The notes under the pieces: generated by a model | Database searches by the model: none | Told to the model about the DNA's origin: nothing | The model's input: the letters and a program-made list of their open reading frames with translations, nothing else | Program-made: the position numbers and the translations under genes | NCBI GenBank assembly: GCA_035532035.1 | Contig: DATKRS010000019.1 | Coordinates: 124,001-188,000 of the forward strand | Length of the DNA: 64,000 bases | Direction of reading: 5' to 3' | Origin: Candidatus Dormiibacterota bacterium | GTDB lineage: Bacteria; Vulcanimicrobiota; Vulcanimicrobiia; Vulcanimicrobiales; Vulcanimicrobiaceae | In this document: positions 1 through 64,000 of the stretch, piece by piece | Position numbering within the stretch: the stretch's first letter is position 1 | Layout of the letters: every line of letters starts with the position of its first letter

Positions 1-1418
1 GGACCTCGGCATTGTCGCTCGCGCTATGCGCGTGCTCGACGCACTACGCGTCTCCTGCGATGGGCGTTGCCGGCACGCCGGATCCAAGGGTGACGGTCTT
101 CCGCGCCGATCGGGAGCGGTCGTGGTCGAGCTTTCGCTTGGGGGGCGGCCTCAACGTCGTCGTCGCGAGTCGCGGTTTGCCGCGTGAGTTTGCATGGCGC
201 TTCCCTACCGGCGGCATCTCGTCGTCCCCTACTGTCATAAGGACGACGATTCTCGTCTCCGCCAACGACGATCATCTCTACGCGATCGACGCTTCCACCG
301 GCGCGCTGCGATGGCGATACCACGCGGAGAACGAAATCATGTCGCAGCCCGCCTATGCGCACGGGCTCGTCTACGTCGGCATCGGCAATTCCGAGAACAC
401 CGCCTACGACCCGCCGTATTTTACGGTCGTCGGATCGGGAATGAACAAACTCGAAGCCATCTCCGCAAACACCGGCATCGAGCAATGGTGGAGCGGCCTC
501 GACGGGACGGGCATGCCTTCACCGGCGGTCGTCGGAAGCAACGTTATCGCGGTAACCGGACATGGAACCGTCTTGGCGGTCGACGCTAAACGGGGAACCT
601 TTCGCTGGCGCAGGGAGCTGGAGACCGTCTTCGCGATGTCCAGCGTCGTCAGCGATGCTGACGGGCGGCTCTATCTCTGCGGTCGGTTCCAGAATGCCGT
701 CTTCGCGCTGAACGCGAACGACGGAAACATCCTGTGGACGCATACCTTCGACCGTCTCGTGGGCGGAGTCGGTGACGATCCGCTTGCGTCAACGCCGGGC
801 GCGGTGATCGGCGATTACCTCCAGCCTCTGCGCGCTGGCCCCTTCGGCATGTTCGTGACGTACGGCTCGGTGGCACGCGAGCACGTGTACGCACTCGACA
901 AGCGTGACGGCCACCTTCTTTGGGACAGGACTCTGGGCGCGGTGCAAGGCGTCGTGCCGCGGTACAACGAGTCTGCGATCGCGCTCGTCTACGGCGATCG
1001 CGTCTACGTCGGCAGCACGGTCGCTCCGATCGTTACGGCGCTCGACGCGCACTCCGGGCGCGTCGTCTGGCAGCTCCACGTCGGCGGACCGGTGAAGGGC
1101 GGCATCGCCGCACGAGACGGCATTCTCTACTTCGGCGATTTGACCGGCGTTCTGTGGGCCGTCGATGCACGAAGCGGTCGAGCCGTCGGACGCGTCGCCA
1201 CCGACATGCACTTCAACGTCGGCTCACCGATCATCGTCAACGACTCGCTCGTCGATGGAGGCCTGGAGGACGTCATCGCATTGCCGCTGTCCAACATCCG
1301 CGCGTCGCAACCCATGCCGGGCGTCACGAGTCTCTCCCTCTGGCAGAAGATCGCTCGAGGGATCGCGAGCGTCGTTCCCCACCGTGATCCCCATCGCGAG
1401 GCCGCCTACTATCGCTGA
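1..1418 (+). CDS. PQQ-binding-like beta-propeller lipoprotein, 5' end outside the window
   Basis: An eight-bladed-type propeller of PQQ-like repeats. Each blade carries the motif (F/Y)ALDA..G...W: YAIDASTGALRW, EAISANTGIEQW, LAVDAKRGTFRW, FALNANDGNILW, YALDKRDGHLLW, TALDAHSGRVVW. The frame stays open to the left edge; the first in-window start is a TTG at 12, directly followed by LALCAC, which looks like the end of a lipoprotein signal peptide, so the true start is probably just outside. No cofactor-binding or catalytic residues of a quinoprotein dehydrogenase are evident, so it may be a scaffold (BamB-like) or an envelope enzyme. The 3' end overlaps the convergent deacetylase gene by 10 bp. 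Confidence 0.8.
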   Translation, partial: TSALSLALCACSTHYASPAMGVAGTPDPRVTVFRADRERSWSSFRLGGGLNVVVASRGLPREFAWRFPTGGISSSPTVIRTTILVSANDDHLYAIDASTGALRWRYHAENEIMSQPAYAHGLVYVGIGNSENTAYDPPYFTVVGSGMNKLEAISANTGIEQWWSGLDGTGMPSPAVVGSNVIAVTGHGTVLAVDAKRGTFRWRRELETVFAMSSVVSDADGRLYLCGRFQNAVFALNANDGNILWTHTFDRLVGGVGDDPLASTPGAVIGDYLQPLRAGPFGMFVTYGSVAREHVYALDKRDGHLLWDRTLGAVQGVVPRYNESAIALVYGDRVYVGSTVAPIVTALDAHSGRVVWQLHVGGPVKGGIAARDGILYFGDLTGVLWAVDARSGRAVGRVATDMHFNVGSPIIVNDSLVDGGLEDVIALPLSNIRASQPMPGVTSLSLWQKIARGIASVVPHRDPHREAAYYR

Positions 1419-2335
1419 GCGTCCGCCGCCTGCGCGATGCGCGCGATCGACTCCACGATCGACTCGATGACGTAGCCCCCCTCGAGGACGTAGGCGAGTC
1501 GCCCGCCGCAGTACTCCGCGGCCGTTCGTTCTATTTGCTCCGCGAGCGGCGTGGCCGCCTCGACGCCAATGCCGAGATCGCCGACTGGATCGCCCGCAAC
1601 GTAATCGAATCCGGCGCTGACGACGAGCATGTCGGGGCGCACCTCAGCCGCTACGCGCGGCAAGAGCGCCTCCCACACGGCAACGAACTTTGCGGTACTC
1701 ACCCCCGAAGCCGGGAGCGGTGCATTCACAACCAGGTCTGCGCCAAGCATCAGCGACTCTGAGGAGTTGCCGGTTCCCGGGTACGCCGGCGACGCATGGG
1801 TGGAGACGTACGACAACCCGTTGCCGGCTGCGGCCTGCGTGCCGTTCCCGTGATGGTAGTCGAAGTCGACGACAAGAACCCGGCCGCCGTAGTGCGATAG
1901 AAGCGCCCGCGCCGCAATCGCGGCATTGTTGAAGATGCAGAATCCCATCCCGCGTGCCGGCTCGGCATGGTGCCCCGGCGGCCGCACGAGCGCGAAGGTC
2001 GTTTCGCCGTGCTCTGCGGCATACTCCGCCGCCACGATGGCGGCACCGGCAGCACGCAAGGCGCAGCCGCGTGAGTGGCGGTCGATGACGACGTCACCGG
2101 TCGAAAGGTAACGCGGGCTCTCGACGGATCGCGTTTCGCGCTCGACCAGCGCGACGTACGCGGGCGCGTGCACGCGCTCCAGCTCCGCGGTCGTGGCGTC
2201 GCGCGCGGGAAAGCTATCGCGAAGAACTCCGCTGGCGCGCAGACGCTCGGCGACGGCTTCGACGCGCGCGGATGACTCAGGATGTGGGATGCCGCGAAGA
2301 TGCTCGCCGAGCAGGTCGTCGGTGACGAAACGCAC
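1409..2335 (-). CDS. Histone deacetylase family protein (AcuC/class II-like)
   Basis: 308 aa, the normal single-domain size for bacterial zinc-dependent deacetylases, which remove acyl groups from lysines or small amines. Visible family motifs in order: RPPGHHA (catalytic His pair), GFCIFNNAAIAA, VDFDYHHGNGT (zinc Asp/His), VSAGFDYVAGDPVGDL (second zinc Asp) and a C-terminal LEGGY loop. All catalytic positions appear intact. It is the last gene of the minus-strand run after the TPR gene (9-bp gap) and converges with the propeller gene. Its proximity to etfBA hints at acyl-CoA or acetyl metabolism, but the substrate cannot be read from sequence. Confidence 0.9.
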   Translation of the reverse strand: MRFVTDDLLGEHLRGIPHPESSARVEAVAERLRASGVLRDSFPARDATTAELERVHAPAYVALVERETRSVESPRYLSTGDVVIDRHSRGCALRAAGAAIVAAEYAAEHGETTFALVRPPGHHAEPARGMGFCIFNNAAIAARALLSHYGGRVLVVDFDYHHGNGTQAAAGNGLSYVSTHASPAYPGTGNSSESLMLGADLVVNAPLPASGVSTAKFVAVWEALLPRVAAEVRPDMLVVSAGFDYVAGDPVGDLGIGVEAATPLAEQIERTAAEYCGGRLAYVLEGGYVIESIVESIARIAQAADAQR

Positions 2336-2344
2336 CGCTCTGCG

Positions 2345-3847
2345 TTAGTGCGTCCTGTTCAGGTCGGCGATCGCACGTTGCACGGACTTGTAGGCTGGGC
2401 TTCCACGCTGCATCATCGTGAGGAGCCGTTGATACGCGCCTAGGGCCTTGCTGCGCTCGTGATTCTTCGCATAGGCCCTCGCCGCCACGAAGAGCAGCTG
2501 CGGGTTCTGATCGAGGTATCCGCGCGCCGCGCTGTCGAGTACGTCGAAGATCTGCGATGCCTCGCGATAGTTGTGCAGCTCGAAGTCCGCACCCGCGATG
2601 CACCCCAGCGTCTCAGGCGAGCGTTTGATGGAAAAGCTCCTGCTGCAGGCGTCGCGCTGCAGGCTGAACTCGTGCCTGCGGTTGTACGCCGCTCCGAGCA
2701 GCTCGTACCCATCCGCACTCGGCGCGACGCTAACGAGATGTTTTAAGTACGCGATGGCGTCGACGGGCCGGTTGTGCTGCAGCTCGTACTCGCCCATGTC
2801 GCGAAGCGCGTCTTCGTTGTCCGGATCCAGCGTAAGCGCCTTGCGCCACTGCTGCATGCCCTGATCGACCTGGTGCATCGTGGCCGCAAGGTACGCTCCG
2901 TACGCAACGTACGTGAGCGCGACGTTGGGGTAGCGCGAGAGGAGCTGTTGGTAGACCGCCAGCGCCTGGCTAGCCTTGTGCTCGCTCGTGAAGTACTGCG
3001 CCTTCTGTACGTAGATCGCCACCTTCTGGTCGTCGGTCGCAGCCGCGACGGCAGCGTCGTCGAAGGCTTCGGAGGCGTGAGCGTCGTCGTGCTGGCGCGC
3101 GTAGAGGCTAGCCTTCATGACGAGGACCTGAACGCTCTGCGGATCGACGACTAGCGCGCGCTCGACGGCTTGGAGCGCTAGCGGGAGGTTGTTCTGCGCC
3201 ACGTACGTCTGCGCGATCGACACGAGCGGCTTCGTGCTCGTCTTGTCGAGTGCAAAGGCCTTCTCGAACTGGATCCGCGCATCGTCGTAGTGCGATTCGG
3301 CCGCGTAGACCGATCCGAGCGAGAGGTACGCCTCCGGACTTGTCTTGTTGAACGTGACGGCGCGGTTCGCAACGCGTTCGGCGTCGCTCGCGCGATTGAT
3401 CGACAAATAGAGATTCGCGAGGTCGGCGAGCACCGACACGTTTGTCGGGTCGAGGGTCGAGGCTTGTTCCAGGTCGGCCACCGCGATCCCGAGCTGCCCT
3501 TGTGCCTGTTGCGCGTACCCGTCGAGGAAGTACACTTGCGCGCTCTTGTCGCCGGCCTGCAGCAGGTGCTGCGTCAACGGCAGCGCGAGATCAGGGCGAT
3601 TGATCGAAAGGTACTCGCCGGCAAGCTCGGTCATCGCTTCCTGATCGTTCGGATTGGCGCGGATGCGCGCTTGAAGCCGCGGGATTGCGATGTTCGGCGG
3701 CTCGGGCGTCGCCGTCGGCAACGCGACGGGGGTCGGTGAAGGAGACGGCGTCGGCCGTGACCGCCGAGCGACGGCGTGCGGCGTCGTGCTCGCGAGCGCG
3801 AGTCCGAGCGCGGCGATGAGAAGAGCGGGGAGCAGAAAGCGTTTCAC
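2345..3847 (-). CDS. Secreted TPR-repeat protein
   Basis: 500 aa. It starts with a basic N-region and a hydrophobic segment (LLPALLIAALGLALASTTP), a probable signal peptide or anchor, followed by a low-complexity spacer (SPSPTPVALPTATPEP). The remainder is a run of tetratricopeptide repeats with the usual A/Y/G spacing (for example AVADLEQASTLDPTNVSVL, ALQAVERALVVDPQSVQVL), ten or more helical pairs. TPR arrays are protein-protein scaffolds; the partner is unknown. It sits 19 bp downstream of etfA and 9 bp upstream of the deacetylase gene, so it may share their transcript. Confidence 0.85.
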   Translation of the reverse strand: MKRFLLPALLIAALGLALASTTPHAVARRSRPTPSPSPTPVALPTATPEPPNIAIPRLQARIRANPNDQEAMTELAGEYLSINRPDLALPLTQHLLQAGDKSAQVYFLDGYAQQAQGQLGIAVADLEQASTLDPTNVSVLADLANLYLSINRASDAERVANRAVTFNKTSPEAYLSLGSVYAAESHYDDARIQFEKAFALDKTSTKPLVSIAQTYVAQNNLPLALQAVERALVVDPQSVQVLVMKASLYARQHDDAHASEAFDDAAVAAATDDQKVAIYVQKAQYFTSEHKASQALAVYQQLLSRYPNVALTYVAYGAYLAATMHQVDQGMQQWRKALTLDPDNEDALRDMGEYELQHNRPVDAIAYLKHLVSVAPSADGYELLGAAYNRRHEFSLQRDACSRSFSIKRSPETLGCIAGADFELHNYREASQIFDVLDSAARGYLDQNPQLLFVAARAYAKNHERSKALGAYQRLLTMMQRGSPAYKSVQRAIADLNRTH

Positions 3848-3865
3848 GGTTGGATTTCCTTTGAT

Positions 3866-4843
3866 CTACGCCTTTGCGGCTTCGACCAGTTTGGTGAGCT
3901 CGGGGATGATGGCGAATGCGTCACCGACGACGACTAGGTCGGAAAACTCAGCGATGGGCGCCGTGCCGTCCTTGTTGACGGCGACGATCGTGCCCGCGGA
4001 GCGCATACCGACTTTGTGTTGAATCGCACCCGAAATTCCGACGGCGATGTAGAGTTTGGGGCTGACGGTCTTTCCGGTCTGTCCAATTTGCAGACTGTAG
4101 GGAACCCAGCCTGCATCCGCAGCAGCCCGCGAAGCGCCGACGGCTCCGCCGAGCGCCTCCGCGAGGGGCTTGAGCAGCTTTTGAAAGGGCTCCGGACCGC
4201 CTAGCCCACGTCCGCCGCTTACGACAACAGGCGCTTCCTCGAGCCCCAGCTCGCCCGACGCTTCTTCGACCTCGCTCTCGATGCGCATCGCATAGCGCTT
4301 GCCTTGCGGTTTCTCAACGGCTTGCACCCGCGCTCCAGATCCGCCCGGCTGCGCGGCAAACGCATTGGGGCGCACCGTCGCGACACCGTAGGCGCAGTCG
4401 CGAAACGCGCAGGTCGTAATCGTTACTCCGCCGAGCTTCGGTGCTATGCAGGCGACGCGGCCGTTCTCGACCTCGAATCCCGTCACATCCGCGACCATGC
4501 CGGCGCCCAAACGCGCGACGAGTCGGCTCGCAACGTCTCGGCCGTACATCGTATTGGGAACCAGGATCACGGCGCTGCCGACGCTTCGCGCGACCGCCTC
4601 GACATAATCGATCGTCGGATCGATGAGGTACGCGTCGACGTCGGGATCCTCGGCAACGTGGACGGCATCGAGGGGATAGCCTTTGAGCTGCTCGGCAAGT
4701 TGTGCCGCACCGCTTCCCAGAACGACGGCGTGCGCGGTTCCGCCGAGCTTGTCGGCAAGCTCGCGTGCCTGCGTCGCCAGCTCGAACGTGACCTTGCGCG
4801 TCTGCCCCTTGCGATGCTCGACGATTTCGATAACGTGCTGCAT
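3866..4843 (-). CDS. etfA: Electron transfer flavoprotein alpha subunit
   Basis: 325 aa. FAD-carrying large subunit of the EtfAB heterodimer, which passes electrons from acyl-CoA dehydrogenases to a quinone reductase. The C-terminal FAD domain shows VVSGGRGLGGPE, SRAAADAGW, IGQTGKTVSPKLYIA, GISGAIQHKVGM and a final VVVGDAF segment, all typical. The start (MQHVIEIVEH) is the ATG at 4843-4841, which overlaps the etfB stop as TGATG; the frame stays open upstream only because it runs antisense-free through etfB. No ETF:quinone oxidoreductase or acyl-CoA dehydrogenase lies in the window. Confidence 0.96.
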   Translation of the reverse strand: MQHVIEIVEHRKGQTRKVTFELATQARELADKLGGTAHAVVLGSGAAQLAEQLKGYPLDAVHVAEDPDVDAYLIDPTIDYVEAVARSVGSAVILVPNTMYGRDVASRLVARLGAGMVADVTGFEVENGRVACIAPKLGGVTITTCAFRDCAYGVATVRPNAFAAQPGGSGARVQAVEKPQGKRYAMRIESEVEEASGELGLEEAPVVVSGGRGLGGPEPFQKLLKPLAEALGGAVGASRAAADAGWVPYSLQIGQTGKTVSPKLYIAVGISGAIQHKVGMRSAGTIVAVNKDGTAPIAEFSDLVVVGDAFAIIPELTKLVEAAKA

Positions 4844-5619
4844 CACACGAGCTTCCTCTCGCGCAGGAAGTCGAAGATCGCTCGCGCCCCGGTCGCTCCG
4901 TCGGGCGCTTCCACCACGCGCGCCTTCGTTCGTACGGGGGGCGGAGCGAAGCGCAGCAGCTCCGTCTTCGGGCCGAGCGGCCCTACGCCGGCGTCGGCAA
5001 CGCCGAGCGTCGCGATCGTCTTTTTCTTGGCGCCCATGATGCCTTTGAGCGACGCGTAGCGCGGCTCCCCCACGGCCATGGTCACGCTGATCAGAGCCGG
5101 CAACGAACACGTAACGACCTGATACCCGCTGTCGGTCTCGCGTTGCGCCGTGATGACGCCGTTATCGACCGCGACATGACGCACGTTGGTCAGGCCCGGA
5201 ACGCCGAGATGCTCTGCAACCGCTCCGGGAACGCCGCCCGTCGATCCGTCGTCCGCGAGACCTCCGCACACGACCAGATCGAACCCGATCTTTTGCAGGG
5301 CGCCCGCGATCGCGGCCGCCGTCATGGCGACGTCGCTGCCTGCGAGCGCGTCGTCGCTCAAAACGACGGCGTCGTCGGCCCCCATAGCAAGCGCCTTGCG
5401 CAACGTCTCTTGCGTGGATTGCGGGCCCATCGAAAGCAACGTAACGGAGGTCTCCCCGCCGAGCTTCTCCTTCAGCTGCAAGGCCGCTTCCAGCGCGTAC
5501 TCGTCATAGGGATTCAGCACCGTTTCCATACCGACGCGCACCAGACGCTTCGTCACGGAATCGATGCTCTTGGGAGCGTTGAGATCGGGAACGAGCTTGA
5601 CGGTAACGACGATTTTCAT
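4843..5619 (-). CDS. etfB: Electron transfer flavoprotein beta subunit
   Basis: 258 aa. AMP-binding small subunit of EtfAB. It begins MKIVVTVKLVPDLN and contains the family signature region (NPYDEYALEAALQLKEK, TLLSMGPQSTQETLRKALAMGADDAV, CGGLADDGSTGGVPGAVAEHLG). It overlaps etfA by one base, the usual coupling for a stoichiometric heterodimer. There is no Shine-Dalgarno sequence: a GC-rich hairpin followed by TTTTG ends only a few bases before the ATG (see 5626-5642), which is odd for a gene expected to be well expressed. Confidence 0.96.
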   Translation of the reverse strand: MKIVVTVKLVPDLNAPKSIDSVTKRLVRVGMETVLNPYDEYALEAALQLKEKLGGETSVTLLSMGPQSTQETLRKALAMGADDAVVLSDDALAGSDVAMTAAAIAGALQKIGFDLVVCGGLADDGSTGGVPGAVAEHLGVPGLTNVRHVAVDNGVITAQRETDSGYQVVTCSLPALISVTMAVGEPRYASLKGIMGAKKKTIATLGVADAGVGPLGPKTELLRFAPPPVRTKARVVEAPDGATGARAIFDFLRERKLV

Positions 5620-5625
5620 ACAAAA

Positions 5626-5642
5626 CCCGGCGTTGCGCCGGG
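5626..5642 (-). terminator. Hairpin with T-run immediately upstream of etfB
   Basis: CCCGGCG (5626-5632) pairs perfectly with CGCCGGG (5636-5642) around a 3-nt loop. On the minus strand the stem is followed by TTTTG, so it has the form of an intrinsic terminator for the gene ending at 5659. The etfB ATG is only 6 nt past the stem, leaving no room for a promoter or ribosome-binding site. Confidence 0.55.
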
Positions 5643-5658
5643 CTTCGTGCTATTAGGC

Positions 5659-7038
5659 CTAGGGGGCGGAGGTCCCTCCTCGAACGCGGACGAGCACGTG
5701 CGCGAGCAGGGCCTGCTCCACGTCCCCGCGTGAAAACGAGGCGACGACGACGTAGGAGCGATCGTGCGAAACGTTCGGCGCGGTGAAGTACGCGATCGAC
5801 TCACCAGGGGCCACGCTCTGCGTCGCAACCGGCGTCCCCGCATCGTCCTCGAAAGTCAAGCGCAGGTTGCGCGGGTGCGCGAGCAGCCGAACCCCGAATG
5901 TCGTCGCGGAGACGACGCGCTCCGCGACGCGAAAAACCTGCCCGGCCGTCAGCACGCCGGAGATGCTGGGCGGCGCCTGCGCGTCGTTCTTTGGCAGCAC
6001 GAGCAGTCCAGCGGAAGCGCGCGCGCTTCTCGCGCCGCTTTGCGCGAGGAGTTCGACGCGATACTGCGTCGGCACGTCAACCGAGGGCGCGGTCAGCGTC
6101 GTCTCTCCGTTGGAAGAGTACGGCGCGCGCTGCAAAGCGATTCCGGATGTGTCGAAGAGCGTCACGCTGCCGCTGCGTGCGTCGGCGACGTACCGCACCG
6201 TCACGCGTTCCCCGCTGCGAACGACGCTCGGATCGGGCTGCAACGCTGCGATCGAGATCGCGCCGGAGTCGGAGATCGAAACGGCGCGCGCCACGAGCTG
6301 TCGACGAACGGTGCCGAACGGGCCGACCACGGCAAGGGTCACGTGATACGCTGCGGCGTTCTTCCTGGTAGGAAATGAGAACGAGCCATTTCTCGCCGGC
6401 AAAACGCCGCCGGCGATCTGCGTACCATCGCTCGTGACGTTGTACTCCGCCGTCCCGACGCCGCCGTAGGCATACGACGCATCGATTCGATCGCCGGCCG
6501 CGACCTCCGTCGGCAGCGTGTACGCCGAGATGGAAGGGAGCATCGATCGCCACGAAATGAGGCCGGCAAGCAGGAGCGACCCGGCGAGCGCGAGCGCCGA
6601 CGCCAATCGTATCGCCGGCGGAGGCGGCACGTCGGCTTCCGCCGTGGCGCGCAGCGACGTGTTCTCCAAATGTAGCGCGATCGTACGCAAGCGGTGCGGA
6701 AGGCGAAGCGGAGCGCGAATCGGAATCCGCATGACTGATTGCGGCTTGATCCAAAAGTACCCGGGTTCCAACGAGACGCTGCCGTGGTGCGTCCAGCCCG
6801 TGACCGAGCAGGCGATCTCGTCGTCCGAACCGTTGACCACTTTGGCAACGAAATCCGACGACATGAAGCCACGGCGCTCGCACTTCAGTGCGGCCATCAC
6901 CGTGCGGTCGCCTGAAACGATCGCGACGAAGCGGCGCGCCTCGTCGGGTGTGACGACCGATCCCAATTGGTAAGCGGTCAGCGGCGCGCGCATCCGCGCC
7001 GCCGGCAGTTGCAGCACCTCTGCCTCCGAGCCCATCAT
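5659..7038 (-). CDS. Hypothetical single-pass membrane protein with Ig-like outer region
   Basis: 459 aa, not matched to a named family. Residues 1-140 look like a cytoplasmic beta-rich domain (charged, no signal peptide). One strong membrane span lies at about 143-163, and residues 170-459 form a beta-rich, Ser/Thr-rich extracytoplasmic part with Ig-like repeats (SGERVTVRYVADARSGSVTLFDTSG and similar). The segment RIPIRAPLRLPHRLRTIALH just before the span is strongly basic. The next gene downstream is etfB, 40 bp away across a hairpin. It could be an envelope sensor or adaptor; this is inference from topology only. The first ATG pair (MMG) at 7038 was chosen. Confidence 0.7.
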   Translation of the reverse strand: MMGSEAEVLQLPAARMRAPLTAYQLGSVVTPDEARRFVAIVSGDRTVMAALKCERRGFMSSDFVAKVVNGSDDEIACSVTGWTHHGSVSLEPGYFWIKPQSVMRIPIRAPLRLPHRLRTIALHLENTSLRATAEADVPPPPAIRLASALALAGSLLLAGLISWRSMLPSISAYTLPTEVAAGDRIDASYAYGGVGTAEYNVTSDGTQIAGGVLPARNGSFSFPTRKNAAAYHVTLAVVGPFGTVRRQLVARAVSISDSGAISIAALQPDPSVVRSGERVTVRYVADARSGSVTLFDTSGIALQRAPYSSNGETTLTAPSVDVPTQYRVELLAQSGARSARASAGLLVLPKNDAQAPPSISGVLTAGQVFRVAERVVSATTFGVRLLAHPRNLRLTFEDDAGTPVATQSVAPGESIAYFTAPNVSHDRSYVVVASFSRGDVEQALLAHVLVRVRGGTSAP

Positions 7039-7100
7039 AATGATAGCTTCGGCGCCCGAAAGAGCGGCGACGGGCGCTTTACCGAAGCTTTACGACGGCG

Positions 7101-7559
7101 TCATCGCAGGCGCGTCAGAACGTAATACGCGACGTCGTGGAGATCGCGCTTGGACATCTTCCAATGCGGCATGATCGGATCGAGCCGCTGGCCGTCGTTG
7201 TCGATCCCGCTCGAGATCGCCCACTCCAGCAAGCCCAAGGTGTATGGGTGCCGCTGTCCCCGAACGAGCGCGCCGTATCGCAGATCCGCACTGACGGCTC
7301 CGCCAGGCAAGCTGACGCCGCCCGATCCGTTCGGGCGATGGCACGCCGCGCAATTCGGGCGCATCGCACGCGGCTGCGCGTGGATACGCTGCCCGCTCGA
7401 ATCGCGTCCGGTGAGGAATATCGCGCGTCCGTTGGCAACCGAGGCCGCGCTTGCTGAGACGTCCGCCGGGGATGGAGTCGGCGAGGCGCCGCGAGACCCC
7501 GAAGAGCACGCCACGATTGCGAGGAGCACGGGGAAGAGCATCGGCAGATAGCGATTCAT
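7101..7559 (-). CDS. Lipoprotein c-type cytochrome
   Basis: 152 aa monoheme cytochrome c. A signal peptide ends in a lipobox (AIVAC, Cys18), then a Ser/Pro linker, then a class I cytochrome fold with the heme site CAACH (Cys70, Cys73, His74) and the probable axial Met130 in PIMPHW. The C-terminal helix (DLHDVAYYVLTRL) is typical. It should sit on the outer face of the inner membrane or in the periplasm and carry electrons; the partner oxidase or reductase is not nearby. A second open frame covers the same DNA but lacks the heme motif. Confidence 0.9.
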   Translation of the reverse strand: MNRYLPMLFPVLLAIVACSSGSRGASPTPSPADVSASAASVANGRAIFLTGRDSSGQRIHAQPRAMRPNCAACHRPNGSGGVSLPGGAVSADLRYGALVRGQRHPYTLGLLEWAISSGIDNDGQRLDPIMPHWKMSKRDLHDVAYYVLTRLR

Positions 7560-7619
7560 GTCGCGCCATTTTTTATCTCCTTGGCGTTGGCCTGCTAGTA
7601 CGTCTCGCGGTTGAGGAGC

Positions 7620-8591
7620 TTACTCCACCGCAAAAAGAGCAATCGCAGTGGCACGTTCGTTGAGCGGCACCAGCCGCTCGTGGTCTCGAGCGACAAATGC
7701 GACGCCGTTCTCTTGCAGAATCGTCGTGATCCATCCGCTTGCGCGGTCCGGAGGCGCACCGAAGGCCAAAACCGGCTCGGCGCCGGCGACCTCCGCTTTG
7801 TAGCGGACGCGATAGTCGAAGAGCTGTCCCATGCCGTAGCGCATCCGGTCTACGGATTGGCGCGCGTCGTTGAGGCTCTTTGCTTCGACCAAGAGCGACT
7901 GATCGCCATAACGCACGAAGAGATCGATATTATTGTTATACCAGCAGCGTCCGCCAAGGCGCTCGGCGTGCCGGCGAATCATGTCCAGCGTGGCATTGTG
8001 ATCTTTGCGCGCTCGCTCTTGCAGCGCCGCAGACTCGTAGATGCTTGGCAGCGCCTTGCCCGATGGTACGTATCCCGTGCCTTCCGGTATCCTGACGGCC
8101 TCGCGAAATGCGTCGCGCGGCGCCTCGACGAGCAACGGTGAATACCCCGCTGAAAGGACGGATTCCGTGGTAACAGGTGGCGCGAACTCTCGGCCGGCTG
8201 AAACGCCGCCGAGCATCAAGATTCGATAGTAGGCCGTTTCACGAATCGGCCGCGCCGCGCTCTGAAATGGCGGCGACGACGCGCTCTCCGTTTCGACGAA
8301 TATGTCGCGTTGCCGCAAGGGCACCGGTCGCTCGAAGGGCTCGTACCAGGCGACGTTCATGAAGTAATGGTCAGATCGTGCCCAATCTTCGAAGGATGTG
8401 CCGAGTATGCCATGACCGACGTAAGTCGACCGCTCTTCCACGCAAGCACCTGTCGCCGGACGGTAGTAGATGAAGCGGTCAAAATCGTTGATGCGCCCAC
8501 GGTACTGCCGAGGGTAATGATAAATCACACCCTCGCGGTCGAGATACTTTGGATCGTCGTGCCAGGTGCGCTGACTCAGAACAACGGGCAT
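7620..8591 (-). CDS. Probable modification-dependent endonuclease (PUA/EVE-like reader plus PD-(D/E)XK-like domain)
   Basis: 323 aa. Residues 10-70 resemble the PUA/EVE-like domain found at the N-terminus of modification-dependent (type IV-like) restriction proteins: GVIYHYPRQY, INDFDRFIYYRP and YVGHGILG reproduce its Y-P, D-x-F-x-Y-Y-R and Y-x-G-x-G-x-I-G pattern. Residues 220-262 carry a nuclease-like core: Asp223 (NIDLFV), Glu236-Ala-Lys238 (LLVEAKS) and a downstream GQLFDYR helix, the order expected of DUF3883-like PD-(D/E)XK enzymes. It lies 64 bp downstream of the nucleotidyltransferase gene on the same strand. Family assignment is from motifs read by eye. No methyltransferase is adjacent, consistent with a stand-alone enzyme that cuts modified DNA. 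Confidence 0.6.
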   Translation of the reverse strand: MPVVLSQRTWHDDPKYLDREGVIYHYPRQYRGRINDFDRFIYYRPATGACVEERSTYVGHGILGTSFEDWARSDHYFMNVAWYEPFERPVPLRQRDIFVETESASSPPFQSAARPIRETAYYRILMLGGVSAGREFAPPVTTESVLSAGYSPLLVEAPRDAFREAVRIPEGTGYVPSGKALPSIYESAALQERARKDHNATLDMIRRHAERLGGRCWYNNNIDLFVRYGDQSLLVEAKSLNDARQSVDRMRYGMGQLFDYRVRYKAEVAGAEPVLAFGAPPDRASGWITTILQENGVAFVARDHERLVPLNERATAIALFAVE

Positions 8592-8655
8592 GAGAGCCTG
8601 CTTTGCTTTCGGTCCTCCAAGTCTTGTCTTGACCCGTACGCGTCGCGAGCCGACT

Positions 8656-9216
8656 TCATCGTAACTTCTGCGCGGCCTTCGCGGCCCGCAACGATTCGTA
8701 AAACTCAGCGAAGCGCGAAGCCTCCCCCTCCTTCTCGCTCCAACGCCTAATACTTGATAGGTTCACGCGGCCGCTCTGTGCCACAGCCATCGCGGCGGCC
8801 AGCGCGCTGCGGTCACCAAAGAAATAGAACGAAGCCAAGCGGTCTCGTACACAATCCGTACGGGACAGAACGGAGAGAATTTCGCTACCGCGTTGGACCG
8901 TGTCGTAGGAGCTAACGAGATCGTTGCCGATTGCAAGCGGACCAGGTGGAAACTCGACTGTGAAGATATTCTTATCGTGGTGATAAGTGCCGCCAATCTC
9001 GTGGTAGCCTAGCTCGCGCAATACATCGCCGGCACGGGCCGTATCGCTGGAAAACGCGATGATGAAATCGGCGTCTTCGGATTGATAGGACTGAGGCGCA
9101 TAATACGTGGCGGCGCTGCCACCTGTAAGGACGGCGACGGTCCAAACATGTGCCAACGCGGTGCAAACCGCGAAGCAGACGTCCTCAAGCGAGGACTCCT
9201 GGGTTATCGGCAACAT
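8656..9216 (-). CDS. Nucleotidyltransferase-fold protein, AbiEii-like putative toxin
   Basis: 186 aa. Near the N-terminus is a polymerase-beta-like nucleotidyltransferase signature: hydrophobic-GGS (VAVLTGGSAAT, residues 28-37) and, 14 residues on, SEDADFII with acidic Asp48 and Asp50 as candidate metal ligands. This is the arrangement of AbiEii/MenT-type toxins and minimal nucleotidyltransferases. The ATG at 9216-9214 follows the regulator's stop codon with one intervening base, so the two are almost certainly translated together. An upstream in-frame start at 9297 would overlap the regulator deeply and is less likely. Composition is slightly AT-richer than the neighbouring core genes. Confidence 0.72.
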   Translation of the reverse strand: MLPITQESSLEDVCFAVCTALAHVWTVAVLTGGSAATYYAPQSYQSEDADFIIAFSSDTARAGDVLRELGYHEIGGTYHHDKNIFTVEFPPGPLAIGNDLVSSYDTVQRGSEILSVLSRTDCVRDRLASFYFFGDRSALAAAMAVAQSGRVNLSSIRRWSEKEGEASRFAEFYESLRAAKAAQKLR

Positions 9217-9217
9217 C

Positions 9218-9538
9218 CTAGAGCGCCTTTCCAGCGCGCCGTGGCCGCCGTCGCAACTCCGAAACGCGGCGCTCCAGGCTGGGGTCGCGCTTTGCATATT
9301 TCAGGAGAAGCGAGCGTAGCTCGTCAGCACCGTAGAATCGCGGGTTGAGGCGAACCTCCCGATTAGCGCCAACAATCCGGCTAACAACAACACCCTCGCG
9401 TTCAAGATCATTCACCATCCGCTGTACGCTTGGCAGCGGTGCGTTGCTGAGCCGCGCGAGCTGCCTTGGGTACGTTTCGCCGAGGAGAGCGACCAGCGTT
9501 AGGACCTTGCTGCGGGAGGTACTTCCGAAGAGCTTCAT
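9218..9538 (-). CDS. Winged-helix DNA-binding regulator, putative antitoxin
   Basis: 106 aa from the ATG at 9538. Contains an ArsR/AbiEi-like winged helix: KVLTLVALLGETYPRQLARL (helices 1-2), PLPSVQRMVNDLEREGVV (recognition helix) and a wing (VVVSRIVGANREVRLN), then a basic C-terminal tail. Alternative ATGs exist at 9547, 9556 and 9586; the last lies inside a palindrome that probably is its operator, and a GATAAT-like -10 at 9562-9557 would place 9556 before the transcript start. It leads a tight operon with the nucleotidyltransferase, the layout of type IV AbiE-like toxin-antitoxin pairs. Autoregulation is inferred. Confidence 0.75.
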   Translation of the reverse strand: MKLFGSTSRSKVLTLVALLGETYPRQLARLSNAPLPSVQRMVNDLEREGVVVSRIVGANREVRLNPRFYGADELRSLLLKYAKRDPSLERRVSELRRRPRRAGKAL

Positions 9539-9562
9539 GGGAACCATGCTTGCCATATTATC

Positions 9563-9590
9563 AAAAATGTGGTCAGTTGACCACATTTTT
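9563..9590. promoter_or_regulatory. Perfect 28-bp palindrome, probable operator of the winged-helix gene
   Basis: AAAAATGTGGTCA (9563-9575) and TGACCACATTTTT (9578-9590) are exact inverted copies separated by 2 nt. A GATAAT-like -10 element on the minus strand lies directly next to it (9562-9557), so a bound dimer would block the promoter. The core TGTGGTCA-N2-TGACCACA has the length of a winged-helix dimer site. Confidence 0.7.
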
Positions 9591-9768
9591 GTTGCTATTC
9601 CGAAGTCGCCTGGAGGTTCTCCAACGTTAGATCCTCAAGCTACGCCCCACGTGATCTCGGGGCCGAGGCGCGGGCCGTCGAGGCGCTCCTGAAGTGCCAC
9701 GGCAACCAAATGTCAACCGCGCCGCTTATGGCGCTACGGAAACCGCGTGGTTATGCGTCTTTCGGTTA
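9591..9768. other. Intergenic stretch between island and tRNA-Leu
   Basis: No coding region or duplicated tRNA 3' end was found. A TTGACA on the minus strand (9716-9711) has no convincing -10 at the right distance. Confidence 0.4.
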
Positions 9769-9852
9769 TGGGATGGCCGGGAGTCGAACCCGGACGTCCT
9801 TTCGGACTGCAAATTTTAAGTCTGCTGTGTCTGCCTATTCCACCACCATCCC
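9769..9852 (-). tRNA. tRNA-Leu (anticodon TAA)
   Basis: 84 nt on the minus strand. The acceptor GGGATGG pairs with CCATCCC, followed by discriminator A. The D-arm GGTGGAATAGGCAGACAC, a 7-nt anticodon loop CTTAAAA giving UAA, the long class II variable arm with a GAAA loop, and the T-loop GGTTCGACTCC are all present. CCA is not encoded. Its 3' end faces the accessory island. Confidence 0.95.
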
Positions 9853-9865
9853 GTATCTCTCCGCG

Positions 9866-10108
9866 TTACTGCTGGTACCGCTCGACGATGTCGGGCGGAC
9901 GCAGTGACGTCGCGCCAGGATCCTGCTGCGCGTCGCGGCGCGCCCGACGCTGACGCAAGAGGTCCCAATACTGGTCGAGCTTCACCTCGATCGTGTGCAG
10001 GCGCTCGGCATCTGACGGCGTCAGCGCCGCACGTTCGCCGTGCTCGAGCAGGCGATGCTCCTCCGCGATGAGGTCTTCGATGTGGCTGCGGATCTGCGTG
10101 TCGTTCAT
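9866..10108 (-). CDS. DUF2630 family small helical protein
   Basis: 80 aa from the ATG at 10108-10106 (MNDTQIRSHIEDLIAEEHRL). The HIxxLVxEEHxL opening, LTPSDAERLHTIEVKLDQYWDLLRQR helix and basic tail are the DUF2630 pattern; the function is unknown. Its start overlaps the ppx stop as ATGA, so the genes are coupled. It is the last gene of the long hrcA-to-ppx cluster, 14 bp before tRNA-Leu. Confidence 0.85.
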   Translation of the reverse strand: MNDTQIRSHIEDLIAEEHRLLEHGERAALTPSDAERLHTIEVKLDQYWDLLRQRRARRDAQQDPGATSLRPPDIVERYQQ

Positions 10109-11040
10109 GATTCTTCCTCGGCTCCCCAATCGACGATTTCTCTCTCGCGCTCCTGCAGAAGTACCCCGAGCAGTAGGTCTCCGGGCGCGATGACGGCGCT
10201 GCGCTTACCGACCATCTCCATCGCCGTCGCGAGAAGGATGATGCCTGCGGGCAAGATGTCCGCCCGCTGCGGGCGCATTCCGGGAAGGCTCTTGCGCTGC
10301 TCCAGCTCGAGCGCGCAGAGGCGCTCGAGCACGCTCCCCAGCGTCGTGCGCGTGATCTCCGGCGCTCGCTCGGCGCTCATACCGGCAACAGCCGCCGTCG
10401 TCGTCGCACTGCCGCCAACGAACAGCAGGCGGTCGATGTGGGGCTCGCCGTGCATCTGGGCGAGAGCTTGCGCAGCGATCCGAACCCCGTCGGCGAGGCT
10501 CTGCCCGTCGACGGGACCGCAACGTCCGGAGAGCGCGGGCAACTGCTCCGTCAGCCGCACGGCGCCGATTTCGTACGAGTGCACGGACGCTACATCGTTT
10601 GACGTGCCGACGGCGTACTCGGTGCTACCGCCGCCGATGTCGACCACGCCGCTACGCCCCTGAAACGGCGGAAGGGAACCGACCGCTCCACGGAACGACG
10701 CGTGCGCCTCTTCTTCACCCGAGAGAATGCGCATATCGGCACCCGTAGCCGTACGTACGCGCTGCGCGAACTCTTGTGCGTTCTCCGCACGACGCAACGC
10801 ACTCGTTGCAACGACGAGCACCTTCTCGCAGCGATCGCGCGCTCCGTTCGCATACTCGCGCAGCACGGAAATCGTACGCGCCATCGCGTCATCGCCGAGT
10901 TTTCCAGACTCGCCGAGCCCTTCTCCCACGCGCGTGCCGACGGTTCGCGCGAGCTCCACGTGAGGAATCGGCTGGCGCATGTCGGCAACGAGCATGCGCG
11001 TCGAGTTCGTGCCGATCGAGAGCACCGCGTGGCGTCCCAT
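10105..11040 (-). CDS. ppx: Ppx/GppA family exopolyphosphatase
   Basis: 311 aa from the ATG at 11040. ASKHA-fold phosphatase that removes terminal phosphates from polyphosphate and/or pppGpp. Motifs: the N-terminal phosphate-1 loop (LSIGTNSTRMLVAD), the catalytic region ILSGEEEAHASFRGAV, phosphate-2 (VVDIGGGSTEYAVG) and LFVGGSATTTAAV. At this length it has only the core two-subdomain phosphatase, without the HD-like C-terminal domain of E. coli Ppx. An earlier start at 11070 would overlap the S1 gene. It ends overlapping the DUF2630 gene. Confidence 0.92.
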   Translation of the reverse strand: MGRHAVLSIGTNSTRMLVADMRQPIPHVELARTVGTRVGEGLGESGKLGDDAMARTISVLREYANGARDRCEKVLVVATSALRRAENAQEFAQRVRTATGADMRILSGEEEAHASFRGAVGSLPPFQGRSGVVDIGGGSTEYAVGTSNDVASVHSYEIGAVRLTEQLPALSGRCGPVDGQSLADGVRIAAQALAQMHGEPHIDRLLFVGGSATTTAAVAGMSAERAPEITRTTLGSVLERLCALELEQRKSLPGMRPQRADILPAGIILLATAMEMVGKRSAVIAPGDLLLGVLLQEREREIVDWGAEEES

Positions 11041-11054
11041 TCGGCTCTGGGACG

Positions 11055-11390
11055 CTACTTCGGTTCCCAATGTGCGGCGCGACGCTTCTTGCGCAGAAAA
11101 TGACGTTCGTGGGCGGGACGCTCTCCCTCCCGCTCCTCGGTGCTCTTGAGGTACGAGGTGATCTGCTCTTCGAGCCGTTCGTCGGAGATCTGGGGTACGA
11201 GCGCCACCGTCGCACGGCGCGATTCACCGTTGCGAACGAACGCAAGGGAGGAGCGCGTCGAGAAACTGCGCTCGTACTGCCGGCGATGCGCCTCCACGTC
11301 CTCCGCCGCCGCGTGGGCGATCTCACCGCCTTCCAGCCGGACCGTCGCACCGAACGCGTTGAGGTTGATGACGGTCCCGCTGACGCTCAC
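11055..11390 (-). CDS. Small S1-like RNA-binding domain protein
   Basis: 111 aa. Residues 1-60 read as an OB/S1-type fold (SGTVINLNAFGATVRLEGGEIAHA), the loop pattern seen in the general stress protein 13/YabR group; the rest is charged and ends in KKRR. It overlaps the ftsB stop by 4 bp. In Gram-positive bacteria S1-domain genes also follow divIC/ftsB, so the gene order supports the call. A role in ribosome or RNA association is inferred. Confidence 0.78.
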   Translation of the reverse strand: MSVSGTVINLNAFGATVRLEGGEIAHAAAEDVEAHRRQYERSFSTRSSLAFVRNGESRRATVALVPQISDERLEEQITSYLKSTEEREGERPAHERHFLRKKRRAAHWEPK

Positions 11391-11716
11391 GGCTGCGACG
11401 AAGGCGACGGCGCGGGAACGAGATAGATGAGCGTCTGCCCGGGTTTTACCATGCGCAGCCGGCGGTAGATGTACGGCACCACGCCGTCGGGCTGCTGCAG
11501 ACGACGAATCTCGCGCGTCTCTTCTGCACGCCGAACGCGCAGGGCACGGATGTCGTGCTCGGTTCGCGCGAGCTCGTGCGCGAGCGCAACGTTCTGCTCG
11601 ATGCGCTGCGCGAAATCGAACGAGCCCAGCACGACGACCGCCGCGACGACGATCGTTCCGGCGATACGTCCCAGCGCGCGGACGAGTCCGTTCTTGCGGA
11701 CCCGGCGGCGCGCCAT
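11387..11716 (-). CDS. ftsB: FtsB/DivIC-like septum formation initiator
   Basis: 109 aa from the ATG at 11716. A basic cytoplasmic tail (MARRRVRKN), one membrane span (residues about 17-36), then a periplasmic coiled coil (QRIEQNVALAHELARTEHDIRAL...ETREIRRLQQ) and a GVVPYIYRRLRMVKPGQTL segment that matches the DivIC/FtsB end. FtsB bridges FtsL and FtsQ in the divisome. The longer open frame upstream lies inside accA and is not used. Coupled to accA (TGATG) and to the S1 gene (4-bp overlap). Confidence 0.82.
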   Translation of the reverse strand: MARRRVRKNGLVRALGRIAGTIVVAAVVVLGSFDFAQRIEQNVALAHELARTEHDIRALRVRRAEETREIRRLQQPDGVVPYIYRRLRMVKPGQTLIYLVPAPSPSSQP

Positions 11717-12690
11717 CAACGCCTCCCCGCGGGCGACGAATCGCGCTTCGAGCTGCCGATGCGCCGGTATTTTTCGTATCGCGCGCTCAAAAGCGTCGGA
11801 GAGACGTATCTGTCGAGCTCGGAGAGCGCGGCATCGACGCGGTCGAGTACGCGCGCAACGACGGCCGACGGATCGCGATTTGCGCCGCCCAGCGGCTCCG
11901 GAACGACCTCGTCGACGATGCCGAAGCGTAGGAGATCTTGCGCCGTCAGCTTGAGATGCGATGCCGCCTCCTCGGCTTTCGTCGCGTCGCCCCAAAGAAT
12001 TGCCGCACAGCCCTCGGGCGACGCGACGGAGTACGTACTATTCTCCAGCATGATCACGCGGTCGGCGATCGCGAGCGCGAGCGCTCCGCCCGATCCGCCT
12101 TCTCCGATGATCGCAGCGACGATTGGAACCGTTGCGTCGGTGAATGCCACGAGGCACTGCGCGATCGCCTCGGATTGCGCGTGCTCTTCGGAATCGATGC
12201 CGGGATCGGCACCTTTCGTGTCGACGAACGTCACCATCGGCACGCCGAACCGCGTCGCGAGATGCGCGAGGCGCTCCACCTTGCGGTAGCCTTCGGGAGC
12301 GACCATGCCGAAGTTACGCCGCAGATTCTCCTTCGTATCGCGACCGCGCTGCTGACCGATCGCCATGACGGCGCGACCGCGCAAAAGTCCGAGGCCGCCG
12401 ACGACGGCTTGGTCGTCGCGATACGCGCGATCGCCGTGCAGCTCGTCAAAGCGATCGAATGCGGCGATGTATTCCAGAGCGGTCGGCCGGTTGGGGTGGC
12501 GCGCGATGTGCACCTTCTGCCACGGCGTCGGTGCACCGTAGACGTCGCGTAGAACCTCCTGATACTTCGCCTCGAGCGTCGCGATCTCGCTCGCAATATC
12601 GACGGGCTGGTCGGCGCTAGCGGTGCGCAGGTCGGCGATGCGGCGCTCCAGCTCGAAGAGCGCCTTCTCGCGATCCGCAAACGGGTTCAT
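11716..12690 (-). CDS. accA: Acetyl-CoA carboxylase carboxyltransferase subunit alpha
   Basis: 324 aa, close to E. coli AccA (319). Together with AccD it transfers CO2 from carboxybiotin to acetyl-CoA, the first step of fatty acid synthesis. Hallmarks: the N-terminal helix ELERRIADLR, TPWQKVHIARHPNRPTALEYI, IGQQRGRDTKENLRRNFGM, the crotonase-fold FVDTKGADPGIDSEEHAQ, and IGEGGSGGALALAIADRV. The ATG at 12690 overlaps the accD stop (ATGA). The biotin carrier and carboxylase genes are not in the window. Confidence 0.97.
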   Translation of the reverse strand: MNPFADREKALFELERRIADLRTASADQPVDIASEIATLEAKYQEVLRDVYGAPTPWQKVHIARHPNRPTALEYIAAFDRFDELHGDRAYRDDQAVVGGLGLLRGRAVMAIGQQRGRDTKENLRRNFGMVAPEGYRKVERLAHLATRFGVPMVTFVDTKGADPGIDSEEHAQSEAIAQCLVAFTDATVPIVAAIIGEGGSGGALALAIADRVIMLENSTYSVASPEGCAAILWGDATKAEEAASHLKLTAQDLLRFGIVDEVVPEPLGGANRDPSAVVARVLDRVDAALSELDRYVSPTLLSARYEKYRRIGSSKRDSSPAGRR

Positions 12691-13550
12691 GCCCTCACCC
12701 CGTGAAGGCGCCGCGCCGCGCCGTGGCTCGCATAACCGAGCAGATGCACGAGCATTTCTTTGATGCGGCGACGCTCGACGACCATGTCGATGTGGCCTTT
12801 TTCGAGCAAGAACTCCGCCGTCTGGAACCGATCGGGCAGCTTCTGCCGAATCGTCTGCTCGATGACGCGCCGGCCGGCAAACCCGATCATCGCGCCGGGC
12901 TCGGCGATGATCACGTCGGCCTGAAACGCAAACGATGCTGAGACGCCGCCGGTCGTGGGATCGGTCAGAACGGCGATCAAGAGATTGCCATCGTCCATGA
13001 AGCGCGTAACCGCAGCCGTCGTCTTCGCAAGCTGCATCAGCGCGAACATCCCCTCCTCCATGCGAGCGCCACCGGACGCCGTGAAGATGATGCAGGGGAT
13101 CGCGCGCGTACGGCCTTCTTCGAGCAGCAGCGCGATACGCTCGCCGACGACGGTTCCCATCGTTCCGCCGCGAAAATGGAAATCCATGACGCCGAGCCCG
13201 ACGTCGAAGCCTCCGATCTGACCGAACCCGCAGACGACGCCCTCGCTGAGCCCGCTCTTCTCGCGATCGCCGGCGAGCTTGGCCGGATAGCTCTTGCGAT
13301 CGGTCCACACGAGAGGATCGCCGACCTGGACGTCGGCACCGATCTCGGCGAAGTCACCGTCGACGATGCCGCTGATGCGATCGTACGCGCCCATACGGAA
13401 ATGATGGTTGCAGCGCGAGCAGACCCACAAGTTGGCGGCGAGATCGCGCCGGTAGAGCATCTCGCCGCATTCAGGGCACTTGCTCCATTGAGCTGCGTTT
13501 CGCTCCTCGTCCTTCCCGCGACGCACGTGCAGCCACTCCGGCATCGGCAT
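12687..13550 (-). CDS. accD: Acetyl-CoA carboxylase carboxyltransferase subunit beta
   Basis: 287 aa. N-terminal zinc ribbon (CPEC...CSRCNHHFRM; four Cys) followed by the crotonase-like domain: TASGGARMEEGMFALMQLAKT, LLIAVLTDPTTGGVSASFA, IAEPGAMIGFAGRRVIEQT. Partner of AccA, expressed from the same transcript with a 4-bp overlap. Adjacent accD-accA within a chaperone/division cluster is unusual but not unknown. The start overlaps the glycosyltransferase stop by one base. Confidence 0.97.
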   Translation of the reverse strand: MPMPEWLHVRRGKDEERNAAQWSKCPECGEMLYRRDLAANLWVCSRCNHHFRMGAYDRISGIVDGDFAEIGADVQVGDPLVWTDRKSYPAKLAGDREKSGLSEGVVCGFGQIGGFDVGLGVMDFHFRGGTMGTVVGERIALLLEEGRTRAIPCIIFTASGGARMEEGMFALMQLAKTTAAVTRFMDDGNLLIAVLTDPTTGGVSASFAFQADVIIAEPGAMIGFAGRRVIEQTIRQKLPDRFQTAEFLLEKGHIDMVVERRRIKEMLVHLLGYASHGAARRLHGVRA

Positions 13551-14269
13551 CAGGCAGCGCTCCTGCGGGGCAAGAGTCTCGCCGCGTAGAGCTTGCGCAG
13601 CTGCTTGAGATAGTTGAATATCTCGCGCCGATTCAGCTTCGACTCGCCGGTCGTGCGATCGGTGAAGACGTACGGGATCTCCACTGCCTTCCCGTAGTGC
13701 GCTTTAGCGATGACTTCGAGTCCGATCTTGAAGCCGATCGGGTCGAGCGCCACGTTCTCGAGCGCGTCGCGCCGAACCAAAAAGTATCCGCTCGTGATGT
13801 CCTTGACGCGCGTCAGCGGGCGAGCGAGCGCGCAGGCAACGCGCGACGTGACGATCCGGCGCATCGGCCAGTTTCTGATTCCCCCGCCAGAGACGTAGCG
13901 GCTCCCGACGGCGAGGCCGTAGCCGGCCTCCAGAGCCGCGACCATCTTCGGCAGGATGGTGATATCGTGGCTGAAGTCGGCATCCATCGCGCCGAGCGCG
14001 ACGGACTCCGGCCGTGCGGTCTTCCAGCCGTCGATCACGCCGCTCGACAGACCCATCTTCCCGGGGCGGTGCACGCAGCGGACGGGGAGCTCGCAGGCCA
14101 GTCGGTCGACGATGGATCCGGTACCATCAGGCGAGTTGTCGTCGACGACGACGATCTCCGCATCGAGACGGTTATCGCGGCAGACGCGGTCGATCGCCCG
14201 CAGCAGCCTTTCGATGCCGCCCGCCTCGTTGTAGGTCGGGATCACCATCGAGAACGGAATCGTTGCCAT
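13550..14269 (-). CDS. Polyprenol-phosphate glycosyltransferase, family 2 (DPM1-like)
   Basis: 239 aa. Single GT-A domain: VIPTYNEAGGIERLL, EIVVVDDNSPDGTG (nucleotide-sugar DxD-like region), MDADFSHD (metal-binding DAD), FKIGLEVIAK, and the terminal basic patch GESKLNRREIFNYLKQL seen in dolichol/polyprenol-phosphate mannose synthases. No C-terminal membrane span, so it is the soluble DPM1 type that makes polyprenyl-P-mannose (or glucose) at the inner face of the membrane. One-base overlap with accD; the upstream gene is rsmE, 33 bp away. Confidence 0.88.
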   Translation of the reverse strand: MATIPFSMVIPTYNEAGGIERLLRAIDRVCRDNRLDAEIVVVDDNSPDGTGSIVDRLACELPVRCVHRPGKMGLSSGVIDGWKTARPESVALGAMDADFSHDITILPKMVAALEAGYGLAVGSRYVSGGGIRNWPMRRIVTSRVACALARPLTRVKDITSGYFLVRRDALENVALDPIGFKIGLEVIAKAHYGKAVEIPYVFTDRTTGESKLNRREIFNYLKQLRKLYAARLLPRRSAA

Positions 14270-14302
14270 GCTTAATCGGTTATATTACGACGCGGGCGCT
14301 CG

Positions 14303-15022
14303 TTATTCCGTTCTCCCCTCACTTTCGTACGCGAGCACCGCAAGCAGCGCGAGCGCCGCCGTCTCGGTGCGAAGGATGCGCGGCCCGAGCGAGACGACGG
14401 TTGCTCCGCATGCGAGCGCGGCGTCGGCTTCGGCGTGAGAGAAGCCGCCTTCCGGCCCGACGATGACGAGAACCCGGTGCGCGCCGTGCAACGAGCGGGG
14501 CAGCGATTCGCGCAGTGGTGCCGCGCGGAGGCTCTCCCACGCAAAGAGCACGAGATCGTACTCCTGCACGCGCGCGAGCACCTCGGAGAACGCCACCGGC
14601 TCTGCAACCACCGGCGCCGCACGACGGCCGCACTGCTGCGCCGCGCTGCGCGCGATCCGCTTCCAGCGCGCGAGCTTCTCCTTCCCACCCGCGCGCGCGA
14701 TCGTGCGCTCGCTGGTGAACGGGAGGATTGCCGCGACGCCGAGCTCCGTCGCCTTTTCGACGACGTAGTCCATCTTGGCACCCTTCGGAAGTGCTTGTGC
14801 GACGTCGACGCGTACGCCGGGCTCTCGATGCGCCTCGCGCTCCTGGAGCAGACGCGCAACGACATCCGTACCCGCAAACGCGATCTCCGCATCGAAGTCA
14901 CGCGACGTCGAATCGATCACTTCGATGCGATCTCCGGCGCGCAGGCGCAGCACGGTGCGAATATGATGCGCGTCCTCGCCCTCGATCAGGACGCTCTCAC
15001 CTGGTTCGTGCGTACCGGGCAC
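14303..15022 (-). CDS. rsmE: 16S rRNA (uracil-1498-N3)-methyltransferase
   Basis: 239 aa SPOUT enzyme that methylates U1498 in 16S rRNA. PUA-like N-domain (GEDAHHIRTVLRLRAGDRIEVID) and the knotted SAM site (VLVIVGPEGGFSHAEADAA, VSLGPRILRTETAAL). The GTG at 15022 is the only canonical start available, but the five codons before it read IARLF, which with VPG completes the conserved (M)xRLFVPG opening of this family. The extra codon in the Met position is ATA (15037-15035), and it overlaps the dnaJ TAG as ATAG. The true start may therefore be this AUA. rsmE directly after dnaJ is a classic order. Confidence 0.93.
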   Translation of the reverse strand: MPGTHEPGESVLIEGEDAHHIRTVLRLRAGDRIEVIDSTSRDFDAEIAFAGTDVVARLLQEREAHREPGVRVDVAQALPKGAKMDYVVEKATELGVAAILPFTSERTIARAGGKEKLARWKRIARSAAQQCGRRAAPVVAEPVAFSEVLARVQEYDLVLFAWESLRAAPLRESLPRSLHGAHRVLVIVGPEGGFSHAEADAALACGATVVSLGPRILRTETAALALLAVLAYESEGRTE

Positions 15023-15033
15023 GAAGAGGCGTG

Positions 15034-16146
15034 CTATGGTCGAAACGCGTCCTTCACGCGATCGAAGAACGACGGCTCCTCTCCGTGATCGCCGCCCTCG
15101 TGCGCGAACTCCTCGAGTACCTCGCGCTGGCGCTTCGTCAACTTCGAAGGGACGACGATCCTGACGGTCACGCGATGATCGCCGCGTCGCGACCCATGAA
15201 CCTCGGGCATGCCGCGCCCGCGAAGCTCGAGGATCGTTCCGCTCTGCGTGCCGGGCGGGATCGTAAGCGGCAGCTCGCCTTCAAGGCTCGGAACGCCGAT
15301 CGTCGCGCCGAGCACAGCCTGCGTGAAGCCAAGAGGCACTTCGACCGACGTGTCGAGGCCCTCACGAGCGAAGCGTTCGTGCGGAGCGAGCGTAAGGTAG
15401 ACGTAGAGATCGCCAACGGGTCCGCCATGCAGGCCCGCTTCGCCTTTCCCGGCGATGCGAATGCGCGAGCCGTCGTCGACGCCGGCCGGCACCTTCACCG
15501 TCAGCGTGCTCTGAATGTGATGGCGCCCTTCGCCCGCGCATGCGTCGCAGGGCTGCGAAACGACCTGCCCTTCACCGTGACACGTCGTGCACGTCGTCTG
15601 CGTGACGAACTGGCCGAGCGGTGTCTGCCGCACCGAGCGAACCATGCCGGAGCCGCCGCACCGTCCGCACGGCACGACGAGCGTCCCGGGAAGCGCGCCG
15701 CTGCCGTTACATTTTGCGCATTGCGCGAAGTGTCCGTAGGCGATCTCTTTTGTGACGCCCGAGAATGCGTCTTCGAGCGTGATCTCGAGATCGTACCGCA
15801 AATCGGCGCCCCGCTGCGGGCCGCCGCGTTTTCCTTGACCGCGCGCGTCCCCGAAGAACATATCGAAGATGTCGCCGAAGCCGCCCGCACCGAAGCCGGT
15901 GAACCCGAAATCGCCCATCGCGCCGTCGTCGGCACTACCGAAGCGATCGTAGTGAGCGCGCTTGTGCGGATCAGAAAGCACCTCGTACGCTTCGTTGATC
16001 TCCTTGAAATAGCGCTCCGCCCTAGCCTTGTCCTCGGCGACGTCGGGATGGTGCTTGCGTGCGAGATTGCGATACGCACGCTTGATCTCGTCGGGTGATG
16101 CGTTGCGCGCAACCCCGAGGGTCTCGTAATAGTCCTTCGTTGGCAT
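15034..16146 (-). CDS. dnaJ: Chaperone protein DnaJ
   Basis: 370 aa type I J-protein. J-domain with the HPD motif ([27 protein letters not shown]), a Gly/Phe region ([16 protein letters not shown]), four CxxCxGxG zinc repeats ([40 protein letters not shown]) and the substrate-binding beta domains. It stimulates DnaK ATPase and delivers unfolded clients. It follows hrcA by 14 bp, but grpE and dnaK, usually in between, are absent and must lie elsewhere. Confidence 0.97.
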
Positions 16147-16160
16147 CGCGCGTCTTACGT

Positions 16161-17204
16161 CTACCGGATTTCCGCGTCTGCGAGACGCGCCGAGAGCGAT
16201 TCCGCGGTTCCCGATGCGAGCGCGAGCAGCCGCGCGTACGGCATGCGGCGTGGCCCCAGAATCGAGAGCATGCCGGTCGCCTTCGGACCGAAGCGATACG
16301 GCACGGTTACGACGGAGAGGTCGGCGAGTTCTTCGTTTCCGAGTTCGTGACCGATCTTGACGCTGGGGTTATCGCTCACGATGGCGTTTGCAACGATATC
16401 ATACAGCGTCCGCTGCTCCTCCACGATGCGTAGGATCGAGCGCAGTTTACGGACGTCGGCGAACTCCGGCTGGTCGAGGAGATTCTGCGCCCCGGCCGCC
16501 GCGATCTCGGGCACCTCGCTCGCGCGCGCGCTCTGCAGCGCGGTCGTGAGTGCGCCGCGCACGTCGTCGCCGAGGCCGAGCTCGGCGACGACACCGGTGA
16601 CCTCGCCGTCGCCGATGTCGTGCAGCGGACGGTTTGCATAGCGAGCGTTGAGCGCGCTCGAGAGACGCGTGAGATCCTCCGCCGAAACGTCGCTATTCAA
16701 CTCGAACAGGCTCTGCGCCGACACCCCGAACGACGTCACGACCACGGCAACGCCGGTGCGCGGAGCGATCGAGATCAGCTGAACGTGCTTGAATAACTGC
16801 GCTTCGCTCTGCGGCTTCGTTACGAACGCCAGACTCTTCGAGAGCTTGCCCAGAAGCCGCGTCGTCTGCTCGACGAGCTCGTCGAGCTCGTGGCTTGCGT
16901 CCTTCAGGTCGTCGCGGATGCGGCGCCGGTCGGCGATCGTGAGCGCCTCCGGCTGCATCAAGTCGTCGACGTAGGTGCGGTACCCGGCATCTGAGGGCAC
17001 GCGGCCCGCGGACGTATGCGGCTGCACGAGATACCCGGCGGCTTCCAACTCTGCCATCTCGTTGCGCACGGTTGCCGAGCTCACGCCGAGGTTGTATTTT
17101 TGCGTGAGCGTCTGCGACGCGACGGGCTCGGCGGTTGCCACGTACTCATAGACGACCGTCGCGAGGATATATGCCTTGCGCTCGTCGAGGTGGGGCGGCT
17201 TCAT
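16161..17204 (-). CDS. hrcA: Heat-inducible transcription repressor HrcA
   Basis: 347 aa from the ATG at 17204 ([22 protein letters not shown]). N-terminal winged helix ([34 protein letters not shown], then [18 protein letters not shown]) and the GAF-like and inserted dimerisation parts to [16 protein letters not shown]. HrcA binds CIRCE operators and needs GroEL for activity, so it is released on heat shock. A CIRCE copy ends 10 bp before the start codon, so the gene represses itself. The open frame extends further upstream into the acs region but without family residues. Confidence 0.96.
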
Positions 17205-17214
17205 CCGCTCTATA

Positions 17215-17241
17215 TTAGCACTCCTTAGCCAGGAGTGCCAA
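17215..17241. promoter_or_regulatory. CIRCE operator between hrcA and acs
   Basis: TTAGCACTC (17215-17223), a 9-nt spacer and GAGTGCCAA (17233-17241): one mismatch from the consensus TTAGCACTC-N9-GAGTGCTAA. It sits 10 bp upstream of the hrcA ATG and 14 bp upstream of the divergent acs ATG, so one HrcA dimer could affect both genes. Confidence 0.93.
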
Positions 17242-17255
17242 AGGGCGCGCCCTAA

Positions 17256-19226
17256 ATGCGCGTCATGGACACCGCTTCGGCCATCGAGGCACTCCTCGAG
17301 GAGAGCCGCCGCTTTCCGCCGCCCCCCGACTTTGCCGCCCAAGCCAACGCAAAACCCGGCATCTACGCCGAGGCCGAGCGCGACTTCGAGGCCTTCTGGG
17401 CAGGGTGGGCGAGGACGCTCGAGTGGAGCAAGCCCTTCACGAAGATTCTCGAGTGGAACGAGCCGTTCGCCCGCTGGTTTTCCGACGGCGAGCTGAACGT
17501 CTCCGTCAACTGCCTCGATCGGCACGTCCGCGCCGGCAAGGGTGCGAAAGTCGCCTACTACTACGAGGGCGAGCCGGGCGATCGCTGGGAGATCACCTAC
17601 GAGCAGCTGCTCGACGACGTTTGCCGCTTCGCCAACGGCTTGCGCGCTTTAGGGATCAAACGTGGCGACCGCGTCGCCATCTACATGGGCATGATCCCCG
17701 AGCTGCCCATTGCGATGCTCGCGTGCACGCGCATCGGCGTGGCCCACTCCGTCATCTTCGGCGGATTCTCCCCCGATTCGATCGTCGATCGCGTCAACGA
17801 CGCGCAGTGCGTCGCCGTCATCACCGCGGATTATGCGCGCCGTCGCGGCGGCACGGTGGCGTTGAAACAGAACGTCGATGCCGCGCTCGAACACACGCCG
17901 AGCGTCAAGCACTGCATCGTCGCAAAGCGCGTCGGCGACCCCGTGCCGATGCAACGCGGGCGCGATCGTTGGTGGCAGGACGTCGTCGCGGATCAGCCCT
18001 CGACATGCGAGCCGGAGGCGATGAACGCCGAGGACTTGCTCTACCTCTTATACACGAGCGGTACTACCGCGAAGCCGAAGGGCATCAAGCACACGACGGG
18101 CGGTTACCTCACGCACGCGGTAATGACGCACATGCTGGTCTTCGATTTGAAGCCTGAGACGGACGTCTACTGGTGCGCGGCGGACATCGGTTGGGTAACC
18201 GGGCATACGTACATCGTCTACGGCCCGCTTGCGAACGGCGCGACGTCGGTCATCTACGAAGGTACGCCTGACTACCCGGACAAGGACCGGCTTTGGGAGA
18301 TCGTGGAGCGCTACAAGGTCACGATTCTCTATACCGCTCCAACGGCGATCAGAACGTTCATGAAGTGGGGCGCGCAGTATCCGCAGCGGCGCGACCTTTC
18401 GTCACTGCGGCTACTGGGAACGGTCGGCGAGCCCATCAATCCGGAGGCATGGATCTGGTATCGCGAGCACATCGGCGGCGGCCGCACCCCGGTCGTCGAT
18501 ACGTGGTGGCAGACGGAGACTGGCGGCATCATGATCTCGCCGCTGCCTGGGATCACGACGCTCATGCCCGGAAGCGCAACGCAGCCGCTCCCCGGGATCG
18601 GCGCCGACATCGTCAACGACCAAGGCGAATCGGTGCCGCTCGGTGGCGGCGGCTACGTCGTCATCACGCGGCCGTGGCCGGGAATGTTGCGCGGCATCTG
18701 GGGTGACGACCAGCGCTACGTAGAGACGTATTGGAAGCGCTTCGCGCATCGTTATCTTGCCGGCGACGGCTGCAGGCGCGATCGGGATGGAAACTATTGG
18801 TTCATGGGCCGCATCGACGACGTAATGAACGTCAGCGGCCACCGCATCTCGACGACGGAAGTCGAGAGCGCGCTCGTCGGCAGCCCGAAGGTTGCAGAAG
18901 CCGCGGTCTGCGGGAAGCTCGACGATATCACCGGTCAGGCGATCTACGCGTTCGTCACGCTTCGAGGCGGCGAGAACGGGTCGGAGGCGCTCGCAAACGA
19001 GCTGCGAGATTTCGTCGGGGAGAAGCTCGGCAAGTTCACGCGTCCAAAGTACGTCACGTTCACGCCCGAACTTCCCAAGACGCGCAGCGGGAAGATCATG
19101 CGCCGGCTCCTGCGCGACGTCGCCGAAGGGCGCGCGCTCGGTGACATCACGACGCTCGCCGATTCAGCGATCGTCAAAGACTTGCAGGATCGCGCGAAGG
19201 GCGAGGTCGCGCAAGACGAGTCGTGA
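17256..19226 (+). CDS. acs: Acetyl-CoA synthetase (AMP-forming)
   Basis: 656 aa, the normal size. Activates acetate to acetyl-CoA through acetyl-AMP. Motifs: AMP-binding LLYLLYTSGTTAKPKG, VYWCAADIGWVTGHTYIVYG, DTWWQTETGG, the hinge IDDVMNVSGHRIST and the C-terminal PKTRSGKIMRRLLRD with the lysine that is acetylated in other Acs proteins. A second ATG at 17265 is possible. It is divergent from hrcA across a CIRCE site. With accDA downstream of hrcA on the other strand, both acetate activation and malonyl-CoA formation flank the same operator. Confidence 0.96.
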   Translation: MRVMDTASAIEALLEESRRFPPPPDFAAQANAKPGIYAEAERDFEAFWAGWARTLEWSKPFTKILEWNEPFARWFSDGELNVSVNCLDRHVRAGKGAKVAYYYEGEPGDRWEITYEQLLDDVCRFANGLRALGIKRGDRVAIYMGMIPELPIAMLACTRIGVAHSVIFGGFSPDSIVDRVNDAQCVAVITADYARRRGGTVALKQNVDAALEHTPSVKHCIVAKRVGDPVPMQRGRDRWWQDVVADQPSTCEPEAMNAEDLLYLLYTSGTTAKPKGIKHTTGGYLTHAVMTHMLVFDLKPETDVYWCAADIGWVTGHTYIVYGPLANGATSVIYEGTPDYPDKDRLWEIVERYKVTILYTAPTAIRTFMKWGAQYPQRRDLSSLRLLGTVGEPINPEAWIWYREHIGGGRTPVVDTWWQTETGGIMISPLPGITTLMPGSATQPLPGIGADIVNDQGESVPLGGGGYVVITRPWPGMLRGIWGDDQRYVETYWKRFAHRYLAGDGCRRDRDGNYWFMGRIDDVMNVSGHRISTTEVESALVGSPKVAEAAVCGKLDDITGQAIYAFVTLRGGENGSEALANELRDFVGEKLGKFTRPKYVTFTPELPKTRSGKIMRRLLRDVAEGRALGDITTLADSAIVKDLQDRAKGEVAQDES

Positions 19227-19230
19227 GCGC

Positions 19231-19244
19231 TTCCTCAGGATGAC
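19231..19244 (-). repeat. Partial copy of the GTCAYCCTGAG dispersed repeat
   Basis: On the minus strand it reads GTCATCCTGAGGAA, the first half of the repeat seen also at 34554-34673, 39330-39379, 52926-52949 and 60671-60694. Here it lies between the convergent acs and OPT stop codons. Confidence 0.5.
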
Positions 19245-21169
19245 GCGAGGCGACGGGCGCGGATGCCGACCCAACGGTACAGCAGCCACGGCGTTAGGAC
19301 GAACGCAATCACGCCGAAAAGCGATCCCCAGTTCGTAAACCAATCGCCGACGACGGCGAGCGGCGACGCTTTGCCGCTCGCAACGATTATCCCCGCGAGC
19401 CCGACGCCGAAGAGACTCTCGCCCACGATCAACCCGGAGGCAACGAGTACGCCCAACCGTCGCGCCGCCGCCGCATTGGGTTTCTTTGCGACCCAGCGAT
19501 TGTAGAGCGCACCGAAGATCGCGCCGACGACGGCTGGAGCGGTCGTCGCGGCGGGCAGATAGATCCCGAGTCCTACCGCAAGAGGGGGTAAGCGAAACCG
19601 GCGCGTCATGCGTCCGACTTCGTCCGCGGCGACGACGAGCCCACCGACGATCGCACCCACGCCGATGAGGCTCCAGTCGATGTTCCCTTGGATCACGCCT
19701 TTTGCGAGCGTCGAGATCAGCGTCGCTTGCGGCGCCGGCAAGCCGTGCCCGCCGAATCCGTACGCCTTGTTCAGCAGATTGAGAATCGGCGGAATGACGA
19801 CCGCACCGAAGAGCACGCCGACGACGAGCGCCACCTGTTGCTTCCACGGCGTAGCTTCGACGAGCTGGCCCGTCTTGAGATCCTGCAGGTTGTCGTTCGA
19901 GATGGTTGCGACATTGATGATCACCGCGGTCACGAAGAGCGCGTATGCCACGAGCGCTGCGGAGGCCGGCGCCCCTGCCGTATGCGCGAGCAGAGCGAGC
20001 AGCAGTGACGCACCGATAACCGCGAGAATCGCCAACCCCGACACCGGGCTGTTCGACGAGCCGATCAGGCCTGCCATGTAGCCGCACGCAGCGGCGACGA
20101 AGAACCCGGCGATCACGATATAGATGACGGCGGCGATCACGAGCGGAACGACAACGGTGCCGTACGCGCCGCGCGAGAGAAACGCATCGAGTGCGATCGC
20201 GATCGGAATCAACGAAATCAGACCCACGACGGCGACGATTCCGATCGGCAGGTCGCGCTCGACGATCGGAAGGGCGGCATTCCCGCCGTCGCGACGAGAG
20301 CGCGAGGCGGCCATCGCGGCGCGCAGGCCGTTCCAGACGGGCGCGACGAGCCGGCCGATTGCCCAGATCGCTGAGACGCCGATGGCGCCGGTACCGATGA
20401 ACCGCACGTACTGCGACCACGTTGCGATGGCGACGTCGCCGGCGGCGCCGGCCATGGGATGCAGTGCGGTGAGAATCGGCATCGCGATGCCCCAAGCGAT
20501 GACGAGCCCCGCGAAGATCGCGAGGCCGACGGTCAAGCCGATGAGGTGCCCCGCGCCGATCAGCGCGAGCGAGCCGTTCAAGCCGATGCCGGTCGCAGAA
20601 GCGCCGAACCGGAAATACGCGCTGAACGTGCTCGCGAAGAGTTGCATGGCCGAGAGCAGCTGAAATCCGGCCGACGCGATCGAGCTGACGACGAGCGCGA
20701 GCAGCCCCGTGCGGTTCTCGGCGGCGGCCTCTTCCCGATGCTCGCCGGCGCCGACCTTCAAAACCTCCGCTGCAGCGACGCCTTCCGGATACGGCAGATC
20801 CGAGTGCGTTACGAGTGCTCTGCGCAGAGGTACGCTGTACATCACGCCGAGCACGCCGCCGGCGGCGATGATCCAGAACGACTGCCAGAATGGAAAGCCG
20901 CTCCACCATCCGACCATCACGAGACCCGGCAGCACGAAGATGACCGATGAGAGCGTGCCCGCGGCGGAGGCCACGGTCTGTACGATGTTGTTCTCGACGA
21001 TCGTCGCGTTCCTGAACGCGCGCAGCACCGCCATGGAGATGACCGCCGCCGGGATGGACGAGGCGAACGTCAACCCGACCTTCAGGCCGAGATAGACATT
21101 CGCCGCCGTGAAGACGAGCGTGATCGCGCCGCCCAAGAGCAGCGCGCGAAGCGTGAGCTCTCTACGCAT
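19235..21169 (-). CDS. OPT family oligopeptide/metal-chelate transporter
   Basis: 644 aa with about 14-16 membrane spans. Opens LTLRALLLGGAITLVFTAANVYLGLKVGLTFASSIPAAVISMAVL and contains NNIVQTVASAAGTLSSVIFVLPGLVMVG, both typical of prokaryotic OPT proteins, plus the YPEGVAAAEVLK loop. OPT members take up oligopeptides or iron-siderophore/nicotianamine-like complexes with protons. It lies 21 bp after the TonB-dependent receptor gene on the same strand, so the receptor's riboswitch may also control it and its substrate may be related; that link is inference. Confidence 0.93.
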   Translation of the reverse strand: MRRELTLRALLLGGAITLVFTAANVYLGLKVGLTFASSIPAAVISMAVLRAFRNATIVENNIVQTVASAAGTLSSVIFVLPGLVMVGWWSGFPFWQSFWIIAAGGVLGVMYSVPLRRALVTHSDLPYPEGVAAAEVLKVGAGEHREEAAAENRTGLLALVVSSIASAGFQLLSAMQLFASTFSAYFRFGASATGIGLNGSLALIGAGHLIGLTVGLAIFAGLVIAWGIAMPILTALHPMAGAAGDVAIATWSQYVRFIGTGAIGVSAIWAIGRLVAPVWNGLRAAMAASRSRRDGGNAALPIVERDLPIGIVAVVGLISLIPIAIALDAFLSRGAYGTVVVPLVIAAVIYIVIAGFFVAAACGYMAGLIGSSNSPVSGLAILAVIGASLLLALLAHTAGAPASAALVAYALFVTAVIINVATISNDNLQDLKTGQLVEATPWKQQVALVVGVLFGAVVIPPILNLLNKAYGFGGHGLPAPQATLISTLAKGVIQGNIDWSLIGVGAIVGGLVVAADEVGRMTRRFRLPPLAVGLGIYLPAATTAPAVVGAIFGALYNRWVAKKPNAAAARRLGVLVASGLIVGESLFGVGLAGIIVASGKASPLAVVGDWFTNWGSLFGVIAFVLTPWLLYRWVGIRARRLASS

Positions 21170-21190
21170 CGGGCGGAGCCTTCGACCCGG

Positions 21191-23062
21191 CTACCGCGTT
21201 CTCAGCTCGACGGAGAACGAACGCCCAGGAACCGGAAACGCATAGAAGGCGACCGACGAAGGAGCGTACGTACCGAACTCTGAGTACCGCGCGCCGGTGA
21301 GATCGTACCCGCGCACCGCGAGCAAGAGAAGTGGCGATACGCGGTAGCCGACGTACGCGTCGACGCGCGTGTACGCGACCGGCTGATCGAACGCCGGCAA
21401 AGCCGGGTTGACGATCCCGCGCGCGCCCTTCGAGATCGTTTGGACGCCGAATCCCTCGAAACGGCTCCGCGCCGGCGCGGCGTACTGCAATCCGCTCACG
21501 ACCGTGAAGACGGGGCCGCGTCCGGCGATGCGCGTCTGCGTGTCGAGGTCCTGTGCGCGATAGAGGTTGGTCACGGCCACGTGAGCGGAAAACCCGTCGT
21601 ACGTACGGGTGCGCGCTTCGAGCGTGAGGCCTTGCACGATTGCGTGTCCGATGTTCTCGGGGACGAATGTCACCGGATTATCGGCGATGAAATCTCGCCC
21701 GTCGGTCGTGAACCAGCCGAGGCTGACGCCGCCGAGCAGCGCATCGTCGACGAGCGTCACGTCCGCGACGCGCGCCTTCTCAGCGACGAGTCCGGGGTTC
21801 GAAAAGAACGGATAGTAGAGCTCCTCCTCGGTCGGCGCGCGGAATGCGGTCGCGGCGTTCCAACGCAGGCTCACGTCGCTCGAAAGTCGCGCAATTCCAC
21901 CGATCGACGGCGAGAGCGCGCCACCGGGGGCGCCGTCGTTCTCGCCGCGGAGTCCGGCATAGATCTCGTCGCCGCGCGCGTCGAACCATTGCGACTGCAC
22001 GTAGGCCGCGGTCTGATCGAAGGGATGAATCTGGAGTGCGTCGATCCCGTCGTCGACTCGTGCTGCGCCTCGGGTCAGATCGATTCCATAGACGAGATGC
22101 TCGCTGCCGTTGTCGACGACGTCACGCAGATCGGCCATGGTTCGCTCTTCGGTCAGAAGCTGCGCGTACGCAGGAACGGGCGGCGTCAGATAGGCGTTCG
22201 GGCACTCGGGGTCGACCGGCGTGTCGCACGCAAATGCGAGATCCGACGATGACGCGCCGAACTCGATCGAAAGCGCCGCGCGCGCGCCGTCGTGCGAAAG
22301 CGTGACGCGCGCGTTCCGGTCGACGGTTCCTTCACGACTCGTTGGCGAATAGAAGCCCTGCGGACCGGGAACGCCGACGTGTTCGTCGACGAGGTCGCCG
22401 GAGAATGCCAAATGCACCGCGCCGAGATCGTGCGAGTACGCCGCGCGCAGCGAGCTCAGCGACGCGTCGGCATTCTGCTGCACGCCCCCGGGTAGCGGAT
22501 AATCGTTGGCCGCAATCGTTCGCGAGAGCGAGATGAGCGGCGTCTGCACTGCGAGCGAGCGCTCTCCGAAGGAACCGGCTTCGGCCGTCGCGCCCGATCG
22601 CGGCGCCGACGCGGTGATGATGTTGACGATGCCGCCCATCGAGCCCGAGCCGTAGAGCGTCGAGCCGCCGCCTTCGACGATCTCGATACGGTCGACGCCG
22701 GTCGTCGGGATCTGCCCGAGGTCGAGCGACGCGATCTGCGATCCAGCAACCGGCATACCGTCGAGCAAGACCAGCACTTCCGCGCTCGAAGAGCCGCGGA
22801 TACTCACACTCGAGAGCGATCCGAAGCCGCCGTAGCGTGCGACGTCGACGCCTGGAACGTGCGCCAGCGCGTCGGCAACGGTCAGGTACCCGTCGCGAAC
22901 GATATCGGCGTGCGTCACGACGTAGGTCGTGCGTGCCGTGCGAGCGGCCGATTCCGAGGAGCGGTCGCTCGTGAACACGTGCGCGATCGGCAGTATCGTG
23001 GGCGTGGGAGAGGGGGAAGGCGCAGAGGCGATAAGCGCCGCAAAGAGCGGTGCGATGATCAT
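21191..23062 (-). CDS. btuB: TonB-dependent outer-membrane receptor, BtuB-like
   Basis: 623 aa. Signal peptide followed by a Ser/Pro spacer (SAPSPSPTPTILP), a plug domain (ADALAHVPGVDVARYGGFGSLSSVSIRG, VLVLLDGMPVAG, RIEIVEGGGSTLYGSGSMGGIVNIIT) and a 22-strand-type barrel ending in an aromatic-rich VAFYAFPVPGRSFSVELR. The TonB box is not obvious. The size and plug motifs match the BtuB/cobalamin group, and the upstream cobalamin riboswitch supports corrinoid as substrate. The Shine-Dalgarno AAGGAAAGGA precedes the ATG. A btuF-like gene is divergent; no BtuCD permease is seen. Confidence 0.9.
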   Translation of the reverse strand: MIIAPLFAALIASAPSPSPTPTILPIAHVFTSDRSSESAARTARTTYVVTHADIVRDGYLTVADALAHVPGVDVARYGGFGSLSSVSIRGSSSAEVLVLLDGMPVAGSQIASLDLGQIPTTGVDRIEIVEGGGSTLYGSGSMGGIVNIITASAPRSGATAEAGSFGERSLAVQTPLISLSRTIAANDYPLPGGVQQNADASLSSLRAAYSHDLGAVHLAFSGDLVDEHVGVPGPQGFYSPTSREGTVDRNARVTLSHDGARAALSIEFGASSSDLAFACDTPVDPECPNAYLTPPVPAYAQLLTEERTMADLRDVVDNGSEHLVYGIDLTRGAARVDDGIDALQIHPFDQTAAYVQSQWFDARGDEIYAGLRGENDGAPGGALSPSIGGIARLSSDVSLRWNAATAFRAPTEEELYYPFFSNPGLVAEKARVADVTLVDDALLGGVSLGWFTTDGRDFIADNPVTFVPENIGHAIVQGLTLEARTRTYDGFSAHVAVTNLYRAQDLDTQTRIAGRGPVFTVVSGLQYAAPARSRFEGFGVQTISKGARGIVNPALPAFDQPVAYTRVDAYVGYRVSPLLLLAVRGYDLTGARYSEFGTYAPSSVAFYAFPVPGRSFSVELRTR

Positions 23063-23092
23063 GGCATTCCTTTCCTTGACGCGAGGCGGAAG

Positions 23093-24046
23093 ATGCTCGT
23101 AAAGCCTGCTGCGTATTCTGACTCGCGGGTATCCCGCATACAGTGGCGCGACCGTACCGGCTTCTCACCGGCTTCCCGCGCAAGCTTACGCTTCCAGGAT
23201 TGTCGGCGCGCGGGAGCCTTCCTGCTGCTTCTCGCGCTCTGCGCATGCGCGGTGCCGCACGAACGCCACGTCGCGTCGCAGCAGCGGCGCGTCATCGCGC
23301 TCATGCCCTCTTTCGTCGAGGACCTCGTGGCGCTGGGCGCCGCGGGGCGGATCGTCGGCGTTTCGTCGGGAACTGGCGACGTCCCGGCCGTGCGCCGCGT
23401 GCCCATTGTCGCCGACTTTGCCAGCGTCGACGTCGAGCGCATCGTCGAACTGCATCCCGACGTCGTGCTCGCCATCCCCGCGCAGATGCGTTTTCTCGTG
23501 CCGCTGCAACGCGCCGGGATCGACGTCGAGACGCTCCCGGACGACTCGTACGACGACATCTTCGTCGATCTGCGGCGAATCGGCGCGCTCACGGGCCGCG
23601 AGCGCGAGGCGGCAGCCGAGATCAAGCGACTTCAGCAAGAGACCTTGCGCCTTACGCGCAGCGAGGCGCGTTTTGCGCGCCCGCCGTCCATCTTCGTCGT
23701 CATCGCAACGCAGCCGATTTGGACGGCCGGCGAAGGCTCCTATATCGCCACGCTCTTGCGTCTGGCCGGCGCGCGCAATGCCGCTCACAAGCTCGGCGCC
23801 GCGTACGGCGAGTATAGCGCCGAGGCACTCTTGCGCGATCAGCCCGATGCCATCGTCACCGATCCATCGACCGAAATCCGCAGCGTCGAAGGGCGCGAGC
23901 CCTGGCGTAGCCTTCGCGCCATACGCCGGCATCGCGTCTTCGTAATCCCGGACGCGTCGCTGCTCGAGCGCCCGGGGCCGCGCTACGTCGAGGGCCTCGC
24001 GTGGCTGATTAGCGCTTTTCGTAAACTCAATCGAATAGCTCGGTGA
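23093..24046 (+). CDS. btuF: Cobalamin-type periplasmic binding protein (BtuF-like)
   Basis: Class III (helical-backbone) binding protein: RVIALMPSFVEDLVALGAAGRIVGVS, DVERIVELHPDVVLAIPAQM, TWTAGEGSYI-type loop and a conserved end (RPGPRYVEGLAWLISAF). A hydrophobic LLLLALCAC segment preceded by RR looks like a lipoprotein signal. The only canonical in-frame start near it is the ATG at 23093, which gives a 40-residue lead and means the first 110 bp lie antisense to the cobalamin riboswitch. A closer, non-standard start is possible. The 3' end overlaps the convergent helicase gene by 20 bp. Confidence 0.82.
   Translation: MLVKPAAYSDSRVSRIQWRDRTGFSPASRASLRFQDCRRAGAFLLLLALCACAVPHERHVASQQRRVIALMPSFVEDLVALGAAGRIVGVSSGTGDVPAVRRVPIVADFASVDVERIVELHPDVVLAIPAQMRFLVPLQRAGIDVETLPDDSYDDIFVDLRRIGALTGREREAAAEIKRLQQETLRLTRSEARFARPPSIFVVIATQPIWTAGEGSYIATLLRLAGARNAAHKLGAAYGEYSAEALLRDQPDAIVTDPSTEIRSVEGREPWRSLRAIRRHRVFVIPDASLLERPGPRYVEGLAWLISAFRKLNRIAR
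23100..23215 (-). ncRNA. Cobalamin riboswitch upstream of the BtuB-like gene
   Basis: On the minus strand the conserved core reads GGGAAGCCGGTGAGAAGCC, then GGTCGCGCCACTGTATGCGG (B12-box region), then CGAGTCAGAATACG, in the order of the Rfam cobalamin aptamer. The end of the aptamer is about 40 nt before the receptor's Shine-Dalgarno. Adenosylcobalamin binding is expected to reduce receptor expression. Outer boundaries are approximate. Confidence 0.93.
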
Positions 24047-25964
24047 GCTGTTCCAAATGATCGATGCGCGTCGCATTCGGCAGCGCGTCCAGGATGGTTG
24101 CACCGTAGCGCGTACCGGCGGCGCGGCCGTCGAGTAACGCCACGACGCCGCGGTCGCCGGTGTTGCGAATGAGCCGTCCGAAGCCCTGTTTCAAGCGCAT
24201 GGTGGCAGCGGGAACCATATAGTTGTCGAAGCCGTCCAGGCCGCGCGCCTGCAGCGATTGCACGCGCGCGGCGACAAGCGGATCGGCGGGTGAGGGAAAT
24301 GGCAGCCGGTCGATGATGACGCACGAGAGCTGATCGCCGACGATGTCGATGCCTTCCCAAAACGTGCCCGTGGCGAAGAGCACCGCGTTCGGTGTCGCAC
24401 GAAACCATTCCAGGAGCCGTGCGCGCGGAAGCTCCCCCTGCAGGCGAATCGGAAATGCGACGCGCTCGCGCAGAAAGCCATGCACCTCCCGCAACCGGGC
24501 ATAGGACGTGAACAGAACGAACGCACGGCCGCGCGAGCGCTCGAGACACTCCTCGACGATCGGCGCAGCCCGGCGCGCGAAGTCCGCGGACTTCGGATTG
24601 AGCGCCGCGGGCGCGATGAAGAGCCGCGCCTGCCGCGCGTAATCGAACGGCGACGGCGCCACGAGCTCCTGTGCTTCGTCGATGCCGAGGGTGCGACGAA
24701 GAAAATCGAAGGAACCGCTCACCGACAGCGTCGCGCTCGTCAGCACCACGCTCGACGTTCGCGCGAAAAGCGCCTGACGCAGAAAATCGGCTACGTCGTG
24801 CGGCGCGCTCTTCACCTCGAACGTTGCGTCTGCATCGCTGCGCTCGACCCACGCGATCGTTTCTTCGCGCGGGGATTGTGCACGATCGATCGTCGCGATG
24901 TGGGCCAGCAACGGCCGCGTGGCAAGCTCTCGGCGTCGCTCGGCTTCCGCGTCATTCTCGGGCGGACGCAGGAGCGCGTCGTGCCAGTGCGAGTGAAGCC
25001 AGTTCTCCACGCGGTAGAGCGCGTTACGCAGCGCATCGAGCGCGCGGTCCACGTCGTCGTTTTCGATGAGCGCGTAGCGCTCCGCAGGGCCCTTCGCAAG
25101 GGCGTGCTCGAGAGCCCGAACGCTTTCGTCGATCTCCGCGTCGAGCGCTGCGGGAAGGCGATAGACGCGATGGAGCTTGCGCATCATGCGCCCGACGGTG
25201 CGCCGTGACACGGTGCCCGTCAGCGCGTCGGTCGCCCAGCGTTCGCATTGGTGCGCTTCGTCGAGCACGACGACATCGTACGGCGGCAAGAGTCCGCCGC
25301 CCATGGCCAGATCGAGAAAGAATAGCGCGTGGTTGACAACGACGAGATCCGCGTACTTCGCCTCGTCGCGCTTCTTGAAAAACCAGCAGTCGCGAAAGTG
25401 CTTGCAGAACTCGCCCGTGCAGTCGTCGGCATCGGCGTTGACCTGCTCCCATTCTTGCGCGCCCGGCATGAAGCGCAGCTCCGCGCGGTCGCCCGTCGGG
25501 GTGCGGTCGGCCCATTCCCACACCTGCTGCATCGAGCGCGATGACGGCACGAGCCGTTCGGAGCGCATGCGCTCGTACTTCTCCTTGCAGAGGTAGTGAT
25601 TACGACCTTTGAGCAGCGTGACGCGCAGCGGCACATCCAACGCGCGTGCGACGAGCGGAATATCTTTTTCGACGAGCTGCTCCTGCAGCGCGATGGTCCC
25701 CGTCGAGAGCACGACCTTCTTCCCGCTGCGCACTGCGGGAATGAGGTAGGCGAGCGACTTCCCGACGCCCGTGCCAGCCTCCACGATCGTGTGCACGCCT
25801 TCGAGAATGCCGCGCTCGACGAGTTTTGCCATCTGGACTTGGCCCGGGCGCGCCTCGAAGTTCGCAAACGCACTCGCAAACGGCCCCCGCCCGCCTAAAA
25901 GATCTTCGACCGTGTCATTGATTCCATGGGCCACCGGCTCGTGAGATATATTAGCGTTCTCCAT
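24027..25964 (-). CDS. dinG: DinG/XPD-type ATP-dependent DNA helicase
   Basis: 645 aa superfamily 2 5'-3' helicase. Walker A EAGTGVGKSLAYLIPA, the DEAH box VVLDEAHQ, and the four-cysteine iron-sulfur site (YLCKEKY, then DDCTGEFCKHFRDC) between them, as in XPD/DinG. Helicase motifs V-VI: FATGTFWEGIDIVGDQLSCVIIDRLPFP and LKQGFGRLIRNTGDRG. It is expected to unwind R-loops, forks or repair intermediates. No exonuclease domain is fused, unlike the Gram-positive DinG. Confidence 0.93.
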   Translation of the reverse strand: MENANISHEPVAHGINDTVEDLLGGRGPFASAFANFEARPGQVQMAKLVERGILEGVHTIVEAGTGVGKSLAYLIPAVRSGKKVVLSTGTIALQEQLVEKDIPLVARALDVPLRVTLLKGRNHYLCKEKYERMRSERLVPSSRSMQQVWEWADRTPTGDRAELRFMPGAQEWEQVNADADDCTGEFCKHFRDCWFFKKRDEAKYADLVVVNHALFFLDLAMGGGLLPPYDVVVLDEAHQCERWATDALTGTVSRRTVGRMMRKLHRVYRLPAALDAEIDESVRALEHALAKGPAERYALIENDDVDRALDALRNALYRVENWLHSHWHDALLRPPENDAEAERRRELATRPLLAHIATIDRAQSPREETIAWVERSDADATFEVKSAPHDVADFLRQALFARTSSVVLTSATLSVSGSFDFLRRTLGIDEAQELVAPSPFDYARQARLFIAPAALNPKSADFARRAAPIVEECLERSRGRAFVLFTSYARLREVHGFLRERVAFPIRLQGELPRARLLEWFRATPNAVLFATGTFWEGIDIVGDQLSCVIIDRLPFPSPADPLVAARVQSLQARGLDGFDNYMVPAATMRLKQGFGRLIRNTGDRGVVALLDGRAAGTRYGATILDALPNATRIDHLEQLTELFD

Positions 25965-26080
25965 TGGCGACCCTCGCGTTCCTACGAAATACCATCAGCG
26001 CGCTTGCACGATCTCGTTCGGTGACGCTCTACGCCGGCAGACCGTCCGCGCTCGCCACCCGCCCGCAGCTGCGAGGCTCC

Positions 26081-26761
26081 TTACGAGCCCGCGCGGCTAG
26101 CGTTCTCGGGCGGCTCCTGATACTCCGCATCTAAAATGGTGCCGCCGCCAACGTCGACGACCTCCGGCCGTACCCGCTTCGGCGGAAAGTAGATCGCGAA
26201 GGTCACGACAAAGCCCGCGAGCAGACCGCCCACGTGCGCCTGCCACGAGATATTGGGAAACGCGAAGGTGAAGATCAAGTTCAAGATCAGCATCGGCAGG
26301 TTCGCGCGCACAAGATCCATGCCGTGCTTGCCGAACTTGAAGCCGATGGCGAAGAGCGCGCCGATCAAGCCGAAGATTGCGCCGCTCGCACCGAGCGTGG
26401 CGACGTCGGGAGGGCTGAAGTACACGACGCTCAAACCCGACGCCACGAGCGATACCGCGTACACGAAGAGCATGCGCGGCGAGCCCAGAGCGGCCTCGAT
26501 GAACCGCCCGAAGATCCACAGCGCGAACATGTTGAACCCGATGTGCATGAGGTTCGCGTGCAAGAACGCACTCGTGATGATGCGCCAGTATTCATGATTC
26601 TGCGTTACCGCAAGCGGCACGAGAGCGCCCGCGTTATAGTAGGCATTGGGGTCCGGAATGTTGCCGCTGAACATCCCGGGTCCGATCGTCACGATCTCCC
26701 AAAGAAAGACGAGAACGTTGACGACGACGAGAAAGCCCGTGACGACGGCGGGCGTCCTCAC
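26081..26761 (-). CDS. Rhomboid family intramembrane serine protease
   Basis: 226 aa from the GTG at 26761, which overlaps the stop of the metal regulator gene as GTGA. Six or more spans; the conserved extramembrane WRIITSAFLHANLMHIGFNMFALWIFG, the catalytic serine loop LGASGAIFGLIGA and the catalytic histidine in QAHVGGLLAGFV are all present, so it should be active. A 35-residue hydrophilic tail follows. A longer open frame upstream belongs to the regulator gene. Confidence 0.93.
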   Translation of the reverse strand: MRTPAVVTGFLVVVNVLVFLWEIVTIGPGMFSGNIPDPNAYYNAGALVPLAVTQNHEYWRIITSAFLHANLMHIGFNMFALWIFGRFIEAALGSPRMLFVYAVSLVASGLSVVYFSPPDVATLGASGAIFGLIGALFAIGFKFGKHGMDLVRANLPMLILNLIFTFAFPNISWQAHVGGLLAGFVVTFAIYFPPKRVRPEVVDVGGGTILDAEYQEPPENASRAGS

Positions 26762-27447
26762 TGGAGCGCCACCGCTTCCAGCGTCACGAGTACCATACGC
26801 GCGAGTTCGAGCGAGATCGCGAGCTGCCGTCCAGCGACCTCGACCGTTACCGGGCCGCCGAGCGGCGCTTTCTCGACGATGCGCACGCGGACGCCCGGCC
26901 GCAGGCCGATCTCGCCCAGGTAGCGGAGCATCTCCGGCGGCACCTCGGTCACGCCGCAGACCGTCGCGTCGCTGCCGGCGTCGGCTTGCGCCAGCGGCTC
27001 GCCGACCGGTTCCGGCCGGCTCAAGTCGCGCGGGGGAATCGGATGACCGTGCGGACACGTCAGCGGGTTGCCGAGAACGTCGATCAATCGCTCCTCAACG
27101 CGGTCCGTGATCGCGTGCTCCAAGATGCAGGCTTCGGCATGCACGTCGTCCCACGGCATGCCGAGCACGTCGGTGAGCAGACGTTCCGCCAGCCGGTTTC
27201 GCCGCACCACGCGAACGGCAGCCTCCAAACCTTGGTGCGTCAGGCGTACGTCGCCGCGCGCTTCGTGCTCGACGTATCCCTCTCCGACGAGCTTCTTCAG
27301 CATTCCCGAAACCGACGCCGGCGAGACGCCGAGCTCGGTCGCGAGTACCGACGTCGTGGCGCCGGGACCTTCCCGCTCGAGGCGATAGATCGCTTTCATA
27401 TACATTTCGAACGATTCGGCGAAGTGCGAATGCGAGTGTCCAGGCAT
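26758..27447 (-). CDS. DtxR/MntR family metal-dependent repressor with FeoA-like domain
   Basis: 229 aa. N-terminal winged helix (ESFEMYMKAIYRLEREGPGATTSVLATELGVSPASVSGMLKKL), metal-binding/dimerisation domain (VVRRNRLAERLLTDVLGMPWDDVHAEACILEHAITDRVEERL, with Cys/His/Glu ligands) and a C-terminal SH3/FeoA-like domain (PGVRVRIVEKAPLGGPVTVEVAGRQLAIS). This is the three-domain IdeR/DtxR build rather than short MntR. Iron or manganese cannot be separated by eye. The leading His-rich MPGHSHSHF is notable. Coupled to rhomboid by a 4-bp overlap. Confidence 0.92.
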   Translation of the reverse strand: MPGHSHSHFAESFEMYMKAIYRLEREGPGATTSVLATELGVSPASVSGMLKKLVGEGYVEHEARGDVRLTHQGLEAAVRVVRRNRLAERLLTDVLGMPWDDVHAEACILEHAITDRVEERLIDVLGNPLTCPHGHPIPPRDLSRPEPVGEPLAQADAGSDATVCGVTEVPPEMLRYLGEIGLRPGVRVRIVEKAPLGGPVTVEVAGRQLAISLELARMVLVTLEAVALQ

Positions 27448-27452
27448 CGCGG

Positions 27453-28403
27453 CTACTCTTCAAGGACCGTGGAGCGAAGTGCCTGCTTACGCTGCGGGCT
27501 TGCAAAGCTCGCCTCCACGGCGTTTTGTACAAAGCCGCGCATGGCCGACAGCCCGGCGACCTGCGCGACGTAGCGATACTCGGATTCAATCGACGTTCCG
27601 AAGAGCGCAGGATCGTCTGCATCGATAACGACCTGAACGCCGGCCCGATGCAACGCGAAGAGCGGGTGCGGCTGCTCGGGATCGGCGGCGCCGGTCAAAA
27701 AGTTCGACGTCGGACAGATTTCCAGCGCGATTCCTCGCTGCGCCAGCAGCTCGACAAGCGCCGGGTCTTCGAGCGCGCGGATGCCGTGTCCAACCCGCTC
27801 CGCGCCGAGCACTTCGACGACGGCACGGACGCTCTGCGCGCCGGCCGCCTCGCCCGCGTGCGCGACCGCGTGCAAACCTTGTGCTCGCGCGCGCGCGAAA
27901 ACCTCGGCAAAAGGCTCCGCCGCAAAACGCGCCTCGTCGCCGCCGAGTCCGATCCCGATGACGTCGAGACTGCCGCACGCAAGCGCGAGATCGAGGGTGC
28001 CCATCGCGCTCTGCGGTCCGAAGTTCCGCGTTACGTCGAGGATCAAGGCGAACGGTGCGCCCTTTGCGCGCCGCAGCTCGCCAGAGATCGCGGCGAGGGC
28101 CTCGCGCACGTCCAACTCGGGGTGAAAGTACTTCCAGACCGACGGCGAGACGAAGATCTCGCCGTACGCGACGTTCTGGGCGGCGGCGTCCGTCACGAAC
28201 TCGCGGGCGACACGCGCGTAGTCGTCCGGCGTGCGCAGTGCCTGGCAAACCGCCATGAACGTACGAAGAAACGCTGCGAAATCGGCAAAGCGGTAGACGT
28301 CGGCGGGATTCTGCGTTTCGATTCCGTCGCGCGCCGCAAGGTCGAGGAAGCTCTGCGGACGCAGCGTTCCCTCGAGGTGGCAGTGAAGATGAATCTTCGG
28401 CAT
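27453..28403 (-). CDS. add: Adenosine deaminase family amidohydrolase
   Basis: 316 aa from the ATG at 28403 (MPKIHLHCHLEGTLRP). Zinc ligands HLHCH, the substrate loop, HAGEAAGAQSV (catalytic His/Glu), RVGHGIRAL, and the terminal metal Asp in VVIDADDPALFGTSIESEY match adenosine/adenine deaminases; it hydrolyses adenosine (or adenine) to inosine (hypoxanthine). The frame is open to a TTG at 28490, but those codons carry no conserved residues. No good Shine-Dalgarno precedes either start. Five bp separate it from the metal regulator gene. Confidence 0.9.
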   Translation of the reverse strand: MPKIHLHCHLEGTLRPQSFLDLAARDGIETQNPADVYRFADFAAFLRTFMAVCQALRTPDDYARVAREFVTDAAAQNVAYGEIFVSPSVWKYFHPELDVREALAAISGELRRAKGAPFALILDVTRNFGPQSAMGTLDLALACGSLDVIGIGLGGDEARFAAEPFAEVFARARAQGLHAVAHAGEAAGAQSVRAVVEVLGAERVGHGIRALEDPALVELLAQRGIALEICPTSNFLTGAADPEQPHPLFALHRAGVQVVIDADDPALFGTSIESEYRYVAQVAGLSAMRGFVQNAVEASFASPQRKQALRSTVLEE

Positions 28404-28553
28404 GGACCGAACGGCCGCGTCGAAAGGAGGGCCTGCAGCAAGATGCACGCCCCTCGCTTTCGCCACCGGTCCCCGATACCCCGAGTGCAACCATGGGGTC
28501 CTAAATGGGGTCCCGAGCAGGGACCGGCCTCGGAGCCGTAGCAGAGTACGCGC

Positions 28554-28630
<77 letters not shown>

Positions 28631-28636
28631 AGTTCC

Positions 28637-28674
28637 GAAAAGCCCCTCGAGAGATACTCTCCGAGGGGCTTTTC
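28637..28674 (+). terminator. Rho-independent terminator of tRNA-fMet
   Basis: GAAAAGCCCCTCG (28637-28649) pairs with CGAGGGGCTTTTC (28662-28674), with an extra AGAG/CTCT pairing inside the loop. The 3' arm ends in TTTTC. The A/T-rich arm ends make it usable in both directions. Confidence 0.92.
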
Positions 28675-28735
28675 GTCGCGCTCGGTAGCTTACGGAACCA
28701 AGCGGAGAGCATCCGCGTTCCTCCAAGTGAGGGCA

Positions 28736-29815
28736 ATGGTAGTCTCTTTTCTTCGTCATTGGTGTGCGTACGTTGCGGGTTGCCGCGACGCGCGCCCAAC
28801 CGCCAAACTCCTGCGAGGGAGCGAGCATTCAAAGCTCTTCCCGTACGCCGACGGCATCTCGCAGCACGCGCGTCTCGTCGCCGACGGGATTACGGCGCGC
28901 TGTCGGCAGCAGATCGTCGATCCCTCGCAGCGGTATCGCCGTCTCGTCGCGCGTTACGAAGTCTCGATCGGGCCGCGCCTGCAACGGCTCGCGCACGAAC
29001 ACGGTGACGCCTTAGACAAACTCCAGCGAGTGCGCGAGCTGCCGCACGACGGCGGTTCCGAACGCCCCGCGGAGGTGGTCTTCAGCCACCGTCTCTACCC
29101 GTGGGTGATGGCGGCGCTCGTCGTGCTGGAGTTTCCGTTCAATCTCATGGTCATGCAAGTGCTGGGCGAGAGCCTCGCGCTCACCGCCGTTTTGGCCGGC
29201 GGTATCTCAATTCTCGTTCCCCTGCTCGGCCATATCATCGGCAAACAGTTGCGCATCCGGCATTATCTCTCGGCGCTCGTAATCACGGCGGCCGGGGTCG
29301 GCCTTCTTCTCGCCGGCGCCTACTTCCGAACCACCTATCTGCGCGAGGCGACGCAGGTGAGCGATCAACGAATCCTCTATGCATTCTTAGCGATCGGCAT
29401 CGTCTTTCTCATGGTTTCGACCTTCGCATCGCGCTACAGCGAGCCGGGCGAGGACGAACGCGTTCCGCGCCGCGTCGTCGAAGCCAAGAGCGCCGTGCGC
29501 CGTAAGCGGCGTTCGCTCGAGGATGCCGAACGCGACGAGAGCCGCCTGCGCGAAGCCATCCAAGCGGCCTACGAGCGCGGTAAAGTGATCGAAGACATGC
29601 GCGACATCGCGGTGCGGCGTGAGGTCGACGCGCACAACATTCTGCTCGATGCCTATTGGCGCGGGCTACAGCGAGCGTGGGGCGGCGCATCGTATCCGGA
29701 CGAAGCCGGCTTCAAGATTGAAGATGTCTATCAGCCCTCGCTTTGGCCGCCGGCGCAACTGGAAGAGCCCCGCATACAGTACGCTCCGCTGCCGAGCACC
29801 GTTGCCGTCGCTTAA
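28736..29815 (+). CDS. Hypothetical polytopic membrane protein with coiled coil
   Basis: 359 aa from the ATG at 28736, which follows GTGAGGG. The first 115 residues are soluble and helical. About four to five membrane spans follow (around 120-140, 145-165, 178-197, 212-231), then a long charged coiled coil (about 245-300: EAKSAVRRKRRSLEDAERDESRLREAIQAAYERG) and a C-terminal tail. No family recognised. It overlaps the next lipoprotein gene by 14 bp and may work with it at the membrane. Confidence 0.72.
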   Translation: MVVSFLRHWCAYVAGCRDARPTAKLLRGSEHSKLFPYADGISQHARLVADGITARCRQQIVDPSQRYRRLVARYEVSIGPRLQRLAHEHGDALDKLQRVRELPHDGGSERPAEVVFSHRLYPWVMAALVVLEFPFNLMVMQVLGESLALTAVLAGGISILVPLLGHIIGKQLRIRHYLSALVITAAGVGLLLAGAYFRTTYLREATQVSDQRILYAFLAIGIVFLMVSTFASRYSEPGEDERVPRRVVEAKSAVRRKRRSLEDAERDESRLREAIQAAYERGKVIEDMRDIAVRREVDAHNILLDAYWRGLQRAWGGASYPDEAGFKIEDVYQPSLWPPAQLEEPRIQYAPLPSTVAVA

Positions 29816-30533
29816 ACTCGGCTTGCTCGCCGTCGCGTGCGCGACGCTGCTTGTCGGCTGTGGGCCGCGCACGCGCTTCATTCAAGTCCTGGCAAACGTA
29901 CGCGATGCAGCACCCGGTGCCGCGTGGCCGCGTGAGATGCGCATTCTCAAGACAGCGGTTCTGCCTTACGTCGGCGCCGGTGACACGCTCGTCGTCGCGC
30001 CGATCGGCGATCATGCGTACACCGATGCACCTGTCGCCGACGTTACGCTCGAACGCTCCTCCGCCTTCGGCGCCAACCCGCTGCAGTCGACGCTGCGGAA
30101 TCAGGCGTTGCTGCGTGGCCTTTTCGCAACGGTCGAACGCCGCCTCGAAGCCGACCGCTCGAGCGGACATACCGAGATCATCGCCGCAACGATGGCCGCA
30201 ATGGATCGATTCAACGGCGAGCCGAATGCGAGCAAGATCCTCATCCTCGATTCTACCGGCTACGAACAATCGAGCCTCGTCAACATGGCGGACGTGCACC
30301 AACAACTCGATCCGCGCTCGATCGCGCTCTTGATCGCGAGCATCCGCCGCGCAAACGAACTGCCGAGCCTTTCCGGCGTACGCGTTTGCGTCGCGGGGAT
30401 CAGCTCGGGTGAAGGCGGCTGGGCCGTCGAGCGGCGCGTCCTCGCGATCCGCGCGTTCTGGAGAGCGTTCTTCCGCGCTGCGGGAGCGCGGCTCGTCTCC
30501 TACGGAACCACTCCTACCGGCTGCCTGTCCTAG
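29802..30533 (+). CDS. Hypothetical lipoprotein, vWA-like
   Basis: 243 aa from the TTG at 29802, the only start that places a signal peptide (LKLGLLAVACATLLVGC) with a lipobox at the N-terminus. The mature part alternates hydrophobic strands and helices (DTLVVAPIGDHAY, ASKILILDSTGYEQSSL, SGVRVCVAGISSGEGGW), resembling a von Willebrand A-type Rossmann fold, although no clear MIDAS DxSxS is present. It is co-transcribed with the preceding membrane protein. Function unknown. Confidence 0.7.
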   Translation: MPSLKLGLLAVACATLLVGCGPRTRFIQVLANVRDAAPGAAWPREMRILKTAVLPYVGAGDTLVVAPIGDHAYTDAPVADVTLERSSAFGANPLQSTLRNQALLRGLFATVERRLEADRSSGHTEIIAATMAAMDRFNGEPNASKILILDSTGYEQSSLVNMADVHQQLDPRSIALLIASIRRANELPSLSGVRVCVAGISSGEGGWAVERRVLAIRAFWRAFFRAAGARLVSYGTTPTGCLS

Positions 30534-30745
30534 CGCTGAGGGCCTTTGACGCGTGCGGCGAGGTCGCGTGCGTTGCGCTCGCGCCCGGCCGCGCCGCGAA
30601 TCTCTCGCACGAGTCCCAGTATCGCGGCGACCGTCGCACCGATGCCGACGAGCGTTTCATCGGGAATCGCCGCGAGCGGGAATACGAGAAAGACGGCCCC
30701 CCCGATGAGCCCGACGACACAAAGAAACGTGACAGCCTTGCGCAC
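30530..30745 (-). CDS. Small membrane protein
   Basis: 71 aa with two hydrophobic spans (KAVTFLCVVGLIGGAVFLVF and TLVGIGATVAAILGLV) joined by a short loop, then a basic tail. No family recognised. It lies 12 bp after the HiPIP gene on the same strand and converges with the lipoprotein gene, sharing 4 bp at the stops. Confidence 0.55.
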   Translation of the reverse strand: MRKAVTFLCVVGLIGGAVFLVFPLAAIPDETLVGIGATVAAILGLVREIRGAAGRERNARDLAARVKGPQR

Positions 30746-30757
30746 CGGCGGGCGAGG

Positions 30758-31036
30758 CTACTTCGCCGCGTACGCGACGCACCAGCCGTTGGGGCTGATC
30801 GCGCCCTCGACGATGCTGCACGTCCCGTTCGCACTCGCCGTCTTCCCCGGATGGAAGAACCGGCATCCCGAGCACTTCTGCGTGCCGTTGGGACGCGATT
30901 GATACTTGACCTGTGATTTGGAGCTCTTCGCTTGCGCGATCGACGTGGTCGAGGCGAGGAGTCCGGCGAGCGCCGGTAAGACGACGAGCCCGCGCAGGGC
31001 TTCCCCGCGCGTCAGCTTGTCAGTAGATTTGCTCAT
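30758..31036 (-). CDS. High-potential iron-sulfur protein (HiPIP)
   Basis: 92 aa from the ATG at 31036, preceded by a strong GGAGGTCGTC site. The four cluster ligands appear as CSGCRFF, GTCSIVEG and NGWCVAY, the HiPIP pattern of a [4Fe-4S] site that cycles 2+/3+ at high potential. The export signal (LTRGEALRGLVVLPALAGLLA) has the shape of a Tat signal, but one arginine of the RR pair is replaced (TRG). It probably carries electrons in the periplasm, as does the lipoprotein cytochrome c encoded elsewhere in the window; a functional link is not shown. Confidence 0.93.
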   Translation of the reverse strand: MSKSTDKLTRGEALRGLVVLPALAGLLASTTSIAQAKSSKSQVKYQSRPNGTQKCSGCRFFHPGKTASANGTCSIVEGAISPNGWCVAYAAK

Positions 31037-31138
31037 GAAGACGACCTCCGTTGCCCGCAACACTACTCCGATGACTCGGCAAAGTCATGCGTTTGGCACG
31101 GGGAATCGGCCGCGAACCTCGAAGCAAGCAACCCCAAG

Positions 31139-32233
31139 ATGGCTCTTGTGGCACTCCGGGCTTTCCTGTATGCGACGCTGCTTCTCGCCGCGTCCGTTTC
31201 ACTCTGCCGCGCCGGCGCACGGCCGGCGGTCTCGTTCGCTACCGCAACGATCTCGGGCAGGCACGTCACCTACCTCGTCGTGCGGCTCGACCGAGTACGC
31301 GTCGAGACGGCACTCGGGCACGACCGCGTCGCGCGTATGGAATCGCTCGCGCAGATGGCGCTCCGTCACCACGCCCTCGCGGCGATCGACGGAGGGTTCT
31401 TCGAATCCTCATTTCGCGGCCCGATAAAGGACCTGATCGACACCACCGTCGTCAACGGCCGTCTCGTCTTCAAAGGCGACTCGGGCAGCACGCTTTTCTT
31501 CGACGCGAAGAACCGCGCGAGCATCGCACAGATTCCGCTGCGCATCGAAGGCGCGCTCGACGGCAGCTACGCCTATCCAAACAACTGGTTCGCGTACTGG
31601 ATCAATCGCTATCCCGAGAACGCGAGCCGCTCGACCGTCACGATCTTCACGCCGGCATGGGGAAGTGCGACTGGGTTGCGGGGCTTTCAGGTCTTGGTCG
31701 AAGACGGCGTCATCGTGCAGATCGCACACCGGTCGCTCCCGATCCCGCTCGACGGCTACGTAATCTACGTCCGCGGCGAGCCCGAGATGGCGTCGCACTT
31801 CCGCGTCGGACGCCGCATCGCGTACCGCCTCGTGCGGCGCGACGGTGAGGGCCTCGGCAGCTTTGGCGACGCGTGGCAGGCGATCGGTGGCGGACCCCGT
31901 CTGCTTCTCGACGGGCGCGTCGCGCTGGATCCGCACGCCGAGGGATTTCACGATCCCGCACTCTTTCGTATTGCCGAGCGGAGCATCGTCGGCGTCACGC
32001 GCGACGGCCGTCGTCTCATCCTCGCCACCGCAACGGGAACGCTCCATCAGATGGCCCGCATCATGCGCCGCCTCGGGGCATACGACGCGATGAATCTCGA
32101 CGGCGGAGCCTCGAGCGGCCTGTGGGCCTGGGGACATTACCTCACGCGCCCGCACCGCATGCTCAACAATGCGCTGCTGATTTTGCCGCGCAAGCCATAT
32201 GTCGGGAACGTCGCTTCGCGCCACATTCCGTAG
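31139..32233 (+). CDS. Phosphodiester glycosidase family (NAGPA-like) exported protein
   Basis: 364 aa with an N-terminal signal peptide (LRAFLYATLLLAASVSLCRA). The NAGPA domain is clear: AAIDGGFFESSF, VVNGRLVFKGDSG and, near the end, AMNLDGGASSGLWAWG and MLNNALLIL. Related proteins remove N-acetylglucosamine from phosphodiesters or act in wall turnover and sporulation. Here it may trim glycan-phosphate decorations in the envelope; the substrate is unknown. Divergent from the HiPIP gene. Confidence 0.88.
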   Translation: MALVALRAFLYATLLLAASVSLCRAGARPAVSFATATISGRHVTYLVVRLDRVRVETALGHDRVARMESLAQMALRHHALAAIDGGFFESSFRGPIKDLIDTTVVNGRLVFKGDSGSTLFFDAKNRASIAQIPLRIEGALDGSYAYPNNWFAYWINRYPENASRSTVTIFTPAWGSATGLRGFQVLVEDGVIVQIAHRSLPIPLDGYVIYVRGEPEMASHFRVGRRIAYRLVRRDGEGLGSFGDAWQAIGGGPRLLLDGRVALDPHAEGFHDPALFRIAERSIVGVTRDGRRLILATATGTLHQMARIMRRLGAYDAMNLDGGASSGLWAWGHYLTRPHRMLNNALLILPRKPYVGNVASRHIP

Positions 32234-32274
32234 CGCTCCGGCCGCATTACGCCGGGCAAAACGCGCGGTCCCTC

Positions 32275-33510
32275 CTAGCCGAGAAGCCCTACGTCCTTCC
32301 CCACGGTCGCGAACGCGGCAAGCGCGCGGTCCATCTCCTCGCGTGTTAGCTTCGCGCTCATCTGCACGCGGATACGCGCGGTTCCCTCGGGGACGACCGG
32401 ATAGCCGAAACCCGTCACGAAGACGCCGCGTTTGAGGAGCGCGTCACTCATCGCAATAGCAAACGCCGTTTCGCCGACGATGATCGGGACGATCGCGCTC
32501 TCGCCGTCCAGAGGGCGGTACCCGATGCGCCTGAGCCCCGCACGAAAGTATGCGACGTTATCGCGCAGACGCGTAACGAGCTCGGGATGTGCGTCGAGGT
32601 AGTCGATCGCTTCGAGCGCGCTGCATGCAACCGTTGCCGGGAGCGCGTTCGAGAACAACTGCGGGCGCGAGCGCTGGATCATCGTATCGACGAGCGCGCG
32701 GCTGGCAGCGATGAAGCCGCCGGCAGCGCCGCCGAGCGCCTTGCCGAGCGTACCGGTGATGACCGCGACCCGACCGGTAAGACCGAAGTGCTCGATCGTG
32801 CCGCGACCGGTCTCGCCCATCACGCCCGTTCCGTGGGAATCGTCGACGACGACGATCGCGCCGTAGCGCTCGGCAAGCGCGACGATCTCGGGCAGCTTTG
32901 CGAGGTCGCCCTCCATCGAAAAGACGCCGTCCGTTGCGACGACGATGGGGAACGCATCGCCTACCGTCCGTAGTTTGCCTTCGAGATCCTGCATGTCGCT
33001 ATGCCGGAAGCGCTCGCGACGTGCCTTCGATGCCAAACGGACGCCGTCAATGATCGAGGCGTGATTGAGCTCGTCGGAGACGATTGCGGCACCTTCGTCG
33101 CAGATCGTCGGGAAGAGTCCGGTGTTCGCGTTCCAGCAGGAGACATACGTCAGCGCGGATTCGGTGTCGAGGAAGGAGGCGATGCGTCGCTCCAGCGTGC
33201 GGTGCACGTCGAACGTTCCGCAGATGAAGCGCACCGAGGCCGTTCCGGCGCCGTATCGATCGAGCCCGCGCTTCCCTGCGTCGACGACTTCGGGCTGATC
33301 GGCGAGCCCGAGGTAGTTGTTCGATGATAGCACGATGACGTCGCCCGCTTCCTCCATGTGCACTTCGGGCGCCATCGGCGTCGTGATGTGGCGTAGATGC
33401 TTGTAGGTGCCTGCCGCCTTGAGCGCCTCCAGGTCGGCAGCGAGCTTTGCTTCGAACCGCGCGTTAATGGCCGGGCCCTCCCACGTCGAGGACGATCTTC
33501 GCTGCCGCAC
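32275..33510 (-). CDS. kbl: Glycine C-acetyltransferase (2-amino-3-ketobutyrate CoA ligase)
   Basis: PLP enzyme of the alpha-oxoamine synthase family, 411 aa from the GTG at 33510. It splits 2-amino-3-oxobutyrate with CoA into glycine and acetyl-CoA. Motifs: NNYLGLADQPEV, YGAGTASVRFICGTFDVH, DDSHGTGVMGETGRG, and the PLP lysine in TGTLGKALGGAAGG. The GTG start makes a 47-bp overlap with tdh; the homologous part begins around INARFEAKLAADLEAL, where an ATT codon (33468-33466) overlaps the tdh TAA. Forms the two-step threonine-to-glycine route with the upstream tdh. Confidence 0.93.
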   Translation of the reverse strand: MRQRRSSSTWEGPAINARFEAKLAADLEALKAAGTYKHLRHITTPMAPEVHMEEAGDVIVLSSNNYLGLADQPEVVDAGKRGLDRYGAGTASVRFICGTFDVHRTLERRIASFLDTESALTYVSCWNANTGLFPTICDEGAAIVSDELNHASIIDGVRLASKARRERFRHSDMQDLEGKLRTVGDAFPIVVATDGVFSMEGDLAKLPEIVALAERYGAIVVVDDSHGTGVMGETGRGTIEHFGLTGRVAVITGTLGKALGGAAGGFIAASRALVDTMIQRSRPQLFSNALPATVACSALEAIDYLDAHPELVTRLRDNVAYFRAGLRRIGYRPLDGESAIVPIIVGETAFAIAMSDALLKRGVFVTGFGYPVVPEGTARIRVQMSAKLTREEMDRALAAFATVGKDVGLLG

Positions 33511-34519
33511 CCGTGCGCATCAGCTCGAAGGCCTCGCCGTATTCTGCGAGCGGCAGCGTGTGGGTGATGATCGGTCGCAGATCGATGCGGCCGCTCTTGA
33601 GCAGCGCTTGCGTCTGATACCAGGTTTCGAACATCAGCCTCCCGTTGACGCCGAGCACCGTCAGTCCTTTGAAGATGATGCGCTCGGCGAGGTTCAGGTT
33701 GACGTTATCGCTGGGAATGCCGAGCAGCGCTGCGGTTCCCCCATTGCGCACCATCTGCAAACCGCTGTCGATCGCGGCGCCGCTGCCGGACATCTCGAGC
33801 AAGACATCGACGCCGTCGCCGTTGGTGAGCGCGCGGATCTCTTCGACGAGCCCCGGCTGCGATGCGAGAAACGTGCGATCCGCACCCAGGCGCTTAGCCA
33901 AACTCAGCTTCGCTTGATTGACGTCGATGGCAAAGACGGATGCGGCGCCTGCGGCGCGCGCAACCGGAATCGCCATGAGGCCGATCGAGCCGACGCCCGT
34001 GATTGCGACGCTGCGCGTGCTGACGCCCGCCGCCATCACGGTGTGCACAGCGTTGCCGAGCGGGTCGAGGACCGCGGCGACGACGTCGGGTATCGCGGGA
34101 TCCAACTTCCACACGTTGTACTCGGGCATCGCGATGTACTCGGCGAACGCGCCGTCGCGATCGACGCCGATGATCTTCAGCCGCTCGCAGATGTGGGCCT
34201 GTCCGGTGCGGCAGAGAAAGCACGTGAGGTCTGCGATGTGCCCTTCTCCGGAGACGCGATCGCCGACGCGAACGGCGCGCACCGCATCGCCGACGGCCTC
34301 GACGCATCCCATGAACTCGTGCCCGATGATGCACGGCGGATGCACGCGCTCCTGCGCCCAGTGGTCCCACACGTAGATGTGATAATCGGTGCCGCAGATC
34401 CCGACTTTATCGACGCGAATCAGCACGTCGGTCGGCCCGATCGAGGGAACCGGTACCTCTTGCATCACGAACCCTGGCTCCGGCCGCACCTTGCAGAGCG
34501 CTCGCATCATCTCGGGCAT
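33464..34519 (-). CDS. tdh: L-threonine 3-dehydrogenase
   Basis: 351 aa zinc-dependent medium-chain dehydrogenase oxidising threonine to 2-amino-3-oxobutyrate with NAD. Catalytic zinc region GICGTDYHIYVWDHWAQ and GHEFMG, structural zinc cysteines (CFLCRTGQAHIC), the Rossmann fold (VAITGVGSIGLMAIPVA) and the family C-terminus. The WDxWAQ element separates Tdh from other alcohol dehydrogenases. Alternative ATGs at residues 4 and 5 exist. Its product is used at once by Kbl, encoded downstream with overlap. Confidence 0.95.
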   Translation of the reverse strand: MPEMMRALCKVRPEPGFVMQEVPVPSIGPTDVLIRVDKVGICGTDYHIYVWDHWAQERVHPPCIIGHEFMGCVEAVGDAVRAVRVGDRVSGEGHIADLTCFLCRTGQAHICERLKIIGVDRDGAFAEYIAMPEYNVWKLDPAIPDVVAAVLDPLGNAVHTVMAAGVSTRSVAITGVGSIGLMAIPVARAAGAASVFAIDVNQAKLSLAKRLGADRTFLASQPGLVEEIRALTNGDGVDVLLEMSGSGAAIDSGLQMVRNGGTAALLGIPSDNVNLNLAERIIFKGLTVLGVNGRLMFETWYQTQALLKSGRIDLRPIITHTLPLAEYGEAFELMRTGAAAKIVLDVGGPGH

Positions 34520-34553
34520 AGGCGCCGCACAGGTTTGACCTTAGGTCTCATTT

Positions 34554-34673
34554 GTCATCCCGATCCTTCGACTGCCACGCCCGCGCGCGGCGCTCGACAA
34601 GCTCAGGACCTAAAGGCCTCGCCCTTTTTTAGTCACCCTAAGCGGAGTGAGCGGAGCGAACCAAGTCGAAGGG
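34554..34673 (+). repeat. Cluster of GTCAYCC...GTCGAAGG repeat units
   Basis: 34554-34610 holds an imperfect double copy (GTCATCC...TCCTTCGAC...GCTCGACAAGCTCAGGAC). 34632-34673 holds a plus-strand copy (GTCACCCTAAGC...AAGTCGAAGGGC) whose AAGGG lies 7 nt before the ATG at 34680. A short AAAGG-CCTTT hairpin with a T-run (34612-34628) separates them. Confidence 0.65.
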
Positions 34674-34679
34674 CGGCGC

Positions 34680-35465
34680 ATGGCTAAAGCTCTCGCCTCC
34701 CTGGCACTGGCAACATGTCTGGTCGCGGCGTCGCCACCGCAGACCGTGACCGTCCTCTACGCAGGCTCGCTGGTGACGCCGATGGAGGGCCCGATCGCGC
34801 AGGCGCTGGCGCGTCAGGACATCACTTTCGAAGGAGAAGGTCGCGGAAGTCAAGAGATCGCCAACTTCATCACGGCGGGCCTGCGCAACCCCGACGTCGT
34901 CATCGTGGTCGATCCTGCGATCATGGCACGCCTCGCACGCGCCGGGCTGATCGCGCAGTCTTGGACATTGGGAGGCGCGACGCTCGGCATCGCATTAGCG
35001 AAACATCACCCGCCGAGTATTCGCTTCGACGAAGCAAACGTGCCGTTCAGTACGCAACTTCTCGACGGATCCGGTATGCGTATCGCGCGGACCGATCCCC
35101 GACTCGACCCCAAAGGGCGCTATACCATCGAAGCGGTGCGAATGCTCGTAGGTGCGCGTGGCGAGCGTCAACTCTTCGGCGCCGACGAAAACCCGGCGCA
35201 GATTTTTCCGGAGCAAGACTTACTCGTTAGACTCGAAACGGGAGAAGCCGACTGGGGCGTCGTCTACTCCACCGAAGCCCGCGCTCGCCACCTCGAGTTC
35301 ATTCCTTTTCCGGGACGCGCGTCGATGTCCGACGAGATTCGTTACGTCGTCGCCGTTATGAAAGGCGCGCCGCATCCTAAGGCAGCGCGCGCGTTCGTCG
35401 AGTTTCTTCTGCATGGCACGGGCCGCCGCATTCTCGAAGCGGCGGGGCTCGCAAAGCACGCGTAG
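34680..35465 (+). CDS. Molybdate/tungstate-type ABC transporter substrate-binding protein (WtpA-like)
   Basis: 261 aa from the ATG at 34680. Signal peptide, then VTVLYAGSLVTPMEGPIAQAL and FEGEGRGSQEIANFI, the anion-binding opening of the WtpA/ModA group; later DPKGRYTIEAVRML, GEADWGVVYSTEA and PHPKAARAFVEFLL match the same family. Tungstate and molybdate cannot be told apart here. No matching permease or ATPase is adjacent; the convergent neighbour is PstB. Its ribosome-binding site is provided by the dispersed repeat just upstream. Confidence 0.82.
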   Translation: MAKALASLALATCLVAASPPQTVTVLYAGSLVTPMEGPIAQALARQDITFEGEGRGSQEIANFITAGLRNPDVVIVVDPAIMARLARAGLIAQSWTLGGATLGIALAKHHPPSIRFDEANVPFSTQLLDGSGMRIARTDPRLDPKGRYTIEAVRMLVGARGERQLFGADENPAQIFPEQDLLVRLETGEADWGVVYSTEARARHLEFIPFPGRASMSDEIRYVVAVMKGAPHPKAARAFVEFLLHGTGRRILEAAGLAKHA

Positions 35466-35481
35466 TCGAAAGGCTAGGAAC

Positions 35482-36288
35482 CTAGCCGTAGCGCCCCGTG
35501 ATGTAATCTTCGGTGCGCTTGTCCTTCGGCTGGGTGAAGATCGACGCCGTGGTGCCGATCTCGATAATCTCGCCGGAAAGAAAGAACGCGGTGAAATCGC
35601 TGATGCGCGCCGCCTGCTGCATCGAGTGCGTGACGATGACAACCGTAAAATCATTCGTGAGCTCGGCGACGAGGTCTTCGATTTTACTCGTTGCGATCGG
35701 ATCGAGCGCCGATGCCGGCTCGTCCATGACGATGACCTCGGGGTCGACGGCAAGACAGCGCGCGATGCAGACGCGCTGCTGCTGCCCGCCGGAGAGATCG
35801 AATGCCGAACGATCGAGGCGGTCCTTCACTTCATCCCACAGTGCCGCGCGCCGAAGGCTGCGCTCGCAAATCTCCATCAAGGTCTTGCGATTGCGGATGC
35901 CGTGCACGCGCGGACCGTAGACGACGTTTTCGAAGACCGTCTTCGGGAATGGGTTCGGCCGCTGAAAAACCATCCCGATACGATGCCGGACGGTCACCGG
36001 GTCGACGTTTGACGCGTAGATGTCCGAGCCGTCGAGCAGCACGCGCCCTTTGACGCGTGCGCCGGGCGTCAGATCGTGCATGCGATTGAGCGCACGGATG
36101 AACGTCGACTTCCCGCACCCAGAGGGCCCGATGAGCGCGGTAACGTGATTGCTCGGAACATCGAGCGATGCGTCGCAAATCGCGCGGAACGCACCGTAAT
36201 ACACGTCGAGGTGACTAGCTTGCAGCTTGGGCGCGGCTTCGATGTCGGGAGTCCTCCGAATAGCGGGAGTGGCGGCGATCGTACTCAT
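35482..36288 (-). CDS. pstB: Phosphate ABC transporter ATP-binding protein
   Basis: 268 aa from the ATG at 36288. Walker [23 protein letters not shown], the Q-loop region [24 protein letters not shown] (diagnostic for PstB), signature LSGGQQQR, Walker [15 protein letters not shown] and the final [10 protein letters not shown]. Energises high-affinity phosphate import by PstSCAB. The permease and binding-protein genes are not present here, but phoR and phoB are directly upstream on the same strand. Two earlier in-frame ATGs lack family residues. Confidence 0.96.
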
Positions 36289-36367
36289 CCCGCGCCTCGT
36301 AATCCCACGCATGATGGCCATGCAGCCACAGAATACCTGGGGTCGCTTAAGACCGTATTAAGGAAGG

Positions 36368-36529
36368 TTATGAACGGTTACCGGCGTCGCGCGGGGCCTC
36401 GGGGTCGAACGCCTCGTTATACCATTCGCGAACGTCGCGCAGCGTAAGCCCGCGGCAATGCTCTTCGATGAACGCCAATACTTGCAGCTTCGTCACGCGT
36501 TCTTCGTGTACGTCCCACGCCCACCGCAT
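36368..36529 (-). CDS. Small hypothetical protein between phoR and pstB
   Basis: 53 aa open frame (ATG 36529 to TAA 36368) beginning MRWAWDVHEERVTKLQVL, then EEHCRGLTLRDVREWYNEAF and ending DAGNRS. It fills most of the gap between two genes of the same strand and has coding-like codon use, with helix-forming charged residues. No family recognised; conservation has not been tested. Confidence 0.45.
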   Translation of the reverse strand: MRWAWDVHEERVTKLQVLAFIEEHCRGLTLRDVREWYNEAFDPEAPRDAGNRS

Positions 36530-36565
36530 GCGGCTTCAGTGTAACGCCGGCCTATTAGGCCGATG

Positions 36566-37708
36566 TTATGCGCGCGTTAAGGAGGGGCTGAAACTCCCGC
36601 GCACGATGGGAATGCGAATGGTCACCGCGGTTCCGCTGCCCAGCGTCGACTCGGCGGAGATCGTGCCCCCATGCGCGTCGACGATGCCCTTCACGATCGC
36701 GAGGCCAAGCCCGGCGCCTCCGCTTTCGCGCGTACGCGAGCGGTCGGCAACGTAGAAGCGTTCGAAGATGTGGGGCAGATCGCGATACGGTATGCCGTCG
36801 CCGGTGTCGCGTACGCGCATGATCGCCTCGTTTGCCGCGGCGTCGAGCTCGACGGCGATCGTGCCGCCACCAGCGGTGTGGCGCAGCGCGTTGTCGATCA
36901 AATTCACGAGCACCTGCGCGAGCCGCTCGCCGTCGGCTTCCACGCGCACCGGCCGCTGCGGGTGGATATGTAGGCTCACGCCCTTCTGTGCCGCCTGCGG
37001 CTCGAATGCAGCGACGATCGGGCGCGCCAGCGCTTCGAGATCGACGTCGGCGAGGTCGAGCTTCAACTGGCCCGACTCCGTCCGCGCTTGCTCGAGCAGC
37101 AGCCGGACGAGCGAGACGAGCCGATCCACTTGCGCGAGCGCTTGCGGCAGAAAGAGATCGCGCGCCTCTTCGTCGGGCGAGGCGATCACCGTCTCGAGCA
37201 TCAGCTTGATAGAGGAGAGCGGCGTGCGCAACTCGTGCGACACGTTCGAGAGAAACTCGCGGCTCGCTCGCTCGCCGCGCAGCATCTCGGTTTGATCTTC
37301 GGTAAAGATCGCCGCGGCAGCGCTTTCGCCCGCTTCGAGCGGCGCAACGGAGATCCGGTACGTTCGCGGCTCCGCACGACTCTGCAACACCATCGGCGCA
37401 ACCGACGCCTCGCCCCGCAGCGCCTCGTGGACTCGCTGTTCGAGCTCGACGTTTGCCACCGCCTTGAGCAGATGCTCGCCCATCGCGCGCTCGGGATCGA
37501 AGCGAAAGACGGCGCCCGCCGCACCGTTCGCGTACCGCACGCGAAGATTCCGGTCGACGAGCACGACGCCCGTCGGCAACGCTCCGACCAGCCGCGAAAA
37601 TAAGCTCTCGGCTACGACTTCGGCCGGCTCGCTCGGCGGGAGCGGCCGGTCGGACGGCTCGTCGCGCCGTCCAAAGACGCGGTCGATGATGTCGCGCATC
37701 GCCGTCAC
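36566..37708 (-). CDS. phoR: PhoR-like sensor histidine kinase, no membrane span
   Basis: 380 aa: PAS domain (about 38-140, ALPTGVVLVDRNLRVRYANGAAGAVF), HisKA with phosphoacceptor His158 in NVSHELRTPLSSIKLML, and HATPase_c with N-box LVNLIDNALRHT, G1 DTGDGIPY, F-box IFERFYVAD and G2 GGAGLGLAIVKG. Unlike E. coli PhoR there is no hydrophobic N-terminal segment, so the kinase should be soluble or held by a partner. It overlaps the phoB stop by 4 bp, and pstB follows, supporting phosphate sensing. Confidence 0.9.
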   Translation of the reverse strand: MTAMRDIIDRVFGRRDEPSDRPLPPSEPAEVVAESLFSRLVGALPTGVVLVDRNLRVRYANGAAGAVFRFDPERAMGEHLLKAVANVELEQRVHEALRGEASVAPMVLQSRAEPRTYRISVAPLEAGESAAAAIFTEDQTEMLRGERASREFLSNVSHELRTPLSSIKLMLETVIASPDEEARDLFLPQALAQVDRLVSLVRLLLEQARTESGQLKLDLADVDLEALARPIVAAFEPQAAQKGVSLHIHPQRPVRVEADGERLAQVLVNLIDNALRHTAGGGTIAVELDAAANEAIMRVRDTGDGIPYRDLPHIFERFYVADRSRTRESGGAGLGLAIVKGIVDAHGGTISAESTLGSGTAVTIRIPIVRGSFSPSLTRA

Positions 37709-38442
37709 GGCCGGAACATGTATCCCCGGCTGCGCACGGTGAGGATATGCCGCGGGCGCGCGGAATCGAGCTCGATCTTCTCGCGCAGCCAGCGCACGTG
37801 GACGCTGACGGTCTGCTGCTCGCCGTCAAAATCGTATCCCCATACCTTGTCCAGCAGCGTTTGCCGCGTCACGATGCGCCCTTGGTTTTCCATCAGCACG
37901 CGCAGGAGGGAAAACTCTTTCGGTGCGAGCGCAACGTCGTTTCCGCGGACCGTGAGCTGCTGGCGCGACGGATCGAGCGCGATGTCGCCGAGCACGATCG
38001 CCTTTTCGCTCTCGTCCTGCGCCGGCACTGGGCGCCGCAAGCGAACCTTGACGCGCGCTAGGAACTCGTGCAGGGCAAAGGGTTTGGTAACGTAGTCGTC
38101 CGCACCGAGCTCGAACGCCAGGACCTTGTCGATCTCCTGATCTTTTGCAGTGAGCATGATGATGGGCACCGCGCTGAACTTGCGGATCTCCTTGCACACC
38201 TCGACGCCGTCGAGCACCGGCAGCATGATGTCCAGCACCACGAGATCGGGCTGCTCGCGCTGGGCAAGCGTGATCGCGCTCCGACCGTCGGTTGCGGTGA
38301 TCACGGCATAACCACTGCGCTCTAGGTTGAAGCGCAACGTCTTCAGGATCGCAGACTCATCGTCGACGACGAGAATCTTCTTGTTGAAATCCGGGCTCTT
38401 AGGAAACGTTCCGCGCGACTGTTTCGGAATGGTCTCGTTCAT
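37705..38442 (-). CDS. phoB: PhoB-like response regulator
   Basis: 245 aa from the ATG at 38442 (MNETIPKQ). Receiver domain with the acidic pair VVDDE, phosphoacceptor Asp71 (LVVLDIMLP), the switch Thr in MLTAKD and Lys120 in DDYVTKPF, then an OmpR-type winged helix (LAPKEFSLLRVLMENQGRIVTRQTLLDKVWG, VHVRWLREKIE). It activates phosphate-starvation genes when phosphorylated by PhoR. A 20-residue N-terminal extension precedes the receiver. The start overlaps the end of the upstream dehydrogenase gene by 44 bp. Confidence 0.93.
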   Translation of the reverse strand: MNETIPKQSRGTFPKSPDFNKKILVVDDESAILKTLRFNLERSGYAVITATDGRSAITLAQREQPDLVVLDIMLPVLDGVEVCKEIRKFSAVPIIMLTAKDQEIDKVLAFELGADDYVTKPFALHEFLARVKVRLRRPVPAQDESEKAIVLGDIALDPSRQQLTVRGNDVALAPKEFSLLRVLMENQGRIVTRQTLLDKVWGYDFDGEQQTVSVHVRWLREKIELDSARPRHILTVRSRGYMFRP

Positions 38443-39310
38443 AGGCTTTGGCGATCGCACTGTAATCCAGCGCGCCGTCTCCTTCTGCGGAGCGTGCGGT
38501 GTAGAGTTGATAGGCGAGCCCCGTCGCCGGCATCGGATGCCCCAGACTCCGTGCCGCTTCGAGCGCCGCCGCAAGGTCCTTGCGCAGAAGATCGAGCGAG
38601 AAACCTCCCGCGAAGTTGTTTGCAAACCATGTCTTCGGAAGCCACTGCTCCAACACGTAGTTCGATGCCGTCGCGGTTGCGAGGACTCTGCACACGGCGT
38701 CGCGATCCGCTCCCAGGCGCTCGGCCAGCACGAGTGCCTCCACGTTTGCCAGCATCACACTTGCGATGATGGCTTGGTTCGCGAGCTTTACCGTTTCGCC
38801 CATGCCGACGGGGCCGAGATGCGTTGGCGTTCCGAGCGCGCGTAGCACCGGCTCGACGTGCGCGACGTCGCTCGCTTCGCCACCGACCATGATCGTCAGC
38901 GAGCCGCTTTCTGCGCGCGAAGGGCCGCCGCTGACCGGCGCGTCGACGAACCCGACGCTCTGCCGCCGCAGCCGCTCGGCGAATCGGCGCGATGCGATCG
39001 GCGAGATCGTCGACATGTCGACGACGCAGCACTCGATGCGCGTGCCGCTCGCGACGCCGCGATCGCCGAAGATCACTTCCTCGACTTGCGGTGCGTCGGG
39101 AACGCAGACGATCGTGATCTCGCTCTGGTCGGCAACCGCGGCGGGATCTGCGACCTCCGCGAGGCCCGCTTCGCGCAAGCGGTCGATCGGCTCCCGCCGG
39201 CGATGCGCGCACGACGTCACCGCAAAGCCGGCGCGCAGGAGCGTACGAACCATCGGCTCCCCCATCGCACCCAGCCCGATGAAACCGACGCGCGTGCTCA
39301 CAGCCGCCAC
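38399..39310 (-). CDS. 3-hydroxyisobutyrate dehydrogenase-like NAD(P)-dependent oxidoreductase
   Basis: 303 aa beta-hydroxyacid dehydrogenase. Rossmann opening VGFIGLGAMGEPMVRTLLRAGF, substrate loop FVDAPVSGGPSRAESGSLTIMVGG, and the catalytic lysine in GMGETVKLANQAII. Candidates include 3-hydroxyisobutyrate, tartronate semialdehyde or succinic semialdehyde reduction; the sequence does not decide. Its 3' end overlaps phoB. Confidence 0.9.
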   Translation of the reverse strand: MAAVSTRVGFIGLGAMGEPMVRTLLRAGFAVTSCAHRRREPIDRLREAGLAEVADPAAVADQSEITIVCVPDAPQVEEVIFGDRGVASGTRIECCVVDMSTISPIASRRFAERLRRQSVGFVDAPVSGGPSRAESGSLTIMVGGEASDVAHVEPVLRALGTPTHLGPVGMGETVKLANQAIIASVMLANVEALVLAERLGADRDAVCRVLATATASNYVLEQWLPKTWFANNFAGGFSLDLLRKDLAAALEAARSLGHPMPATGLAYQLYTARSAEGDGALDYSAIAKAYERDHSETVARNVS

Positions 39311-39329
39311 CTTCGCTGCAGCCTATCGC

Positions 39330-39379
39330 GTCACCCTGAGCCGCGCCGCAAAGGGCGGCCGCGCTCCCTGCCGAAGGCG
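39330..39379 (+). repeat. Copy of the GTCAYCCTGAGC dispersed repeat before the aldolase
   Basis: GTCACCCTGAGC (39330-39341) followed by a variable middle and a CGAAGG end (39372-39377). The GAAGG lies 8 nt before the GTG at 39385 and is the best Shine-Dalgarno for it. Confidence 0.55.
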
Positions 39380-39384
39380 CAAAC

Positions 39385-40302
39385 GTGATCGCTACCGCCG
39401 TACGCCGCCCGACCCTCGAGGACATGCGCCTCTCTACTGGAAAGCGCACGCGGCTGCACCGCCTGCTGTACGAGCATGGCCCCGCCAACGGAACGCTGAT
39501 GATCCTTCCGATCGATCAGGGCCTCGAGCACGGACCGGTCGATTTCTTCGATAACCCGGCAGCCGTCGACACCGATTGGATCTACCGCCTCGCTGTCGAA
39601 GGACGCTTCTCGGCAATCGCATTGCACGTTGGGCTCGCGGAACGGTACCACGCGGCGTATGCGGGCAGGGTCCCGCTCGTTTTGAAGATCAATGGTAAGA
39701 CGAATGTTCCCTCCGACGACGCGCCGATCAGCCCGCTCACGTCGTCGGTCGAAGACGCCGTTCGCCTCGGCGCGGACGCCGTCGGGTATACGCTCTACGT
39801 CGGCAGCCCGGCGCAAGACGCCGATATCTTACAGTGTAACGATGTCCGCCACGAGTGCGAGCGTTACGGCATGCCGCTCGTCATTTGGGCCTACCCGCGC
39901 GGCGCTGCGATCGCGGCGAAAGGCGGGCAGGACTCGCTCTACGCCGTCGACTATGCCGCACGCGTCGCCCTCGAGATCGGCGCCGACGTCATCAAGCTCA
40001 ATCAACCGAAGCATCACGCCGCAACGGCATCGCAAATGCCGAAGCCGTACGATTCCATGAATCCCGACGAGCTCGACGCGCTTCGCCGCGTCGTGCGCTC
40101 TGCGGGCAAATGCCTCGTCCTCGTTTCGGGCGGCAGCAAACTCGGCGACGAAGACACGATTCACAAGGCGCACGTCGCGATGCAAGCGGGGTGTGTCGGT
40201 CTCATCTTCGGCCGCAATATGTGGCAGCGTGAATGGGAAGAGGCCATGAAGATGGCCGGCCGCATGCACGAACTCTTGAAGGGCTACACGCAAGAAGACT
40301 AG
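39385..40302 (+). CDS. Class I fructose-bisphosphate aldolase, archaeal (DhnA/FbaB) type
   Basis: 305 aa from the GTG at 39385; an ATG at 39424 is the alternative. TIM barrel with MILPIDQGLEHGP, PLVLKINGKTN, AVGYTLYVGSP, PLVIWAYPRG, ADVIKLNQP (candidate Schiff-base lysine), CLVLVSGGSKL and GLIFGRNMWQ, the DhnA-family sequence of landmarks. Cleaves fructose-1,6-bisphosphate in glycolysis or forms it in gluconeogenesis; some members are bifunctional FBP phosphatases, but this one is too short. Pyruvate kinase is encoded at the right end of the window. Confidence 0.92.
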   Translation: MIATAVRRPTLEDMRLSTGKRTRLHRLLYEHGPANGTLMILPIDQGLEHGPVDFFDNPAAVDTDWIYRLAVEGRFSAIALHVGLAERYHAAYAGRVPLVLKINGKTNVPSDDAPISPLTSSVEDAVRLGADAVGYTLYVGSPAQDADILQCNDVRHECERYGMPLVIWAYPRGAAIAAKGGQDSLYAVDYAARVALEIGADVIKLNQPKHHAATASQMPKPYDSMNPDELDALRRVVRSAGKCLVLVSGGSKLGDEDTIHKAHVAMQAGCVGLIFGRNMWQREWEEAMKMAGRMHELLKGYTQED

Positions 40303-40327
40303 CGCGAGCCGCGCTGAGAAGCTGGCG

Positions 40328-41518
40328 TTACGTTGCGAAGCCGCGCGCTTCGAGCCAGTGGAGCATCGCTTCGGGGTAGCCTAGATAATGGACCGGAAGC
40401 GAAGACTGATCCTCGTAACCGGTGCGCGAGTCAACGAGCAGATGCCCCGCATGCGCAAAAGTGATGATCGTAAAGTCCGTCATGCCGGATTGCTTGAATG
40501 CGTTGCGATAACGCGCGGCGCTGTCGCTCGCATCCACATTCTTATCCAACGCGCCGAACAGCGCGAGCGTCGGCGTGCGGACGCGATCGAGCGTCGCGGC
40601 CGGGTCGTAGATCAACGACGCGCGTAGGGCGGCTAGCAGCGCGGCGGCGGGCGGAACGGTAAAACCCGGTGGAATGCGCATGTATCGAAACCACGGCTGC
40701 GTTTTGACAGAGGTCAGTGCGAGTGCGGCTGCATTCCAGTTTGAATCGGTCGCGAGCGCGTCGAACATCGTGCGCTCGAAGAGCATCGCCTGCGATATTT
40801 GCTCCGAGGTGAAGCGCCCATACTCTCGCAGTTCGGCGGCAATTTCGTAGAGCACGTTGTCCGTAATGCTCTCGCTCGACGTGCTCTTCAAAATGAGAAA
40901 TGCGAGCGGAAAGCGCGTGGCAACGATCGGCGCTACCCAACCGCCGTTACTCGCCGCCCACGCGCCGATGCGGCGCGAATCCACGGCCGGATCAGACCGT
41001 ACTACCCGCAGCAACGCAAGAATGTCCTCCGCTTTGGATGCGGGGCTCGCGTAACGCCAGTCTCCGACGGAATCGCCCGTTCCACGCTGATCGTACGTCA
41101 CGACCGTGAGGCCATGGGCGATGAAATATGGGATGAGAAAGCCCATTTGCCGCGTGGAATCGTCGGCTCCCTGAATGAGCGCGATTGTCGCCCGATGAGC
41201 CGCATTCGGGGCGTACCACAGCGAGGCGCCGAGCCGGCCGGCGGCAGTTCCGACGATGAGCGGGCGCTCCCGCACCGGAATGGCCGGCGCGCCGAGCGTG
41301 AATGTGAGCGCCGGCCGTGCATCCGTACGATAGACGCGGCCACAGACGTAGTCGAGGGTCCCCATGCGCCGTGTCTTCGAGTCGTAAAACTGAATCGTCG
41401 GCTGATCCGGCGGCTCCGCATCTATGCCGACGTAGACCACGCGTCCGGGAAGCCTGTAAGCACCCATCGCCGGAGCGTGCGCGACGGTCGCGAGGGCTAA
41501 GACTGCTGCGACAAGCAT
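40328..41518 (-). CDS. Exported alpha/beta hydrolase (peptidase S9/BAAT-like)
   Basis: 396 aa from the ATG at 41518. Signal peptide (MLVAAVLALATVAHAPAMG), an N-terminal beta domain, then the hydrolase fold: VTYDQRGTGDSVGDW, nucleophile elbow IGAWAASNGGW (Ser in an AxSxG elbow), acid in LALFGALDKNVD and catalytic His in FAHAGHLL. Such proteins cleave esters or small peptides in the periplasm. It overlaps the zinc-ribbon gene by 22 bp; the longer open frame upstream is not coding for it. Confidence 0.85.
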   Translation of the reverse strand: MLVAAVLALATVAHAPAMGAYRLPGRVVYVGIDAEPPDQPTIQFYDSKTRRMGTLDYVCGRVYRTDARPALTFTLGAPAIPVRERPLIVGTAAGRLGASLWYAPNAAHRATIALIQGADDSTRQMGFLIPYFIAHGLTVVTYDQRGTGDSVGDWRYASPASKAEDILALLRVVRSDPAVDSRRIGAWAASNGGWVAPIVATRFPLAFLILKSTSSESITDNVLYEIAAELREYGRFTSEQISQAMLFERTMFDALATDSNWNAAALALTSVKTQPWFRYMRIPPGFTVPPAAALLAALRASLIYDPAATLDRVRTPTLALFGALDKNVDASDSAARYRNAFKQSGMTDFTIITFAHAGHLLVDSRTGYEDQSSLPVHYLGYPEAMLHWLEARGFAT

Positions 41519-41733
41519 TGCGGGCAGTACCAAGTTTCCGCGCCTTCGTGACCCACCGTCACCATCTGATCGCGCGAGCCGCGACGGCCGCATCCCGCGC
41601 AAGCAAACGTCTGGCCGATCTTGGCGGGCTCGACTCTGTGCCCGCGCGTCATGACAAACGCGACGAGCACGACGAGCGCGAAGAGCACCCACGGAGCGTA
41701 GGCAAACGCGTGCTCGAGCCAGCTGTCGGCCAT
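41497..41733 (-). CDS. Small membrane protein with C-terminal zinc ribbon
   Basis: 78 aa from the ATG at 41733. One membrane span (YAPWVLFALVVLVAFVM), then a basic linker and a two-CxxC zinc ribbon (CAGCGRRG and CPQC). No family recognised. It overlaps the following hydrolase gene and is divergent from pcm across 61 bp. Confidence 0.7.
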   Translation of the reverse strand: MADSWLEHAFAYAPWVLFALVVLVAFVMTRGHRVEPAKIGQTFACAGCGRRGSRDQMVTVGHEGAETWYCPQCLSQQS

Positions 41734-41794
41734 GTCCGCGTCCTTCGCACGCGCGGTACCGAGGCCCTCGTAGGTTACCGCCGAAGGCTGCGCG

Positions 41795-42631
41795 ATGGAA
41801 CACGCGCGCTTGCGCGAGACCCTCGTCTCCGAGCTGCAACAGGCGGGCACGCTGCAGGACCCCGCGGTTGCGCGTGCCTTCGGAACCGTGCCGCGCCATC
41901 GATTCATCCCGGAAGTGGCCGCAGAAGAAGCATATGCCGATCGCGCGATCTCGATCAAGCACGCCGACGGCGAAACCGTGGCATCGATCTCGCAGCCGAG
42001 CATGCTCGCGCGCATGCTCGATCTTGCCGCCGTACGATCCGGCGACCGCGTTCTGGAGATCGGCACCGGAAGCGGATACAACGCCGCGTTGCTCGCGGAG
42101 CTCGCCGGCGCGAACGGACTCGTCATCACGGTCGAGGTCGAACCGGATCTCGTGCAACGCGCGCGCGTCGCATTGGACGCGTGCGGTTACGAAGCGGTGC
42201 GCGTCGTGCTCGGCGACGGCCACGACGGCTTCGCTGCGGAAGCCCCGTACGATCGCATCGTCGTCTCGGCCAGTGCCAACGACATTCCGGTGGCGTGGTG
42301 GCAACAGCTCGAGAATGGCGGTCGCATCGTCGTGCCGCTCGACATCGGCATCGGCGGCGAATACGCTGCGGGATTTACGCGCAACGGCAACGAGCTGCGC
42401 AGCATCGGCATCGTGCCGTGTCTCTTCGTTGCCCTGCGCGGCGAACGCCGCGCTGCGCCGGCAGAGAACGTTTTCTTGCGCGCCCGGCAGGTGCGCTACG
42501 GAGCCGAAGCGCGACCCGTGAAAAGCATCGTGGCGGTTCCGACCTCCGACGCGTCGTCGGCGCTCCTCGAGCAGGCCGACGTGGTCGTCGCCCAGACGCA
42601 AACGACCTTCGCCGTCACCCTCGCCGACTAG
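41795..42631 (+). CDS. pcm: Protein-L-isoaspartate O-methyltransferase
   Basis: 278 aa, longer than E. coli Pcm (208) because of a C-terminal extension. Repairs isoaspartyl residues with SAM. Motifs: PRHRFIPEVAAEEAYADRAISI, TVASISQPSMLARMLDL, the SAM loop VLEIGTGSGYNAALLA, VVLGDGHDGFAAEAPYDRIVVSA and GGRIVVPL. Catalytic Ser in ISQPSM is present. The added tail (about residues 210-278) is not recognised. Divergent from the zinc-ribbon gene. Confidence 0.93.
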   Translation: MEHARLRETLVSELQQAGTLQDPAVARAFGTVPRHRFIPEVAAEEAYADRAISIKHADGETVASISQPSMLARMLDLAAVRSGDRVLEIGTGSGYNAALLAELAGANGLVITVEVEPDLVQRARVALDACGYEAVRVVLGDGHDGFAAEAPYDRIVVSASANDIPVAWWQQLENGGRIVVPLDIGIGGEYAAGFTRNGNELRSIGIVPCLFVALRGERRAAPAENVFLRARQVRYGAEARPVKSIVAVPTSDASSALLEQADVVVAQTQTTFAVTLAD

Positions 42632-42652
42632 ACATTGCTTGTAATCCTGTGG

Positions 42653-43141
42653 TTACGGCCTCGGAGTGGGCGGGTACCCCTCGAGCGTACGACGCCAATC
42701 CTGCGAGTCATCGCGCGGCAAGCCGCCGGGAACGATCAAGATGACGTCGTTCTGCGAGAAGCGGCCACGCACGAAGTGCCGGTGGAACGTGCCGGCGATG
42801 GTTGCCGTCGCGCCGTCCGCGACCGTCGGATTCGTCGCGTCGAGCACGAGAATGCAGCGGTGACCGCAGAGATCGAACTGCAGCACGGGACCGCTCGGCG
42901 TCGTATCCGTGCGCAGGTTGCGAACCGTGCCGACGGCTCGTACCGGCTTGCCGTCATACTCGATCGACTGCGCGAGAACGTCGTCGACCGCCATCGGCGG
43001 GCCGAAATGCGGCGCGGGCGTCGAGAGCGGAATGAAGGAAGACGCCGGCGTCTGTGAAGGAAACGGCCGCGGAGCCATCTGCGCCGATGCGGGCGCCGCG
43101 ACGCACGCCACCACGGCGAACGCCAGAGCGAGACGCTTCAC
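42653..43141 (-). CDS. Secreted OB-fold-like hypothetical protein
   Basis: 162 aa from the GTG at 43141, which overlaps the ferredoxin stop as GTGA. Signal peptide (LALAFAVVACVAAPASAQ) and a Pro-rich spacer, then a beta domain (VLAQSIEYDGKPVRAVGTVRNL, CGHRCILVLDA, ATIAGTFHRHFVRGRF) like small OB-type bacterial proteins that modify or carry ligands. Cys residues in LCGHRC may form a disulfide. Co-transcribed with ferredoxin; the connection is unclear. Confidence 0.7.
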   Translation of the reverse strand: MKRLALAFAVVACVAAPASAQMAPRPFPSQTPASSFIPLSTPAPHFGPPMAVDDVLAQSIEYDGKPVRAVGTVRNLRTDTTPSGPVLQFDLCGHRCILVLDATNPTVADGATATIAGTFHRHFVRGRFSQNDVILIVPGGLPRDDSQDWRRTLEGYPPTPRP

Positions 43142-43389
43142 GCCTCCGCCTTCTTGAAATACTCCGCGTTGATTTCGGCGTAGTTCTGCCACTTTTCGGG
43201 AACGTCGGAGTCGGCGAAGATCGCCTCGACGGGGCACGCGGACACGCAGGCGCCGCAATCGATGCAGACCTCTGGATCGATGTAAAGCATCTCGTCTTCA
43301 TCCTTGCCGTGAATGCAATCGACGGGACAGACGTCGACACACGACTTGTCCTTCGTGCCGATACACGGTTCGGTGATGATGTACGCCAT
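43138..43389 (-). CDS. fdxA: 7Fe/8Fe bacterial-type ferredoxin
   Basis: 83 aa. Two cluster sites: C9...C17-x3-C21-x3-C25 and CIDCGACVSACPVEAI (C42, C45, C48, C52). The spacing of the first site lacks the CxxC of clostridial ferredoxins, as in FdxA-type [3Fe-4S][4Fe-4S] proteins with the same CVDVCPVDCI sequence. The long C-terminal helix (VPEKWQNYAEINAEYFKK) is also FdxA-like. A soluble low-potential electron carrier. Confidence 0.95.
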   Translation of the reverse strand: MAYIITEPCIGTKDKSCVDVCPVDCIHGKDEDEMLYIDPEVCIDCGACVSACPVEAIFADSDVPEKWQNYAEINAEYFKKAEA

Positions 43390-43443
43390 GATGAATGATA
43401 CTTAGGCGAGGCCCCCGGAGGCACCTCGGCGCCTAGGAGCCTC

Positions 43444-43710
43444 CTAGACCACGTGTCGCCGGCCAGAAATTACCCGCGCAGCCCAGAGCAAGACAACCGC
43501 ACCGACGACGGCGGCAAGCCAGCTGTGCCAGTTCCAAAAGTTGGTCACGCCTTGATGCCCGAAGAGCCGGAAGATCCAGCCCCCGATGAAGGCGCCGACG
43601 ACCCCAACCACGATGTCCATGAGGCAGCCGCCCGGGGCTGCGCCGGGAACGATCCAGCGCGCAACCGCGCCGACAATGAATCCGAAAACGATCCAAGAAA
43701 GGATATCCAT
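43444..43710 (-). CDS. GlsB/YeaQ/YmgE family stress membrane protein
   Basis: 88 aa with three membrane spans. Glycine-rich spans with [37 protein letters not shown] and the final VVGAVVLLW are the family signature. A strong GAAGGAGAT precedes the ATG. That ATG (43710-43708) overlaps the ATG of the SIMPL gene on the other strand. Confidence 0.92.
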
Positions 43711-44440
43711 GCCTACTTATCTCCTTCTGACGGCGCTGCGCCGGCCACGTAGCGCGGGAGCCCTTTGCGCCTTTCTCATCGGGCTGCTTCTTCTTTCCCC
43801 GCTTTCCGCGCGAGCGGCGCAAACCGCTGCCCCCTCGCCGACGCAGATCAGCGTTACCGGCACGGGAGTCGTTACGCTGCCGCCCGATCAAGCCGTCGTG
43901 AGCGCGTCCGTCGAGACGTACGACGGTCATAGCGCGAGCGTTGCAGTGAGCGACAACGCGGCGATCTACGACCGCATCGTCGCCGCGGTCGTCGCGCTCG
44001 GAGTCGCCCGAGCCGACATCGCGCTCTCCTCCTACAACGTGAGTTATTCGCCGCCGCCGAACGATCGCTCGGGCTACACGGTCGATCGCTCCTTTGCAAT
44101 CAAGGTGCGCCAGCTCTCGCTTGCGGGCCGCGCCGTCGACGCCGCGACGCTCGCCGGCGCAATGCGCCTCGGCGTGTCGTTCGGCCTCTCGGACGCGACG
44201 AGCGCACGACACGAAGCCCTGCAGCGAGCCGTCGCCGACGCCACGGCGACCGCTGCCGCGATCGCGAGCGCCGCCCGCTTGCACATCGCCGGTATCGCAT
44301 CGATCACCCTCGGTTACGAGTACGCGCCGGCGCCGCAAGCGCTGCGCGTCATGGCGGCAGTTGCAACGCCGACGCAGTTCGACGCTGGAACGACGAGCGT
44401 CAGGGAAACGGTGAACGTCATCTTTCTCGCGAAACCATAG
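43709..44440 (+). CDS. SIMPL (DUF541) domain periplasmic protein
   Basis: 243 aa from the ATG at 43709, preceded by AAGGATATCC. Signal peptide ([21 protein letters not shown]), then the SIMPL/YggE fold: [72 protein letters not shown]. YggE-type proteins are linked to oxidative stress tolerance; the mechanism is unclear. It is followed 4 bp later by the Clp ATPase gene, so the two are likely co-expressed. Confidence 0.9.
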
Positions 44441-44444
44441 AAGC

Positions 44445-46379
44445 ATGACCGACGTCACCTGCGAATCGTGCGGCGCCCGCCCGGCAATTGCCCTCGACGG
44501 CGACAAACGCCTCTGCGCGACGTGCGCGCGGCGTCGCGCCGCGCTGCCGTTGATCGGCGCGTCGCTCGCCGCCGCAAGCCTCCTCGCCGGCAGTGCGATT
44601 CTCGCAGACCGTTTACGCCGCGAAGGACCGTCCGGCTCCTCTCCCGTCGACGAGTTCACGCGGCGTTTGCGTGGCGCGAACACGCCGACGCTCGCGAGCT
44701 TCTCCCGCGATCTCACCGAGCTCGCGCGCGACGGCAAGCTCGACCCGGTCATCGGCCGCGACGAGGAGATCGACCGCGTCATCGCGATTCTCGCGCGGCG
44801 CAGTAAGAACAATCCCGTTCTCGTCGGCGAGCCGGGCGTCGGCAAGACCGCGATCGTCGAAGGGCTCGCGCAGCGCATCGTCGCCGGGCGCGTGCCGGTT
44901 GCGCTGCGGGGCAAGCGCGTCCTCGCGCTCTCGCTCGGGCCGCTCGTCGCCGGAACGAAGTACCGCGGCGAGTTTGAGGGGCGCGTGAAGCGCATTCTCG
45001 ACGAAGTGCGCAAGAGCGCGCGCGACGTGATTCTCTTCATCGACGAGATGCACACGCTCGTCGGCGCCGGCGCGGCGGAGGGCGCGCTCGACCTGAGCTC
45101 GATGATCAAGCCGGAGCTCGCGCGCGGAGACCTTCAGTGCATCGGGGCGACGACGTTCGACGAGTATCGCAAATACGTCGAATCCGATGCGGCGCTCGAG
45201 CGCCGCTTTCAGCCCGTTATGGTGAACGAGCCGAGCGTCGAGGAGACGCTCGAGATCCTGCGTGGCTTGCGCGATCACTATGCCTCGCACCATAAAGTAA
45301 TCATCAACGACTCCGTTCTTGAAGCCGCGGCGCAGCTCTCCGCGCGGTACATCGCCGATCGCTTTCTGCCGGACAAGGCCATCGATCTTCTCGACGAGGC
45401 CGCCGCATCGGTGGCGTTGCGCGCGAAGCCCGACGATCTCGGCGGCGCGCGCGTGACGCGCGACGACGTGGCCGCGGTCGCTTCGAAGTGGACCGGAATC
45501 CCCGTCGACGCGATGACGGAATCGCAAGTGAACCAGCTCCTCGACTTGGAGACGACCCTTGCCAAGCGCGTCGTCGGCCAGACGCGCGCGATCTCCGCCG
45601 TCTCCGATGCCATTCGCCGCGCGCGTGCGGGTCTGCACGATCCGCGCAGACCGCTGGGGAGTTTTCTCTTCCACGGCCCGAGCGGCGTCGGTAAGACCGA
45701 GCTCGCGAAAGCGCTCGCGGAAGCGCTCTTCGGTACCGACGGCGCGCTCGTGCGCGTCGACCTCTCGGAGTTGCGCGAAGGCCATGCGGTCTCTCGCCTC
45801 ATCGGCGCGCCTCCCGGCTACGCCGGTCACGACGAACCTGGCCAGCTCACCGAGCCCGTGCGCCGTCGCCCCTACTGCGTCGTGCTCTTCGACGAGCTCG
45901 AGAGCGCGCACCCGGACGTTGCGGCGATGCTGCTGCAGATATTGGACGACGGCCATCTCACCGACGCGAGGGGCCGTAAGATCGACTTTCGCCACGCGAT
46001 CATCATCCTCACGACGAATCTTTCAGAGGACGACATGCAGGTCGTGCTGCGTCCCGAGCTGCTCAACCGCATCGACGAAGTGGTGGCGTTCGATCCTCTC
46101 GGCCTCGACCAGATCGAGGAGATCGTTGCGATCCACGTCGACGCGCTCGCCCACCGCCTCGACGCGCGCCTCGTGCGTTTGCGTTTATCGGAGGAGGCGA
46201 AGCGCTTTCTCGCGCTCGAGTCGATGGCGGCCGGCAGCGGGGCTCGCTACGTCCAGCGAATCGTAGCGCGCCAAATCAGCACGCCGCTCTCGTCCGCGAT
46301 CCTACGCGGCGAGATCAAGGAAGGCGGCGCCGCAAACGTCGACCTCCATGAGGGCGCCCTCGTCGTCAAGGCCGCCTAA
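44445..46379 (+). CDS. Membrane-anchored Clp/Hsp100 AAA+ ATPase with zinc ribbon, lacking the ClpP loop
   Basis: 644 aa. Residues 6-27 form a four-Cys zinc ribbon (CESCG...CATC), 33-55 a hydrophobic span ([20 protein letters not shown]), then two AAA+ modules. D1: GEPGVGKT (about 128-135), FIDEMH. D2: [40 protein letters not shown]. The ClpN repeat and the ClpB middle coiled coil are absent. Between TTNL and LRPELL in D2 only 8 residues remain, where ClpA/C/X-class unfoldases have a 30-40 residue segment with the IGF/L ClpP-docking tripeptide. It therefore probably works without ClpP. Both ATPase sites appear intact. Confidence 0.9.
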
Positions 46380-46513
46380 CCGTACCTCAGCAACAGCCGT
46401 TATGGCAGCAACGCTGCGGCTGAGAAATCGGTTCATACATTGACTCTTTCATCGCATCGAACGGCCCGATGAATACGTACTCATATCGGCTTGAATCGAA
46501 TCAGCGCAAAGCG

Positions 46514-47251
46514 TTATCGCAGCAAATCGCCGAACTGTCCTCTAGCGACTGCATAGCATTCGCAGGACGCATCCTCAAGGCCGGGCCTGTTCACAATCGT
46601 GATCAGCCCTTGGCTATACTCGATGAATCCGGCGGCCTTCAGCGTCGCCGCTGCAATGGTAACGCCTGAACGTCGCGTCCCGAGCATCATTCCCAAAAAC
46701 TCGTGCGTCAAGGGAAGAACGTCGGCCTTCACCCTATCGTGCGTCAGGAGGAGCCAACGCGCACATCGCTCGTATACGCTATGCAGGCGATTGCACGCAG
46801 CGAGTTGCCCGAGAAGGTTAATGTATGCCTGCAAATACTGATCGAGCAATCTGCGAAAGGCGAGATTCCTTTCCTGCAAATGGGTGAAGAACGCTGCGGG
46901 TAACGAGATCGCCAGTCCTGGAACCTGACAATAACACTGGTTCGCAGATGTCGTAGAACCGAGCAAAAGAGGAATGCCGGAGACCCCCTCGCGCCCGATC
47001 GTCCCTACTTCGATCATCTGACCGTTCCGCAGTTGTGCGACCACGGAAAGCACCGCATGGATCGGGAACAATGCCTCGCGTATCTCAGCATCCGCATCGT
47101 AGATCTCTTGTCGGGTTCGCAGATCGATGATCTGGCCGGCCTCCGCCGCAGCCTCCGCGTCGGGCCCAGTTAAGCCGCGCAATAGTGCGTTTTGCCTGAG
47201 CAGATCGACCGTCAGTCGCCCCCCCCCGGGGCCGTGGTCTCCACGGTACAT
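46514..47251 (-). CDS. Crp/Fnr family transcription regulator
   Basis: 245 aa. Cyclic-nucleotide-binding-like beta roll (LFPIHAVLSVVAQLRNGQMIEVGTIGREGVSGIPLLLG) and a C-terminal HTH_Crp domain (TLPLTHEFLGMMLGTRRSGVTIAAATLKAAGFI). The phosphate-binding cassette RxS of true CRP is not conserved, and no Fnr-type cysteine cluster is seen, so the signal is unknown; this variant group is common near stress genes. Divergent from the STAS gene with a 246-bp region containing two dyads. Confidence 0.9.
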   Translation of the reverse strand: MYRGDHGPGGGRLTVDLLRQNALLRGLTGPDAEAAAEAGQIIDLRTRQEIYDADAEIREALFPIHAVLSVVAQLRNGQMIEVGTIGREGVSGIPLLLGSTTSANQCYCQVPGLAISLPAAFFTHLQERNLAFRRLLDQYLQAYINLLGQLAACNRLHSVYERCARWLLLTHDRVKADVLPLTHEFLGMMLGTRRSGVTIAAATLKAAGFIEYSQGLITIVNRPGLEDASCECYAVARGQFGDLLR

Positions 47252-47312
47252 ATCGCCTCCTTCTGAACGCTCCCTTCTCCGCCGATTTTTTACTACGCCT
47301 GATACGGTTTCC

Positions 47313-47330
47313 CTGTTCGAAAGCGAACAG
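47313..47330. promoter_or_regulatory. Dyad CTGTTCG-N4-CGAACAG, candidate operator
   Basis: Perfect 7-bp arms around AAAG, in the divergent region between the Crp-like and STAS genes. A TACAAT hexamer lies 22 bp to the right (47353-47358). Binding factor unknown; the half-site order is the reverse of a Gram-positive LexA box. Confidence 0.45.
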
Positions 47331-47381
47331 CGCCCGACTCCCCTGTCGCGTGTACAATATGCTAGCGTAAACGCAACGCGC

Positions 47382-47414
47382 CCAGAAGCCCGAGTGATGA
47401 GCCCGGGCTTCTGG
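47382..47414 (+). other. Strong hairpin in the leader of the STAS gene
   Basis: CCAGAAGCCCG (47382-47392) pairs exactly with CGGGCTTCTGG (47404-47414), an 11-bp stem with an 11-nt loop. There is no T-run after it, so it is not a standard terminator. It lies 84 bp before the likely STAS start. Confidence 0.55.
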
Positions 47415-47497
47415 TACGTAAGCGGACAGCCTTTCGAGGCTGGTTGGCCTTACCATCAAAAATGCTGGCGACCACGTCGTCGGAGAAAGCGTCCCAT

Positions 47498-48334
47498 ATG
47501 CGCACCCCAGCGTCCTCCTCTCCACTCCAAGAAGACCCGCTTGTCTTGCACGGCGACCTCGACTGCTTCAGTAAGGACGCGTTGCTCGCGCGATTGGAGC
47601 CCGCTGCGCTCCGCAAATACGTCACCGTGGATCTCAGCGACGTCCGCTTCATGGATGCTAGCGCTCTCGGTTGCTTCGTGCGTTTGCATAATGCGATGCG
47701 CAGACTTTACCCGGGCTCACGCGTTCGGCTTGTCGGCGTACGGCCGCTTATTGCCCGGCTTTTCCGCCTCACGCGTCTGGACTCCGTATTCGACCTACTC
47801 GAACGCGGCGGCAGCAACCACAAGACCGGCACACGTTTGGGTGCCATAGATGTCGCAACACTTCTTCACCCGCATCGGACTGAAGAGCAAGCCTCGCTCA
47901 TGAACGCTCGGACGAAAAGCATGCCTTTATTTATGCGTTCGACCATCGCGGCGATCGCGGTGTTCATCCTCTGCTCGGCAACGATCGGGGCATCCGTTCC
48001 GCCATACCGCCCGGGAACCTCACATCCGCATCCTGGCCCCGCATCCGCGGACGCCGGGCATTCATTGATTCACCGTCCGAGCCCCTGGGGAAGCACGAAT
48101 CGACCATACCCTCTCGTCAACGCGGCCTTTCGCGAGCGCGTTCGACCAGGCAGCCTGCGCATCTCGCTCGACGGTGAAAGCGTTACGCAGATTTCCAAAG
48201 TTACCGCGCTCGGCTTTGAGTTTACGCCGGCCTTCCCGCTTCTCGTTGGAAGACATACCGTACGCATCGTGGGCGTTAGCGCCGACGGCGTGCCCATCTC
48301 CGACGGCTGGAGCTTCACCGTTTCGTCACCGTGA
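47498..48334 (+). CDS. STAS domain fused to a membrane span and exported Ig-like domain
   Basis: 278 aa from the ATG at 47498 (GGAGAAAG upstream; in-frame starts at 47444 and 47462 lack a site). Residues 12-105 form a STAS/anti-anti-sigma domain with VDLSDVRFMDASALG; Ser55 aligns with the phosphorylated serine of SpoIIAA-type proteins. A span at about 147-167 (STIAAIAVFILCSATIGASV) is followed by a Pro-rich linker and a small beta domain (RISLDGESV...VGRHTVRIVGVSADG). An internal ATG at 47900 could start the exported part alone. Either a true transmembrane STAS protein or two genes fused. Confidence 0.7.
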   Translation: MRTPASSSPLQEDPLVLHGDLDCFSKDALLARLEPAALRKYVTVDLSDVRFMDASALGCFVRLHNAMRRLYPGSRVRLVGVRPLIARLFRLTRLDSVFDLLERGGSNHKTGTRLGAIDVATLLHPHRTEEQASLMNARTKSMPLFMRSTIAAIAVFILCSATIGASVPPYRPGTSHPHPGPASADAGHSLIHRPSPWGSTNRPYPLVNAAFRERVRPGSLRISLDGESVTQISKVTALGFEFTPAFPLLVGRHTVRIVGVSADGVPISDGWSFTVSSP

Positions 48335-48372
48335 CTATTTTGTCACGTCGCTCGTAAGGAAGTATCCATATC

Positions 48373-48720
48373 ATGAATCTCATGCAGTTGCGCCGGTGCG
48401 CGATCGTGCTCGCGGCAATCGTGCTTTGCCTCGCACCTCAGGTCGCGATGGCAGCCTCGACATTCTATGGCGAGATGACCCACGTCTCGACGACCAATAT
48501 CAAAGTGCGCAATCCACGCTCGGGTCAAGTGCTCAGCTTCGAGATCGTACCCCACTTCGATCGCATCTTTTCCGCAAACGGAAAAACGACGTATCAGATG
48601 AGGGACATTCACCGCGGCCAATACGTTGCGGTCATTTACGACCAGAGTTTTTTGGGCATGCGGCATGCCGATGAGATTTACATCATGAATAACGCGAACC
48701 AGAGGTTGCGCAAGCCGTAG
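48373..48720 (+). CDS. Small secreted hypothetical protein
   Basis: 115 aa with a signal peptide (RRCAIVLAAIVLCLAPQVAMA). The mature part is beta-rich (TFYGEMTHVSTTNIKVRNPRSGQVLSFEIVPHF) and resembles small OB/SH3-like secreted proteins. No family recognised. It follows the STAS-fusion gene by 38 bp on the same strand and may be co-transcribed. Confidence 0.65.
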   Translation: MNLMQLRRCAIVLAAIVLCLAPQVAMAASTFYGEMTHVSTTNIKVRNPRSGQVLSFEIVPHFDRIFSANGKTTYQMRDIHRGQYVAVIYDQSFLGMRHADEIYIMNNANQRLRKP

Positions 48721-48760
48721 GTCGCGCCCGAGGGGCCGTACGCGTTCGTGCTCGCAGCCC

Positions 48761-49093
48761 TTAGGGCAATACGCTAACGTTCAAAACATCGATCGTGCGC
48801 ACGAGCTTGCCGACTTCGTAGCCAAGTACGCGTAGCGGGAGTTTCGTGACCCTCGAGATGTCGACAACTTCAAGCGTCAATCCCGTGCCCCTTACCAAGC
48901 TTGTAGGTATCAGCGTTACGGCGTCCGTAGGGACGCCGTTGATTATCGGCCCAGGACCACCTTGCGAGACCGCGCCCGGCGTCTGCTGCGCGTGGGCCAG
49001 AATCGCTCCGAAGCTGAGCTGGTCGATCGAGGAGCCGCGGATCGTCGTCACAAGAGGATCGTGCAGGGAGAGCGTCCTCGTGAAGAGCGCCAT
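48761..49093 (-). CDS. Hypothetical protein, start uncertain
   Basis: 110 aa from the ATG at 49093, in a frame open much further upstream. The last 45 residues (GLTLEVVDISRVTKLPLRVLGYEVGKLVRTIDVL) look like a compact beta domain; the upstream part (IDQLSFGAILAHAQQTPG, GGPGPIINGVPTDAVTLIP) is low in charge. A lipobox-like LAGC occurs further upstream without a signal core. No family recognised, and the plus strand here has no better gene. Confidence 0.4.
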   Translation of the reverse strand: MALFTRTLSLHDPLVTTIRGSSIDQLSFGAILAHAQQTPGAVSQGGPGPIINGVPTDAVTLIPTSLVRGTGLTLEVVDISRVTKLPLRVLGYEVGKLVRTIDVLNVSVLP

Positions 49094-49273
49094 GAATCCC
49101 GATCCGCGGTGGGCTGCCAAAGTAGCTCCGCCGTTCCACACGAGCGTCACGCCCGCATTTGGACCGGTTTTTTCGCAGCCTGCTAGGCCCGAGTCGGGTC
49201 GCGAGCCCAAACGATGTCGCGCAAGATCCTCTCTGTGGGAACCGCCGGTGAGCTTGCCGAATTGACTCGTGGA

Positions 49274-49741
49274 ATGAGCAACCAGTCGAAGAACCGAGCG
49301 TGGATCATAACGACCCTGGTATTGATCGCGGCGGGGATTGTGGCGTATTTCGTCGGCGGTTCGCTGTCGCGGGGGCAAAGCGCACAACGCGTCACGGCCG
49401 TCCAAGCACACTTACAGAGCGCGCAACGGCAACTCGCCATTTTTCAATCCATCGGTCGATTGCTGCGAGCGAGCAATGCCGTATATCGCGCGGCCGTCGC
49501 GCTGGACGATCGAAACTTCGGAACCGCAAACACCTATGTTAATGATGCGATTGCCTATTTACGTGCGGTCGATCCTGCAGCCATCGGCGTCGATCCTCAG
49601 AAAGTCGCCGCCCTCGAGTCGCAAGCTGTGGGCGCAAGGACATCGGTAGCGACGAACCTACAGGTTCAGCGAGCGCAACTCCTCAGCCTCGGTCGCGCCA
49701 TCGACGCCCTCGTTCCGCCGCCCCCTACGAGCGTTCCCTAA
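49274..49741 (+). CDS. Hypothetical membrane-anchored helical protein
   Basis: 155 aa from the ATG at 49274 (MSNQSKNRAW). One N-terminal span (WIITTLVLIAAGIVAYFVGG), then a helical, Gln/Ala-rich periplasmic region (VTAVQAHLQSAQRQLAIFQSIGRLLRASNAVYRAAVALDDRN) likely to form a bundle or coiled coil. No family recognised. An in-frame start at 49214 lacks a reasonable N-terminus. Confidence 0.65.
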   Translation: MSNQSKNRAWIITTLVLIAAGIVAYFVGGSLSRGQSAQRVTAVQAHLQSAQRQLAIFQSIGRLLRASNAVYRAAVALDDRNFGTANTYVNDAIAYLRAVDPAAIGVDPQKVAALESQAVGARTSVATNLQVQRAQLLSLGRAIDALVPPPPTSVP

Positions 49742-49817
49742 GACCCGTGGCTTCCGCATGTAATTTGCGCAGCGGCGGCTTCCAAGACGCATTCTCTATC
49801 GAGCTGCGTGACGTGCG

Positions 49818-50627
49818 ATGATCGCGGTCGTCGCGCTCTCGTCGATTCTCGCAACCGCTGCGACTCCTGCACAGACGCCGACGCCGGATCCCTGCGCCGG
49901 CCTGCTCGCCGAGCTCAATCGGCCGACTGTCGGCTACAGTCCTTGCGCGGCGGAGCGCGGCACCGTCGTCGTCGAGCTCGGATATCAGAACACGCAGATC
50001 GGTCCGAGCAGGAGCCGCACGGCGCAAATCCAGATCGCGCAAGGCTTCATACGTTACGGCGTCACACCGCGGTTCGAACTCGATCTCTTCGGTCCGAACG
50101 ACGTACTCCAACGCAGCGCCGTGGGCGGTACTGCGGGATTCACCGATACGGGAATCGGCTTCAAGTACGAGCTCCAGCCGGCGTCGCGCTGGGAGGTCGG
50201 CTTCGACGGTCTCTACTCGACGCCCAACGGTGCGCGTACACTAACCGCCGGAAACGCGACCTACACGGCAAATGCCGACGTCTCGTACAACCTGACGCCG
50301 GCGACGTCGATCGGTTCGACGCTCTCCTTCGCCGCAACCGGCGGCTCGAGCGCGGCGGGCGTTCATGCAAAATACGGAACCTTCACGCCGTCGCTTCTCG
50401 TCCTGCAGCAGATCGACGTCGCGACGCAGGCCTACGTCGAGTACGTCGACGTTTCGCGCCTCGCACCAGACGCCGGGAACCGCGCCTTCATGGACGTCGG
50501 AATCCAGCGGCTCCTTGGCGACCGCCTCGAGCTCGACGTGGAGTACGGACACGCTCTGACCGGCGACCCCACCCTACGCTTCAACTACGTCGGCGCGGGA
50601 TTCGGTCTGCTCGTAGGAAAGCCGTGA
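49818..50627 (+). CDS. Outer-membrane beta-barrel protein (MetA-phenol-pathway-like)
   Basis: 269 aa. Short signal region, then alternating hydrophobic strands with aromatic girdles (TVVVELGYQNTQIG, FIRYGVTPRFELDLFGPN, GIGFKYELQPASRWEVGFDGLYS, RLELDVEYGHAL) ending LRFNYVGAGFGLLVGKP. This is the layout of the DUF3187/phenol-MetA_deg class of 12-strand barrels, often annotated as transporters. Substrate unknown. Confidence 0.75.
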   Translation: MIAVVALSSILATAATPAQTPTPDPCAGLLAELNRPTVGYSPCAAERGTVVVELGYQNTQIGPSRSRTAQIQIAQGFIRYGVTPRFELDLFGPNDVLQRSAVGGTAGFTDTGIGFKYELQPASRWEVGFDGLYSTPNGARTLTAGNATYTANADVSYNLTPATSIGSTLSFAATGGSSAAGVHAKYGTFTPSLLVLQQIDVATQAYVEYVDVSRLAPDAGNRAFMDVGIQRLLGDRLELDVEYGHALTGDPTLRFNYVGAGFGLLVGKP

Positions 50628-50657
50628 CGCCTTCGTACATGGTATGTCAAGGCGGAG

Positions 50658-51143
50658 CTAGAGAATTACCCTAACTGCGGCTTGGATCTCCGCCTTCGAC
50701 ATCTCGCCGACGACGCTGCGGTAGATGGTTCCGTCGCGCTTTATGAAGACGTGCACCGGCAAGCCGTTGATATTGTAGAGCTGCTCGAGCGTTCCGCCGT
50801 CGACGACGACGGGATACGTCAAATGATACTTCGCGCGGAAGCGCTGCGCGAGCGGTGCGCTCTCCGCCATGTCGATGCCGACGACGTGCAGGCCGCGCGT
50901 ACCGTAGCGCCGCTGCAAATCTTCGATCCACGGTGCCTCGTCGTTGCACGGCGGGCACCAGGTCGCGAAGAAGTTGAGATAGACCGGCTTGCCGCGCAAC
51001 GACGAAAACGCGAGTCTGCCTCCCGTGGACAGCGGATCGGTCCAGGACGGTGCGACGTCGCCGGGTCGGATGCCCGTCGCGTGCGACGAAGTGCCGCACG
51101 CAGCGAGCAACAGCACGGCGACCAGGGCAAGTCGCGTACTCAT
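50658..51143 (-). CDS. TlpA/ResA-like thiol-disulfide lipoprotein
   Basis: 161 aa from the ATG at 51143. Lipobox LLLAACGTSS, then an AhpC/TSA-TlpA thioredoxin fold with redox site ATWCPPCNDE and the cis-proline region GLPVHVFIKRDG. Extracytoplasmic reductant for cytochrome c maturation or envelope disulfides; a c-type cytochrome is encoded at 7.1 kb. The start overlaps the ribF stop by 4 bp. Confidence 0.92.
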   Translation of the reverse strand: MSTRLALVAVLLLAACGTSSHATGIRPGDVAPSWTDPLSTGGRLAFSSLRGKPVYLNFFATWCPPCNDEAPWIEDLQRRYGTRGLHVVGIDMAESAPLAQRFRAKYHLTYPVVVDGGTLEQLYNINGLPVHVFIKRDGTIYRSVVGEMSKAEIQAAVRVIL

Positions 51144-52051
51144 GAAAACCCCGGATATGCGACGGCTTCGAGGTCCCGCTGCATCTGTGCGACGAGTTCG
51201 TCGATACTCGCGAAGATCGCCTGCTCGCGCACGAAGCGCAGCTCCCGAAGGGCGAGCTCGCGCCCGTAGATGCTCTTGCGAAAATCGCGCAGCCACGCTT
51301 CGATGCTGCGCACGTTCTCGCCGAACTGCGGATTCGTGCCAATGGAAACCAATGTCGCGTAATCCCTTCCGTCGTACCGTGCCACCCCGGAGTAGACGCC
51401 GTCCCGGGGCAGCAGTTTCTCCGGCGGGTGAATATTCGCCGTCGGAAACCCCAGGCCATGGCCGCGCCCCGCGCCGACCTCGACGATGCCGCGCAGCTCG
51501 TAGCCGTATCCCAACATCGCCTCCGCGCGCTCGAGGTCCCCGTCGTAGACGAGCGCCCGAATGCGCGTCGACGAGACGCGCTCGCCGTCGAGGTTGATGC
51601 TCGGCACCGCCGTCACCGCGACCCGGTGCGACGCCAAGTAGCTGCGCATGAACGCGACGTCTCCGGCGCGCTTTCGCCCGAAGCGAAACGTCTCGCCGAC
51701 GGCGACGGCGCGGACGCCGAGCTGCGTCACGAGCATGTCGAGAAAACCCTGCGGTGTCATGGATGCGATGCGCTCGTCGAAGGGCACGAAGAAGCACTCC
51801 TCGATACCCGCCTCGGCGAAACGGTCGATGCGCTCCTGCACCGTCGTGAGCAGCAACGGCTGCGTGCCCGGTCGTAAGAACGCCGCCGGATGGTTCGAAA
51901 ACGTCAGCACGCCCGAACGCCACCCCGGCTTGCGTGCACGCAGCGTCTCGCGCATGAGCTCGCGATGGCCGAGATGTAGTCCGTCGAAGAATCCGATCGC
52001 AAGCGCGAGTGGGCGCTCGATCTCACGAGAGAGCTCCCGATGGAGTCTCAC
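51140..52051 (-). CDS. ribF: Bifunctional riboflavin kinase/FAD synthetase
   Basis: 303 aa from the GTG at 52051, overlapping the truB stop (GTGA). N-terminal FAD synthetase (IGFFDGLHLGHRELMRETL, ETFRFGRKRAGDV, SSTRIRALVYDGDLERAEAMLG) and C-terminal riboflavin kinase (GHGLGFPTANIHPPEKLLPRDGVYSG, IGTNPQFGE). Supplies FMN and FAD, used by EtfAB among others. truB-ribF is a conserved order. Confidence 0.96.
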   Translation of the reverse strand: MRLHRELSREIERPLALAIGFFDGLHLGHRELMRETLRARKPGWRSGVLTFSNHPAAFLRPGTQPLLLTTVQERIDRFAEAGIEECFFVPFDERIASMTPQGFLDMLVTQLGVRAVAVGETFRFGRKRAGDVAFMRSYLASHRVAVTAVPSINLDGERVSSTRIRALVYDGDLERAEAMLGYGYELRGIVEVGAGRGHGLGFPTANIHPPEKLLPRDGVYSGVARYDGRDYATLVSIGTNPQFGENVRSIEAWLRDFRKSIYGRELALRELRFVREQAIFASIDELVAQMQRDLEAVAYPGFS

Positions 52052-52920
52052 ACGAAGACCTTTCGCGGCGCGAGCAGAGCACCGTGCGTCTCGCCTACGC
52101 CGACGAGCGTGCGCGACGCATCGCGCACGAAGACATGTTTCGCCGGCGCTCCTTCCGGTAGCGGCACGACCCGTCCGGCTCGGAAATCGACGATCTCGCG
52201 CAAATCGAGCACGATCGTCGGAAACGGAATGACGTTCTCCGGCGGCATCAGCGCTGCCGACGGGTTTGCCGTGATCTCGTCGAGCAGCAGCGACTCCGAG
52301 AGCACGAAGGGGCCCGACGCTTCGCGCACGAGCGCGCCCATGTGCGCGGGAACGCCGATCGCGGCGCCGAGATCGGCAAAGAGCGTTCGCACGTACGTTC
52401 CCTCGCCGCACGTCACGCGCAGGCGTGCCGCTCGCTCCTCGAGCCCGATCACCGCGATGGAGTAGATCGTGACGCTGCGCGGTTTGCGCTCTACGCTCTT
52501 CCCTTCCCTGGCGAGTTCGTAGAGCCGGCGGCCCTCGTGGTGCACTGCGGAGAACATCGGCGGCGTCTGTTCGACGCGCCCGAGAAATGACGGAATTGCC
52601 ACCTCCAAGCGGCGAGCCCAATCCTCCGGAATCTCTCCTTGCGCGGTGGTCTCGCCCAGCGCGTCCTGCGTCGTCGTTGCGCGACCGAGTGCGAGCACGC
52701 CGGCGTAGGCTTTGCGCTGGTCGCTGAGCAACGCAATGAGCCGCGTTGCCTTTCCGACCGCGACGGGCAAAACGCCCGCCGCCTGCGGGTCGAGCGTACC
52801 GAGATGTCCGACCGCGATCTCGCGATCGTTCGCGTAGACGCCGTAGATGCGGCGCATCCGCGCGACGACCTGAGCCGAGGTCGGCCCCGCGGCTTTGAAA
52901 ACGTTAACGAATCCGAGCAG
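52048..52920 (-). CDS. truB: tRNA pseudouridine-55 synthase, apparent CTG start
   Basis: 290 aa from the CTG at 52920. Forms pseudouridine-55 in tRNA. Catalytic Asp in VGHLGTLDPQAAGVLP, KATRLIALLSDQRKAY, TPPMFSAVHHEGRRLYELAREG and CGEGTYVRTLFADLG are typical. The first ATG (52857) cuts off the conserved opening that reads LLGFVNVFKAAGPTSAQVVARM in frame; above it come only CGA CGA and then TGA. No ATG, GTG or TTG is available, so CTG with AGGGTGAC at suitable spacing is the likely start. The TGA and that purine stretch belong to a dispersed repeat. Confidence 0.9.
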   Translation of the reverse strand: MLGFVNVFKAAGPTSAQVVARMRRIYGVYANDREIAVGHLGTLDPQAAGVLPVAVGKATRLIALLSDQRKAYAGVLALGRATTTQDALGETTAQGEIPEDWARRLEVAIPSFLGRVEQTPPMFSAVHHEGRRLYELAREGKSVERKPRSVTIYSIAVIGLEERAARLRVTCGEGTYVRTLFADLGAAIGVPAHMGALVREASGPFVLSESLLLDEITANPSAALMPPENVIPFPTIVLDLREIVDFRAGRVVPLPEGAPAKHVFVRDASRTLVGVGETHGALLAPRKVFV

Positions 52921-52925
52921 TCGTC

Positions 52926-52949
52926 GTCACCCTGACTCGGTCGAAGGCC
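52926..52949 (+). repeat. Dispersed repeat copy at the 5' edge of truB
   Basis: GTCACCCTGACTCGGTCGAAGG on the plus strand. On the coding (minus) strand it contributes CAGGGTGAC, which holds both the in-frame stop and the possible ribosome-binding site of truB, ending 5 nt before the CTG codon. Confidence 0.65.
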
Positions 52950-52952
52950 GCC

Positions 52953-53933
52953 TCACAGCCCCTGCTGCACGAGCGCGACGTCCACGGCCGCAACCGCCTC
53001 CTCCAGTGACCCCGCGAAATCCAAACCCGCGGCGCGGAAGTGCCCGCCGCCGCCGAGGCTCGCCGCCGCTGCCTGCACGTTCACGCGACCCACCGATCGC
53101 AAACTCACGCGTAGCTCGCCGCCGTAGGCTTTGAAGAGTGCCGCGACCTCGACGCCTTCTTGACCGAGCAAAACGTTGACCATGTCTTCCGTGTCTTCGC
53201 CGTCTGCGCCGCACTCGTGGAGCATCGCGTCGTCGACGCACGACCAGCAGTAGCGGCCGTCGTGCCCGAACTGCATCGCGTTGATGACACGGCCGAGCAG
53301 CTTCGTCGCCGCGATTCGTTTGTTGCCGAAGATCTCGCGGGTTATCCGTTCCTTGTCCGCGCCGATACGCATCAGCTGCGCGGCCAGCTCGAGCGCCTCC
53401 GGCGACGTGTTCGAATGCATGAGGCCGCCGGTATCGGTCATGATCGTCGTGAGAACGCAGGTGGCGATCTCCGCGTCGATTTCGACCTCGAGTCCGCGCA
53501 GCAAGTGCATCACGCACGTTCCCGTCGAGCACTCCGTCGGCAGCACGTAGTTCAGAGCGCCGAAGAGCGTGTTTCCCAAGTGATGATCGACGTCGAGAAC
53601 GTTCTCGCGAGCGACCTGCGGCAAGAAGGCGCCGGCGCGCGTACGATCGCTCATATCGCAAAAGACGAAGAGAGCATCGGGCGGAAGGTCTGCCGGAAGC
53701 GCGCGCGAGACGCGCTGCGTGCCCGGAAGAAAGCGCAGCGTGCGCGGCACGGGATCTTGCTGGAAATAGAGAACGCGCTTCCCGATCTTCTCGAGCGCGA
53801 GGCCGAGCGCGAGGCCGGCGCCGAGCGTGTCGCCGTCTGGCTTCACGTGGCTCACCATCACGAACGCGGCTCTGCGACGCAGCTCCTCGACGACTTCAGC
53901 GGTGCTCGACAGCTCCGGACGCTCCTGGATCAC
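52953..53933 (-). CDS. nrnA: DHH/DHHA1 phosphoesterase, NrnA-type oligoribonuclease
   Basis: 326 aa from the GTG at 53933. DHH domain motifs: VSHVKPDGDTLGAGLAL (DxD), FVFCDMSD, NVLDVDHHLGN (the DHH) and TTIMTDTGG; DHHA1 domain with SLRSVGRVNVQAAAASLGGGGHFRAAG. Degrades short RNA or pAp and cyclic dinucleotide breakdown products. Its position between rbfA and truB is the usual one in many phyla. The start overlaps the rbfA stop. Confidence 0.94.
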   Translation of the reverse strand: MIQERPELSSTAEVVEELRRRAAFVMVSHVKPDGDTLGAGLALGLALEKIGKRVLYFQQDPVPRTLRFLPGTQRVSRALPADLPPDALFVFCDMSDRTRAGAFLPQVARENVLDVDHHLGNTLFGALNYVLPTECSTGTCVMHLLRGLEVEIDAEIATCVLTTIMTDTGGLMHSNTSPEALELAAQLMRIGADKERITREIFGNKRIAATKLLGRVINAMQFGHDGRYCWSCVDDAMLHECGADGEDTEDMVNVLLGQEGVEVAALFKAYGGELRVSLRSVGRVNVQAAAASLGGGGHFRAAGLDFAGSLEEAVAAVDVALVQQGL

Positions 53934-54293
53934 TCGACGCGCTCCGCGCGTACGCGCCGCTCCGCGTCGGCGCGCATATCCTTCGCAAGCTCGATCGCCC
54001 GCTCGGTGGAGCGGTCTTCGATGAAGACGAGCTCCGGGGTGTGGCGCAGTTCGATGCGATGGCCGAGCTCGCCGCGCAGAAAGCCCGCCGCGTGGCGTAG
54101 CGCGACGAGCGATCGCTCCGCCTGCTCCCGATCGCCGATCACCGAGACGAAGACCTTGCACTGGTGTAAGTCGTCGCTCACCTCGGCGCGCGTTACCGTG
54201 ACGAAGCCGAGCCGCGGATCCTTGAGCTCTTGCGTTACGAGCATTCCGAGAATCCGCTGAACCTCATGATCGATGCGCGCGATGCGTTGCTTG

Positions 54294-54301
<8 letters not shown>
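53930..54301 (-). CDS. rbfA: Ribosome-binding factor A
   Basis: 123 aa from the GTG at 54301. KH-like fold needed for 16S rRNA 5'-end maturation and cold growth. Typical sequence: RIARIDHEVQRILGMLVTQELKDPRLGFVTVTRAEVSDDLHQCKVFVSV and IELRHTPELVFIEDRSTERAIEL. It overlaps the infB stop by 8 bp. A longer open frame upstream runs inside infB. Confidence 0.94.
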
Positions 54302-56789
<2,488 letters not shown>

Positions 56790-56927
56790 GTTTCACACTT
56801 CGATGAGCGGTGCACATCGAAGGCCCCAAGTCGTTGGAAGGCGCGGGGCCATCCAGCGTCCTGGCTCGGCTCCGCGTCTATATCATGAGCACGCGCTCGC
56901 GCGCGCGTTCGCGCTAATCATGGACGT

Positions 56928-57170
56928 TCATACATCATTCGAACCACTCCAGGACCCATATTCTGCAGCCGTGGATGCAAGCCCCGGGTAGCGTCGATTT
57001 CTCGCCACCCGCTCGCCGCAGGCCTGCGAGCAGAGGTAGACGCCCCGGCCTGGCCGCCGGCGCCTCGTGCCGGCAGCGTCCGCGTGCCAGCCTGCCGCCT
57101 CGTGCACGAAGCGCACGAGGCCGGCCTGCGGCAGGCGGCGCCGGCAGCCAGCGCACTGGCGAAAGGGAAC
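56928..57170 (-). CDS. ylxR: YlxR-like (DUF448) RNA-binding protein, start uncertain
   Basis: 80 aa from a GTT codon at 57170. The conserved part opens PFRQCAGCRRRLPQAGLVRFVHEA and continues through GRGVYLCSQACGE, the YlxR fold between nusA and infB. The region directly before it contains no ATG, GTG or TTG in frame after the nusA stop; the open frame only reaches a start far inside nusA. The gene either uses GTT or another near-cognate codon, or is read from inside nusA. Confidence 0.75.
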   Translation of the reverse strand, partial: VPFRQCAGCRRRLPQAGLVRFVHEAAGWHADAAGTRRRRPGRGVYLCSQACGERVARNRRYPGLASTAAEYGSWSGSNDV

Positions 57171-57180
57171 GTGGCCGCCG

Positions 57181-58398
57181 TTACTCGCTTCCGAGGCGCT
57201 CGCGGCGAAACTCCTCGAGCTTACGGATGAGATCCGCGTCCGCGGCGGCGGCGACTTCTTCTTCCGACGGCTCCGCAGCTGCGGCTTCCTCGGACGGTAC
57301 CGCAACGGCGTCCGCTGCCGGTGCGGCGCGCTCCGCGAGATACCGCTCGCGCGTTGCGTCCGCTTCGGTCTCGCTCGTGATGTCGAGGCGCCAACCCGTG
57401 AGCCGCGAAGCGAGCCGTACGTTCTGACCGTCGCGTCCGATCGCAAGTGACAACTGGTAATCCGGCACGATGACGAGGGCGACGCCGTCCTCCTCGAACA
57501 GCTCTACGGCGATAACCTTCGCCGGCGCGAGCGAGTTCATGATGAAGGTCGGGTAATCCGGCGCCCACGGAATGATGTCGATTTTCTCACCGCGCAAGTT
57601 GTCGGAGACGTTCGCGATGCGGCTCGACTTCGGCCCAAGGCACGCACCGATCGGGTCGACTTCGGCGCGATGGCTGCGCACGGCAACCTTGGAGCGGACG
57701 CCCGGCTCCCGCGCTAGCGCCATGATTTCGACGATGCCGTTCGCGAGCTCGGGAACTTCGAGCTCGAGCAACCGCTGCACGAGCCCCTCGGCGGTACGCG
57801 AAAGCACGACCTGCGGCCCTTTCGGCGACTTGCGCACGTCCACGACGTACGCGCGAATGAAGTCGCCGATGCGGAAGATCTCGCCCGGCACCTGTTCGCT
57901 GATCGGGAGGATCGCTTCGTCGCGTCCTTCGAGGAGCACGTACATGTTTCGCTGCTCGTACCGTTGCACGGTTCCGGTAACGAGATCGTTCAGCTTGCGC
58001 GTGTACTTGTTGAAGACCGTGTCGCGCTCCGCCTCGCGGATGCGCTGGACGATGACTTGTTTTGCGGTCTGCGCGGCGATGCGCCCAAAATCTTTGGGCT
58101 TGACTTCCTCGTCATAGAAGTCGCCGACCTGATACGGCGCGCCGGAGCTCTTCACCGAGATTTCGAGCTTCGGATCGGTGACCTCTTCGACGACGGTGCG
58201 GCGATGGTAGACCTTATACTCGCCGGTTTGCCGGTCGACGATGACGATCGCGTTCGCTTCGCTGCCGTAGTGACGCTTGTACGCCGTGAGCAGTGCCGCC
58301 TCGAGACCCTCGAGCAGCATCTCGAACGAGATGTTGCGCTCGTTCGCAATCGATTGCAGAACGTCGATGAGACGCTCGCTAGTTGCCGTTTCTACCAT
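57181..58398 (-). CDS. nusA: Transcription termination/antitermination protein NusA
   Basis: 405 aa from the ATG at 58398. N-domain (SERLIDVLQSIANERNISFEMLLEGLEAALLTAYKRHYG), S1 domain, and KH1/KH2 (VRSHRAEVDPIGACLGPKSSRI, PDYQLSLAIGRDGQNVRLASRLTGW). The acidic repeats of E. coli NusA are absent; instead a short Ala/Glu-rich tail follows. Modulates RNA polymerase pausing and Rho/intrinsic termination. It overlaps rimP by 20 bp. Confidence 0.97.
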   Translation of the reverse strand: MVETATSERLIDVLQSIANERNISFEMLLEGLEAALLTAYKRHYGSEANAIVIVDRQTGEYKVYHRRTVVEEVTDPKLEISVKSSGAPYQVGDFYDEEVKPKDFGRIAAQTAKQVIVQRIREAERDTVFNKYTRKLNDLVTGTVQRYEQRNMYVLLEGRDEAILPISEQVPGEIFRIGDFIRAYVVDVRKSPKGPQVVLSRTAEGLVQRLLELEVPELANGIVEIMALAREPGVRSKVAVRSHRAEVDPIGACLGPKSSRIANVSDNLRGEKIDIIPWAPDYPTFIMNSLAPAKVIAVELFEEDGVALVIVPDYQLSLAIGRDGQNVRLASRLTGWRLDITSETEADATRERYLAERAAPAADAVAVPSEEAAAAEPSEEEVAAAADADLIRKLEEFRRERLGSE

Positions 58399-58897
58399 GT
58401 GTGCCCTTCCGTTGTTTCTTCTCTCGCTGGAGGTCGGCGCGTGTGTCGTACTCGAGATTCGCGGACTTGATCGTCGCGATCGGCAGCGGAAGCCGGCCCG
58501 AGCGCGTTTCGAGCAGTACGTTCTGCCCCTGCAGGCCACGCAGAATGCCGCGATGCGTCTTTGCCCCGTCGACGAGCAGCGACGTGACGATCCGCGCACG
58601 CATTCCCTTGAATCGCTCGTAATCTGCGAGTTTGGTCAGCGGCCGGTCGAGGCCGGCGGATTCCACTTGCAGCTCGTACGAAGCGTCGAGTTCCTCGAGG
58701 CCGGCATTGATGCGCGCGGCGACGCGCTCGCACAGCACGAGGTCGGCACCTCCTGGGCGGTCGATCGTCACCGTGAACGCGATCGATCCGTGTTTCGGCT
58801 TCGCGGTGTGTTGCAGGACCTCGAGCTGCGCAAATGCGCTATCGTGCGCGATCGCGTCTAGCGCGCGCTCGAACGCACTTTCGAGCTCTTGTCTCAT
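58379..58897 (-). CDS. rimP: Ribosome maturation factor RimP
   Basis: 172 aa. RimP fold with the N-domain (KHGSIAFTVTIDRPGGADLVLCERVAARINAGLEELD), the central SYELQVESAGLDRPLT signature (usually xxSPGxxRPL) and a basic C-terminus. Required for 30S assembly. First gene of the nusA operon as in most bacteria. A structured leader lies upstream (59014-59068). Confidence 0.93.
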   Translation of the reverse strand: MRQELESAFERALDAIAHDSAFAQLEVLQHTAKPKHGSIAFTVTIDRPGGADLVLCERVAARINAGLEELDASYELQVESAGLDRPLTKLADYERFKGMRARIVTSLLVDGAKTHRGILRGLQGQNVLLETRSGRLPLPIATIKSANLEYDTRADLQREKKQRKGTHGRNGN

Positions 58898-59225
58898 CGT
58901 CGTCTCCGTTTGAGCGGCGTCGCACCTTGCGCTAGCCGCGCGGGACCCCTCTTAGAACAGCGAAGCGCGGGACGTGCCCACGCTCTTGACCTACCGGCTA
59001 TCAGCATACACGAACGCACGAAGGGCCGCAACCCCAGGGGGCCGGCCCTTCTCGGATCTTTCGTGCGTATGGTGCTTGTGCGCGCTGCCGGTTACGGTCG
59101 GCTACCGTAGGGCGCGACTAGCGGCCCCTTATGCGCGGGCACCTCGGGCTGCGTGGCCCGGTGGATCTTGCAGTTCCAACTGCCCTCCTTCGAACAGCGG
59201 CGGCGAACTTCGCTCGACGCTCGGC
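58898..59225. other. 328-bp region upstream of the rimP operon
   Basis: No credible gene on either strand. It holds the nested hairpin at 59014-59068 and presumably the operon promoter, which was not located. Confidence 0.5.
59014..59068 (-). other. Nested inverted repeat in the rimP-nusA leader region
   Basis: ACGCACGAA (59014-59022) pairs with TTCGTGCGT (59060-59068) and, inside, AAGGGCCG (59021-59028) with CGGCCCTT (59043-59050), allowing two competing or stacked stems. Located about 120 bp before rimP. Could be a leader RNA element or a bidirectional terminator for the TonB-like gene. Confidence 0.55.
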
Positions 59226-60542
59226 CTACGGCGACGCAGGTAGCGTGAACGGAACGAGCGCGCGCTCGCTGCATTCGGCCGTGCCGAGCCCGACGACGAT
59301 GGGCGCCATTCCCGCGGCGAGGCCACTGTACACCGAGTGCATGCCGCCAATCTGTATGCCGTTGGCCGGGCCAACCGGAACGTTGGGTGCGGTAAGCGTT
59401 CCCTGCGCGATCGTCCGGGGGAAGTGCAGTATCCAACCGGAGCAGATCAACAGCGGTCCGTGACGCGCGACGCTCGTTACCCACATCCTGAGCGTGCCGT
59501 CGCCCCCACCGAATGGCCCCTCGAAGATGTAACGCGTACGCGCAAGCACGCTCGGAGGAGGCGTGGGTACGAGGCGCCCAGCGAGCGAGAGCGTTCCGAC
59601 GTAGTGGCCTTCGTGCGGGATGACCGGTCCGTGAGGCAAGAGCGCGTTGAGGCGTGCGTTGAGGCCGGAGTACGGGTTACGCGTCGGCGCCGGATGCGGC
59701 CGCTCCGTGGGAGCGGGAGACGGCGTCGGAGCGACGGCGATCGGGCGAGGCTTGACGTGCGCGCGACCGAGACTCGCGCTCGGCCTTCCCGGCGCCGCAT
59801 GCCCCGATGCGGGGTGTTCGGCGATCGCCGGATGCGGGCTCGGAACCCCGGCGGCGTTACTTGGCGGCAGATTTGGATGTGACACCGGCGAGGGCACCGG
59901 ATGCGGCATCGCCGCGGCTGTCGGCTGCGGCGCGGTCGTCCTGGCCACCACCGGAGCAGGCGCCTGCGTCGGAGCGTGCGTCGGCGCTACGCTCGGGACC
60001 GGACGGGCCGTCGGCGCCGGCCTCGTCGTCGGCGCTACGGTGGATACCGGCCTCGCAGTCGGCTGAGGTCGCGCCGTCGGAGCCGGCCTCGGCGTCGGCT
60101 CGGCCTTAGGCTTGGCCGTCGGCGCGACCGTCGGCTGGACGGCCGCGACGGCTTGCGTGGGAGCGGGAAGCGGCTGAGGTGTCGTCGGCGGAACCGGCGT
60201 CGGGTTCGGGGAGGCTGACGGAACGACGTGGGTCAGCTCGTGCAGCACCGGCAGCGGCCGACGAAACGGATGCATCGCCGCACGCTTTGCGGGAGCGACG
60301 CGATGCACGGTCGGGCGCGGGGGCGCCGGGTGTGGCGTCGTGACCTGCGCGGCCGCGGGGAGCTGTTGCGAAACCGTGAGGAGTTGTCCGCCGAGGGTCG
60401 ATTCGCTCGCGCTCTCTTGCGAGCTTGCCGCCGCGATCGAAACGAGAAACGCGGCCGCAAGCAGATGCAACAAGAACGACGCAAGGGTGCTCCCAGCAAG
60501 TCGCTCGTCGCGGCGCTCGTCGTTCGGATCGCGCCGATACAT
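59226..60542 (-). CDS. TonB-like envelope protein with long Pro/Thr-rich spacer
   Basis: 438 aa from the ATG at 60542 (an in-frame start at 60638 also exists). A short cytoplasmic N-terminus and one span (TLASFLLHLLAAAFLVSIAAA), like TonB. Then about 220 residues of Pro/Ala/Thr with recurring PTARPxPT units (for example RPAPTARPQPTARPVSTVAP), and a C-terminal domain of about 120 residues (RYIFEGPFGGGDGTLRMWV, GWILHFPRTIAQ) that is not a recognisable TonB_C. It may span the periplasm to an outer-membrane partner; the BtuB-like receptor is in the same window. Confidence 0.65.
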   Translation of the reverse strand: MYRRDPNDERRDERLAGSTLASFLLHLLAAAFLVSIAAASSQESASESTLGGQLLTVSQQLPAAAQVTTPHPAPPRPTVHRVAPAKRAAMHPFRRPLPVLHELTHVVPSASPNPTPVPPTTPQPLPAPTQAVAAVQPTVAPTAKPKAEPTPRPAPTARPQPTARPVSTVAPTTRPAPTARPVPSVAPTHAPTQAPAPVVARTTAPQPTAAAMPHPVPSPVSHPNLPPSNAAGVPSPHPAIAEHPASGHAAPGRPSASLGRAHVKPRPIAVAPTPSPAPTERPHPAPTRNPYSGLNARLNALLPHGPVIPHEGHYVGTLSLAGRLVPTPPPSVLARTRYIFEGPFGGGDGTLRMWVTSVARHGPLLICSGWILHFPRTIAQGTLTAPNVPVGPANGIQIGGMHSVYSGLAAGMAPIVVGLGTAECSERALVPFTLPASP

Positions 60543-60670
60543 CCAACCCTTCGTTCGCGGGAGACCCTTCTTGTCATCCTTCGCGCTTCGACCCGGCGCA
60601 GAATCCGCATCCGACAACGTCGACGCGCGCGCTCGCAAAAGATTCTACGGCATATCGCGAGCCCTAAGGT

Positions 60671-60694
60671 GTCATCCTGAGCTTGTCGAAGGAC
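60671..60694 (+). repeat. Dispersed repeat copy before pyk
   Basis: GTCATCCTGAGCTTGTCGAAGG, the cleanest copy in the window. Its GAAGGA ends about 12 nt before the pyk ATG and is the only Shine-Dalgarno-like stretch there. Confidence 0.7.
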
Positions 60695-60705
60695 GCTGAT
60701 AGAAC

Positions 60706-62148
60706 ATGCAACGTATGAAGAGTCTGACGCAAAAACGCACCAAGATCATAGCAACGGTCGGCCCTGCGTCGCGTGACGCCGACGTCATGCGTTCCCTCGT
60801 GCAGTCCGGCGTGAACGTCTTTCGCCTGAACTTCTCGCACGGCATGCCGCCGGAACACGCATCGGTGATTGCGACGGCGCGGCGCATCGCTGCGGAGCTC
60901 GGCGTGTACGTGGCGATCGTGCAAGACCTCCCGGGTCCGAAGATCCGTACCGGGCCGCTCGCCGGCGACGTGCCCTCCGTTCGACTGACGCGCGGAGCGA
61001 AGCTCACGCTAACGACGCAGAGCATCCTCGGTACGGCGGAGCACGTCTCGGTCTCCTATCCGGAGCTTCCGATGGACGTCACGATCGGCAAGCGCATTTA
61101 TCTTCAGGACGGGCAGATCACGTTGCGCATCGTCGACAAGACGGCAACGGAGATCCTCACGACCGTAGAGTTCGGCGGCGACCTGCGGCCCGTGCAGGGC
61201 ATCAACTATCCCGACGGTTCGCTCAACTTGCGTGCACCGACGCAGCGCGACCTCGAATATCTCGCCTTCGGGCTCGAGCACGACGTCGACTACGTCGCGG
61301 TCTCCTTCGTGCGCAGCGTGGAGGACGTGCGCGCGGTCAAAGCCTTCATCCGCGAGCGCGACAAGGACGTTCCCGTCCTTGCGAAGATCGAGAAACACGA
61401 GGCGCTCGACGATATCGAGGCGATCGTCGCGGAGGCCGACGGCATTATGGTAGCGCGCGGCGATCTCGGAATCGAAATGCCGCTGCAGGCCGTGCCGATG
61501 ATCCAAAAAAACCTGATCGCCCGTTGCAATCGCGCCGGCAAGCCCGTCATCACCGCCACGCAGATGCTGGAGTCGATGATCGCCTCCTCGCGCCCGACAC
61601 GCGCCGAGGCCGCGGACGTCGCAAATGCAATTCTCGACGGCACCGACGCGCTCATGCTCTCCGGCGAAACGGCGATCGGTGCGTACCCGACCGAAGCGGT
61701 TCGAACGATGACCGAGATCGCCGAAGAGGTCGAACGCAGTTACCCGCACGCCGCGCTGCACCGGCGCTCCCTCGAGGGGCTCGAACGCTCGATCGCACGC
61801 TCCATCGCGGAAGCTGCGACGCGCGCGAGCGACGAGCTGGAGATGCCGTTCGTCGTCACGGGGACGACGACGGGGCATACCGCGCACCACATCGCGGCGT
61901 TTCGGCCACGCGCTCGCATCGTTGCGCTAACGCCGAACGAGCACGTCGCGCGCCGGCTCGCGCTCGTATGGGGAACGCAGTCGCTCTTGATCGAGCCGTA
62001 CGACACGTTCGACGCACTGCTCTCCATCACCGAGCACCGCATGGTCTCCGAAGGCTACGTGCACAGCGGTGACCTCATTGCCTTCACCACCGGCATGCCA
62101 GTCGGCTCCGGCCGAACGAACCTGCTCAAGATCCACCAAATCCCCTAG
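60706..62148 (+). CDS. pyk: Pyruvate kinase
   Basis: 480 aa. Transfers phosphate from phosphoenolpyruvate to ADP. Motifs: TKIIATVGPASRDADVM, FRLNFSHG, IVQDLPGPKIRTG, the active-site ILAKIEKHEAL-like segment (VLAKIEKHEALDDI), VARGDLGIEMPLQ and TATQMLESMIASSRPTRAE. Size and C-terminal allosteric domain are standard. An ATG two codons later (MKSL) is possible. A dispersed repeat supplies the leader. Confidence 0.97.
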   Translation: MQRMKSLTQKRTKIIATVGPASRDADVMRSLVQSGVNVFRLNFSHGMPPEHASVIATARRIAAELGVYVAIVQDLPGPKIRTGPLAGDVPSVRLTRGAKLTLTTQSILGTAEHVSVSYPELPMDVTIGKRIYLQDGQITLRIVDKTATEILTTVEFGGDLRPVQGINYPDGSLNLRAPTQRDLEYLAFGLEHDVDYVAVSFVRSVEDVRAVKAFIRERDKDVPVLAKIEKHEALDDIEAIVAEADGIMVARGDLGIEMPLQAVPMIQKNLIARCNRAGKPVITATQMLESMIASSRPTRAEAADVANAILDGTDALMLSGETAIGAYPTEAVRTMTEIAEEVERSYPHAALHRRSLEGLERSIARSIAEAATRASDELEMPFVVTGTTTGHTAHHIAAFRPRARIVALTPNEHVARRLALVWGTQSLLIEPYDTFDALLSITEHRMVSEGYVHSGDLIAFTTGMPVGSGRTNLLKIHQIP

Positions 62149-62347
62149 CAGGTTGCGAAAAAACTCGCGGTGCCCGGATCGGGCCCGAAGTTTTCGGCGG
62201 AACAGGCGGGTTCGAGACGGCGCCAGGTGAGGGAAGCGTATGCACGAGCCGCGTACCGTCCGGCGACCATGTACATCCGGCGGGTGGAATGCCGGCGGCG
62301 GGATGCGCCGAGAAGATCGCGTCGACGGTAAGCGCTGCGACGATCAT
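62126..62347 (-). pseudogene. Remnant of an S9 (dipeptidyl-peptidase IV-like) gene
   Basis: The ATG at 62347 overlaps the recN TGA (ATGA), and the first 35 codons read ALTVDAIFSAHPAAGIPPAG then WSPDGTRLVH, the N-terminal pattern of DPP-IV/S9B peptidases (LTxxDIF...WSPDG). After about 40 residues the similarity stops and the frame ends inside the pyk 3' end, instead of the usual 700 or so residues. It is best read as a deletion remnant. A similar reading in the next frame (SLTWRRLEPACSAENFGPDPG) suggests a frameshift near 62240. Confidence 0.5.
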
Positions 62348-64000
62348 CGCGCTCGTGCGAGAAGTTCGCGCGCGTGCTTGAGCGCAGTGTCGTGCGACTC
62401 GCCCGAGAGCATGCGCGCGATCTCGTTCGTGCGCTCCTGCGCGCTCGCCACTTCGCGTACGCCGATCGTCGTCGTTCCGCGGCGCTCGTGCTTCTCGAGC
62501 ACGTAATGCCGCGACGCCCACGTAGCGAGTTGTGCCAGGTGCGTGATGCAGATCACCTGTCCGCTCTTTGCCAATCGCCCGATGCGCGCGCCGACCGCCA
62601 CGGCGGTGGCACCGCCGATCCCCGCATCGATCTCGTCGAAGACCAGTGCCGTGCGCTCGCGCGCTTGCGCGAGCGCGACGACGAGCGCGAGCAGAACGCG
62701 CGAGAGCTCGCCGCCGGAGACGATCTTGGCGAGCGGCCGCGTACCTTCGCCGGCGTTTGCCGAAAACGCAAACTCGACGCGCTCCGCGCCGTTGGGCCCG
62801 ATCGTATCGAGCCGCTCGACGACGACGTCGAACGTTCCCGACGCGAGGGCGAGATCCGGGAACTCCCGCCGCACGCCTTGCGCAAGCCGCTTCGCCGCCA
62901 CGCGCCGCAACACGCCGAGACGCCCCGCCGTCGCTTCGAGCTCGCGTTCGGCGGCGGCGAGCGCCGTCGCCATCTCGGCGGCACGCTCGTCCTTTCGTTC
63001 GTGATCGTCGACGATACGCTGCGCCTCCCGCGCGCGCTCCGCGACCGCCGCGAGCGTTCCCCCGTACTTGCGCTTGAGCTTGTCGAGCACGTCGAGTCGC
63101 GCGTTGGTTCGCTCCAGCTCCGCCGGATCGTACTCGGCGGCGTCCAGCTCGCGCGCGACCGTCGCGGCGAGATCGTTGGCCTCGCTCTGCAGGACCGCGA
63201 GCTGCCCCACGAGCGCGTCCAACGCCGACGCCACCCCGCGCACGGGAGCGAGCGCCGCCCCCGCGGAGCCGAAGGCGGCCACCGCGCTCTGCTCGTCGCC
63301 GGCGAGCGCGTCGTGCGCACCGCGCAACGCCGCGGCAACGCGCCCGACGTTATCCAAATAGTGCCGCCGCGACTCCAGGCGCTCGTCCTCCCCGATCTCC
63401 GGTGCCGCCGCCTCGATGTCGTCCAGCGCGATCCGCGCCTCGTCGACGTCCGCGACGGCGCGATCCTCGCGTGCGCGCACCGCGTCGAGCTGCGCCTGCA
63501 GCTCCGACGCACGATCGTATGCCTTCGCCGCCTTCGCGCGCTCCGCGAGCGCCTCGTCCCCGGCGAATCGATCGAGCATCTCCAGATGATACGCCGACGC
63601 GAGCAATCGCTGCGCTTCGTGCTGTCCGACGACTTCGGCAATCGCCGGCGCAAGCTCGCGAACGTAGCTCGCCGTCGCCGAACGCCCGCACAAGCGCACG
63701 CTCGATTTCCCTGCGGCCGTCAGCTCGCGGAAAACCGCCGCCTCCTCACCCTCGTCCACGGGGAAGCCGTCGTCGTTGAGCCTGCGCGCGAGCGCGGCGT
63801 CCGGCTCGAACGTCAACTCGACCGTCGCCTTCGCCGCGCCCGCGCGCAGCATCGCAACGTCCGCGCGCGCGCCGAGCGCGAACGAGAGTGCCCCGACGAG
63901 CATCGTCTTTCCCGATCCCGTCTCCCCCGTAAACATCGTCGCGCCATCCGAAAATGCGACGACGGCTCGCTCGATCAGGCCGTAGTTCTCGATGCTCAGC
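62344..64000 (-). CDS. recN: DNA repair protein RecN, 5' end outside the window
   Basis: At least 552 aa; SMC-like ATPase acting at double-strand breaks. The frame runs off the right edge: codons before the first in-window ATG (63936) read LSIENYGLIERAVVAFSDGAT, so the true start lies just beyond 64000. Walker A FTGETGSGKTMLVGAL, coiled coil with Ala/Glu-rich helices, signature VSGGELSRVLLALVVAL, Walker B ALVFDEIDAGIGG and the H-loop VICITHLAQLA. The 3' end overlaps a peptidase remnant. Confidence 0.97.
   Translation of the reverse strand, partial: LSIENYGLIERAVVAFSDGATMFTGETGSGKTMLVGALSFALGARADVAMLRAGAAKATVELTFEPDAALARRLNDDGFPVDEGEEAAVFRELTAAGKSSVRLCGRSATASYVRELAPAIAEVVGQHEAQRLLASAYHLEMLDRFAGDEALAERAKAAKAYDRASELQAQLDAVRAREDRAVADVDEARIALDDIEAAAPEIGEDERLESRRHYLDNVGRVAAALRGAHDALAGDEQSAVAAFGSAGAALAPVRGVASALDALVGQLAVLQSEANDLAATVARELDAAEYDPAELERTNARLDVLDKLKRKYGGTLAAVAERAREAQRIVDDHERKDERAAEMATALAAAERELEATAGRLGVLRRVAAKRLAQGVRREFPDLALASGTFDVVVERLDTIGPNGAERVEFAFSANAGEGTRPLAKIVSGGELSRVLLALVVALAQARERTALVFDEIDAGIGGATAVAVGARIGRLAKSGQVICITHLAQLATWASRHYVLEKHERRGTTTIGVREVASAQERTNEIARMLSGESHDTALKHARELLARAR

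Follow-up and report, generated by a model that had tools for sequence, protein, structure and literature searches.

Described nucleotidyltransferase (NTase) systems provide the closest points of comparison for the first two genes of the cluster analyzed here. In AbiE, the C-terminal antitoxin domain of AbiEi is sufficient for neutralization, and the NTase AbiEii possesses R63 in motif II, a lysine in motif III, and a +DxxD motif IV (PMC3985639). In MenAT1 of M. tuberculosis, formed by MenT1 (Rv0078A) and MenA1 (Rv0078B), the catalytic set of the NTase is T39/D41/K137/D152 (PMC10435456). MenT proteins carry a Ser/Thr two residues before the catalytic Asp, specifically, T39/D41 in MenT1 and S78/D80 in MenT3. 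In MenT1, this Ser/Thr residue is phosphorylated on antitoxin binding (PMC11375011). Precedents for the third gene come from restriction: EVE-PD-(D/E)XK proteins have been described as putative type IV enzymes (PMC7641849, Bell et al. 2020), and the flipping of 5mC/5hmC by an EVE domain is exemplified by VcaM4I (PMC7897488).

Here, we focus on three genes in a 64,000-nucleotide stretch of DNA, called the window (G000:C19:124001-188000), from a 2.25-Mb genome, in 38 contigs, of an uncultured Eremiobacterota bacterium. The genes encode a winged-helix (wHTH) protein, an NTase, and a predicted nuclease. We consider it likely that they constitute two independent accessory modules, the wHTH/NTase pair and the nuclease, that lie side by side downstream of tRNA-Leu(UAA) in a variable region. 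Both modules belong to broadly known kinds of system.

Layout of the cluster and its site

The features of the cluster, in the order in which its genes are read, are the following.

9769-9852, minus strand: tRNA-Leu(UAA), at the border of the cluster-bearing variable region
9562-9591, no strand assigned: palindrome with 14-bp arms and a 2-nt loop, the putative operator of the wHTH/NTase pair, overlapping the presumed promoter
9557-9562, minus strand: GATAAT, a -10-like box abutting the palindrome, conserved in relatives and a putative promoter element
9218-9586, minus strand: wHTH reading frame as listed
9218-9544, minus strand: probable true extent of the wHTH protein, ~106-108 aa (M15/M17), from ATGs shared in relatives
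8656-9216, minus strand: NTase gene, 186 aa, ATG at 9216, from the reading-frame list, motif, and fold
8592-8655, minus strand: 64-bp gap from the NTase stop to the nuclease ATG
7620-8591, minus strand: EVE-PD-(D/E)XK nuclease gene, 323 aa, from the reading-frame list and fold
8202-8591, minus strand: EVE/PUA-like domain, nuclease residues 1-130, from the fold match
7620-8042, minus strand: PD-(D/E)XK domain, nuclease residues ~184-323, with D223, E236, and K238, from alignment and fold

A sequence-only reading of this DNA had described a minus-strand trio with gaps of 1 and 64 bp, AT-richer than its surroundings and headed by a palindrome, and each of these observations holds. The coordinates agree, with one base (9217) between the wHTH stop (9218-9220) and the NTase ATG. 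The GC content of the trio is ~0.59-0.60 versus ~0.65 (0.588-0.60 across 7.5-9.5 kb versus 0.65-0.67 in the surroundings), and the arms of the palindrome at 9562-9591 are perfect over 14 bp. The NTase reading frame as listed opens at 9297, and its first 27 residues are an out-of-frame overlap with the wHTH gene; matches of that frame to TAL effectors were set aside as an artifact of these residues.

Directly upstream, tRNA-Leu(UAA), on which the sequence-only reading was silent, adjoins the cluster. The DNA downstream of this tRNA gene varies within the genus: ~0.55 kb precedes the next shared gene in genome G110, other content fills 4.7 kb in G113 and 5.5 kb in G116, and in the window the site holds 2.2 kb up to a cytochrome c gene. 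At the same tRNA-Leu, genome G049 of genus g5 carries a pair with a truncated NTase. A repeat search of 7000-10200 yielded no direct repeat of the tRNA 3' end, and inspection by eye recognized no integrase among the reading frames of 4-14 kb. Integration of the tRNA type, with a repeated tRNA 3' end, was rejected on these two grounds. The cluster is accessory DNA at a variable site, not a recognizable integrative element. We also considered a phage origin: no relatives were found in the viral contigs and phage records searched. Close relatives of the nuclease are labeled Candidatus Eremiobacterota.

The wHTH/NTase pair

The wHTH protein, 106-122 aa long, consists only of a winged helix and a short basic tail. 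Weak Pfam matches to HTH_IclR/TrmB bear out the earlier description of a winged-helix regulator. The C-terminal tail reads L-R-x-R-P-R-R-x-G-K-x-L. Among 41 aligned sequences, it is more conserved than the remainder of the protein, with R112, R114, P115, R116, and K120 identical in all 41. Slightly altered, the tail recurs in the Bdellovibrio, Sulfurospirillum, Sulfurimonas, and Leptospira copies. The wHTH protein is presumed to be both autorepressor and antitoxin.

The palindrome that would serve this autorepressor is 30 bp long, CAAAAATGTGGTCA-AC-TGACCACATTTTTG. It scores 14, versus 8 for the best among 20 shuffles of the region. It occurs once in the window (0.06 copies expected, with three mismatches allowed) and has no second copy elsewhere in the 2.25-Mb genome. 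Four close relatives, counting the window as one of them, share the palindrome, the -10-like box (GATAAT in the window, G043, and G049; GATACT in G051), and the ATGs at 9544 and 9538, and the DNA upstream of the palindrome is not alignable. Because the relatives share the palindrome, the box, and these ATGs, translation of wHTH probably starts at M15 or M17; the annotated start, 9586, falls within the palindrome. Several, not all, of the distant pair loci possess other palindromes with similar half-sites and position, for example, GTAGTCA/TGACTAC, ATGTGATCA/TGATCACAT, and TTGGTCA/TGACCAA. Palindromes surpass all shuffles in G033, G094, G112, G126, and G037, among others, and fail to do so at many pair loci. 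A conserved, genome-unique palindrome fits a local autorepressor that would bind there.

The NTase, correctly named as a nucleotidyltransferase in the sequence-only reading, has a polymerase-beta-type motif, GGS-x13-D48-x-D50. S46, two residues ahead of D48, is invariant, and an [E/D]FPxGPLxxG strand is conserved. Its model (pLDDT 96) matches MenT1 best (Z 12.6 over 168 of 186 residues, rmsd 4.3; Foldseek E 5e-5), and the match includes the MenT1-like helical C-terminal part. The fungal NTase-like protein 5uvd, at Z 12.1, is tied with MenT1, within 1 Z unit, and aminoglycoside NTases follow at Z ~11 (ANT(2'')-Ia, Z 11.2), with the lincosamide NTase LnuA at Z 10.2. The NTase also matches phrog_13263 (E 2.7e-25), a family with no annotated function. 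It has no match in Pfam, NCBIfam, or PADLOC, and DUF1814 is absent when 31 homologs are searched in Pfam.

Analogous to MenAT1, the pair joins an NTase of the same size and predicted fold to a small partner. By motif register, not superposition, S46 occupies the position of T39 of MenT1, which lies two residues ahead of that toxin's first catalytic Asp; the counterparts of T39 and D41, S46 and D48, are both invariant in the NTase alignment. Those of K137 and D152 are tentatively R126 and D135, assigned by motif only. The two systems differ in that there is no sequence-level match between the NTases and the motif II Arg is replaced by Tyr. In addition, the partner here combines a wHTH and a basic tail; MenA1, at 68 aa, is helical and has no wHTH (PMC10435456, PMC11375011).

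The sequence-only reading had proposed an AbiEi/AbiEii pair. The pair does resemble AbiE in having a wHTH regulator followed by an NTase, an inverted repeat at the promoter, and an hG[G/S]...DxD motif. However, the wHTH reaches only about half of AbiEi's length and has no C-terminal antitoxin domain, the NTase is short and not of the DUF1814 (COG2253) family, and one palindrome is present rather than two 23-bp repeats. By register, the equivalent of R63 in motif II of AbiEii is the invariant Y44, an Arg probably stands in for the motif III Lys, and motif IV can be recognized only in part (D135). The AbiEi/AbiEii assignment was abandoned: it fails profile, length, and motif tests, with neither a DUF1814 nor a COG5340 signal. 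HEPN-MNT systems offer a second comparison. The wHTH resembles the N terminus of PADLOC PDC-M05A (5.2e-6), and the NTase is likewise minimal. In contrast to PDC-M05, there is no HEPN partner here, and wHTH and NTase are separate proteins; PDC-M05/HEPN-MNT was rejected as an assignment, the similarity being limited to the wHTH. That the pair is nonetheless a degenerate or divergent HEPN-MNT or AbiE system, as the PDC-M05A match and the polymerase-beta-like motif might suggest, is very improbable. Against it stand the absent DUF1814/COG5340 matches, the absent AbiEi C-terminal domain, and the neighborhood survey of pair loci, which identified no recurring third gene, HEPN or other, and which largely refutes this reading. 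None of Pfam, NCBIfam, and PADLOC names the pair at its own cut-off.

The two genes form a stable linkage in which the regulator comes first, and many copies carry a palindrome at the promoter. wHTH and NTase are adjacent in 46 loci in which both genes are complete or nearly so. Beyond Eremiobacterota, the pair is present in Bdellovibrio, in Sulfurospirillum, in Sulfurimonas, and on Leptospira plasmids, a spread that encompasses four phyla and both chromosomes and plasmids. Its distribution is patchy, and a phage integrase adjoins the Bdellovibrio copy.

Decay of the pair is one-sided in Eremiobacterota. Nine loci (L166, L168, L169, L174, L175, L176, L178, L179, and L180) retain an intact wHTH with a broken or absent NTase, and none shows the reverse; in L168, L169, and L174, a recognizable NTase is simply absent. 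If gene length set the chance of a break, nine of nine in the NTase would have P ~0.017, a value that ignores relatedness and assembly error. Such a bias is what an antidote–toxin pair would show. We note a contrary case on a Leptospira noguchii plasmid, in which the wHTH is apparently frameshifted and the NTase intact; this case is awkward for an antitoxin role of the wHTH.

Together with the folds and motifs, these patterns bear on whether the pair is a toxin–antitoxin system at all. The alternative is a small autoregulated operon, with the wHTH acting simply as its repressor and the NTase having another job, such as nucleotidylation of RNA or of small molecules. The proximity of the NTase fold to ANT(2'')-Ia and LnuA, the invariant Y44 in place of the AbiEii-type motif II Arg with a probable Arg for the motif III Lys, and the Leptospira noguchii case all favor it. 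However, MenT1 is the best fold match (although 5uvd is close and ANT(2'') only ~1.4 lower), S46 is invariant at what is, by motif register, the MenT phosphoacceptor position, the NTase is preferentially lost while the wHTH is kept, and the pair has a patchy spread with plasmid carriage and an integrase beside one copy. We regard the simple-operon alternative as unlikely, if still a serious contender. Judged from sequence, predicted structure, and comparison, the pair is most likely a toxin–antitoxin system, with a toxic NTase and a neutralizing wHTH, and it looks like an undescribed family of such systems.

The nuclease and its relation to the pair

Profile libraries give almost no signal for the nuclease, and a Pfam EVE match is not detectable. 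Sequence-profile searches of the PDB returned nothing significant. The PHROG search aligned its N terminus with phrog_8048 (HNH endonuclease; E 0.0026). The AlphaFold2 model (pLDDT 83.8, pTM 0.73) is more telling. Residues 1-130 match Atu2648 (EVE; Z 10.8), McrB-N of S. marinus (Z 10.6), and the EVE-HNH enzyme VcaM4I (Z 10.1), in keeping with the PUA/EVE-type N terminus proposed from sequence, and this assignment, although made on a predicted structure, is firm. Structure matches to YTH, ASCH, DrmA, and CARF nuclease were taken as superfamily neighbors only. The C-terminal part matches AF1548 modestly (Z 8.1) and, in Foldseek, XisH and Hjc, to which relatives of the nuclease also show weak Pfam matches. 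In an alignment of 28 sequences, built from genome loci only, D223 and E236-x-K238 are invariant in all 28, in the register of a PD-(D/E)XK site, and an RMRYGxGQLxDY stretch is conserved as well. The predicted PD-(D/E)XK domain, also anticipated from sequence, rests on the modest fold match plus this invariant triad. The middle segment, residues ~131-183, is poorly modeled.

The predicted protein shares with described EVE-PD-(D/E)XK enzymes (PMC7641849) and with VcaM4I (PMC7897488) an N-terminal EVE domain and a C-terminal nuclease in one chain. The genes recurring at its side include no methyltransferase. It differs from the described EVE nucleases in the undetected Pfam EVE domain and the poorly modeled middle segment. 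Full-length relatives occur only in Eremiobacterota in the collections searched, and the N terminus alone is shared with a Rhodococcus DUF3883 protein. The nuclease is a probable type IV (modification-dependent) restriction endonuclease, predicted to cleave chemically modified, foreign DNA.

Of the phylum's 149 genomes compared, 34 contain relatives of the nuclease. For 31 further copies, complete or nearly so, and four fragments, flanks of up to ~8 kb on each side were taken, some contigs ending sooner. By tblastn and a sensitive profile search, none of these flanks contains wHTH or NTase relatives. Conversely, a profile search of 58 other pair-related loci found no nuclease beside the pair, a 55-bp vestige in genome G043 excepted. 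The neighbors of the nuclease differ between genomes and are housekeeping genes; across 36 loci, the recurring ones are housekeeping only, neighbors occurring once or twice being annotated in part. The sole recurrent location is next to an RlmN-like gene: several copies have this gene upstream and a glycyl-tRNA-synthetase-like gene downstream (names taken from the sequences themselves), and decayed nuclease remnants, for example in G083 and G084, lie behind the same RlmN-like gene. NTase relatives are present in 49 genomes and wHTH relatives in 55. Nuclease and NTase occur in the same genome 12 times versus 11.2 expected (one-sided Fisher P 0.44).

Genome G043, of genus g5, qualifies this picture. 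Its pair shares 82% DNA identity with the window's pair, and behind it lie 55 bp that are 84% identical (E ~1e-9) to window positions 8615-8561. This segment covers the last part of the gap plus ~10 initial nuclease codons and has become fused to a different reading frame. Because G043 retains this vestige, the pair-then-nuclease order was once present in a second genus and is older than the window's genome. The comparison indicates that G043 lost the nuclease by deletion and retained an intact pair. Both modules have their nearest relatives in g5 (82% DNA identity for the pair and 78.5% for the nuclease), and this, with the vestige, makes joint transfer of the trio possible. Functional dependence is not indicated.

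The sequence-only reading had favored a joint defense unit, while allowing that the nuclease could be an independent neighbor. One form of such a unit would be a single defense operon in which the autoregulated wHTH controls both toxin and nuclease, and failed restriction or loss of the repressor sets off growth arrest as a second line. The shared strand, the short gaps, the absence of any promoter-like or terminator-like site found in 8592-8655, the lower GC common to all three genes, the same order in the G043 vestige, and the similar divergence from g5 relatives are all what such an operon would predict. However, a survey of whether the trio is conserved elsewhere found it intact in this genome alone among the 149, nuclease and NTase co-occur at chance, G043 dropped the nuclease and kept an intact pair, and none of the other 31 complete or near-complete copies of the nuclease has the pair nearby. 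We judge a single defense operon improbable, and the joint unit gives way to the independent neighbor that the same reading had allowed. A two-tier operon confined to this genome and, once, to G043, in which an EVE-guided nuclease would cut modified phage DNA and the MenT-like pair would provide back-up arrest if restriction fails, is likewise quite improbable.

Proposed workings and significance

We return to the reading of two independent modules. In the first, the notion is that the wHTH protein represses the two-gene operon by binding the palindrome that overlaps its promoter. The same protein, probably via its invariant arginine-rich tail, would hold the MenT1-like NTase inactive. If the wHTH were lost, the NTase would transfer nucleotides to an essential RNA; the analogy with MenT points to tRNA acceptor ends as the likeliest target. 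In the second module, a modified base would be flipped out by the EVE domain and the DNA cut nearby by the nuclease domain. This module would act as a type IV restriction enzyme, for which a partner methylase is not needed. In the genome studied here, the nuclease may be co-transcribed with the pair and yet not depend on it.

The nuclease would represent a further EVE-PD-(D/E)XK clade, and the antiviral systems of its phylum have hardly been charted. Of the two modules, the pair offers the more useful lead: it is widespread and unnamed, and it combines a MenT1-like fold with a small wHTH partner. If the NTase is toxic and the wHTH neutralizes it, the pair would reveal a further kind of partner for MenT-like toxins. 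If so, the RRPRR-type tail would be the obvious place to look for how these toxins are blocked.

Loss and dispersal of the nuclease gene

The nuclease is a predicted type IV restriction enzyme. Two loci are relevant:

L131:1153-1207 (genome G043, genus g5), vestige of the 5' end of the nuclease gene
L173:6001-6813 (Rhodococcus opacus plasmid NZ_CP082159.1), protein sharing the nuclease's EVE-like N-terminus

The G043 vestige lies directly behind an intact pair of wHTH and NTase genes and is joined to another reading frame; it is the footprint of nuclease loss. Elsewhere among relatives (loci L034-L068), the nuclease gene stands alone amid housekeeping genes at several unrelated sites, and decayed copies are present at some of them. 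The lone gene seems to have spread over these sites with no visible mobile element. In the R. opacus protein, the EVE-like N-terminus is fused to a C-terminal DUF3883/NO VEIN domain, and neighboring genes encode a GIY-YIG nuclease, a DUF262 protein, and a restriction endonuclease.

Plasmid-borne copies of the pair

L220:2578-3456 (Leptospira noguchii plasmid NZ_CP091961.1), pair
L171:4545-5474 (Bdellovibrio plasmid AP029177.1), phage-integrase-family gene beside pair

On the Bdellovibrio plasmid, the integrase-family gene comes after the pair, 7 bp on. On the single L. noguchii plasmid, the NTase is intact and the wHTH gene is apparently frameshifted, the opposite of the usual pattern, in which the NTase decays.

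The adjoining tRNA-Leu(UAA) gene

9769-9852, tRNA-Leu(UAA), adjoining the cluster
L166:3412-3634, L204:1246-1481, L210:3328-3568, L211:4044-4274, L208:2360-2586, loci compared with it

Elsewhere in the window, a cobalamin riboswitch is weakly matched at 23113-23176 (minus strand; 33.9 bits, cut-off 31.5).

The tRNA gene is unbroken in the window and in genomes G114 and G111. Five relatives from genera g1 and g5 have the gene split by a conserved insert, ~220-240 nt long, that lies between positions 34 and 35 of the anticodon, where the cyanobacterial and plastid trnL group I intron sits. The insert's core motifs are group-I-intron-like, and its match to Rfam Intron_gpI is weak and sub-threshold (18.5 bits, E 0.023). 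Possibly, the insert is an old intron that has been lost repeatedly in Eremiobacterota.
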